Shown here one piece after another: positions 1-64,000 of a stretch of 64,000 nucleotides of DNA. The notes under the pieces are model-generated. The model saw nothing but the letters and a program-made list of their open reading frames with translations. It was not told the DNA's origin and did no database searches. Position numbers and translations under genes: made by a program. The DNA is taken from contig NZ_JAGKQQ010000001.1 in the NCBI RefSeq assembly GCF_017939745.1, forward strand, positions 4,216,001-4,280,000, written 5' to 3'. The DNA is from Gemmata palustris. Its GTDB lineage: Bacteria; Planctomycetota; Planctomycetia; Gemmatales; Gemmataceae. The number at the start of each line of letters is the position of its first letter. Position 1 is the stretch's first letter.

Positions 1-1004
1 CACGCGACCGTGAGCCCCAGGAACGTAGAACCCGTCGTGCCGATCATGTCGTGCAGTTCGTCCGCACGCTGATTCAGCGTCAGCGTGATGTCGGGACTTT
101 TCACCTCGTCCCACGCGCCGCCCACAATGAACCCGGTCGCGGCATCGGCGCCGAGCGTGTCGCCGGCCAACTGCTCGCGCACGAACTGGTCGTAGGGCTT
201 GTCGTCGTTGAGGGCTTTGATGACGTAGTCGCGGTAGTGCCAGGCGTTCGGGCGCAACTGATTGGTCTCGAACCCGTTCGACTCCGCGAAGCGCACCGTA
301 TCGAGCCAGTGCCGCGCCCAGCGCTCGCCGTAGTGCGGCGACGCGAGGTATTTGTCCACGAGCTTTTCGTAAGCGTTCGCGTCCTTATCGTTGACAAACG
401 CCTCCACCTCTTCGGGCGTGGGCGGCAACCCGAGCAGATCAAACTTGAGCCGCCGAATGAGCGTGCGCCGGTCCGCTTCGGGCGAAAGCGCCAATCCGCT
501 CGCGTTTAATTTCGCGGCAACGAATGCGTCGATCGCGTTTCGCGTTTGAGCCGTCGCGGTGGGCACGGCCGGGCGCGTCACCGCTTGGAACGCCCAGTGC
601 GCATCGGCAGCGCCCTCGACCGCGGGCCACTTCGCACCGGCTTCGACCCAGGCGGTGAGGGCGCGAATTTGTTCCGCAGTGAGCGGGTCGCGGTTCGGCG
701 GCATCCGCTCCTGGGCGTCTTCGATCGTCAGCTTCTTCAGAAGCAAACTCTCGGCGGGTTTGCCCGGTACCAGCGCTTTGCCGGTGTCGCCCCCTTTGAG
801 CGCATCGGCGCTGCGATCAAGACGCAACCCGCCGCGCTGTTTGTCCGGTCCGTGACACGACACACAGTGTTTCGCAAAAATCGGCTGCACGTCGCGCGCG
901 AACTCGACCGCGGGCGGCAGCGCCCCCTTCGGTGGCTCAGCGCCACGGCCCGGAGAGGTAAAAGCGCCCAGTAAAAGGAGCGCGGGGAGAGCAGTACGGG
1001 GCAT
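1..1004 (-). CDS. Planctomycete cytochrome (PSCyt1) and DUF1549 protein, 3' end beyond the window
   Basis: The first 334 residues are in the window and the reading frame runs off the left edge. A signal peptide (residues 1-21, ending AGA-like at GRGAE) is followed by a PSCyt1 cytochrome-c domain with the haem motif CVSCH at residues 47-51. From about residue 175 the sequence matches DUF1549 (PSCyt2), with the conserved stretches DLLGLPPTPEEV, YGERWARHWLD and QLAGD. In this family a DUF1553 domain normally follows, so the complete protein is probably 700-1000 residues. It is exported and probably binds haem c; these proteins are greatly expanded in planctomycetes and have no proven general function. 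The ATG at 1004 was chosen because it opens the signal peptide directly. Confidence 0.9.
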   Translation of the reverse strand, partial: MPRTALPALLLLGAFTSPGRGAEPPKGALPPAVEFARDVQPIFAKHCVSCHGPDKQRGGLRLDRSADALKGGDTGKALVPGKPAESLLLKKLTIEDAQERMPPNRDPLTAEQIRALTAWVEAGAKWPAVEGAADAHWAFQAVTRPAVPTATAQTRNAIDAFVAAKLNASGLALSPEADRRTLIRRLKFDLLGLPPTPEEVEAFVNDKDANAYEKLVDKYLASPHYGERWARHWLDTVRFAESNGFETNQLRPNAWHYRDYVIKALNDDKPYDQFVREQLAGDTLGADAATGFIVGGAWDEVKSPDITLTLNQRADELHDMIGTTGSTFLGLTVA

Positions 1005-1666
1005 GATCGTTCCAGATGGTCACCGGCGGGTGGTATCATGCTACCCACAAACACCGTGCGAGTGAAAGAGGTTTGTCGCGGTTCGCGGCACCCGTGTGGG
1101 ACCGAGACCACTTCTCCACGAGGTGCCAACTCATCGCTCCCGCGATCAAGATGGGAAGAAGGGACAGAGCGAACAGCTCAAATGGCCGCATGTACAGAAT
1201 AGCCCGTTCGGATGGAGTAACGCGACGAGGAACCGGTAGCAGGCCCGGGGTACAACAGGTCCACGATTGGGAGGTCCATCTCCCGGCCTCCGAACGCAAC
1301 AGCGACGAGTGTCGCCCGACACACTCAGCCCAATGGGGGACGGGAAAAGATCAATCCCACCCCGACGGTCTCACGAGCCATCATTTTTTTGAGAAGGCAT
1401 TAAATCTAATCCTTTTTCCTCTTGCCCTTCATCAAATGAAGGTTTAGAAACATCTCAACTCGCAGTCGCTCACGCTCTCTGAATCAGCTCCTCATCGATC
1501 GTTAACTCTCCCTTTTGCTCATGAGCAGCCGGTTCGTCGCGCCTTAGTGGTTCGCGAGCGCTATAGTTTCTGAGACTGGTGCCGATCGCCTTCATCTCTC
1601 CCGGGCGGTCGAACTCGCAGGCATCGGGCTCACTATCCATTTCTTGTTTCTGTCAAGGTGGTCATT
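1005..1666. other. Gap with no convincing gene between two divergent genes
   Basis: This 660-bp stretch separates the PSCyt gene from the pseudopilin gene. It is less G+C rich around 1380-1460. The only candidate is a 51-codon minus-strand reading frame (1191 to 1036) whose product begins MRPFELFALSLLPILIAGA and would have one membrane segment. It stops 31 bases before the PSCyt start, but has no Shine-Dalgarno sequence and no family I recognise. A TATAGT hexamer near 1563 could be a -10 box for the pseudopilin gene, but no good -35 box accompanies it. Confidence 0.4.
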
Positions 1667-2611
1667 ATGAGACTCGCACAGAGGCACCCCCGAAAAGCGT
1701 TTACGCTGATCGAGCTGTTGGTGGTGATCGCGATCATCGCGATCCTCATCGGGCTCCTGCTCCCGGCCGTCCAGAAAGTCCGCGAGGCCGCGGCCCGGAC
1801 TCAGTGTGTCAACAACTTGAAGCAGATGGGTCTCGCGCTGCACGCGTACCACGACGCCAACGAGGTGCTCCCCCAGGGCCAGTCGCCGTGGAGCGCGGCC
1901 TACCAGGCTCCTTATGAAGGGGCGTGGTCGTGGCAGGGCTACATCCTGCCGTATATGGAGCAGGACAATGCCTATAAGCAGGCAAAGGCGTGGCAAAATG
2001 CCTCGAATACCTATTCATGGAACAACCCGGTCGCTGGGCTGAAGATGAAGCTGTACACCTGCCCGGCGGACTCGCGGGGACCGGTCGCGTACCCCGGGCC
2101 GGCGAACGGGCTCGCGGTCGACCAGTCGCTGACCGGGTACCTGGGTAACGCCGGCACCACCTCGTCTTCGTTCGACGGCGTACTGTACATGAGCTCGAAG
2201 GTCAAGCTGGTCGGAATCACCGACGGCACCAGCAACACAATTCTGGTCGGCGAGCGCCCGCCGAACTCGAACCTGGAGTTCGGCTGGTGGTTCGCCGCCT
2301 ACGGGTACGATGGTCGGGGCAACGGTGACTGCGTGATGACGTCCAACGATCTGGCCATTGCAAACTACTTCATCTCCGGCTACTCGTCGGCCCCGAACCT
2401 GCCGTGCAACGGGACGGCAGCTCAGAAGATCGGGTTGCAAACGGGTAACCCGAACGTCGGGTGCGATGCGGCTCACTACTGGAGCTTCCATACCGCTGGC
2501 GCCCAATTCCTGATGGCAGACGGGTCCGCCCGTCTGGTGACGTATGCCAACAACGGCGTACTTCCGGCTCTTTCGACGCGGGCCGGCGGCGAGGTCGCCA
2601 ACATCAACTAA
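1667..2611 (+). CDS. DUF1559 pseudopilin-like surface protein
   Basis: The 314-residue product starts with a type IV prepilin-like N-terminus: a short basic leader, then [16 protein letters not shown] as the hydrophobic helix. The rest matches DUF1559, including [18 protein letters not shown] after the helix and the C-terminal [14 protein letters not shown] signature. Such proteins are present in dozens of copies in Gemmata-like genomes and are presumed to be membrane-held pseudopilins of a type II secretion or pilus-like system. The residue before the predicted cleavage site is Ala rather than the usual Gly. The ATG at 1667 is preferred over an in-frame GTG at 1658 because AAGGTGG lies 5 bases upstream of it. 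A small lipoprotein gene follows. Confidence 0.92.
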
Positions 2612-2693
2612 AGGTGTCCGTACCCCGCCCCGATGGCTCGTGCCGCCGGGGCGCCTTCGTTCGACCCACTTACTGCTGATTCCGGAACGGCAT

Positions 2694-2861
2694 ATGAAAA
2701 CAATCCTGCTCGTCGTCGTGTGTGCGGTCGGTTTTGCGGGCCTTGCGGGGTGCGGTGGTTCTTCGGCCTCGACCCTGCCCGGGCAGCCGAACGGCGCCGC
2801 CCCCCAAGACTCCGGTGCGGGCAAAGACACAAAGAAGGGGCGGATTCCCGCTCAAAAGTGA
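2694..2861 (+). CDS. Small lipoprotein paired with a DUF1559 gene
   Basis: The 55-residue product has a hydrophobic signal sequence and a lipobox LAGC (cysteine at about residue 19), then a Gly/Ser/Pro-rich tail of some 35 residues ending KKGRIPAQK. It should be a membrane-anchored lipoprotein. It lies 82 bp downstream of the pseudopilin gene on the same strand. In Gemmataceae such short lipoproteins often follow DUF1559 genes, so the two are probably co-transcribed. The tail has no recognisable domain. The start is the ATG opening the signal peptide; a longer in-frame extension upstream would overlap the pseudopilin gene and lacks a signal sequence. Confidence 0.75.
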   Translation: MKTILLVVVCAVGFAGLAGCGGSSASTLPGQPNGAAPQDSGAGKDTKKGRIPAQK

Positions 2862-2915
2862 TCCGGCGGCCAGAATATTCTCCTGATCCTTACTATCACA
2901 CATTCTATCACGCGA

Positions 2916-3029
2916 ATGATCTGGCAATTGACGATCAAACACCCCTTCTGCGGCACGCCCCCTCCCCCGGCGCTAGCACCCGAGGCCTTCGACGCGCTTC
3001 CGCCGGAGGTGCAGGCGCACGTCCGTTAG
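2916..3029 (+). pseudogene. Possible IS66-type transposase N-terminal remnant
   Basis: A 37-codon frame encodes MIWQLTIKHPFCG, then a proline-rich stretch, and ends ALPPEVQAHVR followed by a stop. That ending resembles the start of IS66-family transposases, which read LPPEVQAYIRALEAQ before a coiled coil. Nothing downstream continues the transposase, so this would be a scrap left by deletion. The match is short and made from memory. The remaining sequence up to 3226 holds no other frame I can support. Confidence 0.3.
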
Positions 3030-3226
3030 CCCCGCACGTCCCGGCTTCGGACGTGTCGAAGGTTGCTCAAAAATACCTCGACGCGGGCTTGCAGGTCCGC
3101 GTCGAACCGCCGTTTCGCTGGCGCCTGGATTAACTCCTTCAGGTGCTTTGGTGCTGACATTTCTTCGGCTCTCAAAGCAGCTATTATTGTCACTCGCCCC
3201 ACCAAATCGCCCCGGAGCTACGCACG

Positions 3227-3598
3227 ATGATCCTCGGCCTTCGCACCTTCGTTGCCCAAGTCCGCCCTGAACAACTGGACGAGGCGAAGGCGTGGTACAC
3301 GCAGTTCGCGGGCACCCCGCCGTACTTCGATCAGCCGTTCTACGTCGGGTTCAACGTCGGGGGGTTCGAGCTGGGGCTGCACCCCGAGGGCGAGCCGGGG
3401 CCGGGCGGCACGATCGCGTATTGGGGCACGGCCGACGTTGCGGCCGAAGTCGCTCGCGCGGTCGCTCTCGGCGCGACCGTGGCGCAACCCATTCAGGACG
3501 TGGGGGGAGATATCAAGGCCGCGACCATCGCGGACCCGTTCGGCAACCAGATCGGGCTGATTCAGAACCCGCACTTTGATGCGAAAGCGGTAAAATAG
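3227..3598 (+). CDS. VOC (glyoxalase/bleomycin-resistance) family protein
   Basis: The 123-residue product has the length and betaalphabetabetabeta pattern of a single VOC module: an N-terminal LRTFVAQVRPEQLDEAKAWY, a middle NVGGFELGLHP strand pair, and a C-terminal ATIADPFGNQIGLIQNP. The DPFGNQIGLIQ ending is the usual VOC signature. These small cytoplasmic proteins bind metals or metabolites; the substrate cannot be read from sequence. It stands alone, with palindromic repeats beginning right after the stop codon. Confidence 0.85.
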   Translation: MILGLRTFVAQVRPEQLDEAKAWYTQFAGTPPYFDQPFYVGFNVGGFELGLHPEGEPGPGGTIAYWGTADVAAEVARAVALGATVAQPIQDVGGDIKAATIADPFGNQIGLIQNPHFDAKAVK

Positions 3599-3611
3599 CA
3601 GCGGGAAGCAC

Positions 3612-3860
3612 CACCCGCTTGTTAACACTCGCGGTTCGCCAAGAGGCTAGGCGAACGGCCGGTGTAAGCCGGCCGGTGAGAACTCCAGATGCCTCTTAAG
3701 GGTGTCAATGAGCTTGGTAAGTATGGGCGAACGGCCGGTGTAAGCCGGCCGGTGAGACTTCTAAGCCACTCGTCACACCCGGCGCGTGCGCGGCACACAG
3801 AGCCGCACTCTCAAGTCACATTGTCGCTCGCACCGGCCGGCTTACACCGGCCGTTCGCCT
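3612..3860. repeat. Family C palindromes, hybrid cluster
   Basis: The left half of a family C hairpin (GTTAACACTCGCGGTTCGCC, 3621-3640) is joined to a different right arm at 3651-3680, a sequence containing CGGCCGGTGTAAGCCGGCCG. That right arm recurs at 3727-3756 and in reverse orientation at 3831-3860, so the last two form a hairpin with a long loop. The cluster fills the gap between the VOC gene and the convergent phosphatase gene. Confidence 0.85.
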
Positions 3861-3873
3861 CACTGGTGGAGCA

Positions 3874-4560
3874 TTACTCCTCATAATCCACCCGGCCCTC
3901 GCGCTTGCGGCCGAGCGTGTCCACCTGCCAGTAGCGACCGGAGATCGCGTCGAGGCACGTGAGCCACCCGCCCCCGTAGGCGTAAGTGTCGATGCACACC
4001 GCGCCGGGAATCACCTTCGGCTCGCCGGACCGCTGCGACGAGTGCCCGCAAATCACCGTCTTCCCGGTGTAATGGCGCATCGCGTCCGGGAAGAACTCCC
4101 AGTACAGCATGTTGTCCGGTTGCTCGTCCATCGGCGTGTCGTGGTACACCCCGGCGTGAACGAAGATGAACTGATCGGTTTCGTGGTACGGAACGAGTTC
4201 GTTTTCGAGGAAGTCCCAGTGCCCGTCCGGGACGTCCGCGAAGGTGCCGCTGACGCCCATCGCGGGGCCGTAAGAGCCGAGCGCCTGCACGCCGCCGACG
4301 CCGAGCCACATCTTCCGTTCCGAGCGCCCGCCGTCGCGCGCCTGGAGCATCATGATTTCGTGGTTCCCGCGCAGGCACACGACCGGGCGCTTGTGCTTCA
4401 ATTCAAGGAGACGATTGATGACGCCCCGCGTGTCCGGTCCGCGGTCCACGTAGTCGCCGAGCACGATGAGGTCATCGGCTCGGGTCGGCTGGACCCACGC
4501 GAGGAGGTCGTCGAGGGCACCGAGGCAGCCGTGAATGTCGCCGATCGCAAGGACGCGCAT
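3874..4560 (-). CDS. PPP-family metallophosphatase (ApaH/serine-threonine phosphatase-like)
   Basis: The 228-residue product carries all metal-binding motifs of the PPP phosphoesterases: GDIHG (residues 7-11), GDYVDRG (35-41), RGNHE (64-68), then FVHAGV and CGHSS histidine motifs. These bind two metal ions. Family members remove phosphate from Ser/Thr proteins or split diadenosine tetraphosphate; which applies here is open. It is cytoplasmic, with no signal peptide. The ATG at 4560 begins right at the first beta strand (MRVLAIGDIHG) and has a GGAG-like sequence just upstream. The insertion sequence upstream on the same strand is separated by family A repeat DNA. Confidence 0.92.
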   Translation of the reverse strand: MRVLAIGDIHGCLGALDDLLAWVQPTRADDLIVLGDYVDRGPDTRGVINRLLELKHKRPVVCLRGNHEIMMLQARDGGRSERKMWLGVGGVQALGSYGPAMGVSGTFADVPDGHWDFLENELVPYHETDQFIFVHAGVYHDTPMDEQPDNMLYWEFFPDAMRHYTGKTVICGHSSQRSGEPKVIPGAVCIDTYAYGGGWLTCLDAISGRYWQVDTLGRKREGRVDYEE

Positions 4561-4690
4561 GGAGCATCTCCGGAACTCCGTCAGTATAACACGCTCATGC
4601 CCGTCACGCTCTTCGACACGGGCTAGCCCCCGTGATTCCGCCGGAAGATTCGCATCTCCAGTCTCGTTTTGGGACCGCTGTAGCGGGTTG

Positions 4691-4773
4691 AACGAGCCGC
4701 GACCGCAAGGGGAGCAGGGCGCCTGATCCCGGCCGCGCCACGAGTGTTGCGGGCAAGCGAGCCGCGACCGCAA
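4691..4773. repeat. Family A repeats left of the insertion sequence
   Basis: There are two forward copies of the family A core GAGCCGCGACCGCAAGGGAG: one near-complete at 4693-4717, and one at 4758-4773 that breaks off after the CGCAA exactly where the insertion sequence begins. The 4738-4758 flank (CACGAGTGTTGCGGGCAA) recurs in reverse next to the family A copy near 36981-37000, so the flank belongs to the repeat. Confidence 0.8.
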
Positions 4774-6031
4774 CAGTAGTTTCAAGGCATTGGAGCGGTT
4801 GTAAGTATTTTGTGGGGCAGCGTGATACATCGCGTGCGTGGGTATCGCGCGCGGATGCGTTGTGTGAGCCAGTCGAGCATCTCGACCAACGGGAGTTCGG
4901 GTACCCACGCATTCGGGCTCCGGTTCCGTGCGCGAGCGATCCGAAGGGTCAAGCACACCCACACCTGTCGCAACAGCAGCGCCACCCCTTCCAAGAGCAA
5001 CCGGTATTCGGGGTTGGTGCTCGTGGTCCACCCGCGGGCCTGGTTCTTCTGCCGGTAACTGGTCTCGATCCCGAACCGCTCCCGGTACCGGCGCCGCCCG
5101 AGCCACGCGCGCTTCGCCTCGGACACCGCCGCCGCATCGCCCCAACCCGAGAACGCGTACACCCGCGCGTGGGATTCGCCCGGGCGGCGCCACACCAGCA
5201 CCCGGGTGGACACCGACCGGCGGGCCTTCTCGGTCACCCAGTCCATGGTGGTGATGGTGCCGTGAGGTTGCGTGTAGCACTCGTTGCGTCGGTTCGTGCC
5301 GGAACCCTTCTTGCGCATCGGGACCGTGTAGCTCAGGTTCCGTTCCTGCAACAGCAACAGGGTCTCCCCGCTGTCGAACCCGGCGTCCAGAACCACCCCG
5401 CGGACCGTGAGCCCACGGGCCGCCACCTGGTCCAGAAGGGTCTGCACCTGCTGGTGCGGCTTGGCTCCTTTCGTCACACTCATCAGCCCCACGGTGTACC
5501 GCCGGTGCTTGTGGATCAGGACCCCGGTGGCGTACGCGTGGAAGAACGAGGTGCCGGCCTTCTTGGGTCCGCCGATGATCCCCGGGGTGCCGCGGTCCCC
5601 GTAAAAGGGGACGTAGTGCACGTCGATGGCGCACGTCCACCGGCGATTCCGGTCCCGACGGGTGAACGTCGCCACGTGGTGGAGTGCATCGACCAACCGG
5701 GCCGTCAGTTGGTCTCGGGAACCGAGGCTCGCGCGAACCCCCTGCCGAGCGGTCTCGTGCGAGAATCCGAAGTACCGGGTGACCACCGCGAACAGGGTCC
5801 GGGTGGTGCCCGCGATCAGCAGCACCAGATCAACCAACTGTGTGCCCGTGATCGACTGCTTGTAGTCGGGCCAACCGAGTGCCCGGGCCAACGTTCGCCG
5901 GGCCAACACATGGATCACCGCCGGGGTGATCGTAGAATAACCACGTCGCATGGGAGGCTCCCGTTCAAGTGCCTGAGAACCTTGAACTTAGGAACTCCCA
6001 TGCGGCACTGCCAAATCACTTGAAACTACTG
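4774..6031 (-). mobile_element. Insertion sequence with DDE transposase, about 1.26 kb
   Basis: The element holds one transposase gene. Its ends carry the perfect inverted repeat CAGTAGTTTCAAG (4774-4786, and reversed at 6019-6031). The perfect inverted repeat continues outwards for 16 further bases on each side (4758-4773 and 6032-6047) into family A repeat sequence, giving 29 bp in total. I see no direct target duplication on either definition of the ends. The short distance between the inner ends and the coding frame is normal for a compact insertion sequence. Confidence 0.8.
4782..5951 (-). CDS. IS4-superfamily (ISH3-like) DDE transposase
   Basis: The 389-residue protein is intact. Likely catalytic acids are Asp in CAIDVHYVPFYGD, Asp in VVLDAGFDSGE and Glu in RYRERFGIETSYRQ; the last is the YREK-like signature of the IS4 superfamily, and the RFGIETSYR form points to ISH3-like elements. 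The N-terminal 110 residues are helical and probably bind the ends. The start ATG at 5951 lies about 70 bp inside the right end. Because the frame and both ends are intact the element may still be active. The exact IS family is my judgement from motifs. Confidence 0.88.
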   Translation of the reverse strand: MRRGYSTITPAVIHVLARRTLARALGWPDYKQSITGTQLVDLVLLIAGTTRTLFAVVTRYFGFSHETARQGVRASLGSRDQLTARLVDALHHVATFTRRDRNRRWTCAIDVHYVPFYGDRGTPGIIGGPKKAGTSFFHAYATGVLIHKHRRYTVGLMSVTKGAKPHQQVQTLLDQVAARGLTVRGVVLDAGFDSGETLLLLQERNLSYTVPMRKKGSGTNRRNECYTQPHGTITTMDWVTEKARRSVSTRVLVWRRPGESHARVYAFSGWGDAAAVSEAKRAWLGRRRYRERFGIETSYRQKNQARGWTTSTNPEYRLLLEGVALLLRQVWVCLTLRIARARNRSPNAWVPELPLVEMLDWLTQRIRARYPRTRCITLPHKILTTAPMP

Positions 6032-6142
6032 TTGCGGTCGCGGCTCGTCCCAGCCGCTGTGCTACGGCGATTCTCAATTCCTTTGTGCGCCGGGCTCAAC
6101 ACCGGGGAATCGCTACCCCGCTCCCTTGCGGTCGCGGCTCGT
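6032..6142. repeat. Family A repeats right of the insertion sequence
   Basis: A reverse family A arm (6032-6047) abuts the insertion sequence. It is followed by the family's spacer, which contains TTCCTTTGTGCGCCGGGCTC, and a full reverse core ending at 6142. The same spacer occurs next to family A copies near 34970, 36915, 21090 and 23420. Confidence 0.85.
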
Positions 6143-6163
6143 TGTAAGTGACCAAAAGCCGGC

Positions 6164-7300
6164 CTAACGAATGTTGTGCGCCGGGTCCACTTTCTGAAAC
6201 GACCGCAGCGCGGCCAGCCCCGACCCGACCGCCATGCACATCGTCACCGCCGCCGCGCCGCCCAGAATGAACGGGTGCAGGCGCACGGCGGTTCCCATTG
6301 CGGTTGCACCCTCTGCGAGTGCGACCGTGATCGGTGCGGCCAGCGCGATACCGAACAACCCCACCCAGAACGATTGCGCCAGCACCGAGAACTTCAACCG
6401 CCACTTGGGAATACCCATCGCGCGGAGCGTGGCGAACTCGCGCTGACTGGCCGCGGTCGCCGCGAACAGTGTTTGACTCGTCACCACCGCGCCGACGAGC
6501 AACCCGAGCAGTGCCGTGAACCCGATCGCGACGCCGGCCTTCGTCGTGGTCAGCCAGTGGAGCCGCGAGCGCGCGGAGAACTCGTCCGCGGTGAACGCGC
6601 TCAGTTGCGCGTAGCCGTTCATTCGGCGCGCGACCGCGGGCGCGTCCCCCGGCTTCGCGCACTTCGCGACCAAGTACGTGACTTCGTCTTGCTGGTAGTG
6701 GAGCAGCACGCGGGCAGTTTCGAGCGAACAAAACAGGTACGGCCCGCCCAGGCTGCGGCACCCGGCCACCAGCCCCACAACGCGAACGCGAACACCGAGG
6801 ATTTCGGCCGTGTCGCCCGCGCTGCGAATCCCGAGGCGGCCGAGTTCGGACTCGTCCACCGCGATCGTGAGCGGTTGGGTGAGGCGCGCGAGTAACTCGC
6901 GGTCGTTGCGAACAACTTCCATTGCCGCGAGCGAGTGCGGGTCGAGCCGCGTGCCGACGACGGTGCAAACTTCCGTGGTGGTTTTCGCGGGGATCTCGCC
7001 GTTCCGGGTCCAGGGCGTGAAGCCGATGATCGCGCCCTCCGCGCGCTCGACCTCGGGTTGCGCGGCGAGCCGGGACACCCAGCGCTCCGGGATGGGCCGG
7101 CCGAAGTCCACGCTCCGCACGGCCGGGTAGCCGACCCACACGTCGGCCACGGACCGGTCCACCGGGAGCGACATCATCGAGAGCAGTCCGAGCACGAGCC
7201 CCGATTGCACCGCGACCAGCACCGCGCTGAACGCGACCGCGAGGATGGCCGGCAGGAACCGCTGCCGCTCGTACCAGATCGTGGTGAGAGAATAACCCAC
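6164..7300 (-). CDS. FtsX/MacB-like ABC transporter permease
   Basis: The 378-residue protein has the FtsX-type layout: one N-terminal membrane helix (residues 17-40), an extracytoplasmic domain of about 210 residues, then three membrane segments in the last 130 residues (about 255-280, 305-330 and 340-365). The segment QREFATLRAMGIPKWRL is the typical cytoplasmic coupling loop of FtsX/DevC permeases. Such proteins work with an ABC ATPase and usually a periplasmic adaptor. Neither lies next to this gene in the window, so partners must be encoded elsewhere or be missing. The start is a GTG at 7300. Family D repeat DNA lies upstream. Confidence 0.85.
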   Translation of the reverse strand: MGYSLTTIWYERQRFLPAILAVAFSAVLVAVQSGLVLGLLSMMSLPVDRSVADVWVGYPAVRSVDFGRPIPERWVSRLAAQPEVERAEGAIIGFTPWTRNGEIPAKTTTEVCTVVGTRLDPHSLAAMEVVRNDRELLARLTQPLTIAVDESELGRLGIRSAGDTAEILGVRVRVVGLVAGCRSLGGPYLFCSLETARVLLHYQQDEVTYLVAKCAKPGDAPAVARRMNGYAQLSAFTADEFSARSRLHWLTTTKAGVAIGFTALLGLLVGAVVTSQTLFAATAASQREFATLRAMGIPKWRLKFSVLAQSFWVGLFGIALAAPITVALAEGATAMGTAVRLHPFILGGAAAVTMCMAVGSGLAALRSFQKVDPAHNIR

Positions 7301-7401
7301 AGTGGCGCCCCCAACGGGTTCTCCGAGCTACGTTTTGTGCTAGTGCGTGACGCACAGACTGTAAACTGGAGCGCCAGGAACCGGTCGGGGGCTTGTGCTT
7401 C

Positions 7402-7585
7402 GCCCTCTCCCCTTGCGGGAGAGGGTCGCCGCGCTTCGCGGCGGGGTGAGGGGTTGCATCCACACCCCGGGGCCACCCCTCACCCGGTTCGCAAAGCCTC
7501 ACCACCCTCTCCCGCAAGGGGAGAGGGCATAACACCAAGCCGGCCCACCCACGTTTGCAAGCAATTAACAGAGACCGGCTACAGG
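7402..7585. repeat. Family D palindromic element, copy 1
   Basis: Two outward-facing hairpin blocks of the form CCCTCTCCC-CTTGC-GGGAGAGGG lie at 7402-7425 and 7505-7528. Between them are GGTGAGGGG and CCCCTCACC. The right part ends with CCACGTTTGCAA and CCGGCTACAG (to about 7585), which also bound the second copy at 48250-48514, where the internal order is reversed. It fills the gap between the permease and hydrolase genes. Confidence 0.85.
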
Positions 7586-7608
7586 AAAGAAATCAAACCG
7601 ATCGGGCC

Positions 7609-8463
7609 TCACACCCACAGGTGCATCTTCGCCTTCAGTTCGGCCGGGAGCTTGTTGTCGAGCAGCTTCCGCACCTCGTTCGGGTGGTACCGCGTGCTGA
7701 AGTGCGCCGCGACGATCAGCTCGTTCTTGAACCGCGGGGCGCGCTCCACGAAATCGTCCAGGTGCATGTGACCGAACTTGTGGATCTTGTCGCGCCGGTG
7801 GCTCGCGCGGATGAAACTCATTTCGGTGATGAGGATCTTCGCCTCGAAGCACGCCGGGCACGCATCCAACCCGGCCGGCGAGGTGTCCCCCGTGTACGCC
7901 ACGATCGGGATGCGCACCTCGCGCGTGATCGGGGTGCCGCTCAGCTTGAGGTCGCGGATCTTGTCGCCGGGCAGCCCCACGAACTCGTCCTTCAGCTTGT
8001 TGCGCCGCTCCCACACCACGAACCCGCGGCTCGGGATCGTGTGGGCCGTGTTGAACACCGTGACGACGTGCTCGCGGCTCAGCTCGATCTCGTCGCCGGC
8101 CGTCAGCCCTTTGATGTGCGCGAGCTGCCGCCCGCGGTCGAGCCGGTGCATAATCATCATCAGTTTCTTGACGTCCTCGAGCCCCTCGGTGGGGACGTAG
8201 ACCGTCGGCGGTTCCATCTTCATCATCCGGCGCCGCGCCACGTACACCGGAAGCGCGGCGACGTGGTCCAGGTGCGTGTGCGACACGAACCACGTCGGCG
8301 TGCCCATGAAGTCCCACGGCTGCGCTCCGAGGTCGAACCCGATCTTCAGTTCGGGGATGCGCCAGTAGCTCTGCACCGCGGCGCGCGACCACCCCTCGAC
8401 CGTCAGACCTCCGTGCGAGAGCGAGTAATACGGGGCGTTGTCCACCGGCCGGTCGGGTAGCAT
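7609..8463 (-). CDS. MBL-fold hydrolase, ribonuclease Z-like
   Basis: The 284-residue product has the metallo-beta-lactamase zinc motif HTHLDH (residues 62-67), then a metal-binding TGDTSP, a TEMSF strand and a C-terminal AHFSTRYHPNEV. This order resembles RNase Z and related MBL hydrolases. RNase Z itself cuts tRNA 3' trailers; some planctomycete relatives have unknown substrates, so I give the class rather than the gene name. It has no signal peptide. The ATG at 8463 is supported by AAAGGA about 7 bases upstream. Confidence 0.82.
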   Translation of the reverse strand: MLPDRPVDNAPYYSLSHGGLTVEGWSRAAVQSYWRIPELKIGFDLGAQPWDFMGTPTWFVSHTHLDHVAALPVYVARRRMMKMEPPTVYVPTEGLEDVKKLMMIMHRLDRGRQLAHIKGLTAGDEIELSREHVVTVFNTAHTIPSRGFVVWERRNKLKDEFVGLPGDKIRDLKLSGTPITREVRIPIVAYTGDTSPAGLDACPACFEAKILITEMSFIRASHRRDKIHKFGHMHLDDFVERAPRFKNELIVAAHFSTRYHPNEVRKLLDNKLPAELKAKMHLWV

Positions 8464-8796
8464 GTCGCGTCCTTTAGGAAAACTGCGCGGAATCCGTCTT
8501 TTCCATCTTAACGACACGCGCCTGCGGCCGCGGTTCGTTCGGTGCCGATAGTTGGTGTGTGAGCCGGTCGCGCGGAAGTCAACACGCCCCACGGAAACCG
8601 CGCCGGCGGAAGTGGGGCCGCCTGTACCGTGTGTACCGACTGTTCGGCTAAATGTAGTCGATCCCGCTCCGCCCCGGGTGCCCGGCGTGCAAGTCGCGGC
8701 CCCCGGAGCGTTAAATTGAAGAAGCCCAACCGCGGTTGACCGGTGCGCTAGAACTCGGCATAACCCCGACGCGGGTCGGAATCGCGAGAGGATCAG
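8464..8796. other. Divergent promoter gap with nothing recognised
   Basis: This stretch lies between the divergent hydrolase and glycine-zipper lipoprotein genes, so it should contain promoters for both. I could not pick convincing -35/-10 pairs, and it holds none of the repeat families found in other gaps. Confidence 0.4.
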
Positions 8797-9441
8797 ATGC
8801 GCCAGATACACTTTCGACGCCTGGGAGCTTTAGCAGTGTTCGCGTGCGCGGCGGCCGGGTCCGGCTGCGCGTCGATGAACAACACAGAAAAGGGTGCGAT
8901 CGGCGGCGGCGTGGTCGGTACCGCGCTGGGTACCGCCGTGGGCGCGGCAACCGGTCACACCGGGGCCGGCGCCGTGATCGGCGGGCTGGCCGGCACCGCG
9001 ACCGGTGCGCTCGTCGGCAACGACATCGATAAGCAAGAGCGCCGGGACCGCGACATCAACCAGGCCGCGGCACTGGCGGCGGCCCAACAGCAGCAACAGC
9101 GCATGGGCATGTTCGACGTGATCCGGCTCGCGCAGGGCGGGCACGACGACACGGTCATCATTAACCAGATCCGCACGACGGGCAGCACGTTCCAGCTCAC
9201 CGCGTCGGACCTCGACGAGTTGAAGCGGGCCGGCGTATCGTCCCGCGTCATCGCGGAAATGCAGGCCGCGCGCCCGGCCCCGACCCGCGTGATCGTTCGC
9301 GACGCGCCCTCGGTCGTCTACGATTCGGGGCCCGTGTACGTGCGCCCGGCACCGGTCGTTGTGGTCGGCCCGCCGCGCCCCTACGGTTACGGCTACGGGT
9401 ACGGCGGCGGGTACGGGTACTACCGGCGCGGTGGCTGGTAG
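8797..9441 (+). CDS. Glycine-zipper lipoprotein
   Basis: The 214-residue product has a signal sequence with a lipobox ending GSGC (cysteine at about residue 24). Residues 33-75 form a glycine zipper with regular GxxxG spacing (GAIGGGVVGTALGTAVGAAT), a YMGG/Gly-zipper domain known from outer-membrane and cell-envelope proteins. A charged, Gln-rich helix follows. Residues 105-155 (FDVIRLAQGGHDDTVIINQI and LKRAGVSSRVIAEMQA) look like a small helical domain seen after Gly-zippers in planctomycetes. The C-terminus is rich in Tyr and Gly. It is probably anchored in the envelope; its precise role is unknown. Confidence 0.82.
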   Translation: MRQIHFRRLGALAVFACAAAGSGCASMNNTEKGAIGGGVVGTALGTAVGAATGHTGAGAVIGGLAGTATGALVGNDIDKQERRDRDINQAAALAAAQQQQQRMGMFDVIRLAQGGHDDTVIINQIRTTGSTFQLTASDLDELKRAGVSSRVIAEMQAARPAPTRVIVRDAPSVVYDSGPVYVRPAPVVVVGPPRPYGYGYGYGGGYGYYRRGGW

Positions 9442-9468
9442 CGCGAACGTTCACTGTTGAAACGATCC

Positions 9469-9499
9469 CCGCCCGGCGAGTTCACAACTCGCCGGGCGG
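9469..9499 (+). terminator. Hairpin after the lipoprotein gene
   Basis: A 14-bp perfect stem (CCGCCCGGCGAGTT and its complement) with a 3-base loop lies 28 bp after the stop codon. The following sequence is only moderately T-rich (CCTTTTAATG at about 9512), so it is a likely but not ideal intrinsic terminator. Confidence 0.7.
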
Positions 9500-9707
9500 T
9501 TCACATTCACACCCTTTTAATGTGCGGGTGCTGGCCAAGTGTAGCTACCCGCACTGCTTGTTGGCACGCGGATTAAACACTTCATCGACGAGAACGCAGC
9601 GGCCAAGAGCGCGCATTTCGCCGGGGTTGCGGCCCCCTCACGTTCGCGTAAACTGATACTTCTCTCCCACCGCCCGCCGCCCCCAATCAACCGGAGCTAC
9701 TGCTATC

Positions 9708-11018
9708 ATGGCGCTGCGAGTTAACGTTTTGGCTTGCGCCGTTCTGCTCGGCGCGGCGGCTGCCACCGTCGCCCCGGCCGCCGACTGGCCGGGCTTCCGC
9801 GGCCCGAACCGCGACGGCCTTTGCACCGAAACCGGGCTACTCAAGAAGTGGCCCGACGGCGGCCCCAAACAGGTGTGGACCGCGAAGGATCTCGGCCTCG
9901 GCTGGGGCACGCCGTCCGTGGCCGAGGGCAGGATCTTCGGCATCGGCACCCGTGACGGTAAGGACGGCGTGTGGGCGCTAAAGGAGGCCGACGGCACGGA
10001 GCTGTGGTTCACCCCGTTCGCCGACCCCGCGACCGGCCTCGCGCGGCAAACGAACGGCCCCGCCAGCACGCCCACCTACGACAAGGGGAAGCTGTTCGCG
10101 GTCAGCGCGAACGGGACGCTCTCGTGCCTGGACGCGACCAAGGGCACCGTGTTGTGGAAGACGAACTACGTCGCCGACTTCGGCGGCAAGGTGCCCACGT
10201 GGGCGTACACCGACTCCGTGCTGATCGACGGCGACAAGGTCATTTGCATCCCGGGCGGCACGAAGGGGGCGGTCGCGGCGCTAAAGATCGAGAACGGTGA
10301 CGTGGTGTGGAAGACGGAAGTGAACCCGGTCGGCGGCGGGTTCGGGTACTCGTCCCCCGTCAAGGCGACGATCGACGGCGTCCCCATGTACATCGCACTC
10401 CTGGGCCAGTCGTCGGGGGTGGTCGGGGTCCACGCGGAAACGGGTAAACTACTGTGGCAGTACAAGAACACCCCGGCCGCGGGCGGCGTGGCGCAGATCC
10501 CGATCCCGATCGTGAAGGGCGACAAGGTGTGGGTGTCGTGCAGCTACGGCGGCGGCGCGGCCCTGCTCCAGATCGTCCCGAAGGGGCAAGGCGCGTTCGA
10601 GGCGAAGGAACTGAAGGCGTACAAGAAGCCCCAACTGAACAACCACCACGGCGGCATGGTACTGGTCGGGGACTACATCTACTTCGGTCACGACCAGAAC
10701 GGGGGCAAGCCCGTGTGCGTCGATTTCAAGACGGGCGACATCAAGTGGGGACCGGAGAACGCGCCCGCGGGCGGGCGGGGCTCCGCGGCGGTCCTGTTCG
10801 CCGACGGCCGACTCTATTTCCGCTACGAAAACGGGGTGATGGTGCTCATCGAACCGAGCCCCGAAGAACTCAAAGTGGTCTCGTCCTTCAAGCTCCCGGA
10901 AGCGAACGTCAAGACGCACTCACAGAGCTGGCCGCACCCGGTCATTGTTAACGGCAAGCTCTACATCCGCGACCAGAACGTGATGTACTGCTACGACGTC
11001 AAGGAAAAGGTGAACTAA
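9708..11018 (+). CDS. Secreted PQQ-binding-like beta-propeller protein
   Basis: The 436-residue product has a signal peptide (about residues 1-24, ending APAA) and then WPGFRGPNRDG, the usual opening of planctomycete outer-membrane-assembly-like beta-propellers. Several PQQ-like blades follow, each with a pattern such as LSCLDATKGTVLWK, VVGVHAETGKLLWQYK and PVCVDFKTGDIKWG. The fold resembles BamB and PQQ-dependent dehydrogenases, but the catalytic residues of the dehydrogenases are not evident, so a structural or binding role is more likely. It is exported. A strong terminator follows the gene and no co-directional partner is nearby. Confidence 0.87.
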   Translation: MALRVNVLACAVLLGAAAATVAPAADWPGFRGPNRDGLCTETGLLKKWPDGGPKQVWTAKDLGLGWGTPSVAEGRIFGIGTRDGKDGVWALKEADGTELWFTPFADPATGLARQTNGPASTPTYDKGKLFAVSANGTLSCLDATKGTVLWKTNYVADFGGKVPTWAYTDSVLIDGDKVICIPGGTKGAVAALKIENGDVVWKTEVNPVGGGFGYSSPVKATIDGVPMYIALLGQSSGVVGVHAETGKLLWQYKNTPAAGGVAQIPIPIVKGDKVWVSCSYGGGAALLQIVPKGQGAFEAKELKAYKKPQLNNHHGGMVLVGDYIYFGHDQNGGKPVCVDFKTGDIKWGPENAPAGGRGSAAVLFADGRLYFRYENGVMVLIEPSPEELKVVSSFKLPEANVKTHSQSWPHPVIVNGKLYIRDQNVMYCYDVKEKVN

Positions 11019-11036
11019 CACTTCGGTAAGCAAGCG

Positions 11037-11073
11037 ACACGGCCCCGGGCGTCACATACGCCCGGGGCCGTGT
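11037..11073 (+). terminator. Strong hairpin terminator
   Basis: A 16-bp perfect G+C-rich stem (ACACGGCCCCGGGCGT and its complement) with a 5-base loop begins 18 bp after the beta-propeller stop codon and is followed by CGTTCTC. Confidence 0.85.
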
Positions 11074-11092
11074 CGTTCTCAGAGCACAAGAC

Positions 11093-11276
11093 GCACAGGG
11101 CTCCCGCCCTGTGCTACGAACGCCGGCCCCTCCGGGGCGAAAAGGCATTGACGCTTTCCGCCTTCACATTCATTCACTTCCGCCCTGTGCGATTCCTGTG
11201 CTACGAGGCTTCCTGTGAACCAGGGTTTCCGCCCCGGAGGGGCCGGCGCTCGTAGCACAGGGCGGGAGCCCTGTGC
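11093..11276. repeat. Family B palindrome, copy 1
   Basis: Two inverted arms (11093-11139 and 11230-11276) each contain two small hairpins: CACAGGGC-n4-GCCCTGTG and GGCCCC-TCC-GGGGC. The arms face each other across about 90 bp of non-conserved sequence. It lies between the beta-propeller terminator and the convergent surface-protein gene. The other copies are at 37159, 51309 and 52031. Confidence 0.9.
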
Positions 11277-11323
11277 GCCTCCTGTGCGTCCGCGACACCC
11301 TGTGCTTCTTTTTACCTCTGCCC

Positions 11324-14300
11324 TTAGCCCACGTAGACGCCGCCGCTGAACGTCGGGTCGCCCGCCAAGAGGCTGGCCACTTGCACGCCGTTGACGAACG
11401 CCTTCACGTGCGGGCCGGCGCCGGGGCCGGCCCCGGTGAGCACGGCCGCGCTACCGTTCACGCTCCCGGTGCCCACGCGGACCCCGCCCCGGAATCCCGC
11501 GTCGTAGGCCAAGAAGCTCTGAATCAACGAAGTGTCCGAGCCGCTGAACACTTTCACGTGCCCGCCCGGGGCGCCCGGACCGGAGCCGGTGACGATGTCA
11601 TCGAGCCCGTCCCCGTTCAGATCCCCCGCCGCGACGTACACGCCGCCCGAGAACCCGGCGTCGTAGGCGAAGAAGCTGCGGAGGAGCGAACCGTCCGCGC
11701 CGCTGAACGCCTTCACGTGCGCCGTGGTGCCCGCGCCGGTTCCGGTGATGATGTCGTCGAACCCGTCCCCGTTCACGTCCCCGGTGCCCACGCGGACCCC
11801 GCCGGTGAACCCGGCGTCGTAAGCGAAGAAGCTCTGGAGGAGCGCGCCGTCCGCACCGCTGAACACCTTCACGTGCGGCGCGGCCCCCGCGTCCGCCGAG
11901 ACGATGATGTCGTCGAACCCGTCCCCGTTCACGTCCCCGGACGTGACGAACACGCCGCCGGTGAACCCGTCGAACGCCAGGAAGCTGCGGAGCAGCGTGC
12001 CGTCCGCGGCGAACACCTTCACGTGCCCGCCCGGTGCGCCCGCGCCCGCCCCGGTGATCGTGTCCGCCTGTCCGTCCCCGTTGATGTCCCCGGACGCGAC
12101 CCGGATCTCGCCGCCGAACCCGGCGAACGCCAGGATCGGCGTCCCCTTTTGGCCGGTCGCCGGGTCCACCGGGACCACCGTTCCCGGCGTCCCGTTCCCG
12201 GCGCCGACGCTGATGACGGTCGTGCCGGTGGCGGTGTCGTCGTTCGTGATCGTACCCGTGCCCGTGCCGGTCGCGATCGTCGTGTTCGTGGGGTTCGAGA
12301 GGACCACCGTGAACGTCTCGTCGGACTCGACCGCCGTGTCACCGGTCACCGTGACCGTGACGGTCTTCGAGGTCTCGCCCGGGGCGAACGTGACCGTGCC
12401 CGACGCGGCCGTGAAGTCGGTGCCCGCGGTCGCGGTGCCGGCCGCGGTCGCGTAGTCCACGGTGACGGTCTGGCTGCTGGGGACCGACAGGGTGACGGTG
12501 AAGGTGAAGCTCGTTCCGCCCGTGTTCCCCTCTGCCGCCGTCACGTTACCGATGGACACGGTCGGGGGAGCGGTCGTGATGACCACGTCGTTGCCGGTGC
12601 CGCCGACGTAGCTGATCGTGAACGTCACCCCGCCGGTGGTGAAGGTCGCGCCCTCGGCCAGTCCGTTGAACGTGCCGGTCACCGCGTCGACGCCGTCGTT
12701 GGAAATCAGGAGGAAGCTGGTGCCCGCGACGGGCGTGAACCCGAGCGTGATGGTCAGCGTCGCGCCGGTCACGTCCACCGTGCCGCCGGCAACGACTTGG
12801 TCGTAATCGGTGCTGGGGGCGGTGCCGTTGACTTCGGCGCTGAAGGTGGAACCGGCGGCGAGGGCCAGATTGCCCATAGTCAGTAACCCGGGCGACGTGC
12901 CCGGGGCGACCGTGCCACCGCTGGCGACCGTCACCGCGGGCACGTCGCCCGTGCCGCCCAGCGTGCCACCGCTGGCAACCTGGACGCCCGAGCTAGTGGT
13001 AATGCTCCCGGTGACGCTCAAAGTGCCGGCGGAGACGGTGGTAGAGCCGGTGTACGTGTTGGTCGCCGACAGCGTCAGCACCCCGGCCCCGGCCTTCGTC
13101 AGGTTATTGGCCCCCGAGATGACACCCGAGATGGTGACGGCGGCCGCGTTGTCGATCGTGGCCGCGCCCGAGAGCGCGATCGCGTTGTCGATCGTGGTCG
13201 CCCCGGTGACGGCCAGCGTGGTGCCCGCGGCCAGGGTGAGAGCGCCAGTACCCAGGTTCGTGTCGCCAGTGACGCTCAGAGTGCCGGCCGAAACCGTCGT
13301 GGTTCCCGTGTACGTGTTGGCCCCGGACAGGGTCAGTGTCCCGGTGCCCGCTTTGGTCAGGTTACCGGTTCCCGAAGCAACGCCGCTGAACGTGGTGCTG
13401 GAGTTGTCGCCCCCGGCGGTCAGGGTGAACGCGCCCAGCGTCACGTTCCCGGCGCCCGCGAGGGAGCCGATGGTCTCGCTCGCGCTTAGTGCGAGGGTGG
13501 CCCCGGTGCTTACCGTGACGGCACTCGCGTCCGCCACGGCCGCCCCGCCGTTGAGCGCCAGCGTGCCCGCGGACACGGTCGTGGTCCCGGTGTACGTGTT
13601 GGCCCCGCCGAGGGTGAACGTCCCGGTGCCAGTCTTGGTGACCCCGCCGGTGCCGGAGATGATGCCGGTCACGGTCGTGCTGGTGTCGTCGCCCCCAGTA
13701 GTCAGGGTGAATGCGCCCAGCGTCACGTTGCCGGTTCCGAAGAGCGAGCCGATGGTCTCGCTGGCGCTCAAGGCCAGAATGGTACCGGTGCCGAAGACGA
13801 CCGCGGTGGTATCGGTCAGGGCCGAACCGCCCACGAGTTCGAGCGTGCCAACTATCACGTTGGTGGCGCCGGTGTACGTGTTGGCCCCCGAGAGGGTGAG
13901 CGTTCCGAGGCCCACTTTGGTCAGCCCGCCGGTGCCGGAAATGGCGCCGCTGAACGTGGTGCTGGTGTCGTCGGCCCCGGGGGTCAGGGTGAACGTGCCG
14001 AGGGTCACGTTCCCGGCGCCCGCGAGGGAGCCGATCACTTCGCCGCTATTCAGGGCGAGGGTGGCCCCGGTGCTCACGGTCACGGCGCTGGTGTCGGCCA
14101 GGGCACTGCCGCCCGAAAGCGCCAGTGTGCCCGTGGACACGGTCGTGGTCCCGGTGTACGTGTTGACCCCGGACAGGGTCAGCGCGCCCGCGCCGGTCTT
14201 GGCCAGGCTGTTGGCCCCCGAGATGACGCCCGAGAGCGTCACCGCGCCCGTGTTGTCGACCGTGGCGTTGCCGGAGAGCGCGATGGCGTTATCGACTGTG

Positions 14301-16504
14301 GTGGCCCCGGTGACGGCCAGCGTGGTGCCCGCCGCCAGGGTAACCGCCCCGGTGCCCAGGTTGTTGTCCGCCGCAACACTCAGGGTACCCGCGGACACGG
14401 TCGTGGTTCCCGTGTACGTGTTGGCCCCCGACAGGGTGAACGTTCCGGCCCCGGTCTTGGCCAGATTGTTGGCCCCCGAGATGACACCCGAAAGGGTGAC
14501 CGCGTTGGCGTTGCTGACCGTCGCCGCGCCCGAGAGGGTGACGAGGTTGTCGACCGTGACGCCGGTCCCCGTGACGGTCAGCGTGGTGCCGCCCGCCAGG
14601 GTGAGGACACCGGTGCCCAGGTTGTTGTCCGCCGCCACGCTCAGGGTGCCCGCGCTGACCGTCGTAGCTCCCGTGTACGTGTTGGCCCCCGACAGGGTGA
14701 GGGTTCCCGTGCCCTGCTTGGTTAAGGTTCCCGTGCCGCTAATCACACCGGAGAACGTGGTGCTGGTGTTATCGGCGCCCGCCGTGAGGAAGTTCGCGCC
14801 GAGGGTCACGTTGCCCGCGCCCGCGAGCGAGCCGATGGTCTCGTCATTGCCCAGATTGAGGGTGGCCCCGGTGCTCACGGTGACGGCCACCGTATCCGCG
14901 ATCGCAGAATTGCCCGAGAGCGTTAACGTACCCGCGGACACAGTGGCGGTGCCGGTGAAGGTGTTGGCCCCGGAGAGGGTGAGCACGCCGGCCCCGGCCT
15001 TGGTCAGGTTGTTCGCCCCGGAGATGACGCCCGAGAGCGTCACCGCGTTCGCGTTGTCGATGGTGCCCGCGACGCTGAGCGCGATCAGGTTGTCGATGGT
15101 GCCCGTGCCGGTCACCAGCAGGGTCGGGGCGGATTGGTTGAACAGGATGGTGCCGGAGCCGAGGTTGGCGTCCCCGGCGACGCTCACCGTGCCCCCGTTG
15201 AGGTTGGTGTTGCCGGTGTAAGTGTTGGTCCCGGCGAGGACGAGCGTCCCGGCGCCCGCCTTGTTGATCGCGCGCGCGCCACCGGTTTCGGAGACGACGC
15301 CCGAGAGGGTCGCTGTAAGGCCCGTACCCACACTGATCGGGGTGGCGCTGGCGTTGAGGACGATGGCGTTGTCGACGGTGGTAGTGCCGGTGAGGGTGAA
15401 GAAGCCGCCGCTGAACGTGAGGGCGCCGCTGCCGAGGGCGTCGTCGTCCCCCACCGCCAGCGTGCCGCTGCTCGCGGTGATGGCGCCGCTGAACGCGGCC
15501 TCGTTGCCGGTGTTCGTCAGGGTGAGCGTTCCGGCGCCGGTCTTGGTGAGGGTGCTGCTGCCAGAAATGAGACCGGAGACGGTGACCGCGGCCGTGTTGC
15601 TGATCGTGGCGGCACCCGAGAGCGCGACCGCGTTATCGATCGTGGTGGCCCCGGTCACAGCCAGCGTGGTGCCCGCTGCCAGGGTAACTGCTCCGGTGCC
15701 CAGGTTCGTATCGTCGGTGACGCTCAGAGTGCCCGCGGAAACCGTCGTGGTTCCCGTGTACGTGTTGGCCCCCGACAGGGTGAACGTTCCGGCACCCGCC
15801 TTGGCCAGGTTGCCGGCGCCGGAGATCACACCACTGAATGCGGTGCTGGTGCCGGCGCCCCCGGTGGTCAGGGTGAACGCGCTCAGGTCCACGGTGCCGC
15901 TGCCGGCGAGCGAGCCGATCGTCTCACTCGCACCGAGCGCGAGGTTCGCGGTGCCGGAACTCAGGTTCACGGCCACGGTGTCCGCCAGGGCCGAACCGCC
16001 CGTGAGCGTCAGCGTGCCCGCGGACACCGTGGTGGCGCCGGTGAAGGTGTTGGCGCCCGAGAGTTCCAGGGTTCCGGCGCCGGACTTCGACAACGTCGCG
16101 GCGCCCGCGACGTCCAGTGCGATGGTGTTCGTGCCCGACGCGGTCGTGTCGGTCAGACTGGTGGCCAGGGTGAGCGCGGTACCGGACAGGGTGTAGCCCG
16201 AGTCGCCGAACTGGATCTGGTCGACGGTCAGCGCGCCGATGTCGTTATTGGTGCTCTGGTTGGCGCCGCCGGTCGTGAACACCAGGACGTCGTCGGCCGA
16301 GTCCGGGACTTCGGTGTTGGCCGCCCCGTCGTCCCAGTTGCCCGACGTGCTCCAGTCGGCGTCTATCGCCCCGGTCCACGTGAGCGTCGTGGGGACCGTG
16401 CGGTCCTCCAGGAGCGCCACTTGCAACCGCGCACGGGCGCGGGCGACGGGGGAAAGGGTGCGGGACTTCTGGAGCCGGCGGAGGAGAGTGGAAATCACAG
16501 TCAC
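11324..16504 (-). CDS. Giant surface protein with autotransporter-associated repeats, Calx-beta and FG-GAP repeats
   Basis: The 1726-residue protein begins with a basic leader and the planctomycete surface-protein motif LEDRTVP (about residues 32-38). Residues 40-1240 hold about 12 autotransporter-associated beta-strand repeats with the signature GANTYTGTTTVSAGTL; they should form a long parallel beta-helix. A Calx-beta domain (about 1300-1440, DYATAAGTATAGTDF) follows, then five FG-GAP repeats to the C-terminus with Ca2+-binding DVNGDGFDDI motifs. There is no autotransporter beta-barrel and no recognisable sorting tail. It is probably a cell-surface or secreted adhesin-like protein. The start is a GTG at 16504 with GAGG upstream. 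Repeats are nearly identical at DNA level in places, so array length may vary between strains. Confidence 0.9.
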   Translation of the reverse strand: MTVISTLLRRLQKSRTLSPVARARARLQVALLEDRTVPTTLTWTGAIDADWSTSGNWDDGAANTEVPDSADDVLVFTTGGANQSTNNDIGALTVDQIQFGDSGYTLSGTALTLATSLTDTTASGTNTIALDVAGAATLSKSGAGTLELSGANTFTGATTVSAGTLTLTGGSALADTVAVNLSSGTANLALGASETIGSLAGSGTVDLSAFTLTTGGAGTSTAFSGVISGAGNLAKAGAGTFTLSGANTYTGTTTVSAGTLSVTDDTNLGTGAVTLAAGTTLAVTGATTIDNAVALSGAATISNTAAVTVSGLISGSSTLTKTGAGTLTLTNTGNEAAFSGAITASSGTLAVGDDDALGSGALTFSGGFFTLTGTTTVDNAIVLNASATPISVGTGLTATLSGVVSETGGARAINKAGAGTLVLAGTNTYTGNTNLNGGTVSVAGDANLGSGTILFNQSAPTLLVTGTGTIDNLIALSVAGTIDNANAVTLSGVISGANNLTKAGAGVLTLSGANTFTGTATVSAGTLTLSGNSAIADTVAVTVSTGATLNLGNDETIGSLAGAGNVTLGANFLTAGADNTSTTFSGVISGTGTLTKQGTGTLTLSGANTYTGATTVSAGTLSVAADNNLGTGVLTLAGGTTLTVTGTGVTVDNLVTLSGAATVSNANAVTLSGVISGANNLAKTGAGTFTLSGANTYTGTTTVSAGTLSVAADNNLGTGAVTLAAGTTLAVTGATTVDNAIALSGNATVDNTGAVTLSGVISGANSLAKTGAGALTLSGVNTYTGTTTVSTGTLALSGGSALADTSAVTVSTGATLALNSGEVIGSLAGAGNVTLGTFTLTPGADDTSTTFSGAISGTGGLTKVGLGTLTLSGANTYTGATNVIVGTLELVGGSALTDTTAVVFGTGTILALSASETIGSLFGTGNVTLGAFTLTTGGDDTSTTVTGIISGTGGVTKTGTGTFTLGGANTYTGTTTVSAGTLALNGGAAVADASAVTVSTGATLALSASETIGSLAGAGNVTLGAFTLTAGGDNSSTTFSGVASGTGNLTKAGTGTLTLSGANTYTGTTTVSAGTLSVTGDTNLGTGALTLAAGTTLAVTGATTIDNAIALSGAATIDNAAAVTISGVISGANNLTKAGAGVLTLSATNTYTGSTTVSAGTLSVTGSITTSSGVQVASGGTLGGTGDVPAVTVASGGTVAPGTSPGLLTMGNLALAAGSTFSAEVNGTAPSTDYDQVVAGGTVDVTGATLTITLGFTPVAGTSFLLISNDGVDAVTGTFNGLAEGATFTTGGVTFTISYVGGTGNDVVITTAPPTVSIGNVTAAEGNTGGTSFTFTVTLSVPSSQTVTVDYATAAGTATAGTDFTAASGTVTFAPGETSKTVTVTVTGDTAVESDETFTVVLSNPTNTTIATGTGTGTITNDDTATGTTVISVGAGNGTPGTVVPVDPATGQKGTPILAFAGFGGEIRVASGDINGDGQADTITGAGAGAPGGHVKVFAADGTLLRSFLAFDGFTGGVFVTSGDVNGDGFDDIIVSADAGAAPHVKVFSGADGALLQSFFAYDAGFTGGVRVGTGDVNGDGFDDIITGTGAGTTAHVKAFSGADGSLLRSFFAYDAGFSGGVYVAAGDLNGDGLDDIVTGSGPGAPGGHVKVFSGSDTSLIQSFLAYDAGFRGGVRVGTGSVNGSAAVLTGAGPGAGPHVKAFVNGVQVASLLAGDPTFSGGVYVG

Positions 16505-17266
16505 GGTGAGACCTCACAGCGTTGGGAGTGGACAGGCCCCGATGGTTGGATCATCGGAGATGGGGCCGGAGCGGTCCGAAATCGTTGGCAGTATTTCGTG
16601 GACCGCGGGCTTCCGCGCGGGGGCCGCGACGGACCGGGCATCGGGTCGCGGGCGGGAGTGCATTAAGTTGCCCCCCTCATGAATTGGCGCCGGGGGTGCC
16701 GCCGCGCGAGTCGGATACGAGTCGTTGGACCGGATTTTGGTGCGGCCCGAATTAACACATAGTCTGAAAAAATGCGCAGAGCAAGTAGTTTGGGTTATTT
16801 TGGTAGTAGAAATTATGCGAATCTCGTGTGAACCGCACTTAATGGTCTCTATCAGATTAACAAGCACATAACGCGCCGTGGAAGCGAGTTACTGCAGATT
16901 CTCCCGCGGAGCCGGCCGCGCGAGGTACACCGGCGCTCGCGCACGCCGTTATTCCGAGCCGGGCTGCTGTTTTTATTGTCACCCAGAGACGTAACGAGTG
17001 AGTCAAAATCACTATTCGTGAAAACCTGACAGCAGAGAAGTGCGCGTTTATTTGCTTGTCTCATTGTTCTGGCGGGTGCCGAAAGCCGTTGGTCGGCCCC
17101 GCGCCGGGCCGCGGGCGGAGATCGCGAGCGAAAAACATTCCCGGCCCCGCAGTAACACTCCGCGCGGCACCCCGCTTCGGTCAGTAGCGGACGAGGGACC
17201 GGTGAGAGGCACCGCCCCGGGGTCCGCTGCAACATCCGGTGCGGCGGACCGCCGCGGGAGTGTCCT
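16505..17266. other. Long divergent regulatory gap between two surface-protein genes
   Basis: This 760-bp non-coding stretch separates two divergently read surface-protein genes, so both promoters must lie here. The section 16740-16870 is clearly A+T rich against the G+C-rich background, as expected of a promoter. No -35/-10 pair is good enough to name, and no repeat family from the other gaps is present. Confidence 0.5.
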
Positions 17267-18517
17267 GTGAAGAAATTGCTCGCCAGCGTGTTTGGTGGTA
17301 AGTCCCAGGCCCAGCCGACGCGCTCCGCGTCGGGGTTCCGACCGTCCGTGGAGGTGCTCGAGGGACGGGCGCTGATGTCCGTCGTCGGCCCCGAGCTGCA
17401 CGTGAACTCGATCACGTCGCTGCACCAGGACCAGGTCGCCGTCTCCAGTTCCCCGGCCTCGAACGGCGGGTCCGTCGTGGCGTGGCGGCACCAGTACAAC
17501 ACGAGCGGCACCGATACCGACATCCACATCCAGCGGTACGACCAGTTCGGGAACAGGGCCGGCGGTGAGATCACCGTGGCGGCGGGCATTTATCGGGAGA
17601 GCCAGCCGGCCGTGGCGATGGACGGGGCCGGCAACTTCGTCGTCGTCTGGGTGGACGACGTCAACAACTCCGGGAACACGAACGTCCTGGCCCAGCGGTT
17701 CTTCGCCAACGGCACCCGCAACGGCGGCACGATCGCCGTGGCCAACAGCACGCGGGCGGAGTACGACCCGGACGTCGCGATGGACTGGGCCGGCAACTTC
17801 GCGGTCAGCTACACGTTCCAGTACTCGGCCAACGACCGCGACGTGTACGTCCACCGGTTCGCCGCCAACGGCGCCTCGATCGGCACGACCATCGTCGCGG
17901 GCGGCGGGCTGAACGAGTACTCGGCCAGCATCGCCCGGACGGGCGACGGCCGGTTCGCCGTCGCCTACCAGATCGACCGGCCGAGCGGCAATTCGATCGA
18001 CAGCGACATCATCCTCAACCGGTACACCGCCGCGGGCGCGCTGCAGACCTCGCAGGCCGTCGCCAACACGAGCCGGGGCGAGCTCTCCCCGGACATCGCG
18101 ATGGACGCATTCGGCAACACGACGCTGGTCTACGAGGAGGTGTACGCGAACCTGGACCACGACATCAAGGCGCGCCGGGTGTCGAGCAACGGCACGCTGG
18201 GCGCGACGATGTTCGTGGACCTCGACACCGACTACGAGTTCGCCCCGGCGGTCGCGGTGAACCCGACCTCCGGCAGCTTCGTGGTCTCGTACCAGCAACT
18301 GCGCAACAACGGTTCGCAGCTCGTCGGGCCGAACCAACTGATGGTCCGCGAGATGAACGCGAACGGGACGGTGCGGAGCACGACGAACCTGGGCGACCGG
18401 TTCACCGCCTCGATCGGGATGAACGGGGCCGGCACGTACTTCATCGGCGACGTCGGGTACAACGTCCCCGGCGACCAGGGCCTCGGGATCTACGCCCGGC
18501 GCGGCGTGCTGAGCTGA
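17267..18517 (+). CDS. Surface protein with LEGR motif and repeated beta-propeller-like units
   Basis: The 416-residue product starts with a short basic leader and the planctomycete motif VEVLEGRALMS (about residues 28-38). From residue 50 it is built of units of about 50-60 residues with the pattern PAVAMDGAGNFVVVW and then AQRFFANGT, ending in hydrophobic beta strands. This is typical of planctomycete secreted proteins with a propeller-like repeat of unknown function. It is probably exported to the cell surface. The GTG start at 17267 has GGGAG 6 bases upstream. It is divergent from the 1726-residue surface protein, and the two may share regulation. Confidence 0.8.
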   Translation: MKKLLASVFGGKSQAQPTRSASGFRPSVEVLEGRALMSVVGPELHVNSITSLHQDQVAVSSSPASNGGSVVAWRHQYNTSGTDTDIHIQRYDQFGNRAGGEITVAAGIYRESQPAVAMDGAGNFVVVWVDDVNNSGNTNVLAQRFFANGTRNGGTIAVANSTRAEYDPDVAMDWAGNFAVSYTFQYSANDRDVYVHRFAANGASIGTTIVAGGGLNEYSASIARTGDGRFAVAYQIDRPSGNSIDSDIILNRYTAAGALQTSQAVANTSRGELSPDIAMDAFGNTTLVYEEVYANLDHDIKARRVSSNGTLGATMFVDLDTDYEFAPAVAVNPTSGSFVVSYQQLRNNGSQLVGPNQLMVREMNANGTVRSTTNLGDRFTASIGMNGAGTYFIGDVGYNVPGDQGLGIYARRGVLS

Positions 18518-18561
18518 TCGCCCGCCCGCGCGGAGCCGTAAGCGACTTCGCGCGGCTGATA

Positions 18562-18605
18562 CCCGATGGCGCCCGCGGGGGGAAGGGGTAGCGGGCGCCA
18601 TCGGG
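18562..18605 (+). terminator. Hairpin terminator after the LEGR surface-protein gene
   Basis: A 15-bp perfect stem, CCCGATGGCGCCCGC (18562-18576) with its complement (18591-18605), encloses a purine-rich loop 44 bp after the stop codon. Confidence 0.75.
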
Positions 18606-18615
18606 AAACGCAAAC

Positions 18616-18634
18616 ACCCCGGAACTTCCGGGGT
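18616..18634. terminator. Short bidirectional hairpin
   Basis: A stem ACCCCGGA/TCCGGGGT with a 3-base loop lies between the ends of two convergent genes. It is preceded by CAAAC and followed by GGTTGTG. It may stop transcription from either side. Confidence 0.55.
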
Positions 18635-18654
18635 GGTTGTGCTTAAACCATGTC

Positions 18655-19170
18655 TCACATCGGAGCGATGTCAGCCGTTACCCAGATCCCGCCGTTCAGA
18701 TCCGCACGCGCCGGCCCGAGCCACGGAACGACCAGCTCCTCGTCGAGACGGCCGCGGCCCCCATCGCGGGCCTTCCAGCGCACCGACACATGAACCGCCA
18801 CCTCGTCGGCGGATCGCCCACGAATGGACACCGTCTTGCTGTACCCGAACCCCTTCCCCCTCGCAGTCGCACCGTCGGCATGAGAGCAATGGGCGACCAG
18901 TGTTTCGCCGACGGTCCTGATGCTGCCGGTGGTAGTGATGCTGCCGTTCGGGTTGCAAATCACGGACTCGACCACCGAGATGAACTGGCGGGGCCGAACC
19001 CGGGCCAAGTAGTAGCGGTCGTCGCGGCCCTCGTCCACGCCCGGGATGTGCAGCCGGACGGTGAGAACCGCCTCGGCTTTCTCCGGCTCGACTTCACGGA
19101 TCACCGCGTCTTCCACGGGCGCCCTCGGCAGCCGAATTGCAAACTCTCGCTGCAGTGCTGGTATAGGCAC
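18655..19170 (-). CDS. Hypothetical protein, 171 residues
   Basis: I do not recognise a family. The predicted protein has beta-rich stretches such as RYYLARVRPRQFISVVESV and ITTTGSIRTVGETLVAH, and a C-terminal DEELVVPWLGP. It has no signal peptide or membrane segment, so it is probably cytoplasmic. The frame is supported by its codon pattern, by low-complexity-free sequence, and by its position convergent with the upstream surface-protein gene across clear terminators. The GTG start at 19170 lacks a good Shine-Dalgarno sequence, so the true start may lie further inside. Confidence 0.5.
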   Translation of the reverse strand: MPIPALQREFAIRLPRAPVEDAVIREVEPEKAEAVLTVRLHIPGVDEGRDDRYYLARVRPRQFISVVESVICNPNGSITTTGSIRTVGETLVAHCSHADGATARGKGFGYSKTVSIRGRSADEVAVHVSVRWKARDGGRGRLDEELVVPWLGPARADLNGGIWVTADIAPM

Positions 19171-19333
19171 CGGCTACCGAACCGACCTGTTCCGGCGTGA
19201 GTCGAATTAGTTTCATTTCGAGAGCGCGTTCCGGGCCGCTCGTAAGGCGGCCCGTGTTCGTTTCGGGCCGGCGTTCACGCTTGCAGCGAGAGTAGGATCG
19301 GTCATGCTTGGAGGCAACTCTGGAGGGTGACCG

Positions 19334-19852
19334 ATGACCGAAGAGGAATGGCTGGTAGCAACTGACCCGAAACCGATGTTGGAGGTTCCAGACCGACGCA
19401 CATCATTTAGAAGATTGGTGCTGTTTTCCTGTGCCGGTTGCCGTCTTGTCTGGGACTCATTGGATAGGGGAGCAAAAGCGAGTATCGAGGAGGCAGAAGT
19501 GGACGAGCACAAGTTCACTACCGGGATGTCTGCCCTCTCTCTAATCGAGGAGGTTTTCGATCATCCGAGCATATGCACAAATGCTAACGGTGCTCGATTC
19601 GCTAACTTCATCCGCGACATCTTCGGCAACCCGTTCCGCCCGGTGGCCTTTTCTCCTTCGTGGCGCACCTCCACCGCTCTCGCGCTTGCGTCGCAGATGT
19701 ACGAATCCCGTGATTTCAGTGCGATTCCGATCTTGGCCGACGCGCTCCAAGATGCGGGGTGCGACAGCGCCGACGTGCTCGATCACTGCCGCGGGCCGGG
19801 GCCGCACGTGCGCGGGTGTTGGGTTGTGGACTTAGTGCTCGGCAAGGAATAG
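19334..19852 (+). CDS. Gemmata-type expanded-family protein of unknown function
   Basis: The 172-residue product opens MTEEEWLVATDPKPMLE and closes with LADALQDAGCDSADVLDHC and GPGPHVRGCWVVDLVLGKE. From memory, these two conserved ends are shared by many hypothetical proteins in Gemmata, in which an alanine-rich helical middle section of variable length separates them. The middle here is short. It has CAGC and conserved cysteines but no catalytic motif I can name. It has no signal peptide. ATG at 19334 is supported by GGAGG 7 bases upstream. The function is unknown; these genes often sit alone in planctomycete genomes. Confidence 0.75.
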   Translation: MTEEEWLVATDPKPMLEVPDRRTSFRRLVLFSCAGCRLVWDSLDRGAKASIEEAEVDEHKFTTGMSALSLIEEVFDHPSICTNANGARFANFIRDIFGNPFRPVAFSPSWRTSTALALASQMYESRDFSAIPILADALQDAGCDSADVLDHCRGPGPHVRGCWVVDLVLGKE

Positions 19853-19916
19853 CGTCCGGGTTGAAGGAGTGGTACGCTGTAAGCGGTTCGGAGCTGCATA
19901 CATCGCGGAGACTGTC

Positions 19917-20234
19917 ATGGTTACACAATCTCGGTGGCCACTAGTTCTGATGGGGATCGTAATCGGGGCTCTCGGGGCTCTGCTAATGACGGACGATCGG
20001 GCCAACCGGGTCCACGCCCAGCCTCCTCCTCCGGCCGCAACGCCCCCGAGGGTCGCTACTGCGGCGCCGGCCCCGGCGGGACCGGTCGGGCGCTACCAGA
20101 TCTCGGCGTGGGGCAACGACAACCGTGGCACACCCAATAACGGGGCTTACGTCATCGACACCCAGACCGGCGACGTGTTCCACGTTGACCAGTCGACCAA
20201 GCCCCGCCATTTGGGAGCGGTGGAGAAGAAGTAA
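19917..20234 (+). CDS. Small membrane-anchored periplasmic protein
   Basis: The 105-residue product has an N-terminal hydrophobic segment (residues 8-24, PLVLMGIVIGALGALLM), a proline/alanine-rich linker to about residue 55, and a C-terminal 50 residues reading RYQISAWGNDNRGTPNNGAY and TGDVFHVDQSTKPR. The anchor is likely an uncleaved signal anchor. The C-terminal part resembles short one-strand-repeat pieces of planctomycete membrane proteins (ISAWG, YVIDTQTGDVF), but I cannot name it. It lies 64 bp after the preceding gene on the same strand and is followed by a strong terminator, so the two may form a short operon. Confidence 0.65.
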   Translation: MVTQSRWPLVLMGIVIGALGALLMTDDRANRVHAQPPPPAATPPRVATAAPAPAGPVGRYQISAWGNDNRGTPNNGAYVIDTQTGDVFHVDQSTKPRHLGAVEKK

Positions 20235-20294
20235 GCTCTCTGTTCGACGGCCGAAGCAACAGACAACCCGGCCGATCTCACTTCTAGCTCAACG

Positions 20295-20326
20295 ACACGG
20301 GCCGAGGAGCAATCCTCGGCCCGTGT
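20295..20326 (+). terminator. Hairpin terminator after the small membrane protein gene
   Basis: A 14-bp perfect stem (ACACGGGCCGAGGA and its complement) with loop GCAA is followed by GCTTCCC. It lies 60 bp after the stop codon. Confidence 0.8.
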
Positions 20327-20330
20327 GCTT

Positions 20331-20474
20331 CCCGACCGGCCCTGGCGGTGCATGCGCCCCGCTGGGCAGGCCGGCACTTTCCCGACCGGCCCTGGCGGTG
20401 CATGCGCCCCGCTGGGCAGGCCGGCACTTTCCCGACCGGCCCTGGCGGTGCATGCGCTCCGCTGGGCGGGCCGG
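20331..20474. repeat. 50-bp tandem repeat, about 2.9 copies
   Basis: Units start at 20331, 20381 and 20431. The first two are identical and the third has a few substitutions and breaks off. Each unit contains CCGACCGGCCCTGGCGGTGC. It immediately follows the terminator at 20295-20326. There are no spacers, so it is not a CRISPR array, and no open frame with a Shine-Dalgarno sequence spans it. Confidence 0.9.
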
Positions 20475-20533
20475 TCAAGGTTCCCGTGGTGTCTACTTCT
20501 CTTCCTGGGGCGCGGAACGCTCACGGCAACGCC

Positions 20534-20616
20534 GAGCAGGAGCAGTACCTGCGGTTGGCGGAACCACGATTCGCGGGGTTGTTCCAGGCCGCCAACCGCA
20601 GGTACTGCTCCTGCTC
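20534..20616. repeat. 27-bp perfect inverted repeat
   Basis: Arms at 20534-20560 and 20590-20616 are perfect complements (each contains AGCAGTACCTGCGGTTGG), with a loop of 29 bases. Weaker complementarity extends outwards. No other copy is in the window. Confidence 0.85.
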
Positions 20617-20985
20617 GATAGCGGTGCTGGAACAGCGGTCCCCGCGCGGGGTGTGGTGGAAAGTGCTCGGACGACGCAACATCGTCCTGTCGCAGAGCGA
20701 CGAGCTAAACACTTCCACGAGAACGGTGACAGCGTAACTGAGTGCCGCGAAAGGGGCAAGCAACTTCGCGCGCCGAAAACTCGTTCGTCTTGCAATTCTT
20801 CCCCCCTCCGGCTATTCCTCGCCATCCGAATTTATGGGGGCACCGGCGGGCGTTTCGAGATGGCGCTGAAGTAACGCTTCTGTCACATCCTCGTGACCCC
20901 GGCCCGAAACCGTTTGTATTCTTGTGTCCACTAGCGTAAAATTTGGTGCCGTGTCGTGGGCGCCCGAACAGGTATTGGAATCTTG
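20617..20985. other. Gap with no gene recognised
   Basis: Between the 27-bp inverted repeat and the family A array there is sequence without a supportable gene. Open frames here are short, lack ribosome-binding sites and match nothing I know. Confidence 0.4.
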
Positions 20986-20989
20986 CAGC

Positions 20990-21320
20990 GCCGAGGGCGG
21001 CTCGTTTTGGGACCGCCGTGGCACAGTGACTTGGACGAGCCGCGACCACAAGGGAGCGGGAAGCGGCTCCCCGACGTTGAGTTCGGCGCACAAAGGAACT
21101 GGGAATCGCCGTGGCACAGTGACTTGGACGAGCCGCGACCGCAAGGGAGCGGGAGGCGGCTCGCCGACGTTGAGTCCAGCACACAAAGGAACTGGGAATC
21201 GCTGCCCCGCTCCCTTGCGGTCGCGGCTCGTTACGAGGAGCGGCGTGCCCCGCGCCCTTGCGGTCGCGGCTCGTTAAAGGGAGGACAGTGCCCCCACTCC
21301 CTTGCGGTCGCGGCTCGCTA
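20990..21320. repeat. Family A repeat array upstream of kdsD
   Basis: Five cores occur: two forward (21035-21060 and 21128-21153) and three reverse (21205-21230, 21249-21273 and 21293-21318). The segments between carry the family's spacer with GCGCACAAAGGAACTGGG and GTGGCACAGTGACTTGGACG. The first and second units are near-identical for about 90 bp, so the array grew by duplication. The remaining 345 bp to kdsD hold short repeats of GTTAGTGATTGTTAGCC type and no gene. Confidence 0.9.
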
Positions 21321-21665
21321 CGGGGGGAGCATCGCGACGCCCCAGGATTTCGGGCCACAAGAGGCGGTAAGTATTCGCGAAATAGCGGTTCCAGAGTTGG
21401 CAATTGTTAGCCGTTGTTAGTGACCGGCGCGGGTCGCCGGAAGACGCCAACAACGCCGAATGACTTGAAATCTCAGTAGTTAGTGGGGTTCACACCCGGC
21501 GCGGCATCCGAGGAATGCCCCCAGGGTCGAAAATGTTAGTGATTGTTAGCCGAGCCCGGGACGCGAGCGGAAATCAGCGAATTTTGCTTCCAGTGGACTG
21601 AAGCTCGAGTGTTACCGGCTCGTCACCAATTGGGACCGAGATCATCGTTTCACCCGCGTGCATCC

Positions 21666-22712
21666 ATGCCTGACTCCACCGAATCGGCGTTCGACAAGAT
21701 CGATTACGCGCGGCGCGTCCTGCGGGCCGAGGCCGCGTCGCTCGACGTCGTTGCCGGGCGCCTCGATGACGGCTTCAACCGGGTCGCGGACGCGCTGTTC
21801 GCGTGCCGCGGGCGCGTCGCGGTGATCGGCGTGGGCAAATCCGCGGACGTGGGTCAGAAGACCGTCGGCACGTTCAACTCCACCGGCACCCGGGCCTACA
21901 TACTCGACGCGACCCGCGCCGTTCACGGCGACCTCGGGAGCATTCACCCGGACGATGTCGCCCTGCTGCTCTCGCACAGCGGCGAGTCGGAAGAACTGGT
22001 CCGGCTACTCGGCCCGCTGAAGAAGCTCGCGTCGTCCTTACTGGCGATCACGAGCAGCGCGGGGAGCGCGCTCGGCCGCGCCGCCGACGCCGCCATCGTG
22101 TACGGCCCGATCAAAGAAGCGTGCCCGCTCGCGCTGGCGCCGAGTACCAGCACCACGGTGATGCTCGCGCTCGGCGACGCGCTCGCGTTCACGCTGCTCG
22201 AACAGCGCCAGTTCACCGCCGACGAGTTCGCGAAGTTCCACCCGGCCGGGTCGCTCGGGCGCAAACTCGCTCTCGTTTCCGAATTGATGCGCCGGGGGAG
22301 CGAGCTCCGCATCGCGGCCCAGACGGACACGGTGCGCGAGGTGTTCGCGAAAGTCCGGCACACCGGCCGGCGCACGGGCGCGATCATGCTCGTGGACGCC
22401 GACGGGCGGCTCGCGGGGCTGTTCACCGACAGCGACCTCGCCCGCCTCTTCGAGAACCGCGAGGACCGGCTCCTGGACGCGCCCGTCGCGCACGTGATGA
22501 CGCACGCGCCGGTCGTGATCGCGCCCGAGTCGCGCGTAGCGGTCGCGCTGGATGTGCTGCGGGCACGGAAGTTCAGCGAACTGCCCGTGGTGGACGAAGC
22601 CGGCCGGCCCGTCGGAATGCTCGATATTACCGATCTGATCGGACTCGACCCGCTGGCCGGGGGCGCGGATTCCCGGCCGGCGCTGCGCCTGATCGACCGC
22701 AAGAGCGCGTAA
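21666..22712 (+). CDS. kdsD: Arabinose-5-phosphate isomerase
   Basis: The 348-residue product matches KdsD: an N-terminal SIS domain (about residues 40-190) with GVGKSADVGQK, the HGDLG motif and LSHSGESEE, then two CBS domains (about 215-340). It converts ribulose 5-phosphate to arabinose 5-phosphate, the first step in Kdo synthesis for lipopolysaccharide. It is cytoplasmic. kdsC follows 4 bp after the stop, and the giant OstA-like gene comes next, the same order as kdsD-kdsC-lptC in enterobacteria. The ATG at 21666 precedes a typical short N-terminal helix; an upstream frame extension has no recognisable content. Confidence 0.93.
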   Translation: MPDSTESAFDKIDYARRVLRAEAASLDVVAGRLDDGFNRVADALFACRGRVAVIGVGKSADVGQKTVGTFNSTGTRAYILDATRAVHGDLGSIHPDDVALLLSHSGESEELVRLLGPLKKLASSLLAITSSAGSALGRAADAAIVYGPIKEACPLALAPSTSTTVMLALGDALAFTLLEQRQFTADEFAKFHPAGSLGRKLALVSELMRRGSELRIAAQTDTVREVFAKVRHTGRRTGAIMLVDADGRLAGLFTDSDLARLFENREDRLLDAPVAHVMTHAPVVIAPESRVAVALDVLRARKFSELPVVDEAGRPVGMLDITDLIGLDPLAGGADSRPALRLIDRKSA

Positions 22713-22716
22713 AGTG

Positions 22717-23247
22717 ATGCAGACGTCCGACCTCTCCCAGCGCGCCGCGGCCATCGAGCTCCTGCTCCTCGACGTGGACGGCGTCCTCACCGACGGCCGC
22801 GTGGTCTACGCCGACGACGGGCGCGAGCTCAAATTCTTCCACGTGCGCGACGGGTCGGGGTTGAAGTTGTGGCGCGCCGCGGGTAAGCGGGCGGCCATCG
22901 TTTCGGGACGAGATTCGCGCGCGGTGGAGCGCCGGGCCGCCGAACTGGGCATCCACCCGGTTCTCCAAGGCCGCGAGAACAAGCTCCGCGCGTTCGAGGA
23001 CGTGCTGGCCCAGACCGGGCTGAACCCGGAGCAGGTGTGCGCGATCGGGGACGACCTCCCCGACGTGCCCGTGCTACGGCGGTGCGGGCTGGCGGCCGCG
23101 GTCGCCGATGCGTGCCCGGAAGCGCGGGCCGCGGCCCATTACGTGACCGCGGTCCCGGGCGGGCACGGGGCCGTGCGCGAGCTGATCGAGTGGCTACTGA
23201 GGGCACAGGGCCGGTGGGCCGAAGTGACCGCCGGCTACGCCAACTAG
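22717..23247 (+). CDS. kdsC: Kdo-8-phosphate phosphatase (HAD family)
   Basis: The 176-residue protein is a HAD-family phosphatase with LLLLDVDGVLTDGRV (nucleophile DVD), VSGRDS in motif II, KLRAFEDVL with the conserved Lys, and GDDLPDVPVL as motif IV. Length and motifs fit KdsC, which releases phosphate from Kdo 8-phosphate. Context with kdsD strongly supports this. A GTG at 22714 overlaps closely and could also serve; ATG at 22717 is preferred. Only 4 bp separate it from kdsD, so the two are surely one operon. Confidence 0.92.
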   Translation: MQTSDLSQRAAAIELLLLDVDGVLTDGRVVYADDGRELKFFHVRDGSGLKLWRAAGKRAAIVSGRDSRAVERRAAELGIHPVLQGRENKLRAFEDVLAQTGLNPEQVCAIGDDLPDVPVLRRCGLAAAVADACPEARAAAHYVTAVPGGHGAVRELIEWLLRAQGRWAEVTAGYAN

Positions 23248-23269
23248 TCTCGTTTCAGGATCGTCGTAG

Positions 23270-23560
23270 CGGACTGGACGAGCCGCGACCGCAAGGGAGC
23301 GGGAGGCGGCTCCCCGACGTTGAGTCCAGCACAAAGGAGCCGGGACTCGCCGTGGCACAGTGACTTGGACGAGCCGCGACCGCAAGGGAGCGGGAGACGG
23401 CTCCCCGACGTTGAGTTCGGCGCACAAAGGAACCGGGAGTCGCTGCCCCGCTCCCTTGCGGTCGCGGCTCGTTACGAGGCGCGGCGTGCCACGCTCCCTT
23501 GCGGTCGCTCGTTAAAGGGAGGGCAGTGCCTCCCGCTGCCTTGCGGTCGCGGCTCGCTAC
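23270..23560. repeat. Family A repeat array between kdsC and the OstA-like gene
   Basis: Two forward cores (23278-23304 and 23369-23396) and three reverse cores (23445-23470, 23491-23513 and 23532-23557) form a block much like the one at 20990-21320, including the same spacer sequences in the same order. It splits an otherwise tight operon, with the next start codon 37 bp away. Confidence 0.9.
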
Positions 23561-23596
23561 AGAGCCTGAAATAGGCTAATAACCCTGGAGTGAACG

Positions 23597-26500
23597 GTGC
23601 TGACGCCCCGGCGAACGATGTTGTTGCTCGCGGGCTTCGTGCTGTTCGCCGGCGCGTATGCCGTTTACGCGCAGCTCCTCGGCTGGCTCGACGGGCTGCC
23701 CCAACTCCCCGCGGCCGCGCTCGTGCGGAGCACCGGGGTCTTCGCGCCGCCCGAGCGCCCGGCCGTCGCCCCGACCCAGCAGAGGTTGATCGAAGCGTTC
23801 GGCGAGAACAGCCCCGAAACGAACGACTCGCACTACCTGATGCAGTTCCTGCTCCCGAGCGGCGATTCGTCCGTGCTGATCGCGTCCGGGATGCCGCCAG
23901 ACAAACCCAACTCGCACCGCGTGACCCTCTCGCCGTTCAGCATCGCGGTGTTCAGCAAGGCGAAGGCCGCGCACCTGCGCCAGCCCGGTGAGGTGGCGGA
24001 GATCAGTACGGCGCACGCGGACAAGGGCGTCCTCGAGTTCGATCGCGTCATCAACAACATGGCCGACATGAAGAAGGCGCTGCTCTTGCGCGTCGAACTC
24101 GTCAGCGACTTCGAGCAGGCGCTCCCGGACCCGCGCCGCGGGGTCGTTCACATCACCAACAATCAGCGGTCGAGTGACCCGAACCGGTCCCTGGTGCTCC
24201 GCACCGTCGGCCCGGTGTTCTACCGCAACCCGAAAAACGTCGTCGGGACGGACGCCGCGAAAGCGCCGGACTTCTGGACCGACGCCCCGGTCGAAATCGT
24301 GGACCGCCAGAACTTGCCGCGGCCGGTCGGTGCGGCGGCCCCGGTCACCGCGCCGACCAAGAGCGAGGACAACCGCAACACGAGCGCGATCGCGGCGATC
24401 TTGAGCGGCCAGCGCCTCCCGCCGCCGACGATCACCGCGATCGGGCTCCGCGTGTACCTGGAACCCGACCCGCCGCCCGGCCAGCCCAAGAAGGAGCCGC
24501 AGCCCGGCACGAGCACCGTCAACGGCGTGCGCCGGATCGAGTTCCAGGAACAGGTGGTGATGAACCTGTGGGTGGACAACGGCCAATCGATCACGGGCGG
24601 CCCACCTCCGGCGCAACCGGGCGGGGCGAGCGCGCCCAAGAGCAACGGCCTCGCACTCGTTCCCCCTCCGGCGGCGATCGTCGGCATCACGGGGGGAATC
24701 GGTCCGGCCGCGTACAACGTGCGGCTCATGGACCGCGCGCTGCTCCAGATCGATACCCGCGGCTCGTTCGCCTACGACGCGGGCAAGTCGCTCGCGCGGT
24801 TCGACGTGGTCCCGCACTCGGACCCCAACCTGCCCAACGACGTGCAGGTGACGAAGATCCCCGCGCGGGGCGGCACGAGCAGCTTGTTCAGCCAGGTGCT
24901 CGAGCTGGAATTCAACGGCTCCCCGACCGGCAACGCGCGCCCGGCCAATTCGCCCGCGATCAAGCGGCTCCACGCCTGGACGACCACGCCGGGCCGGTAC
25001 GTCACGCTGGAGTCGCAGGGGGACACCGCGCCGAGCACCCCCGGGGCCACACAGAGCGCCAGTTCCACACAAGCCTACGGCCAGGATCTCGTTCACGAAC
25101 AGGCCGCGAGCCGGATGATTCTGACGGGCTACCCGCTCTACGTGGTGAGCGACCGCAACATCCTCACGGCCGGTAGCGTACAGACCGCGGCGACGCTCAC
25201 CACGGAACCGGGACCGCCGATCGCCCCCGCGCCCGGGCTCCCGCCAGTACGCAAGACGCAAATGACCGTGCGCGGCGCCGGGGAAGTGAAGCTGTTCGAC
25301 GCGGTCAGCAAGGGCTACACGCTCGCCGCGTCGTGGAAGACCTCGCTCGTGCAATCGAAACAGGTCATTAACGAGCGCGAGCAGGACTTGTTCATATTCA
25401 CCGACGACGCGAAGCTCGAAGACTTGAGGGCGGACTACTGGCTCAAGGGCACCGTACTCAAACTGTGGCTGCACCCGCGGGCCGAACCGCCCGCGGACGG
25501 GAAGGTAGCGAGCGGCGAACAGCCCAAACCGGCGCGCGCCGAAACTCCGGCGGGTGCCGACGGGAAGGTGGCGAGCGGCGGACAGCCCAAGCCGGCGCGC
25601 GTCGAGGCCGTCGGAAAGGTGTCGAGCCACTCCACGGATTACGACATCAAAGAGGCGGAGCAACTCACGGTCCACTTCAGCGACGCGGACCCCGTCGCAG
25701 TTGCGGTCGCGCAACCGGGCAAGCCCGTATCGCCCGATGCGGCCGCGGCCGGTCCCCCCGCAGGGCCGATGCCCCCCGTGGCTCCCGGTGCGGGGGACGC
25801 GCCGAAGGCGCCCGAGCCGATCGCGAAGGCACCGGAGAAACCGAAACCGCCGTTCGAGATTCGCGCCAAGACCATCGAGACGTTCGTCAAACGGATACCG
25901 GTCGCGCCCGCATCAAACAACCCGGTTGCCGATAAGCCCGCCGCCGACAAGCTCGCTGCGGACAAGGCCGCGGAACCGCCCGCCGCGAAGTACCAACTCG
26001 ACCGCGCCCGGTGCGAGGACAACGTGTCCGTACACCAGGAGCCGCTCGAACCCGGTAAGCCGCGCGGCATCGACATCTTCGGGCGCCTGCTCCTGATCGA
26101 CGGCGCGGCGGACGGGAGCGTGATGACCGTCTTCGGCTGGCCGAACAAGGACGGCGAAGTTCACCAGGAAGAGATGTCGCTCATCGGGCCGAAGATCGTG
26201 CTCAATCAGGTGCTCAACTCGGCGGCGGTCGACGGGCGCGGCGCGCTCACCATGCCGACCAAGAGCAACCTCGCGGGCGGCGAACTCGCTCAGCCGGAAG
26301 TGGTCGTCGTTCACTGGCGCGACTCGATGGCGTTCAACGGCGCGCTGCGCTCCGCGGTCTTTACCGGAAAGGTGTCCGCGCACCAGACCGCGCCCCAGGG
26401 CGAATCGTCGGTGCAGTGCCACGCGATGAACGTCATCTTCGACCGGCCGATTTACTTTAACCAGGCCCAGAAGAGGGCCGCGGCGCCGCCCCCCCCGCCG

Positions 26501-27379
26501 GACCCGAAAGACCCGAAGGCGGGCGCGGAGGCGAAGAAGGGCGAGAGCGCGAAGATTTACAAGATCCAGTGCTACGCGGCGCCGGCCGACATCGCCGACA
26601 ACAAGCACGAACTCGAGGTCGTTTACACCCAGGTGGATTACGACAAGAGCGGCAAACTGTTGAAAGCGCAATGGCTCTGGTGCCCGGACCTGATGATGGA
26701 GGCGCAAGCCCAAGATTCGGCCGGCGGAGAGAAGTACCAGCAAGTGTTCGCCGAGGGGCCGGGGCGGCTGCGCATCTGGCAGCGGGGCGAGGCGAACCCC
26801 GCCGGTCCGCCCGCGGGCGCGAAACCGATGGCGGGTGGCGCGAAGGCGGCCGCGAAACCGGCGAAGGACGAGCCGGAGATGAAGCTCACGTTCATCAAGT
26901 TCAGCGGCCGGATGACGGGCCGAGATAAGAAGTTGTACCAGTCGGCGGCGTTCAGCGACGAGGTCACGGCCATTCACGTGCCGGCCGACGCGCCCACGGT
27001 CAAAATCGACGAGTACAATCTGCCGCCCCGGGCGGTGCTCCTCACCTGTAACGACAAGCTCGAAGTCTGGAGCCACAAACAACAGGGCGACACCCCCGCG
27101 GCACAGAACATGACCGCGAGCGGGAACGCCTTTTTGCGGACGGACGATTACGAGGGGACCGCGATCACCATTGATAGCAAGGGCAACGCCGTCACGCTGA
27201 CCGGCAACGACGCGATCCCGGCCCGCGTCAGGAACCGCTTCGGCGGGGGCAACGAGCAGGTCGGCAAGGTCATTCTCTACGACCGCGCCGATGGCTCGTC
27301 GAGTGTCAAAGCCGGGTTCGGCGGTAGCATCGGGTCGGCGCCCAAGAGTGGTCCGGCAGGCCCGCCGCCCAAGAAGTGA
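23597..27379 (+). CDS. Giant OstA/LptC-like periplasmic protein, probable lipopolysaccharide transport component
   Basis: The 1260-residue protein has one N-terminal membrane helix (about residues 6-28) and an otherwise extracytoplasmic chain. Proline/alanine-rich linkers (for example about 620-700 and 710-790) separate beta-rich segments. Several segments resemble the OstA/LptA beta-jellyroll: SVHQEPLEPGKPRGIDIFG, AVDGRGALTMPT, AVFTGKVSAHQT and, near the C-terminus, YEGTAITIDSKGNAVTLTGND. LptC has the same design on a much smaller scale, and in enterobacteria lptC directly follows kdsC. I infer it belongs to the export bridge for lipopolysaccharide, perhaps fusing LptC- and LptA-like roles. 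The GTG start at 23597 has GGAG 6 bases upstream. Assignment is from pattern and context only. Confidence 0.72.
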   Translation: MLTPRRTMLLLAGFVLFAGAYAVYAQLLGWLDGLPQLPAAALVRSTGVFAPPERPAVAPTQQRLIEAFGENSPETNDSHYLMQFLLPSGDSSVLIASGMPPDKPNSHRVTLSPFSIAVFSKAKAAHLRQPGEVAEISTAHADKGVLEFDRVINNMADMKKALLLRVELVSDFEQALPDPRRGVVHITNNQRSSDPNRSLVLRTVGPVFYRNPKNVVGTDAAKAPDFWTDAPVEIVDRQNLPRPVGAAAPVTAPTKSEDNRNTSAIAAILSGQRLPPPTITAIGLRVYLEPDPPPGQPKKEPQPGTSTVNGVRRIEFQEQVVMNLWVDNGQSITGGPPPAQPGGASAPKSNGLALVPPPAAIVGITGGIGPAAYNVRLMDRALLQIDTRGSFAYDAGKSLARFDVVPHSDPNLPNDVQVTKIPARGGTSSLFSQVLELEFNGSPTGNARPANSPAIKRLHAWTTTPGRYVTLESQGDTAPSTPGATQSASSTQAYGQDLVHEQAASRMILTGYPLYVVSDRNILTAGSVQTAATLTTEPGPPIAPAPGLPPVRKTQMTVRGAGEVKLFDAVSKGYTLAASWKTSLVQSKQVINEREQDLFIFTDDAKLEDLRADYWLKGTVLKLWLHPRAEPPADGKVASGEQPKPARAETPAGADGKVASGGQPKPARVEAVGKVSSHSTDYDIKEAEQLTVHFSDADPVAVAVAQPGKPVSPDAAAAGPPAGPMPPVAPGAGDAPKAPEPIAKAPEKPKPPFEIRAKTIETFVKRIPVAPASNNPVADKPAADKLAADKAAEPPAAKYQLDRARCEDNVSVHQEPLEPGKPRGIDIFGRLLLIDGAADGSVMTVFGWPNKDGEVHQEEMSLIGPKIVLNQVLNSAAVDGRGALTMPTKSNLAGGELAQPEVVVVHWRDSMAFNGALRSAVFTGKVSAHQTAPQGESSVQCHAMNVIFDRPIYFNQAQKRAAAPPPPPDPKDPKAGAEAKKGESAKIYKIQCYAAPADIADNKHELEVVYTQVDYDKSGKLLKAQWLWCPDLMMEAQAQDSAGGEKYQQVFAEGPGRLRIWQRGEANPAGPPAGAKPMAGGAKAAAKPAKDEPEMKLTFIKFSGRMTGRDKKLYQSAAFSDEVTAIHVPADAPTVKIDEYNLPPRAVLLTCNDKLEVWSHKQQGDTPAAQNMTASGNAFLRTDDYEGTAITIDSKGNAVTLTGNDAIPARVRNRFGGGNEQVGKVILYDRADGSSSVKAGFGGSIGSAPKSGPAGPPPKK

Positions 27380-27429
27380 TTCGTTCGGGGGTGCCCGGGA
27401 GTGCGGCCCTACGTTCTACCGAAGGGGCC

Positions 27430-27870
27430 TTATTTCTTCGCGGTGCAGGGCTTCGCCATGACCGCGATAATGAGTTGCTCGCCGGACTTCGTGCGGTGCG
27501 GCGTCACAACGGGGAAGAACTTGTCGCACGCACAGGCGTAAGTAACCGAGTCCATACCGGGCGGGTTGAGGGTCAGGCTGATCCGCCCCTTCTCGTCCTT
27601 CGATTGGTCCACTTTCATTTTCAGCTCTTGCTTGTCGGTCAGCGAGATCGTCGTGCCGCCGCCCACGGGAATCGACTTGCACTCGGTCGCCACGAGCTTG
27701 AACCCGGTCAGCTTCGGGTCGCGCTTCTGAACCTCTTTCGCGAGCTCCTTGAGTTTCGGATCGACGGTCGCGTTCTCGGTCGTGGCGAGCACGATCACCA
27801 CCGTGACGCGCACGGGGTCTTCGGTGGGGCACGCCACGAACAGGATCACGGTCAGAACGACAGCGGACAT
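27430..27870 (-). CDS. Small secreted or membrane protein in the sigma-factor operon
   Basis: The 146-residue product starts with a hydrophobic stretch (SAVVLTVILFVACPT) with a possible lipobox near residue 13. It then has a segment reading VTVVIVLATTENATVDPKLKELA, and a Cys-containing C-terminus (YACACDKFFPVV). I do not recognise a family. It is 3 bp downstream of the anti-sigma-like gene on the same strand and should be co-transcribed with it and with the ECF sigma gene. It may be an envelope protein controlled by that sigma factor. Confidence 0.68.
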   Translation of the reverse strand: MSAVVLTVILFVACPTEDPVRVTVVIVLATTENATVDPKLKELAKEVQKRDPKLTGFKLVATECKSIPVGGGTTISLTDKQELKMKVDQSKDEKGRISLTLNPPGMDSVTYACACDKFFPVVTPHRTKSGEQLIIAVMAKPCTAKK

Positions 27871-27873
27871 GAC

Positions 27874-28449
27874 TCACCTGGGCTTGGCGGCGAAGATGAT
27901 CGGGGCGTCCCCGGGCGACGGTGTCACCTGGGGCCACGCCGGGTTGGGGTCGTCGAGTTCGACTTCGTCCGTGGTTGCGAGTTTGAGAACGTTCGGCAGC
28001 GGATCGGTACCGACCGGGAACCAGCCCGAGCCGGGCACGCGGTGGAAGTCCACCTCCTCGGCGGTGGCCATCGGCAGCACCGCGAAGTCCGCGAGCGGGT
28101 CGGGGACGTGGGGCGCCTCGGGTGCGCTCGGGTGCGCGGGGCGCACGTCGACGAGTTCGGGCTTCTCGACGAGCGCGGGGTTCCAAGCGACCCACGCGAG
28201 CGCGGCCGCAACTGCAGCGAACGCGGCCCCGGTCGCGATCAGCACCGCCGCGCGCCAGTGGGTCGTTTGGTGTTCCGGCACGCGGTCCACGGGCCGCAGC
28301 CGCGCCCGGACGCTCTGGTACACCGCGTCCCACTCGGGCTCGGTCGGTTCGTCGGGCCGGACCGCTCGTGCGGCGGCGCGGTCGCCCTCGGCGTAGGCGC
28401 GGAGGAGGTCGCGCTCGTTCGGGTCGGGTTGTTGAGAGGCGGGTGTCAT
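27874..28449 (-). CDS. Probable anti-sigma factor (single membrane span)
   Basis: The 191-residue protein has an acidic, helical N-terminal region (residues 1-60, with ERDLLRAYAEGDRAAARA), one membrane segment (about 66-90, AAVLIATGAAFAAVAAALAWV) and an extracytoplasmic tail rich in Pro and acidic residues. This architecture and its position directly after an ECF sigma gene suggest a membrane anti-sigma factor. No zinc-binding ZAS motif is seen. Its ATG overlaps the sigma gene stop by 4 bp, so translation is coupled. The call rests mainly on context. Confidence 0.68.
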   Translation of the reverse strand: MTPASQQPDPNERDLLRAYAEGDRAAARAVRPDEPTEPEWDAVYQSVRARLRPVDRVPEHQTTHWRAAVLIATGAAFAAVAAALAWVAWNPALVEKPELVDVRPAHPSAPEAPHVPDPLADFAVLPMATAEEVDFHRVPGSGWFPVGTDPLPNVLKLATTDEVELDDPNPAWPQVTPSPGDAPIIFAAKPR

Positions 28450-29039
28450 GGCTGTTGGTACGCGGCCAGCAGGTCTTTCAGTTTTTGTCGGGCGTAGAAC
28501 AGGCGGCTCATCACGGTGCCGATGGAGATCCCCAGCGCGTCGGCAACTTCACGATAGGTCAGTTCGCCCTCGACGTGCAAGACGAACGTCTGCCTCTGCA
28601 CGTCGGGCAGGCGGGCGAGGGCCGCATCGATCACCCGCCGCAGGTCGGCCCGCACGAGGTTCGTATCGGCGGGCGGCAGGTCGTCCGCCCCGAACCCGTC
28701 GGGCGAGAACCCGCGCGGCGCCTGCGGCACGCGCTCGTTCCGCTTCCGCTGCCGACCGATATCAAGGGCCGCGTTGCACACGACCCGCAGGAGCCACGTT
28801 TTGAACGAACTGCGGCCGCTGAACCGGTCCAGGTGCGTGAGCGCGTTCACGAACCCGTCCTGGACCGCGTCGAGCGCATCGGCCTCGCGGCCGAGTAGCC
28901 GGTACGCGACCCGGTACGCGACGCTCCGGTATCGGCGGAACAGGTCGTCGAGTGCGGCGCGGTCGCCGCTCGCGAAGCGCGCGAGCAGTGCGTCGTCTGT
29001 GAGCGGGGCCGGCGGAATCGGTAACGTGGCGAGCGGCAT
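28446..29039 (-). CDS. ECF-type RNA polymerase sigma factor
   Basis: The 197-residue product has sigma region 2 (LFRRYRSVAYRVAYRLLGRE and DALDAVQDGFVNAL, with SFKTWLLRVVCNAALD) and region 4 (LPDVQRQTFVLHVEGELTYR and IGTVMSRLFYARQKLK). It directs RNA polymerase to stress- or envelope-related promoters. The ATG at 29039 opens MPLATLPIPPAPLTDD. An upstream GTG at 29099 is in frame but gives an unusual extension, and neither has a good ribosome-binding site. It forms an operon with the two following genes on the minus strand. Confidence 0.92.
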   Translation of the reverse strand: MPLATLPIPPAPLTDDALLARFASGDRAALDDLFRRYRSVAYRVAYRLLGREADALDAVQDGFVNALTHLDRFSGRSSFKTWLLRVVCNAALDIGRQRKRNERVPQAPRGFSPDGFGADDLPPADTNLVRADLRRVIDAALARLPDVQRQTFVLHVEGELTYREVADALGISIGTVMSRLFYARQKLKDLLAAYQQP

Positions 29040-29272
29040 AAGGGGGGACACGTTCCAGGCGGGAGCGAATCCGATCGCCCGTATTGTACCCCCACCCACG
29101 TGGCCCCTTCCAATCGGAATTTCGGAACTTCGGAACTCGCGGCGCAGGGGCCGCCGAGGTACAAGAAGGCTCCCGTCCCGTGAAGTTCGTCCCGCGCCGC
29201 CCGGCGGCCCGCTCCGTATCTAGACGCGAACGGGTCGGCGGCAATTCAGACTTTCGCTTCTGGAACAAGTGA

Positions 29273-30328
29273 ATGATTACCGTCCACCGCTGGAACGGCT
29301 CCTGTTGCGAGCGCACGGGTGCAGAGGGGATGCCCGAATCGGCCGCGTCCATCGCGGCCGAAGGGTTCGTCTGGATCGATATGAGTGCGCCGACCCCGGA
29401 AGAAGAAGCGGCAGTGTTTCAGAAGTTTCTGCCGGTTCACATGCTCACGCTCGAAGACATCACCCGCATGCGGCGCGAACCGGACCAGGGGGCACACTTC
29501 CCGAAGGTGGAAGAGTTCCCGGATTACCTGTTCGTGATCGTGAACCCGCTCCCGCCCGGGCTCTCCAAACTGGCCGCATCGAAGGGCAAGCCGGCCGAGG
29601 GCGAAGCCAAGCTCCCGTCCGCGTCGCGGATGCTGCGCCGGCACCGGCCCCAGTTGAGCGCGGTCCTCTCGCGGAACGTACTCGTCACGCACTCGATGGA
29701 GCCGCTCGCGTGCATCGCGAGCGCGCACCAGTTCCTCGCGCGCCACGGGGAATCGGCCCGGCGCGGCCCGGACTACGTGTTCCACATCGTCCTCGACGCG
29801 ATGGTGGACGAGTACGCGCCGGTGGTGGAGTGGGTCGCGGGCCGGCTGGACCGGTTGGAATCGCAGATCTTCACGCGCCCCACGGCCAAACTCATCTCCG
29901 GCATCCTGAAGCTCAAGCGGATCGTCACCGGTATGCGGAAGACGCTCATCATCGAGCGCGAGGTGCTGTCGCGGTTGATCCGGGGGGAGTTCGAGTTGGT
30001 GGAGGCGCGCGAGATGGCGTACTACCGCAACGTGTACGACCACCTCGTCCGATACACGGAGCTAATTGAGGCCGCGCGCGAAATGGTCAGCGACCTGGCC
30101 GAGACGCACCTCGCGGCCGTCTCGAACCGGTTGAACCAGATCATGAAGGTGCTCACCATGATCTCCACGACCATCCTCCCGCTGACGCTCATTTCCAGCG
30201 TCTACGGCATGAACTTCAAGCACATGCCGGAACTGGAATGGGAGTGGGGGTACCCGCTCGCGCTGGGGTTGATGGCGCTGACGGGAATCGCGTCCCTGGG
30301 GTTCTTCCGCTGGAAAAAGTGGATTTGA
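29273..30328 (+). CDS. corA: CorA-family Mg2+/Co2+ transporter
   Basis: The 351-residue product has the cytoplasmic helical funnel and, near the C-terminus, the CorA signature YGMNF (after about residue 314) between two membrane segments (STTILPLTLISSVYGMNF and YPLALGLMALTGIASLGFF). It is a pentameric inner-membrane channel for magnesium. The stretch at 560-620 bp (KGKPAEGEAKLPSASRMLRR) is a loop insertion relative to short CorA forms. The nearby mgtE gives a second, unrelated Mg2+ transporter within 6 kb. Confidence 0.92.
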   Translation: MITVHRWNGSCCERTGAEGMPESAASIAAEGFVWIDMSAPTPEEEAAVFQKFLPVHMLTLEDITRMRREPDQGAHFPKVEEFPDYLFVIVNPLPPGLSKLAASKGKPAEGEAKLPSASRMLRRHRPQLSAVLSRNVLVTHSMEPLACIASAHQFLARHGESARRGPDYVFHIVLDAMVDEYAPVVEWVAGRLDRLESQIFTRPTAKLISGILKLKRIVTGMRKTLIIEREVLSRLIRGEFELVEAREMAYYRNVYDHLVRYTELIEAAREMVSDLAETHLAAVSNRLNQIMKVLTMISTTILPLTLISSVYGMNFKHMPELEWEWGYPLALGLMALTGIASLGFFRWKKWI

Positions 30329-30430
30329 CGGCGGACCGTCCGGGGCTCGAGTCGGTGCCCGCCCTTGTCGGTACCGGCGCCGCGAGTTAGCTTAACGGTT
30401 GCGATTTAAACACGCTCGGAGGGGACGCAC

Positions 30431-30901
30431 ATGGCGAAGGGGCGCAAGAGCCGGATGGACCTGCGGCGCGAGGCCGAGGCGGTTGAGGCCAAGCAGCGCG
30501 AGGAAGAGGTCGAAGGCGAAGTTGAAGGCGAAGAAGACGACGAGGACGAGGAAGAGGGCGAAGAGGCCGAGGGCGAAGAAGCCGAAGGCGAAGAGCCCGA
30601 AGGCGATCCCGAGGGGGACGCGGGCGGCGACGATGACGATGACGACGAAGACAAACCCAAGAAGAAGAAAAAGAAGGTCGCCGCCAAGAAGGTCGCCGTC
30701 AAGAAGGCGCCCGTCAAGCGCTCGCGAACCGCGAAAGAGGTCCGCACGCGCGCCGTCTGGATCGTGTTCGACAACGGGAGCAAGGTGGTCGAGAAGTTCC
30801 CCTACAACCAGAAAGAGGAGGCCGAAGCGCTCCTCAACAAGAAGCTCGAAGAAAAGAAAACGTTCTATCTGAATCTGGTGAAGGAAGAAATCAAGGAATA
30901 G
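30431..30901 (+). CDS. Acidic/lysine-rich hypothetical protein
   Basis: The 156-residue product has a strongly acidic section (residues 25-75, runs of Glu and Asp with GEE repeats), a lysine/alanine-rich section (about 76-98, KKKKKKVAAKK and KKAPVKR), and a 55-residue C-terminal part ending VRTRAVWIVFDNG and ALLNKKLEEKKTFYLNLV. The charge pattern suggests nucleic-acid or protein binding, somewhat like histone-like tails. The C-terminal part looks like a small fold of its own. Start supported by GGAGGGGA upstream of the ATG. I do not recognise a named family. Confidence 0.7.
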   Translation: MAKGRKSRMDLRREAEAVEAKQREEEVEGEVEGEEDDEDEEEGEEAEGEEAEGEEPEGDPEGDAGGDDDDDDEDKPKKKKKKVAAKKVAVKKAPVKRSRTAKEVRTRAVWIVFDNGSKVVEKFPYNQKEEAEALLNKKLEEKKTFYLNLVKEEIKE

Positions 30902-30927
30902 TGCGGGACCGAGAACGCGGGCCAAAG

Positions 30928-30979
30928 AAGAGGGACCGAGGGGAACCAGACTGGTGTCTGGTTCCCCTCGGTCCCTCTT
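30928..30979. terminator. Long bidirectional terminator hairpin
   Basis: A 24-bp perfect stem (AAGAGGGACCGAGGGGAACC onward) with a 4-base loop TGGT lies between the convergent ends of the acidic-protein gene and the PH-like membrane protein gene. Both sides are followed by T- or A-poor sequence, but the stem is long enough to stop transcription both ways. Confidence 0.8.
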
Positions 30980-30996
30980 CTGCCTGAATCCGACGG

Positions 30997-31923
30997 TTAC
31001 ACTTGGCTGGACACGGTCGCCTTCTCAGCCAGGAGCTTCTGCACTTCCTCGAGGCGCCAGCCGATCCAGAGCACGTTCGGCAGGCGGATCGTTTCGCGCT
31101 CCGCGCCGGACGTCCGCACGATCAGGTCGCCGGAGAAGAAGCCGAGCAGCCAGTGACGGAACAGGTCGTCGCGCTGCTTCTCGAACGACAGCCCGGTCGT
31201 GTCGAAGGTGCGGATGGACGCGCCGACGTGTTCGCACACCCGGATCTGGCCCGGGGTGATGACGATGTACGTCCGCTGGTCGAAGATGAACACCGACACC
31301 GACCACAGAACGAACACGACCGACGCGATGAACAGGTACCCGGCCATGTTGATGTAAATGTGCAGGTGGCCGAGCGCCCCGAGCACCTTATCCCACCCGT
31401 CGGGCACGAGGGTGATGAGCAGCGCGATCACCACGAACAACAGCAGCACCAGGAACGACCACAGCCCGCGGAGCGGCACGTTCGTGATGACGACCGTGAC
31501 CAGGAGCACGACGCAGAACACCGGCGCCATCCAGACCTTCTGCGACACGCGGGTCGGGAACGCATTAATGGTTCCCCCGCCCGGAACGGGCTTCGACTTT
31601 TCCGCCGCTTCGGTCAGGGATTTCGTCGTGTTGCTCCCGGGAATCCCCACCTCGTAGTACGTGTTGCCCTTATCGTCCTTCCACACGTTGCCCTTGTCGT
31701 CCTTCTTCTCGGTCACCGTCGTACCCGCGGGGACGACCGCGAGCCGGTGGTCCTCGAAGTACGTCACCAGCGCCATCACGGACCCCAGTAACCAGATCGG
31801 CCACCAGTAGAACAGCATGGAGTGGCTAATGAGCGTGATTTCCCGCTTGTGCGGGATCTGCGGGGCCGGTGCGCCGGCCAGCGGTAGGGTTCCGGCGGGC
31901 GGCGGGGGCGGCACAGTGGACAT
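30997..31923 (-). CDS. Membrane protein with bacterial PH-like domain
   Basis: The 308-residue product has an N-terminal proline-rich segment, one membrane span (about residues 33-53), an extracytoplasmic loop with repeats KKDDKGNVWKDDKGNTYYE, three more spans (about 133-215) and a C-terminal cytoplasmic part reading VITPGQIRVCEHVGASIRTF and GDLIVRTSG, resembling the bPH_2 domain. Such domains bind membranes or proteins in YdbS-like proteins. I infer an inner-membrane protein of unknown function. The ATG at 31923 opens MSTVPPPPP. Confidence 0.72.
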   Translation of the reverse strand: MSTVPPPPPAGTLPLAGAPAPQIPHKREITLISHSMLFYWWPIWLLGSVMALVTYFEDHRLAVVPAGTTVTEKKDDKGNVWKDDKGNTYYEVGIPGSNTTKSLTEAAEKSKPVPGGGTINAFPTRVSQKVWMAPVFCVVLLVTVVITNVPLRGLWSFLVLLLFVVIALLITLVPDGWDKVLGALGHLHIYINMAGYLFIASVVFVLWSVSVFIFDQRTYIVITPGQIRVCEHVGASIRTFDTTGLSFEKQRDDLFRHWLLGFFSGDLIVRTSGAERETIRLPNVLWIGWRLEEVQKLLAEKATVSSQV

Positions 31924-32052
31924 TGTGAATGGTACTCGGTGAGGGTGGAATCGTGTCGCGTTGGGCCGCGCGGCCCGCGTCACTGGTACTTCGGTCATCG
32001 CGAGTCGGAATTTTGCGCGAATCGCGCTCAGGCTAGACGGCGGCGAACGGAG

Positions 32053-32080
32053 TTTCAAGTTCCAAGTTCCAAGTTCCAAG
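32053..32080. repeat. Heptamer tandem repeat
   Basis: Four copies of a 7-bp unit (consensus TCCAAGT, first copy TTCAAGT) sit in the 218-bp gap before the PH-like gene's start region. It is the only short tandem repeat of this length I noticed. Confidence 0.7.
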
Positions 32081-32141
32081 TCGCGAACGCGCGAATCGGA
32101 CGGTACGCCCCGCACGAGCCCCGGCGCGCTCCGACTCGGAA

Positions 32142-32624
32142 CTATTCCCCGGCGAACGGGTCCACTCGCACGCCCACCCGAAACGTCTGGTGGCACCGGT
32201 TGCATGCGTTCGCGACGCCCGCGAGCGCGGTGCGCGCCTGGAGGTAGTCTTTCGCGGCGGCGGCTCGCGCCAGGGCCGTCGCGTTCTCGCGCAGGTCCGC
32301 CGCGTGCGCCAACCACGGGTCTTGCCCGTCCTTCGTCTTCGGCGGGCGCATCATGAGCAGGTTGCCCGCTTCGGCGAGCAGGAGCGATTGACCGCGTGCA
32401 AACGCCCACACTTCCGCGTCCTTGGGTTTCGCGGCGAACAGTTTGCCGAGCGCGCGGGCGTTCGGGTCCGCGATCCCCTCCATGAGTAACTTCGTTTCGG
32501 CGACCGGTTCGAGTTTGGGTGCGGGCTTCCCCTTTGCCGTCTGTGGCTGCGACTGTGCCACCGGCACGAACGCACACGCCAACCCGAAGAGGGCCGCTGC
32601 GAACCAGAACCGCACGCGCATCAT
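32142..32624 (-). CDS. Small secreted cytochrome c-like protein
   Basis: The 160-residue product has a signal peptide (about residues 1-25, ending QSQ) and a C-terminal haem-binding motif CNRCH (about residues 146-150), with a four-helix-like middle. A C-terminal CxxCH is typical of cytochrome c' / c556-type proteins. It should be periplasmic and carry one haem c. It lies 36 bp downstream of the Rieske gene on the same strand. The ATG at 32624 (or the adjacent one at 32621) opens the signal peptide; an upstream GTG at 32654 would give an untypical leader. Confidence 0.8.
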   Translation of the reverse strand: MMRVRFWFAAALFGLACAFVPVAQSQPQTAKGKPAPKLEPVAETKLLMEGIADPNARALGKLFAAKPKDAEVWAFARGQSLLLAEAGNLLMMRPPKTKDGQDPWLAHAADLRENATALARAAAAKDYLQARTALAGVANACNRCHQTFRVGVRVDPFAGE

Positions 32625-32660
32625 GGTGTTCGTCCCGTCTGGGTTCCGAGGCACTCACTC

Positions 32661-32993
32661 TTACACAACGGGCAGGTCCGGCAGTTCCAGTTGCACATCG
32701 TCCCCGACGACGTGAATCGGGTACGCGCCGATCTTCTGCTTGGGGTTGTCTGCCCACGCGCCGTCCGTCAGGCGGAACCGCCAGAAGTGCCACGGGCACG
32801 TCACGCAGCCGTCCTCGATGTACCCGCCCGACAGCGACGCGCCCATGTGCGGGCAGAAGTCGTCGACGGCGAAGAACGAGCCGTTCACATTGAAGACCGC
32901 AACGTCCCGCTTGAGAACGTTGACCACCACGCTCCCGCCGTCGGGGATGTCCGCCACTTTTGCGACCGTCACTCGCTGGGGCACTGCACGCAC
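32661..32993 (-). CDS. Rieske [2Fe-2S] ferredoxin-like protein
   Basis: The 110-residue product has both Rieske cluster motifs: CPHMG (Cys and His of box 1) and CPWH (box 2), separated by 16 residues. No signal peptide or membrane span is present, so it is cytoplasmic and resembles Rieske ferredoxins or NirD-like subunits. It could feed electrons to an oxygenase, but none is in the window. The neighbouring downstream cytochrome gene may share transcription, though one product is cytoplasmic and the other exported. The GTG at 32993 is the likely start; an internal GTG at 32984 is possible. Confidence 0.85.
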   Translation of the reverse strand: MRAVPQRVTVAKVADIPDGGSVVVNVLKRDVAVFNVNGSFFAVDDFCPHMGASLSGGYIEDGCVTCPWHFWRFRLTDGAWADNPKQKIGAYPIHVVGDDVQLELPDLPVV

Positions 32994-33080
32994 TCCGTAA
33001 GCTTGGCAGATGTCCGTAACTACTGTCCCAAACTATCTTAGCCAATGATCGAGCTTCGCGCTCTTCGAGTCGCGAGCAAA

Positions 33081-33226
33081 CGAGCCGCGACCGCAAGGGA
33101 GCGGGGGGCGGCTCCCCGGGTTACCTTGAGATCACCCGCGGGCGGGCAGTGCCTCCCGCTCCCTTGCGGTCGCGGCTCGTTACGAGGCACCGCGTGCCTC
33201 CCGCTCCCTTGCGGTCGCGGCTCGTT
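33081..33226. repeat. Family A repeats
   Basis: There is one forward core (33081-33105) and two reverse cores (33153-33179 and 33200-33225) in the gap between the Rieske gene start and the CYTH gene. The forward and first reverse copies form a hairpin with a loop of about 50 bp. Confidence 0.9.
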
Positions 33227-33271
33227 ACAGTGAAGAACCGGACCCAATAGGCCCCCCAACCACGAGAGACG

Positions 33272-33832
33272 ATGCTCGAAGTCGAAGTGAAGTACCGGAA
33301 CGCGGACCGCACCGCCGCGATCGCGACGCTCCTCAATTGGGGCGCGACGCTCACCCAAGATCGCACCGACGTGGACCTGTACTTCCAGGCGCCCGATCGC
33401 GACCTGAAGGCGACCGACGAGGCGTTCCGGCTCCGGCGCATCGGGCCGAAGAACTACCTGACTTACAAAGGGCCGCGGCGCGACACCGAGACCAAGACCC
33501 GCGCCGAGATCGAGGTTCCGCTCGGGGACGGGGACGCCGCCGCGACCGACATGGAGCGGATGCTCGTCGCGCTGGGGTACCGCCCGGTGATGACGGTCCG
33601 CAAGAAGCGCCGGGTTTACCAATTCCACCGCGACGGGTTCGATCTCGAAGCCTGTTTCGACAGCGTTGATCGCGTGGGCGAATTTGTTGAACTGGAGATT
33701 CTGGCGGAAGAAGCGCAGTACGAAGCGGCGAAAGCGGGGCTGCTCGCCGCGGCCGCCGAACTCGGGCTCTCCGAAAAAGAACCGCGCTCCTATCTGGGTT
33801 TGGTGCTGGAAGCGCAAAACGCGCCCGCGTGA
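33272..33832 (+). CDS. CYTH-domain protein (CyaB class IV adenylate cyclase-like)
   Basis: The 186-residue product begins MLEVEVKY, giving the ExExK metal/triphosphate motif at residues 3-7. Charged strands typical of the CYTH tunnel follow (FRLRRIG, LTYKGPRR, EIEVPL, KKRRVYQF, EACFDSVDRVGEFVELEIL). Family members hydrolyse thiamine triphosphate or inorganic triphosphate, or make cAMP (class IV). The substrate is open. It is cytoplasmic. It lies 55 bp before panC on the same strand. Confidence 0.88.
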   Translation: MLEVEVKYRNADRTAAIATLLNWGATLTQDRTDVDLYFQAPDRDLKATDEAFRLRRIGPKNYLTYKGPRRDTETKTRAEIEVPLGDGDAAATDMERMLVALGYRPVMTVRKKRRVYQFHRDGFDLEACFDSVDRVGEFVELEILAEEAQYEAAKAGLLAAAAELGLSEKEPRSYLGLVLEAQNAPA

Positions 33833-33887
33833 GCGTCCCTGTTCGCCCGGTACTGGTTCGAGACCTATACACCGAGGTTCGGTCGGA

Positions 33888-34727
33888 ATGCTCCCACCGA
33901 TTGTTTCGACTATCGCCGACGTGCGGGCCGCCGTTGATGCGGCCCGCGCCGCGCACAAGCCCATCGGCTTCGTGCCCACAATGGGCGCGCTCCACGAGGG
34001 GCACGCCGCACTGGTCCGCGCCGCGCGCGGGTTCGTGGTCGTGTCGATCTTTGTGAACCCAACGCAATTCGGTCCAAAAGAGGACTTCGCCAAGTACCCG
34101 CGCACGATCGACGCCGATCAGAAGTTGTGCGGCGACGCCGGCGCGCACCTGATCTTCGCGCCGAGCGCGGAGGAGATGTACCCGACGAACTCCTTCACGT
34201 TCGTGGACGTCGCGAAGCTGGGTGACCACCTGTGCGGCGCCACGCGGCCGGGGCACTTCCGCGGGGTGTGTACCGTTGTGCTCAAGCTCTTCAACATCGT
34301 GAAGCCCGACGCGGCCCACTTCGGCGCCAAGGATTATCAGCAGGCCCGCATCATCGCGCAGATGGTGCGCGATCTCAACGTGCCGGTCGCGGTGCGCGTC
34401 GAGCCTACGGTGCGCGAACCCGATGGGCTGGCGCTGAGTTCGCGTAACCGATACCTGAGCGCAGAGCAGCGCGCCGTAGCGCCGCGAATCTATCAGATGC
34501 TCCAGGCGACTCGTGCGCGGGCCGCGGCCGGCGAAATCGACGTTGCCCGGCTGGAGTCGGCGCTGTTCGCGGACCTCGCCGCGATCCCCGGAGCGCGCGT
34601 CGATTACGCCCGCGTGGTGGACGCGGAAACGCTGCAACCGCTCGCGCGCCTCGAGCGCCCCGCGGTCGCGGCCGTCGCGGTGTTCCTGGGCACGACGCGG
34701 TTGATCGACAACCTCGTGCTCGCGTAA
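33888..34727 (+). CDS. panC: Pantothenate synthetase
   Basis: The 279-residue protein has the PanC signatures: PTMGALHEGH near the N-terminus (ATP/pantoate site), NPTQFGPKEDF, HFRGVCTVVLKLF, FGAKDYQQ and SSRNRYLS. It joins pantoate and beta-alanine using ATP to make pantothenate for coenzyme A. No panB or panD is in the window. The ATG at 33888 begins MLPPIVSTI; an in-frame extension upstream overlaps the CYTH gene and is not part of the family. Confidence 0.95.
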   Translation: MLPPIVSTIADVRAAVDAARAAHKPIGFVPTMGALHEGHAALVRAARGFVVVSIFVNPTQFGPKEDFAKYPRTIDADQKLCGDAGAHLIFAPSAEEMYPTNSFTFVDVAKLGDHLCGATRPGHFRGVCTVVLKLFNIVKPDAAHFGAKDYQQARIIAQMVRDLNVPVAVRVEPTVREPDGLALSSRNRYLSAEQRAVAPRIYQMLQATRARAAAGEIDVARLESALFADLAAIPGARVDYARVVDAETLQPLARLERPAVAAVAVFLGTTRLIDNLVLA

Positions 34728-34775
34728 CGCGCTCAGAGGGTGAAGGCCGCGGCGCTTGATTTTGGGTTCCTCTTA

Positions 34776-35033
34776 CGAGCCGCGACCGCAAGGGAGCGGG
34801 GCCGAGACTTCTCGGTGTTGAGGTTTGGGGGTTCCTATTTACGAGCCGCGACCGCAAGGGAGCGGGGCCGAGACCTCTCGGTGTTGAGTTGGGGTAGCAA
34901 GGGACGGGTGGCGCCCCCGCTCCCTTGCGGTCGCGGCTCGTTTCGCGCGCTGTGCTACAGCTCCCACGGTTCCTTTGTGCGCCGGGTTCAACACCGGGGA
35001 GGCGCCACCCGCTCCCTTGCGGCCGCGGCTCGT
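34776..35033. repeat. Family A repeats between panC and mgtE
   Basis: There are two forward cores (34776-34800 and 34842-34866) and two reverse cores (34915-34940 and 35009-35032). The forward units are separated by a duplicated spacer with CCGAGACTTCTCGGTGTTGA. The reverse side carries CTTTGTGCGCCGGGTTC as elsewhere. No gene lies here. Confidence 0.9.
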
Positions 35034-35093
35034 CCAAGTCGCTGCAACGTTCGCTGCTGGTCTCGGATTTCGTTCCACGTTCCGCCTGGTGCG

Positions 35094-36746
35094 ATGATGG
35101 TTCACCCGCTGTTCAGCCCCGAAATCAAGCTGATGCTCGCGGAGAAGAACTCCGCGGGGTTGCGGGAGTTCTGCGAATCGCTGCACCCCGCGACCGTGGC
35201 CGAAGCGCTCGACGACGACCTCACCCCGGAACAGATTTGGGAGATCATCAGTACCGCGAGCATCCGCACCCAGGCGTCCGTGTTCGAGTACCTCACGCCG
35301 GCGCAGCAGGTGCTGATGGCGGAGAAGGCGCGCCCCCAGATGGGCCAGTTGCTCACCAAGATGTCGCACGACGACCGCGTGGACCTGCTGCGCCGGCTGC
35401 CCGGCCGCGTGACCGAGGCCATCATGCGGCTGGTGGACGAGGCCGACCGCAAGGACATCGCGACGCTGTTCCAGTACGGCGAGAACACCGTCGGCGCGCT
35501 GATGACGACGGACTACGCTTGGCTCCCGGGCACGCTCACCGCGGCCGAAGCCATCGACCAGCTCCGCCAACAGGCGCCGGACCGCGAAACGATCTACTAC
35601 ATCTATGTGCTCGATGACCCGCTCCGGCGCGCCGACGGGTCGCTCAGCCCGCGCCGGCTCCTGGGCGTCGTTTCGCTCCGCGACCTGATCCTCGCGCCCC
35701 GGCACGCGCTCATCCGCGAGCTGATGGAAACGGACCTCGTCACGCTCCGCTACGACGACGACCAGGAGGCGGTCACGCAGCTCTTCGCCCGGTACGACTT
35801 CCTCGCGTCGCCCGTGGTGGACGACCAGTTCGGGCTGCTCGGGATCGTCACCCACGACGACGTGCTCGACGTCGTGCGCGAGGAGGCCACCGAGGACATG
35901 CAGCGCCAGGCGGCCCTCGGGCCGATCGAGGGCGACTACCTGAACGCGAGCTTCTACCGCGTGTGGCGCAGCCGCGTGAAGTGGCTCGCCGTGCTGTTCG
36001 TCGCGGAACTGTTCACGTTCACCGTGATGGAGGGGTTCGAGGAACTGATCGCGGCCGTGGTCGTCCTGGCGCTGTTCGTCCCGCTGTGCATCTCGACGGG
36101 CGGCAACTCCGGTACGCAGGCCGCGACGCTCGTGACGCGGGCGATGGCCCTGGGGTACGTCGGCCCGCGCGACTGGAAACGGGTGCTGCGCCGCGAACTC
36201 ATGATGGGGCTGGCGCTGGGCGGCGCGCTGGGCGCGATCGCGTTCGTGCGCGGGGCGCTCACCCCGAGTGACACGCGGAGCGGCCCGCGGAGGGTGAAGG
36301 AGGAGTTTTCCGTCCGGGTGCCCGCGGGGACCGCCCTGCCCGCGCAAGAAGGGGCGTCGCTCTGGGGCGGGAAATACTGGGACGTGCCCCTCGAAGCGGG
36401 AACCCCGCAAACGACGAAGATGGAAAAGAACGCGCGCGTCCGGCTGCCCGAGGGAATGAAGGATCTCGACCCGCCCGCGAAGCAAGCCGACGGTTGGGTG
36501 TACCAGTTCCCCGCGGAATGCGAGGTGCGCACCGAGCCGGTCAGCCGGTGGCGGCTCGGCGCGGCGATCTCGATCGCGGTGCTCGGGATCTGCCTCTGGG
36601 GGACACTGATCGGGTGCGTGATTCCGCTCATCATTCGACAACTCGGCGGCGACCCCGCAATTGCGTCCGGCGCACTTGTCGCGACAATCGTGGACGTGAG
36701 TGGCATCGCGATCTTCTTTTCCGCCGCGTGGGTCATTTTGTTGTGA
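35094..36746 (+). CDS. mgtE: MgtE-type Mg2+ transporter with an extracytoplasmic insertion
   Basis: The 550-residue protein has the MgtE N domain (from about residue 10, with LTKMSHDDRVDLLRRLPG), two CBS domains (about 130-270), a plug helix and a five-helix membrane channel. The signature ISTGGNSGTQAATLVTRAMA is present. Typical MgtE proteins are about 450 residues. The excess lies between membrane segments at about residues 390-484 (GALTPSDTRSG to RTEPVSRWRLG) and looks like an SH3-like extracytoplasmic insert. It imports Mg2+ and is gated by cytoplasmic Mg2+. The start may be either of two adjacent ATGs (35094 or 35097). Confidence 0.9.
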   Translation: MMVHPLFSPEIKLMLAEKNSAGLREFCESLHPATVAEALDDDLTPEQIWEIISTASIRTQASVFEYLTPAQQVLMAEKARPQMGQLLTKMSHDDRVDLLRRLPGRVTEAIMRLVDEADRKDIATLFQYGENTVGALMTTDYAWLPGTLTAAEAIDQLRQQAPDRETIYYIYVLDDPLRRADGSLSPRRLLGVVSLRDLILAPRHALIRELMETDLVTLRYDDDQEAVTQLFARYDFLASPVVDDQFGLLGIVTHDDVLDVVREEATEDMQRQAALGPIEGDYLNASFYRVWRSRVKWLAVLFVAELFTFTVMEGFEELIAAVVVLALFVPLCISTGGNSGTQAATLVTRAMALGYVGPRDWKRVLRRELMMGLALGGALGAIAFVRGALTPSDTRSGPRRVKEEFSVRVPAGTALPAQEGASLWGGKYWDVPLEAGTPQTTKMEKNARVRLPEGMKDLDPPAKQADGWVYQFPAECEVRTEPVSRWRLGAAISIAVLGICLWGTLIGCVIPLIIRQLGGDPAIASGALVATIVDVSGIAIFFSAAWVILL

Positions 36747-36823
36747 GGTTCTGACCAACTTCTGAAACGGGAGTTTCAGTTAGACAGACGACCGATTACC
36801 CCGTGCGCGGCTCGGCCCTTGTA

Positions 36824-37052
36824 ACGAGCCGCGACCGCAAAGGGCGGAAGGCACGGTAACCCGTGGCACGCTGTGCCTCGTAACGAGCCGCGACCGCCAG
36901 GGAGCGGGGTAGCGATTCCCGGTTCCTTTGTGCGCCGGGCTCAAGGGAGTCGCTGCCCCGCTCCCTGGCGGTCGCGGCTCGTTTGCCCGCAACACTCGTG
37001 ATGCGCCTGATTCCGGCGCCCACGCGCCCACGCCCTTGCGGTCGCGGCCCGA
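36824..37052. repeat. Family A repeats after mgtE
   Basis: Two forward cores (36824-36845 and 36883-36908, the latter with the variant CGCCAGGGAGCG) and two reverse cores (36956-36981 and a partial one at 37029-37052) are present. The remaining sequence to 37158 includes AATTGTTAGCCAATTGT near 37101-37117, which resembles motifs near 21400-21545. Confidence 0.85.
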
Positions 37053-37158
37053 CGATCCCGACACGAGGCTAACATTGGCTAACTTTTTTGCCCCCCGCCA
37101 ATTGTTAGCCAATTGTCGCAAACACAAGAAAGCACAGTACAAAGGGCGCGCAGAGATC

Positions 37159-37295
37159 GCACAGGGCTTCCGCCCTGTGCTACGTAAGACGGCCCCTCCG
37201 GGGCGAAGACCAAGACCTCGGCGATGACCAAGACCTTCAGTGCCTTTCCGCCCCGGAGGGGCCGGCGTTTGTAGCACAGGGCGGAAGCCCTGTGC
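37159..37295. repeat. Family B palindrome, copy 2
   Basis: The arms start with CACAGGGCTTCCGCCCTGTG (about 37160) and end with its mirror arm at 37272-37295. The inner GGCCCCTCCGGGG mini-hairpin is present in both arms. The loop between arms is about 45 bp, shorter than in the other copies. Confidence 0.9.
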
Positions 37296-37389
37296 ATCTA
37301 CTACCCTGTGCGCCCTGAGCCTCCTTCTAATGACAGAACCGGCGCGTGGGTGCCGGCGCGTGAAATTCGGGCACTCGATCCCACCTCGT

Positions 37390-37808
37390 TGTCCACCCTT
37401 GGCCATAGCGCAAATATGCGCTATGGCCAGCGCAAGTCGTTGTGGCGCAACGACCGGTCACACCGGCCACCCTGGTCACACCCTTTTGGAAATCTCTGCT
37501 GCGCACCGACCACCATTCCGGGAAACCCACTGGTCTGCTGATCGCGGGGAGCGTGGTTCTCGGTGCTGTCCCCTTACAAGAGGTGAACCCATGATTCGCG
37601 ATTACGATCTTCCCGTCGCGTTAGCGAATGCGAGATTGATTGCACAGGCCAGATAAAAAGTGACCCGAGTGGTCGGTTACCCATTTTCTATCGCAGTGTT
37701 TGCCGCCATAGAAAGGGTGTGACCAGGGTGGCCGGTGTGACCGGTCGTTGCGCCACAACGACTTGCGCTGGCCATAGCGCATATTTGCGCTATGGCCAAG
37801 GGTGGACA
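37390..37808. mobile_element. Unclassified element: 97-bp perfect inverted repeats around 225 bp
   Basis: The arms 37390-37486 and 37712-37808 are identical in reverse orientation over 97 bp, with no mismatch. Each arm contains two inner hairpins: TGGCCATAGCGCA-AATA-TGCGCTATGGCCA and GTCGTTG-TGGCG-CAACGAC. The 225-bp interior holds no full gene, but has a 21-codon frame at 37591-37656 beginning MIRDYDLPVALANARLIAQA, with AGGTG 5 bases upstream. Its layout is that of a MITE or a minimal transposable cassette. No matching transposase lies in the window. Confidence 0.7.
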
Positions 37809-37880
37809 GCGAGTGCTTTGCTTCCGGGGTCGCGGAGGGCTCACCCACAACTCAAAAACAGGCCCGGCCGTGAGTTGCGG

Positions 37881-38591
37881 TCAAACAACGGCCGACATTC
37901 GTGTAGTATGCCAAGCGTGGATGAGACCCGTCTGGAGGAACAGCACGGGCGCCTCGAAGCCGCCCGACGCGATGATTGCGCTCACTTGGTCCAGCGGTAG
38001 GAGGGCCACGTCCCGGGCGTAAGCCACGCGAAGGGCTTCGAGTTTATCCGGAGGGGAACCCGTTTCTCGCATCAGCCGGAGCCAGACCTCGAGCAGATTA
38101 TGATACGTCGCAGAAGTCACATCAGAAGCCAAATCCGCGCTCACCAAATGTCCACTCGGCCGGAGGCGTTTGGCGATCGACCGGAAGAATTGGGACCGCG
38201 CATCGGGGTCGAGAATGAAGTGTGAAACGAGCAGAGACGTGGCCGCGTCGAAAGGCTCAGAAGGCGGGAGCGAATCGAGGTAGCCCTCGTGGAAGACGCA
38301 CCGCGACGCGACGCCGCACTCCTCGGTCCGGCGCCGGCACACGTCCAGCATCGGGGCCGAAGGTTCCACCGCGGTGAAGCGCCACCGGGGGAACTTCTGG
38401 GCGAGGTAGATCACCTCCGAACCGGTCCCCGCGCCGACGCACAGGATTCGCGCCTCGGCGGGCAGGTCGGCGAGCACCGCGCTGATGAGCAGATGCAGCG
38501 CGTCGCGCATGGGAGCCAGTTTCGCGAACCGTTTGTCGTATTCAGAGGCGTGATTCTGATCGAAAATCACAGACGGATCTTGACGCTGCAT
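37881..38591 (-). CDS. Class I SAM-dependent methyltransferase
   Basis: The 236-residue product has motif I ILCVGAGTGSEV (about residues 49-60), a following VEPSAPMLDVCRRR acidic strand end, and a motif III-like LRPSGHLVSAD, all typical of class I methyltransferases. The N-terminal residues 1-45 are helical and may be a lid. It is cytoplasmic and its substrate is unknown. The annotated ATG starts MQRQDPSVIFDQNHASEYDKRF, in keeping with similar small-molecule methyltransferases of the UbiE/COQ5 group. Confidence 0.85.
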   Translation of the reverse strand: MQRQDPSVIFDQNHASEYDKRFAKLAPMRDALHLLISAVLADLPAEARILCVGAGTGSEVIYLAQKFPRWRFTAVEPSAPMLDVCRRRTEECGVASRCVFHEGYLDSLPPSEPFDAATSLLVSHFILDPDARSQFFRSIAKRLRPSGHLVSADLASDVTSATYHNLLEVWLRLMRETGSPPDKLEALRVAYARDVALLPLDQVSAIIASGGFEAPVLFLQTGLIHAWHTTRMSAVV

Positions 38592-38743
38592 AACGAACCC
38601 GAGTGTATGTGGGGGGCACGAAGGAATGATGCCGCCTCACTCGTGCAGCCTTTCAGATTCTGTCACACTTTGTCAAACTTCGTCGCACCGCAACAGTCTT
38701 GTTCGACGTGAACCGCTCTATTTGTCGTGCCAAGCAAACTCTT

Positions 38744-39604
38744 TCACCAATCTCCCAAAACTTCCCCACCATTCGGAGTGACCGCACCCCAAAAAATTGA
38801 TGGCAAAATGGTCGGGGAAACGGTCCGCGCGCTGCCGTCCAACATCCCGATTATCATCCCGCTCGCGTGAGGAGTTTGCAGGGCGCGGTAATCGCACTGG
38901 TCCAACGGCGGGGCGGTTTGAAACGTGAGTCCAGCAATGGATGGATTAGTCCCGTTCGGCCCTATGATCGGTTTAATATCGGCGACCAGCGGATCTGCGA
39001 ATGCGGCCCGCCGAAGAGGAGGGCTCGCGCAAGGGATGACATTCCCCTGACTGTCCAGGCAGGGGAACCAGGGAGTCGCCCATTCGCTCGCGACGGAGCC
39101 GCACTGCGCGTACCTCTCGCCGTAAGCGATTGTGTTGGAACTCCCATCCGGGCAGCCCGCGGGCAACCGCGTTCCCGCGCGCAGCACCTGGTAATTCGCG
39201 GCGTAACTAATGTTTCCGTAAATTTCGTCGGTTTGCTCCGTAGGTGCCGTGAGCAGACTCGGATCTGCCGGGGACCGATACGCCACCACGAATGGGATCG
39301 GGCTGCTGCCACTCTTGGTCAGCGTGTTTTGTGCTTCGAGGTACGGAAGGAGCAGTTCAAAAGGTGACTTGCTGACAACTAAGGGTACAGGCGATCCGTA
39401 CCCGGGCAGCGCCTCGGCGTTTGCCGACGTGTAATTGTGCGTGGCCAAGACCACCTGTTTCATCTTGTTCAAACTCTGCATCCGAATCGCCGCCGCGCGA
39501 ACCTTTTGGACCGCGGGAATCAGCAGCCCGATGAGAATCCCAATAATGGCGATCACGACCAGGATCTCGATCAGTGTAAAACCGCAATTTTGACGACGCG
39601 GCAT
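38744..39604 (-). CDS. DUF1559 pseudopilin-like protein
   Basis: The 286-residue product begins with a leader ending in Gly, then [18 protein letters not shown] as the pilin-like helix (Gly at the -1 cleavage position). DUF1559 features follow, with [20 protein letters not shown] and the C-terminal [16 protein letters not shown]. It is processed by a prepilin peptidase, if one is present, and held in the membrane by its helix. The start ATG at 39604 has GAGGGG about 10 bases upstream. A strong promoter-like pair lies just upstream (39647-39675). Confidence 0.9.
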
Positions 39605-40147
39605 GTATTATTCCCCTCTACCCAAGGCTATCACCGACGGGTGCAACTTGTAGCTGGTAGCGAGGTGGCTGTCAAGACCCGACAGAACCATTGACAATTT
39701 ATTCAGCAACATACCTTACAGTTCCAGCCCTACACAGAACTGGACGGTAAATATCACCGTGCCGTTGATGACGACGGCTCAATAAATGACGATTTCGATA
39801 CCACATGAACTTCAATTATTAATAATGTCAACTGCCCACCGACCGGCTGGCCCGTGCGTTGATGCAGTTGACGGCAACTTGTACCGTACCGGGAACGTTC
39901 TGCCACTGGTCGGGATACTGATCCGTCCCGCCCAGAAGAACTCTCGAGGCCACCCCGATTGTGACGACAGGGTCGGCGGCTTCGGTGCTCGCCGCGGGAA
40001 CGTACCTTCCGCCCTCCTCAAACTTCGTCGCCCCAGTGTGGCACGCGCACCGGTTCGATTGCAACCGAAGGTTTAATGAGAGCGAAATCATGGAACGCTC
40101 ATCGCCCCGCGGTTACACTCGTCGCAACGCCCTTCGGAGGAACACAC
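39605..40147. other. Divergent gap with promoter for the pseudopilin gene
   Basis: This A+T-rich gap separates the pseudopilin gene and the TPR gene. The pseudopilin promoter is listed separately. A minus-strand frame around 39836-40036 encodes EEGGRYVPAASTEAADPV and VPGTVQVAVNCIN, but it has no supported start and matches nothing I know. It may be a remnant. Confidence 0.4.
39647..39675 (-). promoter_or_regulatory. Sigma70-like promoter for the second pseudopilin gene
   Basis: On the minus strand, TTGACA (39675-39670), a 17-base spacer and TACAAG (39652-39647) form a near-consensus pair, with the gene start about 43 bases downstream of the -10 box. The gap is A+T rich around it. Confidence 0.65.
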
Positions 40148-41461
40148 GTGCGGACCCGAATCGCTCTCGCCTGCGTGCTCGTTGCGCTCGCGCTCCCCGC
40201 GCCCGCCCAACCGAAACCGGACGACGCGCGGGGCCTCGTTGAAAGCGGCCACGAATTGCTCCAGAAAGAGAATTACAAAGAAGCGATTAAATGCTTCACG
40301 AAGGCTATCGAACTCGACGCGAAGTACGTACCGGCCTACATTCGTCGCGGCCACGCACGGGAGCAAATGGGCGACTACCCTGCGGCAATCAAAGACTATA
40401 CCAAAGCCATTGAGATCGATCCAAAGAGTGCCGATGCATTTGGGCGCCGCGGAGTAGCCCGGGGTAAGAACGACGACCTGTTCGAGGCAATTGAGGATTT
40501 CAATAAAGCGATCGAACTCGACCCGAAGTGCGCGCCTTCGTTTTACAACCGCGGGGCTGCCAGAGGGCGCTTGGGCTGGACCGAAAAAGCTATCGCGGAC
40601 TTTACCGAAACGATACGCCTCGACCCTCAGTTCGCGCTCGCTTTTTATTGCCGCAGCACGGATCTGTTCGGGCAAGGCAAAATCGACGCGGCCCTCGCGG
40701 ACTTAAATGAGGCGATCCGACTCGACCCGAAATACGCCCCCGCGTTCTACCAGCGTGGCTACGTGTACGCGAACCAAGGCAAACCCGATCGGGCGCTGGC
40801 AGACTTTAACAAGACGATCGAACTCGACCCGAAGTACGCTCCCGCGTTCTCGGACCGGGGCACCCTGCTCCAGTTGCAGAGAAAGTTCGATGAGGCACTC
40901 GCCGACTTCAATGAAGCCGTTCGGCTCGATCCCAAGAACCCGGTTCCGCTCCTACAAAGGAGCGAGTGCCACATGCAGCAGGCCACCGACATCGACGCCG
41001 CACTCAAAGATGCAGACGCGGCCATCAAACTCGATCCCAAAGACCCCGAGGCGTTTGTCCAGCGCGGACGGGCACAAGCGTGCCGCGCCGATTGGACTTC
41101 TGCCCGAACCGCTTTCGATGAGGCGGTCCGACTCGGCCCCAATAGCGCCAGCGCTCACACCTATCGAGCGATTTTCCTAGCGCGCTGCTCGGATGAAAAA
41201 TTCCGGGACAGCGTTCAGGCGTTTAAGGACGCGGACCGTGCCTGTGAATTGACTGATTACAAAAGCGCGAACGCGCTCGAAGCAATGGCATCGGGCACGG
41301 CCGCGATCGGCGATTTCCCCGGAGCCGTCAAGTGGATGAAACAGGCGCTCGAAGACCCCAAGTACAAAAAATTGGCCCCCCACGCCCAGGCAATGTTGGC
41401 CTCATACGAGGCGAGCAAACCATATTACTTTCCCCCGCGCGTCCCCCGCGTCACGGATTGA
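40148..41461 (+). CDS. Secreted TPR-repeat protein
   Basis: The 437-residue product starts with a signal peptide (VRTRIALACVLVALALPAPA) and then about 10-11 tetratricopeptide repeats of 34 residues (for example YKEAIKCFTKAIELDAKYVP and ADLNEAIRLDPKYAPAFYQRG), covering residues 30-390. TPRs form a right-handed superhelix for protein binding. It is probably periplasmic. GTG at 40148 was chosen because GGAGG lies 7 bases upstream and the signal peptide begins there; an in-frame ATG at 40076 gives an unsupported leader. It converges with the isocitrate dehydrogenase gene, 6 bp from its end. Confidence 0.86.
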   Translation: MRTRIALACVLVALALPAPAQPKPDDARGLVESGHELLQKENYKEAIKCFTKAIELDAKYVPAYIRRGHAREQMGDYPAAIKDYTKAIEIDPKSADAFGRRGVARGKNDDLFEAIEDFNKAIELDPKCAPSFYNRGAARGRLGWTEKAIADFTETIRLDPQFALAFYCRSTDLFGQGKIDAALADLNEAIRLDPKYAPAFYQRGYVYANQGKPDRALADFNKTIELDPKYAPAFSDRGTLLQLQRKFDEALADFNEAVRLDPKNPVPLLQRSECHMQQATDIDAALKDADAAIKLDPKDPEAFVQRGRAQACRADWTSARTAFDEAVRLGPNSASAHTYRAIFLARCSDEKFRDSVQAFKDADRACELTDYKSANALEAMASGTAAIGDFPGAVKWMKQALEDPKYKKLAPHAQAMLASYEASKPYYFPPRVPRVTD

Positions 41462-41467
41462 CGGCAC

Positions 41468-42484
41468 CTACGCCCCCAGGTTCTTGATGATCTGGTCGGT
41501 GATGGTCGCGGTGGTGCCCGTACCGCCGATGTCACCGGTCAGCCCGATGCCGGCCTGGAGCGTTTTGATGACGGCTTGCTCGATCCGGGCACCGGCCACC
41601 TTGTGCCCCACGTGCTCGAGCAGCAGCGCGGCGCTGCGGATCACCGCGATCGGGTTCGCGATCCCCTTCCCCGCGATGTCCGGCGCGCTCCCGTGGACCG
41701 CCTCGAACACCGCGAACCGCGTGCCCAGGTTCGCGCCCGGCACCAGCCCCAGCCCGCCGCCCGGCCCCGGCCCGCCGATCAGCCCCGCCGCGAGGTCCGA
41801 GATCACGTCGCCGAACAGGTTCTCCATCACCAGCACGTCGAAGTTCGACGGGTCCATCGCCAGTTCCAGGCACACGTTGTCGATCGGCTTTTCCTCGAAC
41901 TGGATGAACGGGTAGTCGTCCGCCACAGTCCGGGCGCACTCCAAAAACAGCCCGTCCGAGAGGCGCATCACGTCCGCCTTGTGGCAGAACGTGACCAGTT
42001 GCCGCCCGCGGTGCCGGGCCAGCTCGAACGCGAACTGCACGATCCGCTCGGCCGCGGCGCGCGTGATGAGCCGCACGCTCTCCACCACGCCGGGCACCAC
42101 CTCGTGCTCCAGCCCCGCGTACAGCCCCTCGGTGTTCTCGCGAACGACGATCAGATCGACCTTCTCGTAGGGCGTCTTGATGCCGGGTAGCGTGTTCACC
42201 GGGCGCACGCTCGCGAACAGCCCCAATCCCTGCCGGAGCCGCACGTTAATCGAGCGGTACCCCTTCCCGATGGGCGTCGTACACGGCCCCTTGAGCGCGA
42301 CGCGGTACCGGCGGATCATCTCCAGCGTTTCTTCGGGCAGCGGCTCGCCGAACTGCTCCGCCGCGGGGATGCCGGCGGGCGCCTTCACCCAGTCGACCTT
42401 CACGCCGGTAGCGGCCACCACGCGGCACGCGGCCTGGGTCACTTCCGGGCCGATCCCGTCGCCTTCGATCAACACGATCTGCAT
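41468..42484 (-). CDS. NAD-dependent isocitrate dehydrogenase family protein
   Basis: The 338-residue product is of the isocitrate/isopropylmalate dehydrogenase family. It shows EGDGIGPEVT at the N-terminus, RENTEGLYAGLEHE (substrate-binding loop), KADVMR, the catalytic NLFGDVISDLAAGL, and GTAPDIAGK-like HGSAPDIAGKGIANP. The NTEGLYAG loop and length fit the NAD-dependent isocitrate dehydrogenase type, the citric-acid-cycle step from isocitrate to 2-oxoglutarate. 3-Isopropylmalate dehydrogenase is less likely because its loop differs. ATG at 42484 opens MQIVLIEGDGIGPE. Confidence 0.9.
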   Translation of the reverse strand: MQIVLIEGDGIGPEVTQAACRVVAATGVKVDWVKAPAGIPAAEQFGEPLPEETLEMIRRYRVALKGPCTTPIGKGYRSINVRLRQGLGLFASVRPVNTLPGIKTPYEKVDLIVVRENTEGLYAGLEHEVVPGVVESVRLITRAAAERIVQFAFELARHRGRQLVTFCHKADVMRLSDGLFLECARTVADDYPFIQFEEKPIDNVCLELAMDPSNFDVLVMENLFGDVISDLAAGLIGGPGPGGGLGLVPGANLGTRFAVFEAVHGSAPDIAGKGIANPIAVIRSAALLLEHVGHKVAGARIEQAVIKTLQAGIGLTGDIGGTGTTATITDQIIKNLGA

Positions 42485-42723
42485 GGGAATCCTCTGCGGA
42501 GCGGGGCCTTCTGATCAGAATGCCGGTCGGACCCCGATCCGGCAAGCGGCTATCCGTTGAGTCGTGGCGCGAGTTTATGCCCGGGGCGTGATCGGCACGC
42601 GGTCCGGGCGCGCGGAATGACTCCCACTTCGCGGAACTGAATCTGGTAAACTACTCTCTAAGTTAGGACATTCTGTCGCCGCCCCCGGTGCCCACAACCG
42701 GGAGGGAGAGCCGGAGATACTTG

Positions 42724-45267
42724 ATGGACTCGACGGTGCGGGCCACCTGCCCAAAATGCCAGGCCTCACTTCGCATCCCCGCCGAGTGGATCGGACAGGC
42801 GGTGAAGTGTAAACAGTGCGGCGCACTCGTGCGAACGAAGGCGCGCCCGTCCGGGGGTTCTTCCGCCGGCAACGCCCCGAAGCCGGTCCCCGTTCCGCCG
42901 CCCGTACTCGACATCGACCTCCCGCCGGACGACGAGCTCTACCAACAGCCCGGTCCCGCGCCGCAACCCGCGCTCGACGCCACCGGCGCGCCGATCCCAC
43001 CCGGCTACCCGTACCCCGCGCCCCCCGGTTATCCCGCGCCGCACCCGGGCTACCCCGCGGGCGCGTACCCGGTGGCACCGGGCTACCCCGCGCCGCCCCC
43101 CGGTTACCCTTACGGGCCACCTCCGGGGTACCCCTACGCGCCGACCGGGTACGCGCCCCCTCCGGCCGGTTACCCGCACCCCGTTCCGCCCGGCTACCCG
43201 CAACCGGTTCCGGGCGCATACGCCCCGCCCCCCGGGTACCCGCAACCGGCGGGCTACCCGTACCCGCAACCGGCCCCAATACCTGCGCCCGCGGCACTCG
43301 AACCGCTCCCGGTCGCGGGCGCGACTCCGGGGCGCCCCACGGCAAGGCCCGCGCCGCAATCGATCACGGTCGATGACGAATTCGAGGTCGACGACGCCCC
43401 CCGAGTGAGCCGCAGCAAGCGCGGAAAGTACGGTCGGCGCTCAAAGGGCGGTGGGGCGACGTTCATCTGGATCGGGCTCTGCCTCCTGCTGACCGCCGGG
43501 TTGGTCGCGGGCGGCGTTTTCTTCAAGCCGATCGCGGCCTTCGTGATGAAGGAAAAGGAGAAGGAAAACGAGCCCGTGAAGCCCGAACCGGGGCCGGACA
43601 CCACACCCGGTGGCGGTGGAGCGCCCAAACCCGTCAGCTCCGCGTTCCCGCGCCGGATGTTGTTCATCTCCGTGACGAAGTACATGTACCTGAACCCGCT
43701 CACCGCGGGGGTCTCGACGGGCAGCACCGACCGCCCCGCGAGCGCCGCGAGCAGCCTGGCGTTCCAGTGGCGCGTGCCCCAGGACAAGGACAACAACCAG
43801 GTCTTCATCTTGTCGGACACGATGACCGGCAAGGACGAGCGGTTGCCGATGAAGGACGTCGTGCAGGGGACGTATCAGGAGTTCTGCCAGACCTCGCGCG
43901 CCCAGGACCGCGTGCTGATCTACTTCGGCGGCCACGCGATCGAGAAAGGCGGCAAAGCGTACCTCGCCCCGATGGAAGCGGAACTCGACGGCGAGGACTG
44001 GGAGAAGACGCTGATCCCGCTCGCCCAGTTCTACGACGACGTGAAGAAGTGCAAGGCCGCGCAGAAGGTCGTGGTGTGGGACGTGTGCCGGTTCAACCCC
44101 GAAAAGGGCAAGGTGCGCCCGGGCTCCGAACCGATGAGTGAGGCGCTGTACAAGGCGCTCACGACCCCGCCCGCGGGCGTGCAGGTCGTCACGTCGTGCA
44201 AGGCCGGCGAGAACGCCCTGGAGTTCACCCAACTGCGGCCCGACGGGTTCGCGAGCCGGATCTTTTACAGCGGCAGCGCGTTCCTCGAAGCGGCCAAGCT
44301 CCCGCCCCCGGTGGCCCCGAACGCCCCGAAAGCATCGGTAACCCAGGCCGACCCGCTCCCGATCACCGAGTGGCACGCGGCCCTCGTCAAGCGCATCACG
44401 AACATCGGCGCGCAGGCCGAGAAGGTCGGCAGCGGCGGCAAGCAAACGGTGACGCTCACGGGCGCGCCGCCCGCGCCGCTGCCCGCCCCGGACGGCGCGG
44501 AGAAGTTCGCCGTTCGCTTCAACTTCCCGCAAGCCCCGAAGGGCGCGTCCCCGGTCGAGATCAGGTCCGTCGAGCGCGAGTTCACACTGCCCCCACTCAA
44601 GCCGGGGCTGAGCGAGGTCGGGCTGGGCGAGTTCCCGTTCCCGGCCGACGTGATGAAGGACTTCGCGGCCGACGCCTCGGTCGACGACATCAAGGGCGAC
44701 GCGGAGAAGTACAAGCTCCGCAACGCGGTCCTGCGGAGCCTGGACAAGCTCCGCGAGAAGTGGTCCAACGGGGCCGGCACCACCAAGATCCGCGACACCG
44801 TGAACGGCCCGATCAACGACACGCTCAAGGCCGCGGTGAAGAAGGAACAAGAGTTCTGGGCCGTGAGCATCGCGGAACTGGAACTGGCACTGACCAACCT
44901 GGAGGACATGGCCGCCGAGCGCAAAACCGAGCCGAGCAAGCGCTGGCAGGCGCACTACGATTTCGCGCTCGCGTCGGTCAAGGCCCGGCTCGCGTACATG
45001 CACGAGTACAACAAACTGCTCGGCAACCTCATGACCGACTCGGTCCCCGCGCTCGACGCGAAACTCGGCCAGGACGGGTACACGCTCGTCGCCTCCGAGA
45101 CCCTCAAGAGCGGCAAAGAAATCAAGAAGATGGCGGAAGAAGCGCAAACGCTCTTCGGCGAGATCAGCGTGAAGTACAAGGGCACGCCCTGGGCGATTCA
45201 GGCCAAACAGGAGAAGGCCGTCGCCATCGGCCTGAACTGGAAGCCCGCGTCGCTCAAGAAGGAGTAA
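42724..45267 (+). CDS. Membrane-anchored caspase-like protein with zinc ribbon and Pro/Tyr repeats
   Basis: The 847-residue product has, in order: a zinc ribbon (CPKC at residues 9-12, CKQC at 29-32); a long proline/tyrosine/glycine repeat region (PGYPAP-like units, about 85-200); one membrane segment (about 242-268); and a caspase-fold (peptidase C14-like) domain from about 310. The catalytic His is H404 (IYFGGHA) and the Cys is C455 (VVVWDVCR), 51 residues apart as in orthocaspases. A helical region (about 600-847) follows. The zinc ribbon and repeats lie on one side of the membrane and the protease on the other. ATG at 42724 has GGAG 7 bases upstream. The substrate is unknown. Confidence 0.82.
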   Translation: MDSTVRATCPKCQASLRIPAEWIGQAVKCKQCGALVRTKARPSGGSSAGNAPKPVPVPPPVLDIDLPPDDELYQQPGPAPQPALDATGAPIPPGYPYPAPPGYPAPHPGYPAGAYPVAPGYPAPPPGYPYGPPPGYPYAPTGYAPPPAGYPHPVPPGYPQPVPGAYAPPPGYPQPAGYPYPQPAPIPAPAALEPLPVAGATPGRPTARPAPQSITVDDEFEVDDAPRVSRSKRGKYGRRSKGGGATFIWIGLCLLLTAGLVAGGVFFKPIAAFVMKEKEKENEPVKPEPGPDTTPGGGGAPKPVSSAFPRRMLFISVTKYMYLNPLTAGVSTGSTDRPASAASSLAFQWRVPQDKDNNQVFILSDTMTGKDERLPMKDVVQGTYQEFCQTSRAQDRVLIYFGGHAIEKGGKAYLAPMEAELDGEDWEKTLIPLAQFYDDVKKCKAAQKVVVWDVCRFNPEKGKVRPGSEPMSEALYKALTTPPAGVQVVTSCKAGENALEFTQLRPDGFASRIFYSGSAFLEAAKLPPPVAPNAPKASVTQADPLPITEWHAALVKRITNIGAQAEKVGSGGKQTVTLTGAPPAPLPAPDGAEKFAVRFNFPQAPKGASPVEIRSVEREFTLPPLKPGLSEVGLGEFPFPADVMKDFAADASVDDIKGDAEKYKLRNAVLRSLDKLREKWSNGAGTTKIRDTVNGPINDTLKAAVKKEQEFWAVSIAELELALTNLEDMAAERKTEPSKRWQAHYDFALASVKARLAYMHEYNKLLGNLMTDSVPALDAKLGQDGYTLVASETLKSGKEIKKMAEEAQTLFGEISVKYKGTPWAIQAKQEKAVAIGLNWKPASLKKE

Positions 45268-45310
45268 GGCGGAAAGCAGAGATCAGAAGACAGAGATCAG
45301 AAGGCAGAGG

Positions 45311-45886
45311 TCAGAAGGCAAACGCATCAGTTTTAAGCCCCGATAGGGGCGGCCGCGAGTAGCCAGGGGTGGAGCGCCGCGCAACCCCTGGCGGGCTGCC
45401 CTCGTTGTAGCGGTATGACGAGCCGCGACCGCAAGGGAGCGGGAGATCTCCGCGATCCCGGCGCTCGCACCTTACACACGGGATGCCCCTGCACCCGCTC
45501 CCTCGCGGTCGCGGCTCGTCAAACCACTTTGAACCACGGGTCGCGTGGTCCGCGCACGCGGCCAGCACCACGCCCGTGAAGTAGTAGCCGAGATTCACCA
45601 CAGAAAAGGTCATGCCCAGGAACCAGCGCACCAAAAACACGCGCTGGTTTTCGGCCGGGATGCCCGTCAGTTTGAACAGCTCGACCGCCAGACAACTCGC
45701 GAACGCAATCACGGCGATGAACAGCGGTGACTTGCGGATAAACAACATGCCCAGAGCGAGATAGGCGGCCACGGCATAGAGAACCTCCCCGAGAACCCGG
45801 TCCCAAAGGAACCAGCCCGTCGGGTACAGCCGGGACGCCAGACCGAGTGCCACCGTGACTGCAAGGGCCAACAACAAACGAATCAT
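45311..45886 (-). CDS. DUF2809 membrane protein with repeat-encoded C-terminus
   Basis: Residues 1-120 match DUF2809: four predicted membrane helices with LYPTGWFLWDRVLGEVLYAV, LAVELFKLTG and QRVFLVRWFLG. This family is normally about 125 residues. Here the frame runs on for about 70 residues (WFDEPRPRGSG, LPLPCGRGSS) that are entirely the family A repeat read in frame. The tail is probably not functional. It suggests that repeat DNA replaced the original stop codon. The ATG at 45886 is the only good start. Confidence 0.78.
   Translation of the reverse strand: MIRLLLALAVTVALGLASRLYPTGWFLWDRVLGEVLYAVAAYLALGMLFIRKSPLFIAVIAFASCLAVELFKLTGIPAENQRVFLVRWFLGMTFSVVNLGYYFTGVVLAACADHATRGSKWFDEPRPRGSGCRGIPCVRCERRDRGDLPLPCGRGSSYRYNEGSPPGVARRSTPGYSRPPLSGLKTDAFAF
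45418..45520. repeat. Family A palindrome inside the DUF2809 reading frame
   Basis: A forward core (45418-45443) and a reverse core with the G variant (CTCGCGG, 45495-45519) form one hairpin with a loop of about 50 bp. It lies inside the annotated 3' part of the DUF2809 gene. Confidence 0.9.
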
Positions 45887-46029
45887 GGTATCACATCTCC
45901 CTCGGGGCCGTGTTCGTCGTCCGTCGCACCTTCACGCCGAACGCTTCGCTTTGCATCACAAAGTAATCTACAAGATGGTGTGCGTGCAACCCCAAAGTGA
46001 TGGGGCCGTTTAGTTTTCGTTTACGTAAC

Positions 46030-46103
46030 GGCACCTGCTCGTTAACACTCGCGGTTCGCCCGGAGGTGTCTTGGCGAACCGCGAGTGTTAACGAGCGGGT
46101 GCC
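46030..46103. repeat. Family C palindrome
   Basis: The 31-bp arms (46030-46060 and 46073-46103), with GCTCGTTAACACTCGCGGTT, are almost perfect complements, differing at one base, with a 12-base loop. It lies in the 332-bp gap between the divergent DUF2809 and HEAT-repeat genes. Confidence 0.92.
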
Positions 46104-46218
46104 GCTTTCAATCCCTCACTTTCGCGCCCAGTGTAACGCCCGTGTAATGTCTCGCGTGGGTCCGGCGCTTTCGGTGCGTCTACGGGTATGATGCCGTCGT
46201 CATACTGGGGAGCGAACA

Positions 46219-48216
46219 ATGACCACAATAATACTTTTGCTCGTTGCCCCACTCGCGGGCGCCCCGCTCGAAGTGTCCGACGATCCCGCGATCTTCTCGT
46301 GGGTAGCGGACCTGGGCGGCGCGGACATCGAGAAGCAGTTCGCGGCGCGGGCCGCGCTCGTCAAAGCCGGGCCGAAAGCGAAGTCCGCGGTCCCGCTCCT
46401 CGCGAAACAGCTCGGCGACAAAACCGCGCGCCGGCACGCCATCGAAGTGCTCGGCGCGATCGGGCCGAGCGCGAAAGACGCGGTCCCGGCGCTGATCGCC
46501 CAGCTCCCGAATGAGGACGGAATCGGCTACGCCGCCGAGGACGTCGCGGTGGCAATCACGGCGATCGACGGCCCGAAGCCCGAAGCGACCCGCGCGCTCA
46601 TTCTCACGTCGGCCAAGGGCGGAACCGTCATGCTACTCGGCTCGCAGACCCTGCGCGAGCACCCCGCGGAAGTGGTCCCGCACGTGGTCGCGTTCTGCGG
46701 CGACAAGGACGCGAAGGTGCGGGCACGGGCCGCAACGGTACTCGGCGAACTCAAGCGGAACCCCGACCGGAACGGGGCCGTTGTCTTCGACAAGGCCGGG
46801 GCCAAAGCGACAAAGGGCGTCCCCGCGGCGCTGGAGAAATTGCTCGCGGACGATTCCGCCGAGGTGCGAATGAGCGCGTGTCTGGCGCTGTCCCGCGTCG
46901 AGGAGCACTCCGAGAAAACGATTCCCGTCGTCATCGCGGTCGCCCTCGATGACAAAAACGAGCGCCTCCTGAATGAGATCCGCGCGCCCGAAATCTTCCT
47001 CCCCGTTCCGAAACAGGCCGCGACCGCGCTGGTCCCACTGTTCGATCACAAGTCGGAGCGCGTGCGGCAATGGGCCGTCGATACACTGGCACACCTTCCG
47101 GTGCGCGAGCCGATGGAGGGCGTGCTCAAGGGCGGCAAAACCGCACGCACGCGCGAAGGTGCGGCGCTCGTACTCGGCTCGTACAGGTTCAGCGACGGGA
47201 ACCCGACGCCCGCGCTCAAGGCCGCGCTCGCGGACCCGGAGTTCGTCGTCCGGTTCGCGACCACAAAGGGTGTGTACCGTTACGTACACAAGAGTGACCC
47301 GGAGCTGGTCCGCGCCGTTCCGACGCTGATTGAGGGGCTCCAACAAAAAGAGGAACAGGTCCAGGTCGATGCCTGCCAGATTCTGGCCGCGATCGGCACC
47401 CCGGCCCAAAAAGCCGTCCCCGCACTGAAGAAATCGCTCAGCGGCCAATCGCCGACCGTTCCGTTCGAGGCCGCTGTTGCGCTGGTCGCCGTGGCCCCAA
47501 AGGGCGCGGCCGATGCGCGGCCCGTGCTGATCGAAACGTTGAAAAACGGCAGGAATTTTGAAGCAATTCGGGCGGCCAAAGCACTCGGCGATCTCGGTGC
47601 GGACGCGAAAGACGCACTGCCCGAACTCATTAAGAAATTGAGCGCGAACGACCCGCACCTACGACTGTCCGCAGCCGAAGCCGCGACCGCGATCGACCCG
47701 GCCCAGGCGCCGAAAGCGGTCGATGTGGTCGTCGAACTACTGAAGAACCGGCAGCACCGGCGGAGCCTGGTTCGCGCGAACTCGCTCGGCTTCTTGGTGC
47801 GCCTCGGTGACCACGCGAAGGGCGCGATGCCCGCGCTCGCCGAAGTGTTGGCCGATCGGGATTCGGTGTTTCGCGGCGACGTGGCTCTCACGATGATTAC
47901 GATCGACGCGAAGAACGCGACGGCCGCTTACGATTGGGTCCGCAAGGTTCTGGACGACAGCGAACCGGACCGCGACGACGTGCGGGATCAGTTACCCAAG
48001 CTCGGTCAACTCGCCGAACCGCTCGTCCCAGAACTGACCGCGCAACTGAAGTCCGAAGACGGCGACCACCGCCGGTACGCGATCGAAACACTCGGCGCCA
48101 TCGGGCCGGGCGCGAAGAACGCTCTCCCCGCGTTGAAGAAGCTGATCGAAACCGATCCAGAAACGAGCAACCGCGCACGTGCGACCGAAGCCGTGAAGAA
48201 GATCGAAGCGAAGTGA
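46219..48216 (+). CDS. Secreted HEAT-repeat protein
   Basis: The 665-residue protein begins with a short signal-like sequence (MTTIILLLVAPLAGAP) and is then built of HEAT repeats of about 30-40 residues, recognisable as AKSAVPLLAKQLGDKTAR, RHAIEVLGAIGPSAKDAVPA and VKKIEAK at the end. Its first and last repeats are nearly alike (RYAIETLGAIGPGAKNALPA). HEAT solenoids bind other proteins. Its function is unknown; it is common in planctomycetes. GGGGAGC lies about 7 bases upstream of the ATG. Confidence 0.88.
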   Translation: MTTIILLLVAPLAGAPLEVSDDPAIFSWVADLGGADIEKQFAARAALVKAGPKAKSAVPLLAKQLGDKTARRHAIEVLGAIGPSAKDAVPALIAQLPNEDGIGYAAEDVAVAITAIDGPKPEATRALILTSAKGGTVMLLGSQTLREHPAEVVPHVVAFCGDKDAKVRARAATVLGELKRNPDRNGAVVFDKAGAKATKGVPAALEKLLADDSAEVRMSACLALSRVEEHSEKTIPVVIAVALDDKNERLLNEIRAPEIFLPVPKQAATALVPLFDHKSERVRQWAVDTLAHLPVREPMEGVLKGGKTARTREGAALVLGSYRFSDGNPTPALKAALADPEFVVRFATTKGVYRYVHKSDPELVRAVPTLIEGLQQKEEQVQVDACQILAAIGTPAQKAVPALKKSLSGQSPTVPFEAAVALVAVAPKGAADARPVLIETLKNGRNFEAIRAAKALGDLGADAKDALPELIKKLSANDPHLRLSAAEAATAIDPAQAPKAVDVVVELLKNRQHRRSLVRANSLGFLVRLGDHAKGAMPALAEVLADRDSVFRGDVALTMITIDAKNATAAYDWVRKVLDDSEPDRDDVRDQLPKLGQLAEPLVPELTAQLKSEDGDHRRYAIETLGAIGPGAKNALPALKKLIETDPETSNRARATEAVKKIEAK

Positions 48217-48249
48217 TCGTCCCCAGGGGCGCAGCGAGTATCACCAGAT

Positions 48250-48514
48250 TGTAGCCGGCCCCTGTCAACGAATTGCAAACGTGGATAGCGCCGGGCCGCG
48301 AGCCGGCGTTTTGGTTGTGCCCTCTCCCCTTGCGGGAGAGGGTGGTGAGGCTTTGCGAACCGGGTGAGGGGTGGCCCCGGTGTCAGGAAGCAACCCCTCA
48401 CCCCGCCGCGAAGCGCGACGGCCCTCTCCCGCAAGGGGAGAGGGCACAACCAAAACGCCGGCTCGCGGCCCGGCGCTACCCACGTTTGCAATCTGCTGTC
48501 AGAGGCCGGCTACA
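48250..48514. repeat. Family D palindrome, copy 2 (about 265 bp)
   Basis: Outer arms TGTAGCCGG (48250 on) and CCGGCTACA (ending 48514) enclose TTGCAAACGTGG / CCACGTTTGCAA and GCCGGCGTTTTGGTTGTGCC with its complement. Next come the two hairpin blocks CCCTCTCCC-n5-GGGAGAGGG (48320-48342 and 48422-48443). The whole is a nested palindrome, with central asymmetric sequence TGAGGGGTGGCCCC. It occupies the gap between the HEAT gene and the next convergent gene. Confidence 0.9.
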
Positions 48515-48537
48515 GAAGGCCGCAAACCGAGGCCGTG

Positions 48538-49206
48538 TTACTCCTTCCGCACGCCCGCGATCGTAACCGCGAACCCGAGCGTGGCCTTCTTGTCTTCGGC
48601 AACGAGGGTGCGCCGGATCGTCGCGACGAGCACGCCGTTGCCCTTGTCCACCACTTTCGGCCCCGCGTCTTTGGCGTTGTTCGGCCACAGGAGCAGCACC
48701 GCCGGGTGGCGCCCCTCGTTCACCAAGCTGCTCACTTCGATGAGTTTCTTCAGCTCAATCGTGTCCGCGGACTTGTCCTTCTCGGCCTGAGACATGAGGC
48801 AGAATTCCGGGTTCGGGCTGGTGCCGGTGTGGTCGCCGATGTCGGGCTGTACTGCGAACCGCAGCGTGTACACGCCCGCGGGGATTTCCTGTTTGCGGAA
48901 GTCGGTGAACTTCGCGGGGAACTGGATCGCGCCGACGAGCGTGCCTTCGGGGATCTCGCGATACGTCAGGCCGTTCTTGACCTGCTCCTCGGTCGCCTTC
49001 GCCGGGATCTCCGTGCGGAACCACACGGTCATCACTTCGGTGTCGCCGTCGCGCACCACGAGGGCCTGTTCATCGAGGAGCTTCCGCACCGGTTCCGCGA
49101 GTGCGTCGGGCGCGGCGACCTTCTCCACCTTCGCGGATAACTTCGTCTCCGCGGCGAGCAGGTGCGCGGGGAGCACGAACACGACCACAGCAAACACGAA
49201 TCGCAT
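48538..49206 (-). CDS. Secreted protein of unknown function
   Basis: The 222-residue product has a clear signal peptide (MRFVFAVVVFVLPAHLLAAE, cleavage after AA) and a mature part rich in beta strands, with VMTVWFRTEIPAKATEEQVK, PAGVYTLRFAVQPDIGDHTG and HPAVLLLWPNN. The pattern is reminiscent of DUF2911-like or beta-sandwich exported proteins of planctomycetes, but I cannot name a family. It is probably periplasmic. GGAGG lies about 6 bases before the ATG. Confidence 0.75.
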   Translation of the reverse strand: MRFVFAVVVFVLPAHLLAAETKLSAKVEKVAAPDALAEPVRKLLDEQALVVRDGDTEVMTVWFRTEIPAKATEEQVKNGLTYREIPEGTLVGAIQFPAKFTDFRKQEIPAGVYTLRFAVQPDIGDHTGTSPNPEFCLMSQAEKDKSADTIELKKLIEVSSLVNEGRHPAVLLLWPNNAKDAGPKVVDKGNGVLVATIRRTLVAEDKKATLGFAVTIAGVRKE

Positions 49207-49250
49207 CGGTACCTCCCTACAGTCCCGTTCCGGTCTCATCGTAGCGTTTT

Positions 49251-49500
49251 ACGAGCCGCGACCGCGAGGGAGCGGGTGCTGAGGCGCCCCGCGTGTTAGA
49301 AGCAGAAGGAAGAGCCGCGGATTACACAGATCACGCGGATCAGACAAACGCGCGTGTTATAGTCCTGGCGGGCTCCCCTCGTCGTAGTGGCTTGACGAGC
49401 CGCGACCGCGAGGGAGCGCCGTGCAGACGCCCGATGTATTGGGTGTGAGCACCGGGAACCGCGGAAGCCTCCCGCTCCCTCGCGGTCGCGGCTCGTAAAA
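49251..49500. repeat. Family A repeats (G-variant) downstream of the TIGR02996 gene
   Basis: Forward cores at 49251-49276 and 49393-49418 and a reverse core at 49472-49497 all carry the CGCGAGGG variant of the core. Between them is TGACGAGCCGCG-type linker. No gene lies in the gap (49207-49548). Confidence 0.9.
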
Positions 49501-49548
49501 CCTTGCACCCGCGCCATCACGATTCGCTACGCGCAATCCGAAACCAGA

Positions 49549-50235
49549 TTAACCCACAACGTCTTCACCGAACCGCTCGATCACTTGCTGCCACACGCGC
49601 CCGCGCAACCGGTTGCCTTCGAGCAGTCGGAGGCGCTTCAAGTTATCGAGGTACGGCGACTTCACCAGTGCCCGCGCCGCGTCGTTATCGAGGTCGTTGT
49701 TACGGAGGTCGAGCGTGGTGATGCGCCGCAGGCTGCGGTGCTGAGCGAGCGCGGCAACGCCCGCGGGCGTGATGACCGGGACAAGGCTGAACGTGGTGAA
49801 ATCGGAATCGAGGTCGGGAACCTCTTCGCCGATGAGTTCGAGTTCCGTCACGAGGGCGAATGCGGCCAGCCCGAACAGCACGTCGAACGGTTCCCCCGAC
49901 GTGACCCGGCCGCCGAACAGCCTCACCGTGGTGGCCGCGAAGAACTCCGGGGACGAACGAACGATGTCCCCGCGTAGGGTATTCGTGTCGAGCAACCGCT
50001 CCAAACGGAGGTCGAGTTCCGCGGGGGTTGGCGGAAAGCCGCGCCAGGACTTGGGCGGCGCGGACGTTACCGTCGCGGGTTTGGCGCCGCGCCCGCACTG
50101 CCAGCGAATGAGTGTCGCCCGCTCTTCGTCACCGTGCTCCTGCAGGAAGTCGGCGTACACGAGGCGCGGCGTATCATCGTCGGGCGCATCAAAGATCGCC
50201 CGCAAGAACGCCTCGTGTTGCGACAGTAGGTCCAT
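49549..50235 (-). CDS. TIGR02996-domain protein with leucine-rich repeats
   Basis: The 228-residue product begins with the Gemmata/planctomycete TIGR02996 domain (EAFLRAIFDAPDDDTPRLVY then ADFLQEHGDEERATLIRWQ; residues 8-45). After about 60 variable residues, leucine-rich-repeat-like sequence follows: LRRITTLDLRNNDLDNDAA and LDNLKRLRLLEGNRLRG. The domain is largely limited to planctomycetes and its role is unknown. Its ATG overlaps the argC stop codon by one base (TGATG), so it is translationally coupled to argC. Confidence 0.9.
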   Translation of the reverse strand: MDLLSQHEAFLRAIFDAPDDDTPRLVYADFLQEHGDEERATLIRWQCGRGAKPATVTSAPPKSWRGFPPTPAELDLRLERLLDTNTLRGDIVRSSPEFFAATTVRLFGGRVTSGEPFDVLFGLAAFALVTELELIGEEVPDLDSDFTTFSLVPVITPAGVAALAQHRSLRRITTLDLRNNDLDNDAARALVKSPYLDNLKRLRLLEGNRLRGRVWQQVIERFGEDVVG

Positions 50236-51248
50236 CACATGAGCCCGGTGCGCTCGTCGAACCCGAACACGCGATTGAAGTTCTGCACGGCCACGCCGCT
50301 CGCGCCGCGCACTAAGTTATCTTCCGCGGCGAGTACCAGTACCTTTCCGCGAACCACCTTCACGCACACGTCGAGGAAATTCGTGCCGGTCGTGTCCTTC
50401 GTCGCGGGCGGGTTGGTTCGTAAGCGCACGAACGGCTTGTCCGCGAAGTAGCTCCGGTACAGCTCCACCAGCTCGGCTTCGGTGACGGCTCGCGTCGGCG
50501 TCGCGTAGATCGTGCTGAAGATGCCGCGGTCCATCGGCATGAGGTGCGGCGTGAAGATCACCGACACCGGCGCGCCCGCAACGTCGCTCAGCGCCTGCTC
50601 GATCTCCGGCGTGTGCCGGTGCGTACCGACCGCATACGCCGTGACGCTCTCGTTGCACTCCGGGAAGTGAAAGCTCAGTTTCGGCGTGCGCCCGCCACCG
50701 GACACGCCACTCTTGCTGTCGATCACGATCCCCGTGAGTTCGATCAGCTTGTTCGCCACGAGGGGCGCGAGCCCGAGGATCGCGGTTTGCGGGTAACAGC
50801 CGGGGTTCGCAACGAGCTTCGCACCCGCGAGTTTGTCGCCGTAAACTTCCGGCAGCCCGTACACCGCTTGCGCGAGGTTCTTTTGGTCGTGGTGCGTTTC
50901 CTTGTACCACTGTTCGTACACTTTCACGTCGCGCAGGCGGTAATCGGCACTCAGGTCGATCACGCGCATCCCGCGTTCCAGTAACGGCGGAATGCTCTCC
51001 ATACTAGTGCCGTGCGGCAGGCACCCGAACACGACTTGCACACCCTTCGCCTTGAGCGCGTCCGGGTCGAACGGCTCGCACCGCAGATCGAGCCGGCCCA
51101 ACAGACTCGGGTGCAGGTCCGCGATGTGCTCGGCCTGGCGCGACGTGATCGCGACGATCTCCGCGCCCGGGTGCCGCAGCAACAGCTTGATGAGTTCCAC
51201 CGCCGTGTAACCGGACCCACCGAGAATCGCGACCTTCACCTTGTCCAT
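50235..51248 (-). CDS. argC: N-acetyl-gamma-glutamyl-phosphate reductase
   Basis: The 337-residue protein has the ArgC signatures: ILGGSGYTAVELIKLLLRHP (dinucleotide-binding), LADLHPSLLG-like, the catalytic Cys in NPGCYPQTAILGL, and C-terminal TGTNFLDVCVKV and EDNLVRGASG. It reduces N-acetylglutamyl phosphate with NADPH to the semialdehyde in arginine synthesis. It is cytoplasmic. The other arg genes are not in the window. A family B palindrome and a transposase gene lie upstream. Confidence 0.95.
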   Translation of the reverse strand: MDKVKVAILGGSGYTAVELIKLLLRHPGAEIVAITSRQAEHIADLHPSLLGRLDLRCEPFDPDALKAKGVQVVFGCLPHGTSMESIPPLLERGMRVIDLSADYRLRDVKVYEQWYKETHHDQKNLAQAVYGLPEVYGDKLAGAKLVANPGCYPQTAILGLAPLVANKLIELTGIVIDSKSGVSGGGRTPKLSFHFPECNESVTAYAVGTHRHTPEIEQALSDVAGAPVSVIFTPHLMPMDRGIFSTIYATPTRAVTEAELVELYRSYFADKPFVRLRTNPPATKDTTGTNFLDVCVKVVRGKVLVLAAEDNLVRGASGVAVQNFNRVFGFDERTGLM

Positions 51249-51308
51249 TGCTTCCTCTGAAGTCTGACACTCGTCACAGGGATCACAGGGCCACAGGGCG
51301 TCATAGAG

Positions 51309-51472
51309 TCACAGGGCTTCGGCCCTGTGCTACGTCAGACGGCCCCTCCGGGGCGGAAACGCATTGGAGGTACCGACCTGCGCCGGAGAACACGCCCACC
51401 GTGGTGGTTGATGGTTCCCGGTCTTCGCCCCGGAGGGGCCGACTTCCGTAGCACAGGGCGGGAGCCCTGTGC
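51309..51472. repeat. Family B palindrome, copy 3, downstream of the RAYT gene
   Basis: The arms start at 51309 and end at 51472. The CACAGGGC/GCCCTGTG mini-hairpin and GGCCCC-TCC-GGGGC occur in both arms. It ends 25 bp from the transposase stop codon. The central section is 60-70 bp and differs from the other copies except for a GGTTGATGGTT segment shared with copy 4. Confidence 0.92.
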
Positions 51473-51497
51473 ATCCCCACCCCCTGTGCGTCTGCCC

Positions 51498-51944
51498 CTA
51501 TTCCCACAATCGCTTCGGGTCGTACTGCGCGCCGTTTTCCGTCAGCATCCCCAGGAACTCGTCGCGGAACGTGTGCCCCGCGTGGTGCTCTTCCTGGTTG
51601 TTAATGTACGCGATCACGCCCGGAATCGCGGACGGGCTGAGGGTAAAAGCCCCGTACCCGTCCTGCCACGCGAACGGCATCACGTTCCGATCGTGGAGCC
51701 AGCCCGACGAGTTCGCATTGATGTCGCGAACGACGTCCGACACCGACCGGTCCGCGGCCAGTCGCAACAACAGGTGAACGTGGCCCGACACGCCACCGAT
51801 CTCGAGAAGTTCACCCTTCCGGTTGCGCACGAGGCCGCCGATGTAAGCGTACAGTTCCGCGCGCCACGCGGGGTCAATCCACGGCTCCCGATTCTTCGTG
51901 CTGAACACAATGTGGTACAGCAACCGTGTGTACGTCTGGGCCAC
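51498..51944 (-). CDS. IS200-like HUH transposase (REP-associated tyrosine transposase, RAYT)
   Basis: The 148-residue protein is a Y1 (HUH) transposase of the IS200/IS605 family: LLYHIVFSTKNREPWI, the metal-binding HUH motif H55-V-H57 (GHVHLLLRL), and the catalytic Tyr at Y113 with Gln117 (YINNQEEHH). The length and the absence of a TnpB partner fit REP-associated transposases, which mobilise palindromes. Family B palindromes flank the gene on both sides at 25 bp and about 90 bp. The gene appears intact and may be a domesticated RAYT. Confidence 0.9.
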   Translation of the reverse strand: MAQTYTRLLYHIVFSTKNREPWIDPAWRAELYAYIGGLVRNRKGELLEIGGVSGHVHLLLRLAADRSVSDVVRDINANSSGWLHDRNVMPFAWQDGYGAFTLSPSAIPGVIAYINNQEEHHAGHTFRDEFLGMLTENGAQYDPKRLWE

Positions 51945-52030
51945 GCCACACCCTCACGCCGGGAATCAAGGAACCACGCCTTGTAGTATATTGGCAACAC
52001 AAAACACAAAGATACACCGGGCGTCACAGG

Positions 52031-52198
52031 CGCACAGGGCTGAAGCCCTGTGCTACGAACGCCGGCCCCTCCGGGGCGGAAACGCATTGAGGGCACCGGT
52101 CTTCGCTCCAGAGGAACCAACCGCCACGGCGATTGATGGTTCTTGGTCTTCGCCCCGGAGGGGCCGTCTGACGTAGCACAGGGCGGAAGCCCTGTGCG
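52031..52198. repeat. Family B palindrome, copy 4, upstream of the RAYT gene
   Basis: The arms 52031-52079 and 52150-52198 have the same two mini-hairpins as the other copies. It lies between the RAYT start (51944) and the divergent amidase start (52228), 29 bp from the amidase ATG, so it sits inside its likely promoter region. Confidence 0.92.
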
Positions 52199-52227
52199 CC
52201 TGTGCCTGCGAATCCATTGCGACTCAT

Positions 52228-53622
52228 ATGTACACGGAACCCGCGATGCCCGAACCAGTGACAATCACCGAGGCGGCCGAGTTCATCCGAAAGGGCGAGT
52301 TCACGCCCTCGGAGCTTCTCGAACAGTGCCTCGCGCGCATCGACCGATACGAAGAGCGCGTGAAAGCGTGGGCGTATCTCGACCGCGATGGCGCGCGCGA
52401 ACAAGCCGCGCGCCTCACGGCCGAACTCAAGCAGAAGGACTACCGCGGACCGCTGCACGGCGTCCCGATCGGCATCAAAGACATCATTGATGTGTTCGAC
52501 ATGCCGACCGCGTGCGGCTCGAAGCGCTGGGCGAACAGCTTCGCCCGACGCGACGCGACCTGCGTGGAACGGCTGCGTCAGGCGGGCGCAATCATCATCG
52601 GGAAGACGGTCACAACGGCATACGCGAGTTTCGACCCGCCGCCCACGCGCAACCCGTGGAACCTCGACCGCACACCCGGCGGCAGTTCGAGCGGCTCGGC
52701 TGCCGCAGTCGCGTGCGGGATGTGTTTGGGAGCGCTCGCAACGCAAACGGGCGGTTCGATCACCCGACCCGCGAGCTACTGCGGCGTGTACAGCCTGAAA
52801 CCGACCTACAGCCGCGTGAGCGTGGACGGCGTACTCCCGCTGGCGCCGAGCCTGGACCACATCGGAGTCATGGCGAACTGCGTGCGGGACTTGGCGATTA
52901 TGTTCCAGGCGATTGCCGGCGCAGATAACCGCGATCCGAATTGTCGGAACGCCATCGTGCGCGACGCATTCGGTAACAACTACGAGATGCCCCGCGATCC
53001 CGATATGGGTTACGAGCACCAGTGGATGTGTGTGACGGACGACTTTTTCCCGAGCCGTTGCGACGATTCGATGCGCCCCGCGTTCGACGCGACGGTTCGG
53101 AAGCTCGTGCGCTACGAGCCGGTAAATGAGCAAGTCGGGCGCGTCGGACCGATCGCACTGCCAGCGGGGTTCGCAGAAGCGCCAGCGCAACAACACACCA
53201 TAATGGCAACCGAAGCGGCGGCGTACCACGAACCGCGTTACCGTCGGCACCCGGACGACTACCCGCCGAAAATCACATCGCTCATCGAGCACGGGTTGCG
53301 CACGTCCGCGGCCGAATACGCGCGCTGCAAACAGGCCCAGGCGCGACTCACGAACGAATTCCGCACCCGCTTCCGCGTGCTCCTCGTGCCCGCGACCCCG
53401 GCCGCGGCTCCGAACAAAGACACAACGGGTGATCCGACGTTTAACTCACCGTGGAGCTTCGTCGGAATGCCGGTCGTGTCCCTGCCCTTCGCGTGGACCG
53501 CGGACGGAATGCCGCTGGCGGTGCAACTCGTAGCTAAACAAACTCAGGAAGACGACCTGTTCCAAACGGCCGCGTGGGTCGAAGCGGCAATCGGTTTCAC
53601 CCGCCGCCCTCTTCCACTATGA
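52228..53622 (+). CDS. Amidase signature (GatA-like) protein
   Basis: The 464-residue protein has the amidase-signature triad: Lys84 (GIKD), a cis-Ser within GGSSSGSAAAVA (about 154) and the nucleophile Ser177 (TQTGGSITRPAS). It hydrolyses amide bonds; GatA itself forms Gln-tRNA, but no gatB/C is near. The start ATG may be 52228 or the later 52246; neither has a clear ribosome-binding site. The stop overlaps the next gene's ATG (ATGA). Its neighbours (DUF4392 and DUF1445) suggest an amino-acid or D-glutamate-related role, which is an inference. Confidence 0.88.
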   Translation: MYTEPAMPEPVTITEAAEFIRKGEFTPSELLEQCLARIDRYEERVKAWAYLDRDGAREQAARLTAELKQKDYRGPLHGVPIGIKDIIDVFDMPTACGSKRWANSFARRDATCVERLRQAGAIIIGKTVTTAYASFDPPPTRNPWNLDRTPGGSSSGSAAAVACGMCLGALATQTGGSITRPASYCGVYSLKPTYSRVSVDGVLPLAPSLDHIGVMANCVRDLAIMFQAIAGADNRDPNCRNAIVRDAFGNNYEMPRDPDMGYEHQWMCVTDDFFPSRCDDSMRPAFDATVRKLVRYEPVNEQVGRVGPIALPAGFAEAPAQQHTIMATEAAAYHEPRYRRHPDDYPPKITSLIEHGLRTSAAEYARCKQAQARLTNEFRTRFRVLLVPATPAAAPNKDTTGDPTFNSPWSFVGMPVVSLPFAWTADGMPLAVQLVAKQTQEDDLFQTAAWVEAAIGFTRRPLPL

Positions 53623-54368
53623 TGAGCCGCATGTCGTTCGCGGAACACCTCGACATCCTGTACGAAGACAACCACTGTCTGGCGCTGAACAAGCCGGCCG
53701 GGTGGCCGACCACGCACTTCGACGGCAAGGACGAAACCATTGACCGGCTCGTAAAAGCCTACCTGAAAGAGAAATACGACAAACCCGGCAACGTGTTCCT
53801 CGGGGTCGTCCACCGGCTCGACAAGCCCGTGAGCGGCGCGCTCCTGTTCGCGCGAACGAGTAAATCCGCGGCGCGGTTGAGCGAGCAGTTCCGCGAGGGC
53901 GGCGTCGAGAAGTGTTATTGGGCGGTCGTCGAAAACCAGATTCGCGGGAAGAACACCGCGGCCGCGCCCTGGGCCACCGCAGATACGGGTGCAATCGAGG
54001 ACTGGCTGAAAAAAGACGAACCGAAGATGCGCGTGGAAGTCGTAGCGCCCGAAACGCCCGGCGCTCAGTTCGCGCGATTGCTCTTTCAGGTGCGCGCGCG
54101 TCACAACGGGCTCACGTGGCTGGAACTGCGACCGCACACGGGCCGCAAGCACCAGCTCCGCGTGCAGCTCGCCAGCCGCGGAACGCCGATCTACGGGGAC
54201 GACAAGTACGGCAGCGACCAATCGTTCGGGCACGCGATCGGGCTGCACGCCCGCAGCCTCACGTTCCTCCACCCGACGACGAAAGAACCCATCACGGCGA
54301 AGGCCGACGTGCCGAAGTTCTGGCGCGGGCGCTTCGCGTACCTCCTCAACAGCGACCGGCCGGTATAG
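53619..54368 (+). CDS. RluA-family pseudouridine synthase
   Basis: The 249-residue protein has the RluA signature HRLDKPVSGALLFA (residues 65-78) with catalytic Asp68. It begins DILYEDNHCLALNKPAGWPT and ends with a typical ELRPHTGRKHQLRVQLAS. It isomerises uridine to pseudouridine in rRNA or tRNA; the target is unknown. Its ATG overlaps the amidase stop (ATGA), so it is cotranscribed; three nearby in-frame ATGs (53619, 53622, 53631) are all possible starts. It is followed 14 bp later by the DUF4392 gene. Confidence 0.93.
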   Translation: MMSRMSFAEHLDILYEDNHCLALNKPAGWPTTHFDGKDETIDRLVKAYLKEKYDKPGNVFLGVVHRLDKPVSGALLFARTSKSAARLSEQFREGGVEKCYWAVVENQIRGKNTAAAPWATADTGAIEDWLKKDEPKMRVEVVAPETPGAQFARLLFQVRARHNGLTWLELRPHTGRKHQLRVQLASRGTPIYGDDKYGSDQSFGHAIGLHARSLTFLHPTTKEPITAKADVPKFWRGRFAYLLNSDRPV

Positions 54369-54382
54369 GCCCGCACACCCGC

Positions 54383-55264
54383 ATGACAACCGACGAAAAG
54401 CTCGCCGCGATCCTGGCCGCGGTGCAAATCGACCCGGGCAACCGCGGCCTCACACGCGACCCGCACGACAACTTATTCACCGCCACCGCGGGCGATTTTC
54501 AGGCGGCGTGCCGACTGCTCGCTGAGTGTCGAAGCCCCACTGTGGCTCTCACGACAGGGTTCTACATCCCTTCTGCAAAGCCACCGGCATTTGAGACTGA
54601 TGGGCCATTGGGTGTTATCTTCCTCCAACGGGCGTTGCTCGGATGTAACGTACCAACTGTACCTTATTCAGAAGGTGCAGTGGACCGGACAATGAAGGCT
54701 GCTCGTGAAGTGTGCGACTTGCCGGCGGTAGATGTCGGCCCAGAGGGATGGTCTCACATCATCGTAATTGAAAGGAGCGGCCCTGGGGCAGACGGTCGAC
54801 ACTACACAATGCGGGGTAGCGACATTACCGAGCACTTCGACTCTCTGCTCACTCAACAACTTCAGAAGAGAGAAGGTGTAAGAGCCAAAGGGATTCACAC
54901 CATCGGTATCGGCGACGGTGGAAACGAAGTCGGGATGGGGAAGATTCCGCACGAAACGATCGTGAAAAACATCCCCAACGGCGATCAGATTCACTGTCGC
55001 GTGCCGACGGACCACCTCATCGTTGCGGGTGTGAGTAATTGGGGCGCGTATGCTCTCGCCGCGGGCGTATTTGCGATTCGCGGTGAGAAGCCGCCGGCAG
55101 ATTTGTTCGATCCCGATCGCGAGCACGAAATTCTCGAAGTGATGGTTCGCGAAGGACCGCTCGTGGACGGTGTGACGGGCCAGCAAACCGCTACTGTGGA
55201 CGGGCTGTCGTGGGACGAGTACGTGCAACCGCTCGTCCGCATTCGTGAGATTCTGGAGGCGTGA
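54383..55264 (+). CDS. DUF4392 protein, D-glutamate cyclase-like C-terminal half
   Basis: The 293-residue product belongs to DUF4392, with [18 protein letters not shown], the [14 protein letters not shown] region, and [15 protein letters not shown]. In the mitochondrial protein DGLUCY a DUF1445 half and a DUF4392 half are fused, and that protein cyclises D-glutamate to 5-oxo-D-proline. Here they are separate adjacent genes, overlapping by one base. I infer a D-glutamate cyclase-like function for the pair. It is cytoplasmic. Codon use in the 54570-54900 region looks more A+T rich than its flanks. Confidence 0.85.
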
Positions 55265-56058
55265 TGGGTAGCGATCTGCGCAACGGGACCGGGGCACAGG
55301 TGCGGGCTGCGTGTCGTTCAGGCACTCTGACCGGGCCAACCCCGGGGCTCGCACTCGGTTTCGTCCACGCGAACCTCGTCATCCTCCCGCGCGACTGGGC
55401 GTTCGACTTCCTTCTGTTCTGCCAGCGCAACCCGAAACCGTGCCCGGTACTCGATGTCACCGAACCGGGCGACCCGGAGGCGAAGCTTGTTGCGCCCGGC
55501 AGCGATCTCCGCACTGATCTGCCGGCGTACCGCGTGTGGAGGAACGGCGAGTTGGTCGAGGAACCGACCGACGTCACGCGATACTGGCGCGATGACCTCG
55601 TCTCGTTTGCGATCGGGTGCTCGTTCACCTTCGAGAACGCGCTCCTGAACGCGGGCGTTCCGGTTCGGCACATCGAACAGAACGTGAACGTGCCGATGTA
55701 CCGCACGAACATCGCGTGCAAACCGGCCGGGCGATTCAGCGGGCCGCTCGTGGTGTCGATGCGACCACTCACACCCGCACAAGCTGTGAAAGCCACGCAG
55801 GTGTGCAGCCGGTTCCCGCGGGCACACGGCGCACCGGTCCACTTCGGCGCGCCCGCCGCGATCGGCATTCAAACCATCGACAAACCGGATTTCGGCGACG
55901 CGGTCGAGATCCGCGCGGGGGAAGTGCCTGTTTTTTGGGCCTGTGGCGTGACTCCACAAGCGGCCGTGATGCAGGCGAAGCCGCCGTTCGCGATCACGCA
56001 CAAGCCCGGCCACATGTTCCTCACCGATCTCAAGGATACGGACCTCGAAGGCGAGTGA
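55264..56058 (+). CDS. DUF1445 (YcsI-like hydro-lyase) protein, D-glutamate cyclase-like N-terminal half
   Basis: The 264-residue product matches DUF1445, with [15 protein letters not shown]-type N-terminus (ARxACRxG), [35 protein letters not shown] and [11 protein letters not shown] at the C-terminus. Members are called putative hydro-lyases. It begins with ATG at 55264, overlapping the DUF4392 stop (TGATG). In DGLUCY this domain forms the N-terminal half. Together the two genes probably make a two-subunit enzyme. Confidence 0.9.
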
Positions 56059-56061
56059 ACC

Positions 56062-56327
56062 TCACGTCTTGAAGACCAGAATGGTGCCGATTACGAGGAC
56101 GATCGCGGACCAGTATTGAACCGGAATCCAGTAGAGCGAGTGCCCCTTCGGTCGCGGTCACTGCGTTACCCCGGCGCTCGCGTCCGATCACCTTCCTGCG
56201 ATTGAGAATGAATCCCAAGCCGAGCGTTGCGAGGCGGTGTGGATTCCGCAATCGCGCCACCAAGCACAACGCCAATGATCACGAGTGGGAGAACGAGGAA
56301 GCCGAGACCGTTCCAAACGACGAACAT
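56062..56327 (-). pseudogene. Frameshifted small inner-membrane protein gene
   Basis: The start encodes MFVVWNGLGFLVLPLVIIG and then a stop soon follows in that frame. A different frame carries ATLGLGFILNRRKVIGRERR, and a third carries GHSLYWIPVQYWSAIVLVIG before TGA at 56062. Joined, these would give an ~88-residue protein with two membrane helices like small planctomycete membrane proteins. Two single-base shifts separate the parts, one in a GGGG run near 56140 (GAAGGGGCAC on the minus strand). This is either a decaying gene or a base-calling error. Confidence 0.7.
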
Positions 56328-56387
56328 GGGCGAATCTCCACGGGTCATGAGCCCTGTGTATTTTATCACGGGTGGTGAATAACAACG

Positions 56388-56421
56388 AAAAAACCCCGCA
56401 CAGCCGGAGCCGTGCGGGGTT
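56388..56421 (-). terminator. Intrinsic terminator of the rRNA operon
   Basis: On the minus strand a stem AACCCCGCAC/GTGCGGGGTT with a ten-base loop is followed by TTTTTTCG. It lies 11 bp after the 5S rRNA and is the best intrinsic terminator in the window. Confidence 0.92.
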
Positions 56422-56431
56422 CATTGTAAAG

Positions 56432-56539
56432 AGCCGGCGATACCTACTCTCGCGCTGGACGCACTACCATCGGCCCCGAGCGTTTCACGGCCGTGTTCGG
56501 AATGGGAACGGGTGTTTCCGCTCGGGTATGGTCACCGGC
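56432..56539 (-). rRNA. rrf: 5S ribosomal RNA
   Basis: Reading the minus strand, the gene starts GCCGGTGACCATACC, has the conserved CGAACACGGCCGTGAAACGC region, and ends GAGAGTAGGTATCGCCGGC, whose ends pair. The length (108 nt) and position after the 23S rRNA and before a terminator fit. Ends are accurate to a few bases. Confidence 0.95.
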
Positions 56540-56695
56540 AAGCTGCTTAAAATCTACTTTTAAGTCGCTCGGCACGAGGGCCTATTACGGCCCGAGTGCT
56601 CTATGTATCGATGTCAACGTGGTGAAGCAAGTAGTCGCATCGGTGTCCGAACAGAGTTCGTTGTGACACGAGCGAGAAAGGGAACAATGCGGCCA

Positions 56696-59442
<2,747 letters not shown>

Positions 59443-60165
59443 CCGCATTGTTCGCTCCCTCGCTACGTCACCGCACCGAGTCACGAACACTCTTCCAGCT
59501 AGAATCCTGTCCCCCGAACCGCTGGGAAGCGGACCGGGGCTGACGATGTTGCCACTTTCTCTGCATTCTAAGGCTCGTGTCTTGTCTCTGTCGTACACTC
59601 GCCACCACCCGTCCCCGGCCGGCACCCGCTTTCACGGGAACCAAACCAAGCACAAGCGGCACCGAGAAGATGCAACTAACTTGCTTCACCAAGTTGTCAA
59701 AGATCAAACACGCGGACCGTCACACGGCCCGCTTCTTGCAGGAACTCTATCGCAAACACTCACATGCGTTTGCCTCGAGTCGCCTGCGTTGATTAGATTA
59801 GGGACCGCATCGCGTCCCGTCAACCCTCTCCAAAGATTCTGTTGCGAGGGCCGGATCAGCGACCGAGTCTTCGGCCCGATCCGATTGTCATCCCTCTGCC
59901 GAGCCCCGCTGGAGTGCGTGATGCGTCGCACAACTCGCGAGACTCTTCCGGCGGTCCGAATCGCAGATGTTAATCGTACAAATTCGGACCGGCCGATCAG
60001 CCCAACGAAATAAATATCGCTGCGTACTGAACGACCGACGGCCGCACGCACCGGTCCGCTTTACCAGCGGTCGATGCGAGCAAATTGGTATAGTGGAACG
60101 GTACGGCACCGCCAAGATTTTTATCTTTTTCCACCCGGACGTGTGTCAGCGCCGGGCGCCCGCGA
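59443..60165 (-). other. Leader region of the 23S-5S operon
   Basis: About 640 bases separate the putative promoter from the 23S start. This region has no 16S rRNA or tRNA gene. It includes sequence ACCAAGTTGTCAAAGATC (59690-59710) that resembles the junctions near rRNA leaders, and several short hairpins. Nothing else recognisable. Confidence 0.6.
60087..60115 (-). promoter_or_regulatory. Putative rRNA operon promoter
   Basis: On the minus strand TTGGCG (60115-60110), a 17-base spacer and TATACC (60092-60087) form a sigma70-like pair. Directly upstream (60116-60135) lies an A+T-rich stretch AAAAAGATAAAAATC like an UP element. It is the only strong candidate upstream of the 23S gene; a promoter nearer the 23S start cannot be excluded. 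Confidence 0.6.
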
Positions 60166-60690
60166 TCACTTCTCGAACCGGATCGACTTCACGAACTCGT
60201 CGAACGCGGCCTTTTGTTTGTCGACCGCGCCGGCCGACCCGTTCATTTTGATGAACCAAGTTGCGTCACCACTCTTGACCACGACGGCGATGATGCGCGG
60301 GGCGGGTTTGTCCCCGACCGCGGGACCGGTCACGTCGAGGCGGTGAGCGGTCGCGCCGTCCACCTTGATCGGGTCCGGCGCCTTGAGCACCTCCTTTTCG
60401 GCGAGGCTCTCGAGACCGACCTGGGTGCGCCACCGATTGACGTTCGCGCCCAACCCGCCGCCTTCGCCTGCGAGCTCGACGAGCGTTACAGTAACGGCGC
60501 TCGCCGCCTCTCCGGTCTGGAAGCGGGCCGTCACGATCCCGGTCTTGTCGGGTCCGAGTGCCTCCCACTCTTTCGGCGCTTTGAAGGTTACCTTCTTCGA
60601 GGGCGCCCCCTCCTTTGGATCTTCGGCCCTGGCGCCCCGATCGAGAGGAGCAACGCAGAGGGTCGCAGTGATGAACATGATTTTCAGCAT
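60166..60690 (-). CDS. Secreted protein of unknown function
   Basis: The 174-residue product has a signal peptide (MLKIMFITATLCVAPLDRGA, ending ARA) and a compact mature domain with VTFKAPKEWEALGPDK, VTVTLVELAGEGGGLGANVN and C-terminal DEFVKSIRFEK. This pattern (WExLG, NxNRWRxQ, VKSIRF) resembles a small conserved exported family seen in planctomycetes, but I cannot name it. The start ATG at 60690 opens the signal peptide; an alternative ATG is at 60678. The rRNA promoter lies 50 bp beyond its stop. Confidence 0.72.
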   Translation of the reverse strand: MLKIMFITATLCVAPLDRGARAEDPKEGAPSKKVTFKAPKEWEALGPDKTGIVTARFQTGEAASAVTVTLVELAGEGGGLGANVNRWRTQVGLESLAEKEVLKAPDPIKVDGATAHRLDVTGPAVGDKPAPRIIAVVVKSGDATWFIKMNGSAGAVDKQKAAFDEFVKSIRFEK

Positions 60691-60824
60691 CGGGGCCTTC
60701 GGTGCAGAGAATTGTGGAACCGCCCCGGAGCGGAGCGCTTGGGCTACCGGTACACGTCAAACAACACGGTAACTGAGTGCTCAAGCGCTTGCGATTGAAT
60801 CTCGGCAGAAGGGCCGCGAAATGT

Positions 60825-60910
60825 GTGAGGCTCCACCCGCTCGTGAACACTCGCGGTTCGCCAAGAGACTCGGGCGAACCGCGAGTGTTCACGAGCGGGT
60901 GGAGCCTCAC
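60825..60910. repeat. Family C palindrome with 38-bp perfect arms
   Basis: Arms 60825-60862 and 60873-60910 are perfect complements over 38 bp, with a 10-base loop. It includes GCTCGTGAACACTCGCGGTT. It lies in the 490-bp gap between the secreted protein and M14 peptidase genes. Confidence 0.95.
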
Positions 60911-60946
60911 GCCAGCACACTTCCACACTCATCGGCCCTGGCGCCC

Positions 60947-61083
60947 CCGCTCCCTCGCGGTCGCGGCTCGTAAGGAGGCTCGGACGAGCCGCGACCGCGA
61001 GGGAGCGGGAGGCACTCCCGCACGCGAGGATCTCATGGTAACCCCGGGGAGCCGCGCCCCGCTCCCTCGCGGTCGCGGCTCGT
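60947..61083. repeat. Family A repeats (G-variant)
   Basis: Cores at 60947-60970 (reverse), 60983-61009 (forward) and 61058-61082 (reverse) carry the CGCGAGGG variant; the reverse and forward copies form two overlapping hairpins just after a family C hairpin. Confidence 0.9.
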
Positions 61084-61180
61084 GCAACGCGCAGCACTCG
61101 TCCGACCCGATATGACGATCCCGAAACGAGTGACCGCCCGGTTAACTCTGACAGCAAACTCACCAGCTCGTGTGACGCCG

Positions 61181-63931
61181 CTACTCGCTCTGGCCCGCAC
61201 GCACGATTGCGTTGAAGACCAGTTTGAACGTGGCGTGCGGTTGTGCCCGGTACAGCACCTGGGGGCCGTACAGCACTACCCTCCCCTTCCCCACCGCCGC
61301 GTCGATCACTGCCGTCCCCCCGTCGAGATGTTCCTGCCCGAAGGCCCACCCGCTCCGCAGCGGCGTCTTGCCCGCGAACCACGACACCCGCGTCAGCCCG
61401 CTCGCAGCGGCACCGGTCGGGAACCGGAACGTCGGGCTGTTCGCGAACATCACGTCCACCTCGTCCGACATCCCCCACGCGAGCGGGTGCGCCGGGTCCA
61501 CCTTCGCGCGGAGCACGGATGGGGGCACGTAGAACTTGTCGCGCCCGAGCGGTTTCTCCTTCCCGTCGGTCCCCGTCTCGATGAGATGACTTTCGATCTT
61601 CAGCCCGAGTTGGTTCGCGAGCGAAGTGGAACTACCGACGGTGAGCAGCGTCCCGCCCGCGCTCACGAACTTCTTCAGTTCGGGTACGGTCTTGGTAGCG
61701 GTGATGCTCCCGCGGCGCCCGCGGAAGTCGGCCGGCAGTGCAAGTTCGTCCACCGCGTTCGGTTCCGGCGGCTGGTCGCCGCCCCCACCTCCACCACCGC
61801 CGCGCCCACCACCCAGGCCGTCCACGACCACGATCACGTCGAACTTGTCGCGCAGCCCGCCGCGATCCAGGTCCGGCGGGTACACGACCGTAAACGGGAA
61901 CTCGAACTGCTCGAACAGCCACCGGGTCCAGCCGGACGGCATCGACCCGCCGTACCGGTCCACGAGCGCGACGCGCACCGGTTTGAGCGCGCCCGCCTCT
62001 TTCCCGGGCGCCTCCGTGCTGCCGACGAACCGCGTGCCGAGAGTTTGGGCGATCTTTTCCAGCCGCGCCTGCGTGCCGTCCTTCTTGACGATAAAGAACA
62101 TCCCGGCGGGGTGCTTCACGCCATCGGCGGTGAACGGCTCTTTCAGGCGCTGAACTTCCTCACCTGCTGCAAGCAACTGGTTCATTGCGCGGAACGCATC
62201 GTTGGTGTTCGAGCGGAGGAAAAATCCGACCACTCCGTTCGCGTCGAGCACCTTGGCCGGCGGAGGCGGGATCTCGTCTTTCAGTTCCTCGAAGGGACCG
62301 GTGAAGCCCTCCAGAACACGATCGAACTGCACCCCCATCTGGAACGCGAGCGTATAGCCCGCGGCATCATAGGGTGGTGTCGGCGGCGCGCCGGGGTACG
62401 CGAAGTCGTCCGGGTGGTCCTGCGGCTCGAACATATCCAGCACGTGCGCGCGGACCGCCTGCGCCGACTTCACCATGTAGGAACCGGCCGGATACTTCTT
62501 CCCACCCACCTCGAACGCACTTGTAGCACGGTGTACCCGCACCCCAGTACCGATGAGGGCGTTGACGAACTTGGTGGCCGTCAGGAAGTCGGGCTGATCG
62601 GCCGGGACGATGTACCCGCGGGCGTCGCGCTTCGCAGGGTCGCGGAAGAACTTCTGGAACGCATCCGCGCCGCGTGCGCCCTTCGCCGCGGCGACCACCT
62701 TGGGCGTGACGGTCCAACTGTCCTTGTTGCCGCGTTCGGTGGCGTTCTTGCCCATCAGCCAAATGTTGTACAGCAGTTGTTCGCGGTGCCGGGATGCGTA
62801 ATCGAACACGGCCTTGTTCGCGGTGACGGAGTATTCGACCGACCGGCGGAAGTGCCACTCTTGCGGCGCGACCGGGCTGAGCAGGTCGGCCTTCGGGAGC
62901 TGCATCGCGGGGTTGAACGGGACGCGGATCGGGGTCGGGCTGCCGATAGTCTCGGTGAGCAGCCCGATCATGTTGTGGAAGTACGCGGTGGTGCGGAGCC
63001 CGCCATTAAACCACGTCGAGTACCGCGCCCCGGAGCGGGTCGTCGCGCCGGGCTTGTCTTCGACCAGGAACCGCTGCATCATCGCCGCCCCGACCGCGTC
63101 GATGCCGCTGACCACGAGCGGGTCGAAGTTGTAGTTGAACGGGTCGCGGAACGGCGGGCAGAACAAAACCGTACCGGGCGGGCCGGTCTGGTGGTGGTTG
63201 TACACGATTTGCGGGAGCCACTCGCGGTACATCACGCGGTTCATGTTCCGCGTCTCGGCCTGGGTGTTGGCGTAGAAGTCGCGGTTGTTGTCGTGCCCGA
63301 TGTACTTCTGGTACAGCCGCGGCAGCCCGCCGAGCGACCGCTTCTTCGGGTCTTTATCGCGCATGTACCAGTCGGCCACGAGGTCGTGCCCGTCCGGGTT
63401 CGCGTGGACGAACAGGATAATCACGTCGTCCAGCACGCGGAGCGTCTCGGGATCGGTTCCGCTGACCATCTGGTAAACGGTCTCGGCCACAGCCTGCGCG
63501 CACAGTACCTCGCTCGCGTGCAGCCCGCCGTCGATCCACACGACGGCCTTCCCTCCGGCCGCCAGCTTCTTCGCCGCCTCGGACGTGATCCCGTCGGCAT
63601 TCGCCAGATCCCGCGCGATGGTCTGGTAGCGCGACAGGAGCTTGTGGTTGGCCGGGGACGTCACGACTGCCATCAGTTGCGGGCGCCGTTCCTCTGTGCG
63701 CCCGATGTCGACCACCTTGATGCGGTCGGACTCCTTCGCGAGCTTGGCGAGGTACGCGGCGTACTGTTCGTAGTTGGCGAGGGAGTAATCGTCGCCCAGG
63801 TTAAAGCCGAAGTGCGTCTTCGGAGTGGTGACCTTCGGCGCGACCGGTTCCGCAGCACGCGCCGCGCCGCCGGGGTAGAGGAAGGCGGTTCCGATCGCGA
63901 GCGCGAGCGGAACCAAGAAACGTGAGGCCAT
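61181..63931 (-). CDS. Secreted M14-family zinc carboxypeptidase
   Basis: The 916-residue product has a signal peptide (about residues 1-27) and an M14 domain: zinc ligands H138 and E141 in GGLHASEV and a third histidine in YNHHQT (246/247), with HANPDGHD and NNRDFYANTQ substrate-binding motifs and a downstream LLTETIGSP that may supply the general base. C-terminal residues 400-916 are beta-rich, with an insertion rich in Gly (GGGRGGGGGGGG near 715). Large M14 proteins of this kind are common in planctomycetes and are taken to act on external peptides. ATG at 63931 opens MASRFLVPLALAIG. A family A/C repeat block lies downstream. Confidence 0.9.
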   Translation of the reverse strand: MASRFLVPLALAIGTAFLYPGGAARAAEPVAPKVTTPKTHFGFNLGDDYSLANYEQYAAYLAKLAKESDRIKVVDIGRTEERRPQLMAVVTSPANHKLLSRYQTIARDLANADGITSEAAKKLAAGGKAVVWIDGGLHASEVLCAQAVAETVYQMVSGTDPETLRVLDDVIILFVHANPDGHDLVADWYMRDKDPKKRSLGGLPRLYQKYIGHDNNRDFYANTQAETRNMNRVMYREWLPQIVYNHHQTGPPGTVLFCPPFRDPFNYNFDPLVVSGIDAVGAAMMQRFLVEDKPGATTRSGARYSTWFNGGLRTTAYFHNMIGLLTETIGSPTPIRVPFNPAMQLPKADLLSPVAPQEWHFRRSVEYSVTANKAVFDYASRHREQLLYNIWLMGKNATERGNKDSWTVTPKVVAAAKGARGADAFQKFFRDPAKRDARGYIVPADQPDFLTATKFVNALIGTGVRVHRATSAFEVGGKKYPAGSYMVKSAQAVRAHVLDMFEPQDHPDDFAYPGAPPTPPYDAAGYTLAFQMGVQFDRVLEGFTGPFEELKDEIPPPPAKVLDANGVVGFFLRSNTNDAFRAMNQLLAAGEEVQRLKEPFTADGVKHPAGMFFIVKKDGTQARLEKIAQTLGTRFVGSTEAPGKEAGALKPVRVALVDRYGGSMPSGWTRWLFEQFEFPFTVVYPPDLDRGGLRDKFDVIVVVDGLGGGRGGGGGGGGDQPPEPNAVDELALPADFRGRRGSITATKTVPELKKFVSAGGTLLTVGSSTSLANQLGLKIESHLIETGTDGKEKPLGRDKFYVPPSVLRAKVDPAHPLAWGMSDEVDVMFANSPTFRFPTGAAASGLTRVSWFAGKTPLRSGWAFGQEHLDGGTAVIDAAVGKGRVVLYGPQVLYRAQPHATFKLVFNAIVRAGQSE

Positions 63932-64000
63932 TGGCAGGAACCTCGGTGTGTGGGAGTTCGACCGGTCCCTCTATGAGAAGGGACGCGGCCGGCGAAACAG
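63932..64000. other. Upstream sequence of the M14 gene, no feature recognised
   Basis: The last 69 bases precede the M14 gene's start. They hold no recognisable promoter or gene, and the window ends. Confidence 0.4.

Follow-up and report, generated by a model that had tools for sequence, protein, structure and literature searches.

The genome of Gemmata palustris (9.23 Mb on three contigs, with Gemmata, Limnoglobus and other Gemmataceae as relatives among the named genome records) contains directly downstream of kdsD and kdsC a gene for a giant protein which, in all likelihood, is a one-piece periplasmic Lpt bridge, with LptC and several LptA units fused into a single chain carrying lipopolysaccharide (LPS) to LptD. 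In the established Lpt pathway, LPS is extracted by LptB2FG and the jellyrolls of LptC, LptA and the N-terminal domain of LptD form a slide. A sequence-only reading of the window, i.e., the complete 64,000-nucleotide stretch of DNA analyzed, had already proposed a fused or repeated bridge as a new form of LPS export. This proposal is supported, although the bridge is found class-wide and also in other classes of the phylum, and is composed of an LptC domain plus LptA modules.

Locus and distribution of the giant gene

The third reading frame after kdsD and kdsC, deduced to encode 1260 residues, is a real gene, as is evident from its GTG start with a preceding GGAG motif (Table 1), a GC content of 66/49/88% at the three codon positions and full-length orthologs (1036–1330 aa) sharing 26–77% identity with the window protein in the sampled genomes of the family. 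The order kdsD-kdsC-lptC, which the sequence-only reading had pointed out for enterobacteria, is indeed present in E. coli MG1655, where the genes are arranged as kdsD-kdsC-lptC-lptA-lptB. For kdsD, the true start is probably located near position 21663. The distance between kdsC and the giant gene amounts to 350 bp compared to about 20 bp in a relative of the same genus, due to dispersed repeat copies lying in between. This repeat element, with the core GAGCCGCGACCGCAAGGGAGCGGG, occurs in 26 copies within the window versus none expected by chance, often as facing pairs, and was located at positions 21037–21316, 23280–23555, 33082–33223, 34777–35031, 36885–36980, 45420–45517, 49253–49494, 60946–61081 and 6117.

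Table 1. Features of the kdsD-kdsC-giant gene locus, in window positions; residues refer to the giant protein.
Feature	Position	Strand	Basis or remark
kdsD, arabinose-5-phosphate isomerase (KpsF/KdsD family)	21543..22712	+	SIS + CBS; TIGR00393 over cut-off
kdsC, Kdo-8-phosphate phosphatase (YrbI family)	22714..23247	+	TIGR01670 167 bits, over cut-off
Dispersed repeat copies between kdsC and giant gene	23280..23555	.	Not part of the system
GGAG, ribosome-binding-like, 6 bases before the GTG start	23587..23590	+	Sequence
Giant LptC-LptA(n)-type protein gene	23597..27379	+	1260 aa, GTG start
Single N-terminal membrane helix, residues 7–27	23615..23677	+	Hydropathy; helix 4–27 in ortholog model
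LptC-like domain, residues 101–324	23897..24568	+	Profile-profile match 96%, 115 columns
OstA/LptA-type module 1, residues 348–522	24638..25162	+	Profile match 97.5%; LptA 8gaj_A Z 8.7
OstA/LptA-type module 2, residues 556–682	25262..25642	+	Profile match 92%; LptA 2r1a_C, LptC 6mit_C
Ala/Pro-rich linker, residues 700–800, 48% A+P	25694..25996	+	Composition; low pLDDT
OstA/LptA-type module 3, residues 735–867	25799..26197	+	Profile match 65–87%; boundaries uncertain
OstA/LptA-type module 4, residues ~831/878–1030	26228..26686	+	Profile match 88–97.6%
OstA/LptA-type module 5, residues ~1066–1218	26792..27250	+	Profile match 96–98%; ortholog PF03968 matches here; LptD-N 4q35 and LptA 2r1a in ortholog model

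By protein search, the giant gene was detected in 89 of 95 genomes of the family, including all 66 of good quality, and a profile of 33 family orthologs (A1) recovered it class-wide in 291 of 298 genomes (268 of the 273 good ones; 154 of 156 genera). Detailed reading of 35 family loci shows kdsC immediately next to the giant gene in 34 and kdsD present in 32 cases, two of the three loci without kdsD being contig ends, and no conserved gene follows downstream. Likewise, of 20 loci taken from further families of the class, 19 have kdsD directly upstream, the exception again representing a contig end, and 13 have kdsC placed between both genes. The retention of kdsD upstream across family and class loci defines kdsD-(kdsC)-X as a class-wide core locus, and the giant protein is a class-wide core protein and no peculiarity of the Gemmata palustris genome. 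The lack of a conserved kdsD/kdsC neighborhood in relatives, named in advance as a finding that would refute the bridge, was thus not encountered, as the neighborhood is kept in the family and the class alike and also in the majority of the members sampled from other classes. Six class loci (L121, L125, L126, L128, L138 and L139) gave no sign of kdsC in the interval separating kdsD from the giant gene; its role may be filled there by a kdsC located elsewhere or by a different phosphatase.

Membrane anchor and linkers

As had been read from the sequence, hydropathy analysis of the giant protein gives one hydrophobic segment at the N-terminus and none elsewhere above threshold, and the same helix is present in 32 of 33 orthologs. 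From the basic residues preceding it, an orientation with the N-terminus inside and the C-terminal part in the periplasm is inferred. A conserved signal-peptidase site was not seen at this helix. Y24, G29 and the motif DGLP (residues 32–35) just past the helix are conserved. The linkers, previously described as proline-rich, are present but are Ala/Pro-rich (19–48% A+P) and not purely proline-rich.

Sequence family and domain architecture

With HMMER, the window protein does not match any Pfam or NCBIfam family, including PF06835 and TIGR04409 for LptC as well as PF03968 and TIGR03002 for LptA, and a search of PDB sequences with the A1 profile (hmmsearch) was also without match. Hence, the sequence of the window protein does not by itself suffice to confirm the initial impression of several OstA-like segments. 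When the family orthologs are scanned one by one, however, PF03968 (LptA/LptD_N) matches 23 of 33 at a threshold E of 1 or less, with a best E of 4.6e-15, and of nine orthologs scanned singly eight exceed the curated cut-off. The best-matching stretches are found in more than one part of the protein, around residues 650–800 and 936–1148, with up to three separate stretches per protein. Moreover, the chain is internally repetitive: in an alignment of 53 rows from across the class, 65 of 300 pairs of non-overlapping 130-column segments show a probability above 80% when compared with each other, versus none of 300 controls with one side reversed.

Multi-domain fusions of LptC and OstA were encountered in other parts of the phylum as well. 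PF06835 matches 61 of 294 phylum genomes, with none from the class of Gemmata palustris among the matches listed, and nearly all of these matches reside inside frames of about 560–1750 aa. Twenty loci from other classes were read, most of them found via LptC matches and the rest via the A1 profile, and show kdsC adjoining the fusion gene in 19 and kdsD nearby in 14 cases. All ten proteins scanned bear an LptC domain over cut-off near the N-terminus, and PF03968 is over cut-off in five, with three to four stretches, and weaker in three. One of the fusion proteins (L152, 658 aa) passes the curated cut-offs of both LptC TIGR04409 and LptA TIGR03002. Fusion frames of about 1700 aa following kdsC were also seen in other classes (L159, L160), the latter with an N-terminal LptC match and a remainder without family match. 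A locus considered as an unfused, ancestral LptC plus LptA pair (L164) was discarded; it does have a 174-aa LptC, but inspection of the gene following it suggests an ApbE-like product and not LptA.

Comparison of the fusion profile with the class-wide profile of the giant protein resulted in a colinear match of 99.9% (E 1.1e-31) that spans residues 101–1218 of the window protein, and reversed controls reached at most 4%. The LptC domain alone matches only the N-terminal region assigned to it in Table 1 (reversed control at most 1%), and the OstA profiles match the five regions following it, that of module 3 being the weakest. As the hhalign E-values refer to a single comparison, it is the reversed controls that carry weight. 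In correction of the original picture, the giant protein consists of an N-terminal LptC domain and about five LptA-type modules and is not an enlarged LptC.

Predicted structure

The AlphaFold model of a full-length ortholog (L074, 1182 aa; 18-row alignment) consists of one N-terminal helix followed almost exclusively by beta strands (pLDDT 74.9, pTM 0.55), the whole-chain pTM value rendering the relative placement of the modules unreliable. Searching PDB chains with this model, Foldseek returns LptDE chains and LptA, the latter at a probability of 0.99–1.00, and also ranks LPD-3 (9cap_A), a long bridge-like lipid-transfer protein, as well as beta-rich giants of low probability. The lowest E-values on the full model belong to low-probability teneurin/Rhs hits, which were rejected (probability ≤0.41, rmsd near 40 Å), whereas the Lpt matches are specific, albeit individually modest. 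With VIA-align, the model matches the N-terminal domain of LptD (4q35) at Z 13.4 over 169 residues (3.5 Å), LptA (2r1a) at Z 11.5 and LptC (6mit_C) at Z 10.3, compared to Z 8.6 for the best unrelated row.

Since these three matches are all in the C-terminal part of the ortholog, leaving its N-terminal part untested, residues 40–710 of the window protein were folded alone (pLDDT 75.9, pTM 0.74). For this N-terminal half, LptD, LptC and LptA occupy the 19 leading VIA rows without exception, at Z values from 7.9 to 11.3 (4q35, Z 11.3; 6mit_C, Z 11.0; 2r1a_C, Z 10.2), and the first unrelated row follows at Z 7.8. The Lpt matches cover residues 335–697 approximately, with LptA 8gaj_A placed on about 328–518 and LptA 2r1a_C on about 488–681. 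Taken together, both halves are predicted to contain Lpt-type jellyrolls. The absence of a beta-jellyroll, which would have refuted the bridge, was accordingly not observed in the all-beta models, and the LptA-type fold anticipated from the sequence is found at the level of structure prediction; of the OstA segments claimed, about five are recovered by profile and structure, but none by HMMER in the window protein.

Remaining components of the Lpt machinery

The genes for LptB, LptF, LptG and LptD, which the sequence-only reading had left to be looked for elsewhere in the genome, are all present and are scattered apart from each other. LptB (C1:6013458) scores 302 bits against a cut-off of 240 bits, the next best candidate reaching 172, and two LptF/LptG permeases were found. 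LptD, a protein of 993 aa on contig C2, is over cut-off in the genome search (PF04453, E 2.5e-5) but just under it when searched as protein (E 4.7e-4), and PF19838 (LptD_2) has no match in the genome. The LptB protein (L149:9390–10748, C1) carries about 185 additional C-terminal residues made up of a Pro/Ala/Thr-rich linker and a short tail.

A separate LptC or LptA was not detected by Pfam in the Gemmata palustris genome, nor by Pfam and fusion-profile searches in the class. This bears on a different explanation, in which the giant protein functions as an enlarged LptC only, its extra modules being structural or regulatory, and the bridge is made by a diverged, separate LptA that escaped detection. 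A small LptA of this kind could be missed, as the genome is too divergent for PF03968, which even the giant protein escapes; moreover, the fusion profile at E 0.01 gives no match in the Gemmata palustris genome at all, so that a separate LptA is probably lacking there, without this being proven. On the other hand, the extra modules are LptA-type by both profile and fold. With a single exception, a frame of 421 aa at E 0.008, the fusion-profile matches listed for 119 class genomes are in frames of at least 872 aa, a size in line with the giant gene, and the class matches of PF03968 are in frames of 1004–1187 aa or in a 454-aa fragment of the giant gene, with one unidentified match (G205:C125) on a contig other than that of the giant gene. 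An enlarged LptC alone is therefore regarded as unlikely.

Proposed function of the fused bridge

In the one-piece bridge considered here, the N-terminal helix would anchor the chain in the inner membrane beside LptF/LptG, and the LptC-like domain would take over the LPS that the ABC transporter LptB2FG extracts. The slide on which LPS moves onward under pushing might then be built from about five consecutive beta-jellyroll modules of the LptA type, the last of which, at the C-terminus, would deliver LPS to LptD at its N-terminal jellyroll, with the Ala/Pro-rich linkers, above all that at residues 700–800, possibly acting as flexible joints. The contacts to LptFG and LptD, a continuous groove and transport itself are inferred from the established Lpt pathway, and the long disordered linker between modules 2 and 3 could interrupt such a groove. 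Further points against the bridge are the missing score of the window protein in the family libraries and the lack of biochemical evidence.

LPS as cargo is inferred as well. A one-piece bridge of the Lpt type mainly carrying another envelope lipid or glycolipid would be conceivable in view of the unusual envelope lipids of planctomycetes and of the Lpt apparatus with non-LPS substrate proposed for Treponema (PMC8407342). This appears improbable as well, given the strict linkage with kdsD and kdsC, representing the Kdo pathway, the expression of the LPS enzymes KdsA, LpxK and WaaA in the planctomycete Tuwongella immobilis (PMC8567305) and the lipid A that has been reported for Planctomycetes (as cited in PMC5394234).

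Returning to the bridge for LPS, the giant protein would close the gap in the predicted path between LptBFG and LptD in Planctomycetes, and the fused LptC-LptA(n) chain would represent a new variant of the Lpt system beyond the Gemmata palustris genome, important because of its phylum scale. In a survey of outer-membrane genes, Planctomycetes were among the phyla with a "largely reduced" Lpt system (PMC8871954), and a report of LptD in Gemmata dates from 2012 (PMC3422733). The present results suggest that, rather than being reduced, the bridge has undergone fusion and has diverged too far for profiles to detect it, and a fused one-chain bridge would explain why separate Lpt genes looked missing. 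A report on a natural LptC-LptA fusion was not found in the open literature, which is weak evidence as subscription papers were not covered.

It is tentatively proposed, with the balance leaning slightly against it, that a covalent bridge of fixed length has replaced the self-assembling LptC-LptA oligomer and that the number of modules sets the distance over which LPS is handed on. Chain length, with variants of 560–1700 residues in the phylum, would then set the reach and restrict export to sites where the enlarged, variable periplasm narrows to that length; a greatly enlarged and variable periplasm is possible in planctomycetes (PMC5394234). A fit of the giant protein to the planctomycete envelope remains conjecture. 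The phylum would offer a natural experiment, since the gene itself states how many LptA modules make up a bridge, a number still unsettled for E. coli with its oligomerizing LptA, and covalent joints would alter the action of drugs breaking the LptA-LptA contact.

Relation to known systems

Like LptC (PF06835/TIGR04409), the giant protein has a single N-terminal membrane helix, a periplasmic beta-jellyroll predicted after it and a gene position directly after kdsC, but comprises 1260 instead of about 190 residues, has more modules in the chain and is below Pfam detection. With LptA (PF03968/TIGR03002) and the N-terminal jellyroll of LptD it shares the predicted LptA-fold modules in series, as in LptA oligomers; in contrast to the soluble, oligomerizing LptA monomers, however, the chain is, by its sequence, covalent, membrane-anchored and connected by Ala/Pro-rich linkers. 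The fusions from other classes, e.g., L152, are found at the same locus and, in the best-resolved ones, show LptC followed by three or four OstA stretches, but are mostly shorter and less diverged, with domains recognizable by HMMER.

Bridge-like lipid transfer proteins and TamB/YhdP may be seen as analogous in possessing a long single-chain beta groove between two membranes, but no sequence relation was found, the giant protein is predicted to have Lpt-type jellyroll modules, and AsmA/TamB-type Pfam domains are absent from the window protein and from the 33 orthologs. A beta-rich envelope scaffold or an AsmA/TamB-type bridge merely resembling Lpt jellyrolls, for which the Foldseek ranking of LPD-3 and beta-rich giants might be invoked, is strongly disfavored by the Pfam LptA matches in orthologs, the LptC and LptA equivalog matches in same-locus fusions and the profile comparison with its clean reversed controls. 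Apart from the giant gene, a protein of 1136 aa (L053:4767–8174, C1) is encoded directly upstream of an lptF/G permease gene. It was rejected as LptD candidate, as it matches DUF748 (weakly, below cut-off) and LptD is on contig C2; by our own reading it is AsmA-like and possibly another intermembrane lipid bridge.
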